From an uncultured Eubacterium sp. (GTDB lineage Bacteria; Bacillota; Clostridia; Peptostreptococcales; Anaerovoracaceae), in the NCBI GenBank assembly GCA_947367725.1, contig CANBFZ010000023.1:1-11650 (forward strand): DNA of 11,650 nucleotides, in the 5' to 3' direction. Every line of letters begins with the position of its first letter. The first letter of the stretch is position 1. Of the stretch, positions 1-11,650 are shown in pieces. The notes below the pieces were generated by a model. The model had not been told where the DNA came from. It was given only the letters and a program-made list of their open reading frames with translations, and did not search any database. A program made the translations under genes and the position numbers.

Positions 1-1269
1 CTAGGCTTGCGGAGGTTTGGAGGCAGAGCCTCCAAGGTCTTTTATCAGCCTCTCCACCTCCGCTGCCAGCGCCTCCCGGGTGTTGCGGGCAGGCTCCCGC
101 TGCACGGCATCCAGCAGCGCACCCAGTATCCGCCCGATTTCCTTTCCCGCCGGCACGCCCATTTCCATCAGGTCTTTTCCCGTAAACGCCAGTGTTTTCA
201 GCGTCAGGCAGTCCCCCGCCGCAAGGATTTCCCGTAGTATCCTCCTGCTTTCCTCATGCCCAGAATCCGGACGCAGTATTCCCTGCAAGGCCAGAAACTG
301 GAACACCGCTTCTTCCCCGGTTTCCCCCGCCAGCTTCCGCATGGGATACGGCTCCACAGGCGCATCCTCCGCAATTCTCTCCAAAAGCAGACAGACGCGC
401 TTAAGCGTCGCGCGGTCAAATTTCATGCCGTTCAAAAACTTTTCCGCCTCTTTCGGCGTATAATCCTGCAAAACAACGCACCACCGCAGTACGGAATCCT
501 GCCCGCACTGCACAAGCTCCTCCGGCAATTTCCCCGCGCGGGCAGTCAGCCGGCGGGAGAGCGCGGGGTCTATCTGCGCCAGAAGCCCGCTTTCCCAAAG
601 CAGGGACATTTTGTCACAGTAAGGCGCGCGCCAGAGCTTTTCCAGTTCCTCACGGATACGCTCCACGCTGATTTTCTGTATCAGCGCGGTATTGGCGCAG
701 AGCGCGGCATAGGTATTTTCTTCCACTTGAAACCCAAGCTGGGCGGCAAAACGCACACACCGCAGCATACGAAGCGCGTCCTCCTGAAAACGCAGGGCAG
801 GGTCCCCAACGCCGCGTATCAGCCCAGCGGCAATATCCTCCTGCCCGCCGAACGGATCGCGGAATCCTTCGTCCGGGTGGTAAGCAATGGCATTCATCGT
901 GAAATCCCGCCGAAGCAGGTCCTCCGTCAAATCTCGGGTAAAGGAAACGCTGTCCGGGTGACGGCAGTCCGCATATTTGCCGTCAATCCGGTACGTTGTG
1001 ATTTCGTAATTTGTCTTATGCAGTACAACTGTAATCGTGCCATGCTGAATGCCTGTGTCAAACGTGCGCGGAAATAACGCCGCTGTTTCCTCCGGCAGCG
1101 CGGACGTGGTGACATCCCAGTCCTGCGGGGTGCGCCGCAGTATGGAATCCCGCACACAGCCGCCAACTAAAAAGGCTTCGTGTCCTGCTGCATGCAGCAT
1201 CCGCAGCACCTCCCGCACATAAAACGGCATCCTGTGATCCACTTTGTCTTTGCCTACTTTTTCTTTCAA
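1..1269 (-). CDS. cca: CCA tRNA nucleotidyltransferase
   Basis: Adds or repairs the 3'-terminal CCA of tRNAs from CTP and ATP in the cytoplasm. The 422-residue protein shows the class II nucleotidyltransferase head: GG(C)VRD at residues 36-41, the metal-binding DWD pair (D50, D52), the RRDFTMNA motif at 120-127 and the EDALRMLR motif near 163-170. A helical tail follows, and no HD phosphohydrolase domain is recognisable; the length is usual for the bacterial class II enzyme. The start is TTG at 1269: a GGGAGG ribosome binding site lies 8 bases upstream, whereas the first ATG (residue 14) has no such site. The stop codon occupies the first three bases of the window, so the gene is complete. 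It is transcribed away from the permease and is GC-richer than the genes that follow. It appears to be a housekeeping gene unrelated to the neighbouring catabolic cluster. Confidence 0.95.
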   Translation of the reverse strand: MKEKVGKDKVDHRMPFYVREVLRMLHAAGHEAFLVGGCVRDSILRRTPQDWDVTTSALPEETAALFPRTFDTGIQHGTITVVLHKTNYEITTYRIDGKYADCRHPDSVSFTRDLTEDLLRRDFTMNAIAYHPDEGFRDPFGGQEDIAAGLIRGVGDPALRFQEDALRMLRCVRFAAQLGFQVEENTYAALCANTALIQKISVERIREELEKLWRAPYCDKMSLLWESGLLAQIDPALSRRLTARAGKLPEELVQCGQDSVLRWCVVLQDYTPKEAEKFLNGMKFDRATLKRVCLLLERIAEDAPVEPYPMRKLAGETGEEAVFQFLALQGILRPDSGHEESRRILREILAAGDCLTLKTLAFTGKDLMEMGVPAGKEIGRILGALLDAVQREPARNTREALAAEVERLIKDLGGSASKPPQA

Positions 1270-1305
1270 CTGAAAAACCTCCCGCAGCTATGGTATCTAT
1301 CTCAT

Positions 1306-1334
1306 ACACTACAGCTACAAGAGGTTTTTGTCAA
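1306..1334 (-). promoter_or_regulatory. Candidate sigma-70-type promoter for cca
   Basis: On the minus strand a perfect -35 box TTGACA (1334-1329) is followed after 17 bases by TAGTGT (1311-1306), a weak -10 box. The start codon of cca lies about 37 bases downstream. The -35 and spacing are good, but the -10 is poor, so this is tentative. Confidence 0.4.
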
Positions 1335-1386
1335 TGTATATTATCCCCTTTTGACAAACCAATCTTTTCATCTCACTCTCACATAT

Positions 1387-1422
1387 CTTTTGCGCCAAAA
1401 AGCAGACTTTTTGGCGCAAAAG
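1387..1422. repeat. Perfect 16-bp inverted repeat with 4-base loop
   Basis: The arm CTTTTGCGCCAAAAAG (1387-1402) is repeated exactly as its reverse complement at 1407-1422 around the loop CAGA. Neither side is followed by a T-run (TGTTATAC on plus, ATATGTG on minus), so it is not a typical intrinsic terminator. It lies about 240 bases upstream of the sigma-54 promoter. It may be an activator or repressor site, or an RNA hairpin in a long transcript; the sequence does not decide between these. Confidence 0.8.
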
Positions 1423-1442
1423 TGTTATACTAATCGTATTGC

Positions 1443-1461
1443 GGAACATACCGCATGTTTC
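1443..1461. promoter_or_regulatory. Candidate upstream activator dyad
   Basis: GGAACAT (1443-1449) and ATGTTTC (1455-1461) form a near-perfect dyad (6 of 7 pairs) around ACCGC. It is about 200 bases upstream of the -24/-12 promoter, a usual distance for an enhancer bound by a Fis-type helix-turn-helix activator. No clear second copy is seen upstream of the other sigma-54 promoter, so the assignment is weak. Confidence 0.3.
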
Positions 1462-1662
1462 AATCACATCTTGCATACCGGCAGCGCCTAGCCCACAACA
1501 ATGGGTACGAGTGATAAATTCTACCTTTTTTTGCAGAAGCCTGACAACCTCTTCTCAAAGCTACCGCCATATATTTTACGTGTTAAGAAAATTTTCAGAA
1601 TATGCATGACGCATAACCCGTCTCATTGTCTATATCCCTTGAAAATACAGCATTTTTTCTTT

Positions 1663-1677
1663 TGGCATACTCCTTGC
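1663..1677 (+). promoter_or_regulatory. Sigma-54 (-24/-12) promoter of the permease gene
   Basis: TGGCATA-N4-TTGC matches the sigma-54 consensus TGGCACG-N4-TTGC, with the invariant GG and GC at the required spacing. The GC of the -12 element is 43 bases before the permease ATG, predicting a leader of about 30 bases. Two sigma-54 activator genes lie just downstream of the permease, which supports the call. Confidence 0.85.
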
Positions 1678-1719
1678 AGTTACCTTTTTCGACAATCAAA
1701 ATGAAAAGGAGGAGAAAGA

Positions 1720-3111
1720 ATGTCAAATCAAAAAAATGTAGCAGCTGAAAATGGTGAATTTAAAAAAGAAATTTCTGTTTTCGGCGGCGTAAGTATCGTT
1801 GCCGGCATCATGATCGGTTCTGGTATTTTCTACTTAGGCTCTTATGTTCTGCAGAGAGCAAATTATGATACTGGCGTTGCACTGCTTTGCTGGCTGGTCG
1901 GCGGCGTCATCAGTTTGCTGGGCGCCCTTTGTTTCTCAGAACTGGGGTCTTCCATGCCAAAGGCTGGTGGACTCACGGTATATCTGAACGAGGTGTATCA
2001 CCCAGTCGTAGGATATATGTACGGATTCAGCCAATGGCTCATTGCAAGTCCTGGCTCTATTTCTGCCGTTGCGATCGCCATTCCTACGGCATTGATGGAA
2101 TTTTTCCCTGGTATGGGAGATATGCACATCAAGTCCATCGCCATCGTACTCATCATCTTATTTACCTTATATAATATTTTAGGTGTAAAAGAAGCGTCCG
2201 TTATGGCGAACGTGACGATGGTCGCAAAAATCGTACCGATGGCCATTATCTTAGTCGGCGCCATTATCATCGGAAATCAGATGCCGGACTTAAGTCCTGT
2301 TCCTGTAGAAGCAAGCGGCGAAACCGCCAGCTTCACCAGCGGAATCGGAATCGTCGCATTTGCTACGCTCTCTTCACTATGGGCGTATGAAGGCTGGTCC
2401 AACGTTGCGAACCTGGGTGAAGAAATGCGGAATCCACAGAAGAATCTTCCGAAAGCGCTGATTATCGGCGTAGGTTTTGTTACCGTATTCTACATCTTAT
2501 TCAACTTTGCAATTTATCGTGTTATTCCAATCGAAGAAGCAAAAGCTATGATTGAATCCGATAATGTTTACCTGGGTACAGAAGTTGCGAGACGTCTGTT
2601 TGGCGGCTTCGGCAGCATCCTGGTTGTAGTAGCCATGCTGATTGCTATGCTGGGTTCCCTCAACGGGCAGGTTCTGGCATATGCTAGAGTGGGTTATGCT
2701 ATGTCCCACGAAGGTCATTTCTTCAGAAATCAGGGCACCCTTTCCAAAAAGGGCGTTCCGGCTGTCGCGTTAATCACACAGTGCGTCATCGCCATCATTC
2801 TGGTTCTGTTCCGGAGTCTGGATCAGTTAACGACCTTAGTGGTATTCCTGGGTGCAATCGGCTCCTTGCTGGGTGTATTCGGCGTTCTGGTCAATCGTTA
2901 TCGCTTCCCAGATGCAGAAAAGCCTTACAAAGTACCTGGCGGTGCTGTAACTGTCCTGATTGCGACTTTATGTTTCGTCGGACTTCTGGTCAGCAACTTC
3001 TTAGACGACCCGATGATGTCCATCTTCGGATTGATCGTAGTGCCTGCAATCGGCGCAGTGATCTACATCTACTATGATCGTCTCAACAAAAAAGAAGCAA
3101 AAAAAGCATAA
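1720..3111 (+). CDS. APC-family amino acid/amine permease
   Basis: Predicted cytoplasmic-membrane transporter of the amino acid-polyamine-organocation superfamily. The 463-residue protein is a usual length and is made of about 12 hydrophobic segments. The family hallmark of TM1, IGSGIF, is at residues 32-37, and the APC/LAT-type signature CFSELGSSMPKAGG at 71-84 follows TM2. The C-terminus is short, lysine-rich and cytoplasmic. An AAGGAGG site lies 7 bases before the ATG. The gene has its own sigma-54 promoter and its own terminator, so it is a monocistronic unit placed upstream of the two activators. Context makes it the likely importer of the substrate handled by the downstream C-N hydrolases. 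Exchange of substrate for product (antiport), common in this superfamily, is equally possible. Substrate specificity cannot be read from the sequence. Confidence 0.92.
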   Translation: MSNQKNVAAENGEFKKEISVFGGVSIVAGIMIGSGIFYLGSYVLQRANYDTGVALLCWLVGGVISLLGALCFSELGSSMPKAGGLTVYLNEVYHPVVGYMYGFSQWLIASPGSISAVAIAIPTALMEFFPGMGDMHIKSIAIVLIILFTLYNILGVKEASVMANVTMVAKIVPMAIILVGAIIIGNQMPDLSPVPVEASGETASFTSGIGIVAFATLSSLWAYEGWSNVANLGEEMRNPQKNLPKALIIGVGFVTVFYILFNFAIYRVIPIEEAKAMIESDNVYLGTEVARRLFGGFGSILVVVAMLIAMLGSLNGQVLAYARVGYAMSHEGHFFRNQGTLSKKGVPAVALITQCVIAIILVLFRSLDQLTTLVVFLGAIGSLLGVFGVLVNRYRFPDAEKPYKVPGGAVTVLIATLCFVGLLVSNFLDDPMMSIFGLIVVPAIGAVIYIYYDRLNKKEAKKA

Positions 3112-3144
3112 AAATAGTCCTTATCATACAGGGGACGTTCCCCC

Positions 3145-3187
3145 AAATCCCCCAAGATAGACATTCGTCCTGTCCTGGGGGATTTTT
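3145..3187 (+). terminator. Intrinsic terminator after the permease
   Basis: AAATCCCCCA (3145-3154) pairs with TGGGGGATTT (3176-3185), and the right arm runs into a TTTTT tract. It starts about 35 bases after the permease stop codon. A smaller GGGGA-CGT-TCCCC hairpin (3131-3143) lies just before it and could compete for the C-run. Confidence 0.8.
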
Positions 3188-3223
3188 CAAATCTACAGAG
3201 AATTTCCAGCAGACTTCTATTGC

Positions 3224-3241
3224 ATTAGAAACAAATCTAAT
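3224..3241. promoter_or_regulatory. Possible operator dyad upstream of the activator genes
   Basis: ATTAGA and TCTAAT form a perfect 6-bp inverted repeat with a 6-base spacer, 37 bases before the first activator start codon. It could be a site for autoregulation. It is AT-rich and short, so chance is a real alternative. No -24/-12 element and no convincing -35/-10 pair was found in this 167-base gap. Confidence 0.25.
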
Positions 3242-3278
3242 TTTCAAGTTTTAAGAAACCATCTCGTGAGGATCGTAA

Positions 3279-4658
3279 ATGGAATTATCAAACTATGTAA
3301 AAGAAATTTTAAATATTTATAACTACTATGACGGCGCCATTGTCATCGACCGAAAAGGAACCATCGAATATTACTATAACAACCGCAAAGATATCAATAC
3401 GCTGACCAATGAAACCACCAGAGGAAAAAGTCTCTTCACAGTTTATCCCGAACTGACGCAAAAAAACAGTTCCATGCTGGAAGTGATTCGGACGGGAAAG
3501 CCGCTGCTGCACCAGCACCAAAGACTGACGAATTACAGAAACGAAACCTACGAAGCCTTATTCAGCACCTTTCCCATTTATATTCAGGATAAAATTGTCG
3601 GCGCTATTGAAGTCTTTTTATACCTGGAAAATCGCGAGGAACACTTAAACATTTTCATCATGAACTCAGAACTGACCGGCGCCCGTGCGCCGTATCTGCG
3701 CAACGATATTATCTCTGTCTCACCGTCTATGGAACAATTAAAGGAACGCCTGATGCAGGCTTCCCGCTCCAAGTCCACCGTTCTAATCTACGGGGAAACA
3801 GGCACAGGCAAAGAGCTGGTTGCACAGGCGCTTCACTCTAACAGTCCTAGAAACAGCAAACGATTTCTTTCCCAAAACTGCGCCGCCATTCCCGAAAATT
3901 TACTGGAAAGTATCCTGTTCGGTACAGTCAAAGGCGGATTTACCAATGCAGAAAACCATATGGGACTATTTGAAGCAGCAAACGGCGGCACCCTTTTTCT
4001 AGACGAAGTAAACTCTATGGATCTGGCAGTACAAGCCAAACTGCTGCGCGTTCTGGAGGAGCAGAAAGTCACACGAATCGGCAGTACCGAGGAAATTCCT
4101 GTGGATGTCAGGATTATCGCTGCCATGAATGAACCACCCAAAGACTGCGTCAAAAGTGGGAAGCTGCGGGAAGATTTATACTACCGCCTGCGGGTGGTAC
4201 AGCTGAATATTCCCCCACTGCGCAAGCGGAAAGAGGACATCCAGCCTTTAACAGAATACTATATTCAGTTTTTCAACCGCGCCATGCACCGCCAGATCAA
4301 AGACGTCTCCAGAGAAGTCATGGAAGCCTTCCAGCACTATACCTGGCCGGGAAACGTCAGAGAACTGCGAAATATGATCGAAAGCGGCTTCAACCTATGC
4401 GAAGGAGACATCATCGGCATGAACGATATCGACACAAAAGTGCTGCACACGGTAGAAAAAGCTGGCACAGATAGACCCATCACTGGAAACAGCTTGAAGG
4501 CAAAATCCCAGCGCTTTGAGCGTCATATCCTGAAAGAAGCACTGGCGTACTGCGGCAGTGTGACAGATGCTGCCGCCTGCCTGGGCATCAGCCGTCAAAC
4601 ACTGAGTGCAAAGATGAAGACATTACAGATTACCGAAAGTCGACGCAGAGAGGAGTGA
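3279..4658 (+). CDS. Sigma-54-dependent activator with PAS domain (first of pair)
   Basis: A bacterial enhancer-binding protein of RocR-like layout, 459 residues. A PAS-type sensor spans roughly residues 8-120. The AAA+ sigma-54 interaction domain spans roughly 140-375, with Walker A GETGTGKE at 172-179, Walker B GGTLFLDE at 236-243, an intact REDLYYRLRV segment and WPGNVREL. A Fis-type helix-turn-helix is at about 425-450. It should bind enhancer DNA and use ATP to open sigma-54 promoters, presumably at 1663 and 6172. The oddity is the sigma-54 contact loop, GGFTNA at 219-224 in place of GAFTGA: the second glycine is asparagine. The Walker motifs are intact, so ATPase activity is expected, but contact with sigma-54 may be weakened. 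A GTGAGG sequence precedes the ATG. It is co-transcribed with the next gene, a close paralogue. Confidence 0.9.
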   Translation: MELSNYVKEILNIYNYYDGAIVIDRKGTIEYYYNNRKDINTLTNETTRGKSLFTVYPELTQKNSSMLEVIRTGKPLLHQHQRLTNYRNETYEALFSTFPIYIQDKIVGAIEVFLYLENREEHLNIFIMNSELTGARAPYLRNDIISVSPSMEQLKERLMQASRSKSTVLIYGETGTGKELVAQALHSNSPRNSKRFLSQNCAAIPENLLESILFGTVKGGFTNAENHMGLFEAANGGTLFLDEVNSMDLAVQAKLLRVLEEQKVTRIGSTEEIPVDVRIIAAMNEPPKDCVKSGKLREDLYYRLRVVQLNIPPLRKRKEDIQPLTEYYIQFFNRAMHRQIKDVSREVMEAFQHYTWPGNVRELRNMIESGFNLCEGDIIGMNDIDTKVLHTVEKAGTDRPITGNSLKAKSQRFERHILKEALAYCGSVTDAAACLGISRQTLSAKMKTLQITESRRREE

Positions 4659-4662
4659 CAAA

Positions 4663-6063
4663 ATGAAAAAGCTGCGTGAATATGCACAGGAACTGCTGAA
4701 CATATACAACTATTTCAACGGTGTCATCATTTTCGACCGCCACGCCACAGCCGTATATTATTACAATAACCGTCCCGATCTCAACAACCTGCGTGACAAA
4801 GACGTCATTGGAAAAACCTTGTCTCAGATTTATCCTGAACTAGACTTATCCAAAAGCACGGTAATGAAAGCACTGAAAACTGGAAAACCAACCTCCAATC
4901 TATATCAAAAAACCAAAGATTTCAAAGGACAGATCGTACAGGAAGTCAACACGACACTTCCCATCTTTGATGGTACAGAAATCATCGGCGCCGTCGAAGC
5001 GTCCCAGTATATCATCGGCGACAATGAATGCCAAAACATCTATATCACACCGATCCACAGCGAAATGCACCACACTTGTTTCACCGTGGATGATATCATC
5101 ACCTGCAGCCCAGAAATGGAGCTGGTAAAATCAAAAATTCGTAAAGTTGCCAAAACAGATTCATCGATTCTGCTGTACGGAAAAACCGGTTCCGGCAAAG
5201 GCATGGCAGCAGAGGCAATTCATGCCGGCAGCAGAAGAAGCGGTCACCGCTTTGTCACACAAAACTGTGCCGCCATTCCAGCAAGCCTAATGGAAAGTAT
5301 TTTGTTCGGCACCATCCGGGGCAGCTTTACCGGAGCAGAAGACCGAAAAGGGCTCTTTGAAACCGCCAGCGGCGGCACCCTTTTTTTGGATGAAATCAAT
5401 AACATGGATCTGAATCTGCAGGCAAAAATTTTGAAAGCCATTGAAGAGCAGAAAATCACCAGAGTCGGAGATTACGAACCACGTCCGGTGGATGTGCGCG
5501 TCATTGCCGCAGCCAACGTGGACCCACTGCAACTGGTACAGCAGCATCTGCTTCGCGACGATCTCTACTACAGGCTCCGTGTGGTACAGATTGATTTGCC
5601 CGATTTAAAAGCGCGCAAAGAAGATATCATGCCGCTGACAGAACATTTCATCCGGCTATATAACCGATCGATGGACCGGAATATTTTAGGCGTGGATGAC
5701 AGTGTAAAAGCGCTGTTTCTTCGCTATGATTGGCCCGGCAATGTACGGGAACTTGCCAACACCATAGAAGGCGCGTTTAACTTTGCGAAAGATGCCATCC
5801 TGCATTTAGAAGACATCGGTTGGGTTTCGGAAATGGAAACAGAAATCGAAGAAGAACAGTATCCGCCGTTCCATCCCGAAGAAAATCGCCCCTTAAAAGA
5901 ACTGCTGCAAAGCTATGAGCGAGAACTGATTCTAAAAAGTATGGAAGAACACACTTCTATACAGGCGCTGCTGCGTGATCTGCAGCTCAGCAGACAGAAT
6001 TTGAACCATAAGCTGAAGCAATACGGCATAGAAAATAAATTTGACAGTTTTAAAAAATTTTAA
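4663..6063 (+). CDS. Sigma-54-dependent activator with PAS domain (second of pair)
   Basis: Paralogue of the preceding activator, 466 residues, with the same order: PAS (about 8-120), AAA+ sigma-54 domain (about 142-375), Fis-type helix-turn-helix (about 425-460). Both PAS domains share an LNIYNY motif and a YYYNNR motif, so they probably sense related ligands. The sigma-54 contact loop is GSFTGA at 220-225, close to consensus, and Walker B is GGTLFLDE at 237-244. Walker A, however, reads GKTGSGKG at 173-180 rather than the GETGTGKE usual in this family: the lysine that binds phosphate is kept, but two glutamates are replaced. Nucleotide binding or hydrolysis may be altered. A GAGGAG ribosome binding site overlaps the stop codon of the first activator, with the start 4 bases after it, which indicates translational coupling and equal supply. 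A hetero-oligomer of the two is plausible. Confidence 0.9.
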   Translation: MKKLREYAQELLNIYNYFNGVIIFDRHATAVYYYNNRPDLNNLRDKDVIGKTLSQIYPELDLSKSTVMKALKTGKPTSNLYQKTKDFKGQIVQEVNTTLPIFDGTEIIGAVEASQYIIGDNECQNIYITPIHSEMHHTCFTVDDIITCSPEMELVKSKIRKVAKTDSSILLYGKTGSGKGMAAEAIHAGSRRSGHRFVTQNCAAIPASLMESILFGTIRGSFTGAEDRKGLFETASGGTLFLDEINNMDLNLQAKILKAIEEQKITRVGDYEPRPVDVRVIAAANVDPLQLVQQHLLRDDLYYRLRVVQIDLPDLKARKEDIMPLTEHFIRLYNRSMDRNILGVDDSVKALFLRYDWPGNVRELANTIEGAFNFAKDAILHLEDIGWVSEMETEIEEEQYPPFHPEENRPLKELLQSYERELILKSMEEHTSIQALLRDLQLSRQNLNHKLKQYGIENKFDSFKKF

Positions 6064-6068
6064 CCCCG

Positions 6069-6105
6069 CTGGGCAGTCTTGCCGGTAGGGGCTTATGCCG
6101 CCCAG
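6069..6105. repeat. Imperfect hairpin upstream of the catabolic operon
   Basis: CTGGGC (6069-6074) pairs with GCCCAG (6100-6105), with possible further inner pairing. It sits just after the second activator stop. It has no T-run on either strand (AGAGAAAAAAG follows on plus), so it is at best a weak terminator for the activator genes. It is about 70-100 bases upstream of the sigma-54 promoter, so it may instead contain an activator site. It includes TGCCGGTA (6080-6087), whose complement TACCGGCA occurs at 1476-1483 upstream of the permease promoter. Confidence 0.4.
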
Positions 6106-6171
6106 AGAAAAAAGCCAGCAAATTCAACGAAAAAGCCTATCATTCTTTCACAAATTGTTCGCTTTTTTGAT

Positions 6172-6186
6172 TGGCACGAGAATTGC
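6172..6186 (+). promoter_or_regulatory. Sigma-54 (-24/-12) promoter of the catabolic operon
   Basis: TGGCACG-N4-TTGC matches the sigma-54 consensus at every defined position and continues with TATA. The GC element is 40 bases before the first start codon, nearly the same geometry as at the permease (43 bases). The paired activator genes end about 110 bases upstream. This is the clearest regulatory site in the window. Confidence 0.92.
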
Positions 6187-6225
6187 TATATAAATTGATA
6201 AAATGAAAATGGAGGTGAAGGCAAT

Positions 6226-7170
6226 ATGAGCCAAATAAAACAAGATATTGATGCAATACCAGGTGAAAGATGGTTTCCAAAAGAAACTGTTTTTGAAGAA
6301 GATATGAACGAATACTGGGGTGATTTCGGCGTCTGCTCCGAGGTCGATACCCTGCGGGCAGTGCTGATGCGCAGACCCGGTAAAGAGGTGGAGGAGTTCG
6401 ATGCTGCCAAGGTCAGATTTTCAGAAGAACCCATCGATGTGGAACTGATGAGAAAACAGCATGACGACGTTGTAAAAGTCTACACAGACTTCGGCGTCAA
6501 GGTACATTATGTAGAAAACCAGAGAGAAGACAGACCGAATGCCATCTTCTGCCGCGATCTGATGTTTATGACGCCAGAAGGCGCTATCCTGACAAGACCA
6601 GGTATGGCAGCCCGCAGAGGGGAAGAACGCTATATCGCAGAAGCGCTGGGCAAACTGGGCGTGCCAATTCTGCGCACCATTGCTGGAGACGGTATGTTTG
6701 AAGGCGCCAACGGCATGTGGGTAGACAGACACACTTGTGTGTTATCCACCGGCAGTCGCTGCAACCGAAGCGGTTATGAACAGGTAAAATACGAACTGGA
6801 ACGCATGGGCGTTGACGTATACCACATGCAGCAGCCTTACAGCAACATTCACATCGATGGACTGATGAATCCGCTAAGCCATGAAGATGTCCTGGTGCAT
6901 GCGTCACAGGTACCTTATGATATTTTAGATATGCTGAAGAAAAAAGGGTACCGCATTCTGGAAGCACCGTCTCAGAGCGAAGTAAGGGAAAACTTTGCTT
7001 GCAATTTTGTAGCGCTGGAACCGGGTCACATTCTGATGCCGGAGGGCAGCCCGAGAACCCAGGAACTGCTGGAGAACAGCGGCATAAAGGTAAAAACTGT
7101 AAACATCTCAGAAATCATGAAAGGCAAAGGTGCACTGCACTGCATCACTGCTTATCTGAAAAGAGGCTAA
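6226..7170 (+). CDS. Guanidino-group hydrolase, arginine deiminase/amidinotransferase superfamily (copy 1)
   Basis: Predicted cytoplasmic pentein-fold enzyme of 314 residues acting on a guanidino group. By comparison with arginine deiminase, the full catalytic set is visible: D111 in FCRD, E159 in FEGAN, H209 and D211 in HID, and the nucleophile C306 in GALHC near the C-terminus. These residues fit attack on the guanidinium carbon through a thiouronium intermediate, resolved by water (deiminase or dihydrolase) or by an amine (amidinotransferase). The protein is shorter than classical arginine deiminase (about 400 residues) and closer in size to DDAH-like and arginine dihydrolase-like members. 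It is the first gene after the sigma-54 promoter, with GGAGGT 9 bases before the ATG. A paralogue follows after 30 bases. The substrate is not determinable; arginine, a modified arginine or another guanidino compound are all possible. Confidence 0.85.
   Translation: MSQIKQDIDAIPGERWFPKETVFEEDMNEYWGDFGVCSEVDTLRAVLMRRPGKEVEEFDAAKVRFSEEPIDVELMRKQHDDVVKVYTDFGVKVHYVENQREDRPNAIFCRDLMFMTPEGAILTRPGMAARRGEERYIAEALGKLGVPILRTIAGDGMFEGANGMWVDRHTCVLSTGSRCNRSGYEQVKYELERMGVDVYHMQQPYSNIHIDGLMNPLSHEDVLVHASQVPYDILDMLKKKGYRILEAPSQSEVRENFACNFVALEPGHILMPEGSPRTQELLENSGIKVKTVNISEIMKGKGALHCITAYLKRG
6328..6380. repeat. Unusually conserved DNA patch shared by the two hydrolase genes
   Basis: Bases 6328-6380 and 7318-7370 differ at only 3 of 53 positions, and the first 29 bases are identical, although the two genes are otherwise clearly diverged (about 60% protein identity by eye). 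The patch encodes GVCSEVDTLRAVLMRRPG in both. Identity extends to synonymous positions, suggesting local gene conversion. Confidence 0.7.
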
Positions 7171-7200
7171 TTCGATCCCATCGTATACAAGGAGGAATTT

Positions 7201-8160
7201 ATGAACGAAAAACAGGAAATCAACAAAACTGCAGATATTGATGCGCTCCCTGGAGAGCGCTGGTTTGCAAAAGAATCTTCTATTATCGACGACATGCCAG
7301 AACTTTGGGGAGACTGGGGCGTCTGCTCCGAGGTCGATACCCTGCGCGCTGTGCTTATGCGCAGACCCGGAAAGGAAATCGAAAACTTTGACTGGCAGGC
7401 AGCTAGATTCAAAGCGCCGATTGATCCTGCGCGGTTTCGGCAGCAGCACGACGCCCTGGCACAGATTTACAGAGATCACGGCGCAACAGTCCACTATATT
7501 GAAGAACAGCGGGAAGACCGTCCCAATGCACTGTTCTGCCGCGATTTGGTTTTCATGACCCCGGAAGGCGCCATTGTAACAAGACCTGCCATGGAAGCAA
7601 GACGAGGCGAAGAGCGGTACGCAGCTAAGAAGCTGGCAGAACTGGGTGTGCCTATCATCCGAACAGTCTGCGGCAGCGGCACTTTTGAAGGCGCCATGGG
7701 ACTGTGGATTGACCGTCATACCGTCGTCCTTGCCTCTGGCGTGCGCACCAATCGGGAAGGCTACGAAATGGTGGAACAGGAATTACGCAGAATGGGCGTT
7801 ACCCAAATCCTGCATATGCAGATTCCATACGGACACGCCCACATCGACGGCCTGTTAAATATGGCAAGCCATGATGTTGCCATGATTCACGCATCACAGG
7901 TGCCTTATGACGTATGCGATGCACTGAAGAAAAAAGGCATCAAACTGCTGGAATGTCCTTCCAGAATTGAAGCAAAAGAAAGTTTTGCCATCAACTACGT
8001 TGCCATAGAACCGGGCACCATCGTAATGCCTGCAGGCAACCCGCGCTCCCAGGAACTGCTTGAGAAAAACGGAATCAAGGTCATTCCAGTAGAATTTGAT
8101 GAAATTATGAAAGGATTCGGTGCAATCCATTGCTGCACCGCATTTTTGAAGAGAGGATAA
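7201..8160 (+). CDS. Guanidino-group hydrolase, arginine deiminase/amidinotransferase superfamily (copy 2)
   Basis: Tandem paralogue of the preceding enzyme, 319 residues, alignable over its whole length with about 60% identity by eye. The catalytic set is again complete: D115 in FCRD, E163 in FEGAM, H214 and D216 in HID, and C311 in GAIHCC, where a second cysteine follows directly. A visible active-site difference is methionine (M166) where copy 1 has asparagine (N162), two residues after FEG, a stretch that lines the substrate pocket in relatives. Both copies keep the residues for chemistry, so neither looks like a dead subunit. They may act on different substrates or successive guanidino intermediates, or form a hetero-oligomer. 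An AGGAGG site lies 5 bases before the ATG, and the spacing of 30 bases indicates the same transcript. Confidence 0.85.
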   Translation: MNEKQEINKTADIDALPGERWFAKESSIIDDMPELWGDWGVCSEVDTLRAVLMRRPGKEIENFDWQAARFKAPIDPARFRQQHDALAQIYRDHGATVHYIEEQREDRPNALFCRDLVFMTPEGAIVTRPAMEARRGEERYAAKKLAELGVPIIRTVCGSGTFEGAMGLWIDRHTVVLASGVRTNREGYEMVEQELRRMGVTQILHMQIPYGHAHIDGLLNMASHDVAMIHASQVPYDVCDALKKKGIKLLECPSRIEAKESFAINYVAIEPGTIVMPAGNPRSQELLEKNGIKVIPVEFDEIMKGFGAIHCCTAFLKRG

Positions 8161-8165
8161 GCAAC

Positions 8166-9797
8166 ATGAAACAGGTATTTACGAACGGTAAGATCAGAAC
8201 CATCGATGCAGAAAATACGCTTTATGAAGCAATGTTTTGCGAAGACGGCGTCATCTCAGCCCTGGGCACCACAGAAGAAATGCTGAAACTGGCAAAAGAC
8301 GGCGAAGTCATTGACCTGGGTGGAAGAGATGTTTTGCCCGGCTTTATCGACGCCCACATTCATCTTTTGAACCACGCCATCTTTGAAAAGAAAACCGCAT
8401 CCCTGGGCGCTGCCCGCAGCGCTGACGAAATGGTGGAAATCGTAAAGCAGTATATCAAGGACAACCAGATTCCTGACGGTGCGTGGGTCACCGGATTTGG
8501 ATGGGACCAGGAAGTATTTCCGGGCGGCGAATTTCCAACAGTCAACGATTTAGATCGAATTTCTGATACCCATCCGATTATGCTGGACAGACGCTGCGGC
8601 ACCATCTGCGCCGCTAACTCGATGGCGCTGAAAATCGCCGGCATTGATAAAAACACACCTGATCCCCAGGGCGGCGAACTGGTGCGATTTGCTGACGGTT
8701 CCCCAACCGGCGTTATGCTGGAAAGCGCCATGAGTTTGATTGGCGATCACGTGCCAAAGCTAACTGATAAACTGCAGATGAAAGAACTGCTGCAATTCTC
8801 CTTCCGTGAAATGGTGAAAAACGGCGTAACTGTATGCCATACGGAAGACTTCTATTCTGTGGACGATAAGCGTGCCCTCTGGGAAGCCTATCTGGAACTC
8901 TGCGCAGAAGGAAATATGCCGATTGATCTGGTTCTGCAGCTGCGCATTCACAGACCTGACCAGCTGCAGGAATTCTTTGACTACGGATTCCGCTCCTGGC
9001 AGCGCTTTGGAAAAATTAAAATCGGTCCGATCAAGTTCTTAGGTGACGGCTCTCTCGGCGCATGGTCAGCCGCACTCAATGCACCTTACAGCGATAAGCC
9101 TGACAGCTGCGGCTGCCTTTACTGGGATCGGGATGAATTGTCTGCGATCGCAAGACAAATCGTCGACCATGACTTTGATTTAACCATTCATGCCATCGGC
9201 GACGCTGCAGTAGAAATCTTCCTGGACGGATGCATTTCTGTAAAAGACACCATCAAAGAAAAACAGCTGCGTCCTTCTATCATTCACAGCCAGATTATGA
9301 ACGAAGGCATCTTTGAGAAATACAAAGAAGTCGATGCCATCGGTCTGATTCAGCCGATGTATATTCATTCCGACTGGAGCATCGCAGATTCCCGCGTTGG
9401 CGAACGTATGAAGACCAGCTACTGCTTCGGCAGCATGCTGAAACAGGGCATCCGCTTGGCGGCAGGTTCTGACCTTCCAATCGAATCTGTCAATCCACTG
9501 GAAGGCATTCAGGTCAATGTAACCAGAAAAGATCTTTCTGGACAGCCAGAAGGCGGATGGTATCCGGAAGAGAAAATGAGCAGACTGGACGCAGTCAAAC
9601 TTCATACCATCTACGGCGCTTACGTTTCCAAAGACGAAGATACCCTCGGCTCACTGGAAGTCGGCAAACGGGCAAACTTTGTGGTATTGTCAGACGACGT
9701 ATTCAGTGTACCACAGGATGAAATCAAAAACATCCAAGTTATGCAAACCTATATCGACGGTAAACTAGAATTTGATATAGAGGAGGAAGAACAATGA
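8166..9797 (+). CDS. YtcJ-like metal-dependent amidohydrolase
   Basis: Predicted amidohydrolase of the YtcJ / N-substituted formamide deformylase group (amidohydrolase family 3), 543 residues, the usual length. Expected metal and catalytic residues are present: HIH at 64-66 after VLPGFIDA, K290 in the IKFLGDGSLGA segment, H342 in IHAIGDAA, H374 in IIHSQ, and D436 in AGSDLPIE. The N- and C-terminal beta-sandwich segments are present, the latter ending near VGKRANFVVL. There is no signal peptide, so it is cytoplasmic. I chose the ATG at 8166 because GAGAGG precedes it and homologous sequence begins there; an in-frame ATG at 8130 would overlap the preceding gene by 31 bases. It ends with a 4-base ATGA overlap with the next gene. 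It should hydrolyse an amide-like C-N bond; the substrate is unknown. Confidence 0.88.
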   Translation: MKQVFTNGKIRTIDAENTLYEAMFCEDGVISALGTTEEMLKLAKDGEVIDLGGRDVLPGFIDAHIHLLNHAIFEKKTASLGAARSADEMVEIVKQYIKDNQIPDGAWVTGFGWDQEVFPGGEFPTVNDLDRISDTHPIMLDRRCGTICAANSMALKIAGIDKNTPDPQGGELVRFADGSPTGVMLESAMSLIGDHVPKLTDKLQMKELLQFSFREMVKNGVTVCHTEDFYSVDDKRALWEAYLELCAEGNMPIDLVLQLRIHRPDQLQEFFDYGFRSWQRFGKIKIGPIKFLGDGSLGAWSAALNAPYSDKPDSCGCLYWDRDELSAIARQIVDHDFDLTIHAIGDAAVEIFLDGCISVKDTIKEKQLRPSIIHSQIMNEGIFEKYKEVDAIGLIQPMYIHSDWSIADSRVGERMKTSYCFGSMLKQGIRLAAGSDLPIESVNPLEGIQVNVTRKDLSGQPEGGWYPEEKMSRLDAVKLHTIYGAYVSKDEDTLGSLEVGKRANFVVLSDDVFSVPQDEIKNIQVMQTYIDGKLEFDIEEEEQ

Positions 9798-10612
9798 GAA
9801 AGAACTGGCCGGAAGGCGTAAAAATGGGCGTCGCCCTGACATTTGACCTGGATGCGGAAACCTTTTGGTTTTCCCGCACCATGGACAGCTTAAACAACCC
9901 GAATCTGATGGCAGAGGGCGCATATGGTCCAAAGGTTGGCGTACCAAGAATTTTAGACATGCTGGACAGACAGCAGCTGAAAGCAACATTCTTTATTCCT
10001 GGCTGGGTCATCGAACAGCACACAGAAATCTGTCGTGAAATTGTAAGACGAGGTCATGAAATCGGATATCACGGTTATCTCCATGAAACCACTTATTTCC
10101 CGGAACAGGATAAAGAGCTGGTTGCCAAATCCAAAAAAATCATGAAAGAACTGCTGGGTGTTGAGCCGCTGGGCTACAGGGCTCCAGAAGCAATCCTGAC
10201 GGAAGAAACCATTCGGAATGTTATGGCAAGCGGCTTTGAATATTCTTCAAACACAATGGCATGCGACTGGCCTTATTACCACGAAAGTGAAGACGGGCAG
10301 AAATTAATCGAATTGCCGTTTTCCTGGCTGTACGACGATACGTCTCACTTCTTCTTCACCCTGCAGCAGCCGGAAAGAAGAAGAATCTGTTCACCTCAGT
10401 ATGTGCGGGATATCTGGCAAAGCGAGTTTGACGGGCTTTATGAGGAAAGTGGTCTCATGACCCTGGTACTGCACCCACAGTGCATCGGAAGAGTCAGCCG
10501 CATCAACATGCTGGAAGACTTGATCTGCTACATGAAAACCAAGCCGGGAGTTGCAATCGGACCGGCACTGGAAATCAGCAGACTCGCTCGTAAAGGATTA
10601 AATCAAGCATAA
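9794..10612 (+). CDS. NodB-fold hydrolase, cyclic imide hydrolase/allantoinase-like
   Basis: A polysaccharide-deacetylase-fold protein of 272 residues. The metal site has the TFDLD form at 16-20 (D18, D20) instead of TFDDG, together with H93 and H97 in HGYLHE, RAPEA at 129-133 and the late histidine H227 in LHPQ. This pattern resembles the PuuE allantoinase / cyclic imide hydrolase branch, whose members open cyclic imide, hydantoin-like or ureide rings, although some peptidoglycan deacetylases belong to it too. No signal peptide or membrane anchor is seen, so an intracellular small-molecule role is more likely than cell-wall work. Its start codon overlaps the stop of the amidohydrolase gene (ATGA), with GAGGAGG upstream, implying tight translational coupling. 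It is the last gene of the operon. Confidence 0.82.
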   Translation: MRKNWPEGVKMGVALTFDLDAETFWFSRTMDSLNNPNLMAEGAYGPKVGVPRILDMLDRQQLKATFFIPGWVIEQHTEICREIVRRGHEIGYHGYLHETTYFPEQDKELVAKSKKIMKELLGVEPLGYRAPEAILTEETIRNVMASGFEYSSNTMACDWPYYHESEDGQKLIELPFSWLYDDTSHFFFTLQQPERRRICSPQYVRDIWQSEFDGLYEESGLMTLVLHPQCIGRVSRINMLEDLICYMKTKPGVAIGPALEISRLARKGLNQA

Positions 10613-10649
10613 TCACAATCATCTATGTAAATGTACTCCAATTGAAAAA

Positions 10650-10688
10650 CGCAGTGTGCCCGGTGGAAGTTCCACCGGGCACACTGCG
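10650..10688 (-). terminator. Strong hairpin, terminator mainly for the kor genes
   Basis: A perfect 19-bp inverted repeat centred on 10669 (arms 10650-10668 and 10670-10688), GC-rich. On the minus strand it is followed by TTTTTCAATT, giving a classical intrinsic terminator for transcripts from korB-korC. On the plus strand it begins 37 bases after the operon stop but lacks a T-run, so termination of the catabolic operon here would rest on the stem alone. Confidence 0.75.
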
Positions 10689-10717
10689 CTGTGCAGACGT
10701 TGTACAAATTTCACAGA

Positions 10718-10758
10718 AAAGAGAGCACTTCCGGCGGTCAGCCGAACATGCTCTCTTT
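10718..10758. terminator. Second convergent hairpin
   Basis: AAAGAGAGCA (10718-10727) pairs with TGCTCTCTTT (10749-10758), with extra pairing inside (TTC..GGC with GCCGAA, bulged). On the minus strand it starts 19 bases after the korC stop and ends in TTTTCTG. On the plus strand a T-rich but interrupted tract follows. It may therefore act in both directions between the convergent operons. Confidence 0.6.
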
Positions 10759-10776
10759 CACTTTCAGTATTTATGG

Positions 10777-11325
10777 TTATTTGGAAGCAGCGCCGATTGC
10801 GAAGCCTTTTTCAAAGGCTTCTAAGTTCATCGGCAGAAATTCTGGTTTTTTCTTACCCAGCTTGTTCTTAATGGTTTCGATAATAACCTCTTTTGGAACA
10901 ACTTCTGTTGCACCGATATAAGCGCCCAGCATGATGATGTTGAGAACTTTTGGATTTCCCATTTCCAGTGCCATTTCGGTAACTGGTACTCTGACAACTT
11001 TTACATCGTCTCTCTCGATTGGAGACAGTACGATGGAGCTGTTGATGAACAGAATACCGTCCTTCTTCAGTTTCGGGAGGAATCTGTTCAGGGAAGGATC
11101 GTTCATGACGATTAAATCTTCCACCGCATCCATTACAGGCGCACCGATTTCGTCATCGGAGATTACTACATAGCAGTTTGCAGTGCCCCCACGCATTTCA
11201 GCGCCGTAGGAAGGGAAATACGTTACGTGTTTATCAGTCGATTCGCAGGTTGCCTGTGCCAGAAGGGTTCCCAGCATCATAACGCCCTGTCCGCCGAATC
11301 CGGCAACAATTAAATTTCTTTCCAT
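10777..11325 (-). CDS. korC: 2-oxoacid:ferredoxin oxidoreductase, gamma subunit
   Basis: Gamma subunit of a ferredoxin-linked 2-oxoacid oxidoreductase (2-oxoglutarate or branched-chain type), 182 residues, the usual length. The typical opening is seen: a short strand then GFGGQGVMMLG at about residues 9-19, followed by YFPSYGAEMRGG, which is characteristic of the Kor/Vor gamma family. It works with the thiamine-diphosphate beta subunit encoded immediately upstream to decarboxylate a 2-oxoacid to an acyl-CoA, reducing ferredoxin, in the cytoplasm. The start at 11325 is preceded by AGGAGG, which overlaps the 3' end of the beta gene; a longer frame starting inside that gene is not credible. The gap between the two genes is 4 bases. 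The exact 2-oxoacid cannot be assigned. Confidence 0.9.
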   Translation of the reverse strand: MERNLIVAGFGGQGVMMLGTLLAQATCESTDKHVTYFPSYGAEMRGGTANCYVVISDDEIGAPVMDAVEDLIVMNDPSLNRFLPKLKKDGILFINSSIVLSPIERDDVKVVRVPVTEMALEMGNPKVLNIIMLGAYIGATEVVPKEVIIETIKNKLGKKKPEFLPMNLEAFEKGFAIGAASK

Positions 11326-11329
11326 CTTC

Positions 11330-11650
11330 TTACTCCTCCTTTGTCTTATCTCTGAATACGCCCAGAGGGAACTCAGCAAGCATCTTTTCTTCTAAGAAGT
11401 CCAGTGCTTTCATTTCGTTCAGACCCCAGTTGGTCGGGCAGGAAGTTACGATTTCAACCATGGAGAAGCCTTTCCCGTCAACCTGTGCCTGGAAAGCCTT
11501 TTTAATTGCTGCTTTTGTCTTACGAACGTTAGCAGGCGTATTGCAGGAGGTTCTTTCCAGATATACCGGTGCAGTCAACTGATTCAGCACTTCGCACATG
11601 TGAATTGGATAACCGTGTTCCTTCGGATCTCTGCCCTTTGGAGCAGTGGA
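11330..11650 (-). CDS. korB: 2-oxoacid:ferredoxin oxidoreductase, beta (TPP) subunit, 3' part only
   Basis: The frame is open to the window edge, so only the C-terminal 106 residues are seen and the start is outside. Near the edge lies a family-typical segment, PKGRDPKEHGYPIH, followed by a helix and TSCPTNWGLNEMKALDFLEE, then FPLGVFRD just before the end. This is the usual C-terminus of the Kor/Vor beta subunit, which carries thiamine diphosphate and works with the alpha and gamma subunits. The TPP-binding motif itself is not in the window. The methionine at 11599 is internal, not a start. The alpha subunit and perhaps a small ferredoxin subunit are expected further upstream on this strand. 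Confidence 0.9.
   Translation of the reverse strand, partial: STAPKGRDPKEHGYPIHMCEVLNQLTAPVYLERTSCNTPANVRKTKAAIKKAFQAQVDGKGFSMVEIVTSCPTNWGLNEMKALDFLEEKMLAEFPLGVFRDKTKEE

Follow-up and report, generated by a model that had tools for sequence, protein, structure and literature searches.

What does a gut Clostridia bacterium gain from placing an amino-acid permease, two transcriptional activators and four presumed C-N hydrolases side by side, and is this set of genes a private invention of one genome or a part that is used elsewhere? The window analysed here is a stretch of 11,650 nucleotides from an assembly (G000; 2.12 Mb in 360 contigs, 73.6% complete) whose host groups with Emergencia in the Anaerovoracaceae. 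The kinship of this and of the other genomes with G handles, at genus and family level, was taken from the genome labels. A first-pass annotation of the DNA had read the region as a self-contained sigma-54 regulon for a guanidino or ureido compound. The permease, the two activators and the four enzymes that it listed are all there and their family assignments hold in Pfam. What emerges from the comparison with other genomes is a real, conserved and modular variant of known chemistry.

Layout and predicted sigma-54 control

Seven genes of the forward strand (APC permease, ACT1, ACT2, DDAH1, DDAH2, YtcJ-type and PuuE-like, in this order) lie between two genes of the opposite strand, and no Rfam family matched in the window. 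The features are:

1..1269, - strand: tRNA CCA nucleotidyltransferase gene, flanking the seven genes on the left
1663..1678, + strand: sigma-54 (-24/-12) promoter 1, TGGCATACTCCTTGCA, no mismatch, 41 bp before the permease
1720..3111, + strand: APC amino-acid permease, 463 aa (PF13520, 200 bits)
3145..3185, + strand: terminator-like hairpin after the permease, with a U run at its end (fold and shuffles)
3279..4658, + strand: ACT1, sigma-54 activator with PAS-like, AAA+ and Fis-type HTH parts (PF00158, PF25601, PF02954)
4663..6063, + strand: ACT2, second sigma-54 activator, built as ACT1 (PF00158, PF25601, HTH_50)
6172..6187, + strand: sigma-54 (-24/-12) promoter 2, TGGCACGAGAATTGCT, no mismatch, 38 bp before DDAH1
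6226..7170, + strand: DDAH1, short ADI-fold presumed guanidino hydrolase, 314 aa (profiles, motifs, model)
7201..8160, + strand: DDAH2, paralogue of DDAH1, 319 aa (active-site motifs as in DDAH1)
8166..9797, + strand: YtcJ-type Amidohydro_3 hydrolase (PF07969; putative metal-ligand motifs complete), probably starting at the ATG at 8166
9794..10612, + strand: PuuE-like NodB-superfamily hydrolase (PF01522, Polysacc_deac_1; DxD and HxxxH motif), its start overlapping the YtcJ stop by 4 bp
10650..10688, no strand assigned: 18-bp terminator-like hairpin at the operon end (61-nt fold)
10777..11379, - strand: 2-oxoacid:ferredoxin oxidoreductase gamma gene, flanking the seven genes on the right

Both proposed promoters match the pattern TGGCAYRN4TTGCW. 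When one mismatch was allowed, shuffled versions of the window contained a mean of 0.63 matches and reached two in 31 of 200 cases, and the pair of sites, with the window taken alone, is mildly unusual and only suggestive. Their reading as sigma-54 promoters was settled by the relatives, because a site matching at least 10 of 12 positions lies within 200 bp upstream of 44 of 100 DDAH-clade genes versus 6 of 444 control ORFs of the same loci (counted without the duplicates L046, L047 and L099, which share contigs with L075, L078 and L076). Only about 0.2% of shuffled upstream regions carried such a site. The -24/-12 promoters and the activators are accompanied by RpoN in all seven genomes searched (the six with the full gene set and G390), as expected of a sigma-54 regulon, and predicted sigma-54 control of the operon is thus supported. 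Sites of the same quality precede the APC gene also in L074, L075, L076 and L078, while in L101 none was found before the permease and one was found before DDAH1. Where the genes are rearranged (L075, L076 and L078), every unit has a site of 9-12/12: at least 10/12 for the permease and for YtcJ, and for DDAH1 10/12 in L075 and 9/12 in L076 and L078. Outside the family, the ten loci L085-L094 hold 11 clade genes, none of them with a site of 10/12 or better, and mapping gave no homologue of the activators there.

The hairpin at 3145-3185 (71-nt fold of -30.6 kcal/mol, z -4.6, with 0 of 200 shuffles as good) follows the permease, which is why promoter 1 probably drives the permease alone; promoter 2 probably drives the four enzymes. 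The second hairpin, at the operon end, folds at -39.5 kcal/mol over 61 nt (z -6.2).

The permease stayed below the cut-off of every NCBIfam model among the matches listed (25 of 28). The N-terminal domains of the two activators align with each other at 35% identity and gave no Pfam match at 1e-3. The structural model of the ACT1 domain (mean pLDDT 82) matches PAS domains, the best being that of CitA (E 8e-6, probability 1.00, TM 0.54 by query length), and since the model does so, the earlier name of sensor-activator is a fair one.

The four enzymes

DDAH1 and DDAH2 are 64-65% identical. Their arginine-deiminase-type active-site motifs are complete (N105, D111, R124, E159, R178, H209, D211 and C306 in DDAH1; HIDG in both), in agreement with the first reading of two whole active sites and with the residues playing the parts that we take them to have in the characterised enzymes (N160, D166, R185, R243 and D280 of ADI; R85 and R132 of DDAH). 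By motif comparison both proteins carry the Cys, His, HxD Asp and RD Asp that are presumably catalytic in ADI. The fold of the DDAH1 model and the catalytic Cys and His both place them in the guanidino-modifying (ADI/AGAT) superfamily. Their motifs are best read as those of enzymes that hydrolyse the free guanidino group of an amino acid, because the HxD matches arginine deiminase and not the HxK of true DDAH, the distinction between the two being, we assume, a functional one. Members of the clade are named dimethylarginine dimethylaminohydrolase or amidinotransferase in their source annotations. That DDAH1 and DDAH2 would be amidinotransferases, and the operon biosynthetic or interconverting, we regard as very improbable beside guanidino hydrolysis.

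The YtcJ-type protein scores 294.6 bits against PF07969, far over the family threshold of 29.7, and its putative metal motifs, presumably the ligands of an amidohydrolase centre, are kept in the YtcJA orthologues, so that its assignment as a YtcJ-type amidohydrolase stands. None of the NCBIfam models reached its cut-off among the matches listed (25 of 30). Cleavage of an amide bond is likely by analogy, because known members of the family are an aminoacylase, a formamide deformylase and, as a recent addition, a class of bile-salt hydrolases (PMC13081902).

The fourth enzyme had been called cyclic-imide or allantoinase-like, and here the likeness goes only as far as the superfamily. The protein has the D and HxxxH metal motif of the NodB/CE4 superfamily. 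Among solved structures it is closest to 3rxz (158 bits; a 'polysaccharide deacetylase' by its deposited name, with the same DxD/HxxxH motif) and 3qbu (112), both ahead of the PuuE allantoinase 3cl6 (67). Judged by its score against the PuuE model TIGR03212 (70.1 bits, with a cut-off of 424.6), it is not an allantoinase. Elsewhere, a PuuEc lineage that has lost the metal-binding D and the first H sits beside a PuuEb that has both (L058, 12125-12970; L109, from 7122), and is possibly a metal-free partner.

Conservation and reuse of the gene set

The co-occurrence check that had been suggested for the set turned out in its favour: all seven genes are found together in six genomes, the window's included, and the objection that they might not be conserved together fell away. 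The gene order is that of the window in its own genome, in G414 and in G924 (one genus). The full set is rearranged in G028, G920 and G128, each with an extra Amidohydro_3 gene, YtcJB, and in L075 additionally with an alanine-dehydrogenase-like gene (AlaDH), a MATE gene and a gene of the PF01177 racemase family. A seventh locus, cut off by the end of its 5-kb contig in G390, holds YtcJB, DDAH2, YtcJA and the PuuE-like gene. The PuuE-like query matched at E<=1e-60 in 6 of 393 genomes of the order, that of the window included, and in all six a DDAH-clade gene and a PuuE-like gene share one cluster. The DDAH clade itself is present in 34 of 349 genomes of the family and in 10 of 398 drawn from the phylum (G000 being in both counts).

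PuuE-like genes without a DDAH gene in view were seen in G000:C5, at a contig end, and in L079. The former (L081, 1-642) is 82% identical, is cut by the contig end of the window's own assembly and lies a short distance upstream of an EF-Tu-looking gene; it is either a second locus or the result of a strain mixture. L079 (169-975; 82% identical protein) is on a Treponema-labelled contig of 3.3 kb beside an NhaC-type antiporter, by either transfer or binning error. The Atribacteria-labelled L080 (8940-12007) has a PuuE-like gene (66%) and a DDAH-clade gene (68%), together with an aspartoacylase-type gene and a peptide-type ABC transporter.

The loci compared were picked for their DDAH-clade or PuuE-like genes, and the co-occurrence fractions that follow describe these loci and not genomes at large. 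Genes were counted per locus by tblastn. The duplicates L046, L047 and L099 were left out of the tree and of the pair-locus counts, and L081, L083 and L084 of the latter. The distant paralogues L011-L013 fell outside the tblastn set and therefore outside the sigma-54 and pair-locus counts. L065, mis-placed in alignment A5, was left out of A6. L044/L045 and L097/L098 are near-identical relatives and do not count as independent.

The DDAH1+DDAH2 pair was found in 23 of 70 non-duplicate DDAH-clade loci, from 20 genomes. An activator lies within 8 kb of the pair in 22 of these 23 loci and a transporter accompanies it in 21 (APC in 9, NhaC-type in 12), neither being seen in L108. The hydrolases vary: YtcJ and PuuE in 6 loci, an M28-type hydrolase in 12, a PuuE-like one without YtcJ in 1, and none mapped in 4 (L097, L098, L100 and L108; the absence in L097, like its sigma-54 site, was read on a contig that ends near DDAH1). 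Peptide-type ABC transporters occur alongside single DDAH-clade genes. DDAH1 (37 rows, support 100/100) and DDAH2 (26 rows, 100/99) came out as separate clades of a maximum-likelihood tree built from 102 rows; the tree has open forks and long branches, and we rely on these two clades only. The pair looks older than the choice of hydrolase because both clades mix window-type, M28-type and minimal loci. The constant core is the permease, activator and DDAH1/DDAH2, with YtcJ/PuuE as one of several interchangeable hydrolase modules. The M28 swap and the pair loci without a mapped hydrolase speak for the pair being the core, with the hydrolases attached as front ends. The description as self-contained understates the case, since the enzyme pair is a reusable module that goes with other hydrolases and transporters elsewhere.

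A wider picture can be drawn, tentatively and with rather less than even confidence, in which Anaerovoracaceae would use plug-in sigma-54 cassettes, each tuned to a different guanidino conjugate of the gut, around an ancient, perhaps obligate ADI-fold pair (a heteromer, or two matched activities) that represents an undescribed clade of guanidino hydrolases, with exchangeable transporters, sensors and amide hydrolases.

Several neighbouring genes were recorded in passing. A second and more distant tandem pair of the DDAH clade, 45-50% identical, occurs in L010 (G000:C62, 1236-3167) with an NhaC-type antiporter and a DegT-like aminotransferase, and is kept in two genomes of the same genus (L120, L121). 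TauE/SafE-type exporter genes near DDAH-clade genes in L063, L102 and L105, and also in L050 and L066, hint at an exported anionic product. In L059 (6711-10075) a gene of the diaminopimelate-decarboxylase family stands between two DDAH-clade genes. Some loci also have Sir2, SurE, ECF and ribonucleotide-reductase genes close by, which we discounted as housekeeping genes.

Candidate substrates and known systems

For the window we propose, at about even chances, a sigma-54-controlled catabolic operon of gut Anaerovoracaceae whose substrate would be a guanidino amino acid in amide linkage (acylated, peptide-like or lactam). On sensing this compound or a signal related to it, the PAS-type activators would turn on the two promoters with RpoN; the APC permease would import the compound. 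The YtcJ-type and PuuE-like hydrolases would cleave the amide bond, DDAH1 and DDAH2, as thiol enzymes of the ADI fold, would hydrolyse the free guanidino group to a ureido group and ammonia, and a citrulline-type product could enter the separate arcB-arcC route of the cell and yield ATP. We observed the conservation of the set, its sigma-54 layout and the motifs of the active sites; import, the order of steps, amide cleavage and the substrate we infer.

All seven host genomes gave matches for arcA, OTC and arcC, and in six of them the arcA match exceeded its cut-off. This would also suit an auxiliary use of arginine, agmatine or peptide-bound arginine with no new substrate at all, a reading that we consider quite unlikely: an ArcA that is already there argues against plain arginine, and the up to three DDAH1/DDAH2 pairs per genome (in G924, each with different partners) suggest distinct substrates.

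The order of steps first suggested was the reverse of ours, with the ADI pair acting first and YtcJ/PuuE then attacking its ureido product, as such or cyclised to a hydantoin-like form, by ring opening or carbamoyl removal. The clustering of PF01177 genes (Asp/Glu/hydantoin-racemase family) with PuuE-like and DDAH-clade genes in L058 and L046/L075 (40.3 bits), another such gene near a DDAH-clade gene in L060, and the several arrangements in which PuuE-like hydrolases are joined to DDAH-clade genes are consistent with it. However, the PuuE score is far under its cut-off and the M28-type hydrolases that take a similar place in 12 loci fit amide hydrolysis and not ring opening, leaving the pair-first order unlikely, though worth keeping in view.

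The alanine-dehydrogenase-like gene between PuuE and YtcJB in L046/L075 (TIGR00518, 369.7 bits, just under the cut-off of 391.85) would make sense if the substrate were a glycated arginine, MG-H1, with PuuE/YtcJ opening the imidazolone to carboxyethylarginine and the DDAH-like enzymes releasing alanine and citrulline. But AlaDH was mapped in only 1 of 7 window-type loci, and the HxD in place of the HxK of DDAH, in the role that we assume for it, speaks against an N-substituted guanidine, so that glycated arginine seems a very doubtful substrate.

Creatinine is the candidate to which we give the smallest chance of all. PuuE would open it, the ADI pair would form N-carbamoylsarcosine and YtcJ would release sarcosine. 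This is chemically plausible, and the creatinine fermenter T. creatinophila leaves room for another route, as creatine amidinohydrolase genes were not detected in it (PMC5364220). Against creatinine, only three of the seven host genomes have the glycine/sarcosine/betaine reductase B (GRDB, PF07355); it was not found in G414 (98% complete), G924, G028 or G000. Moreover, DDAH1 and DDAH2 keep the residues that presumably hold the amino-acid end of the substrate in ADI.

In the open-access literature, outside which most subscription papers lie and for which some of our queries were strict, we found no description of the gene set, of the paired clade or of the hydrolase swap. This accords with the first-pass statement that no pathway with this set had been described. 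The parts belong to known superfamilies; it is their combination, the paired clade and the hydrolase swap for which no description was found there. If the proposal is right, gut bacteria of the Emergencia group would have an undescribed way to live on dietary or host-derived guanidino compounds, among them known uraemic solutes, and a distinct clade of the arginine-deiminase superfamily would be marked out. The conserved pair with its swappable hydrolases also offers several operons for a substrate hunt.

Among known systems, PrdR (NF041552) shares the PAS-like, AAA+ and HTH build of ACT1 and ACT2 and is the best NCBIfam match of both, but they score 333.2 and 301.5 bits, below the cut-off of 795, with an alignment that covers PrdR residues 128-577 only. 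With the PF07969 amidohydrolases (YtcJ, NfdA, aminoacylases, metalloBSH) the window YtcJ has in common the family and the putative metal motifs. Arginine deiminase (ArcA, TIGR01078) is longer (about 410 aa vs 314-319 aa) and has EGGD where the window pair has EGA[N/M], and the pair reaches 54.8 and 73.1 bits, well short of the cut-off of 489.1. DDAH is similar in size, shares the catalytic His and Cys and has Arg positions with which those of the window enzymes align, but it carries HxK, as do the genome's own DDAH-like proteins (L012, L013), whereas the window pair carries HxD. Its models NF045660 and NF045658 gave 101.8/78.9 and 73.5/58.6 bits, below their cut-offs of 340 and 450, and the genome's own DDAHs are separated from DDAH1/DDAH2 by a very long branch in the tree. 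The 2-nitroimidazole nitrohydrolase NnhA is 18% identical and has a different named substrate, and the amidinotransferases (AGAT, SxtG, StrB1) share their fold with the DDAH1 model.
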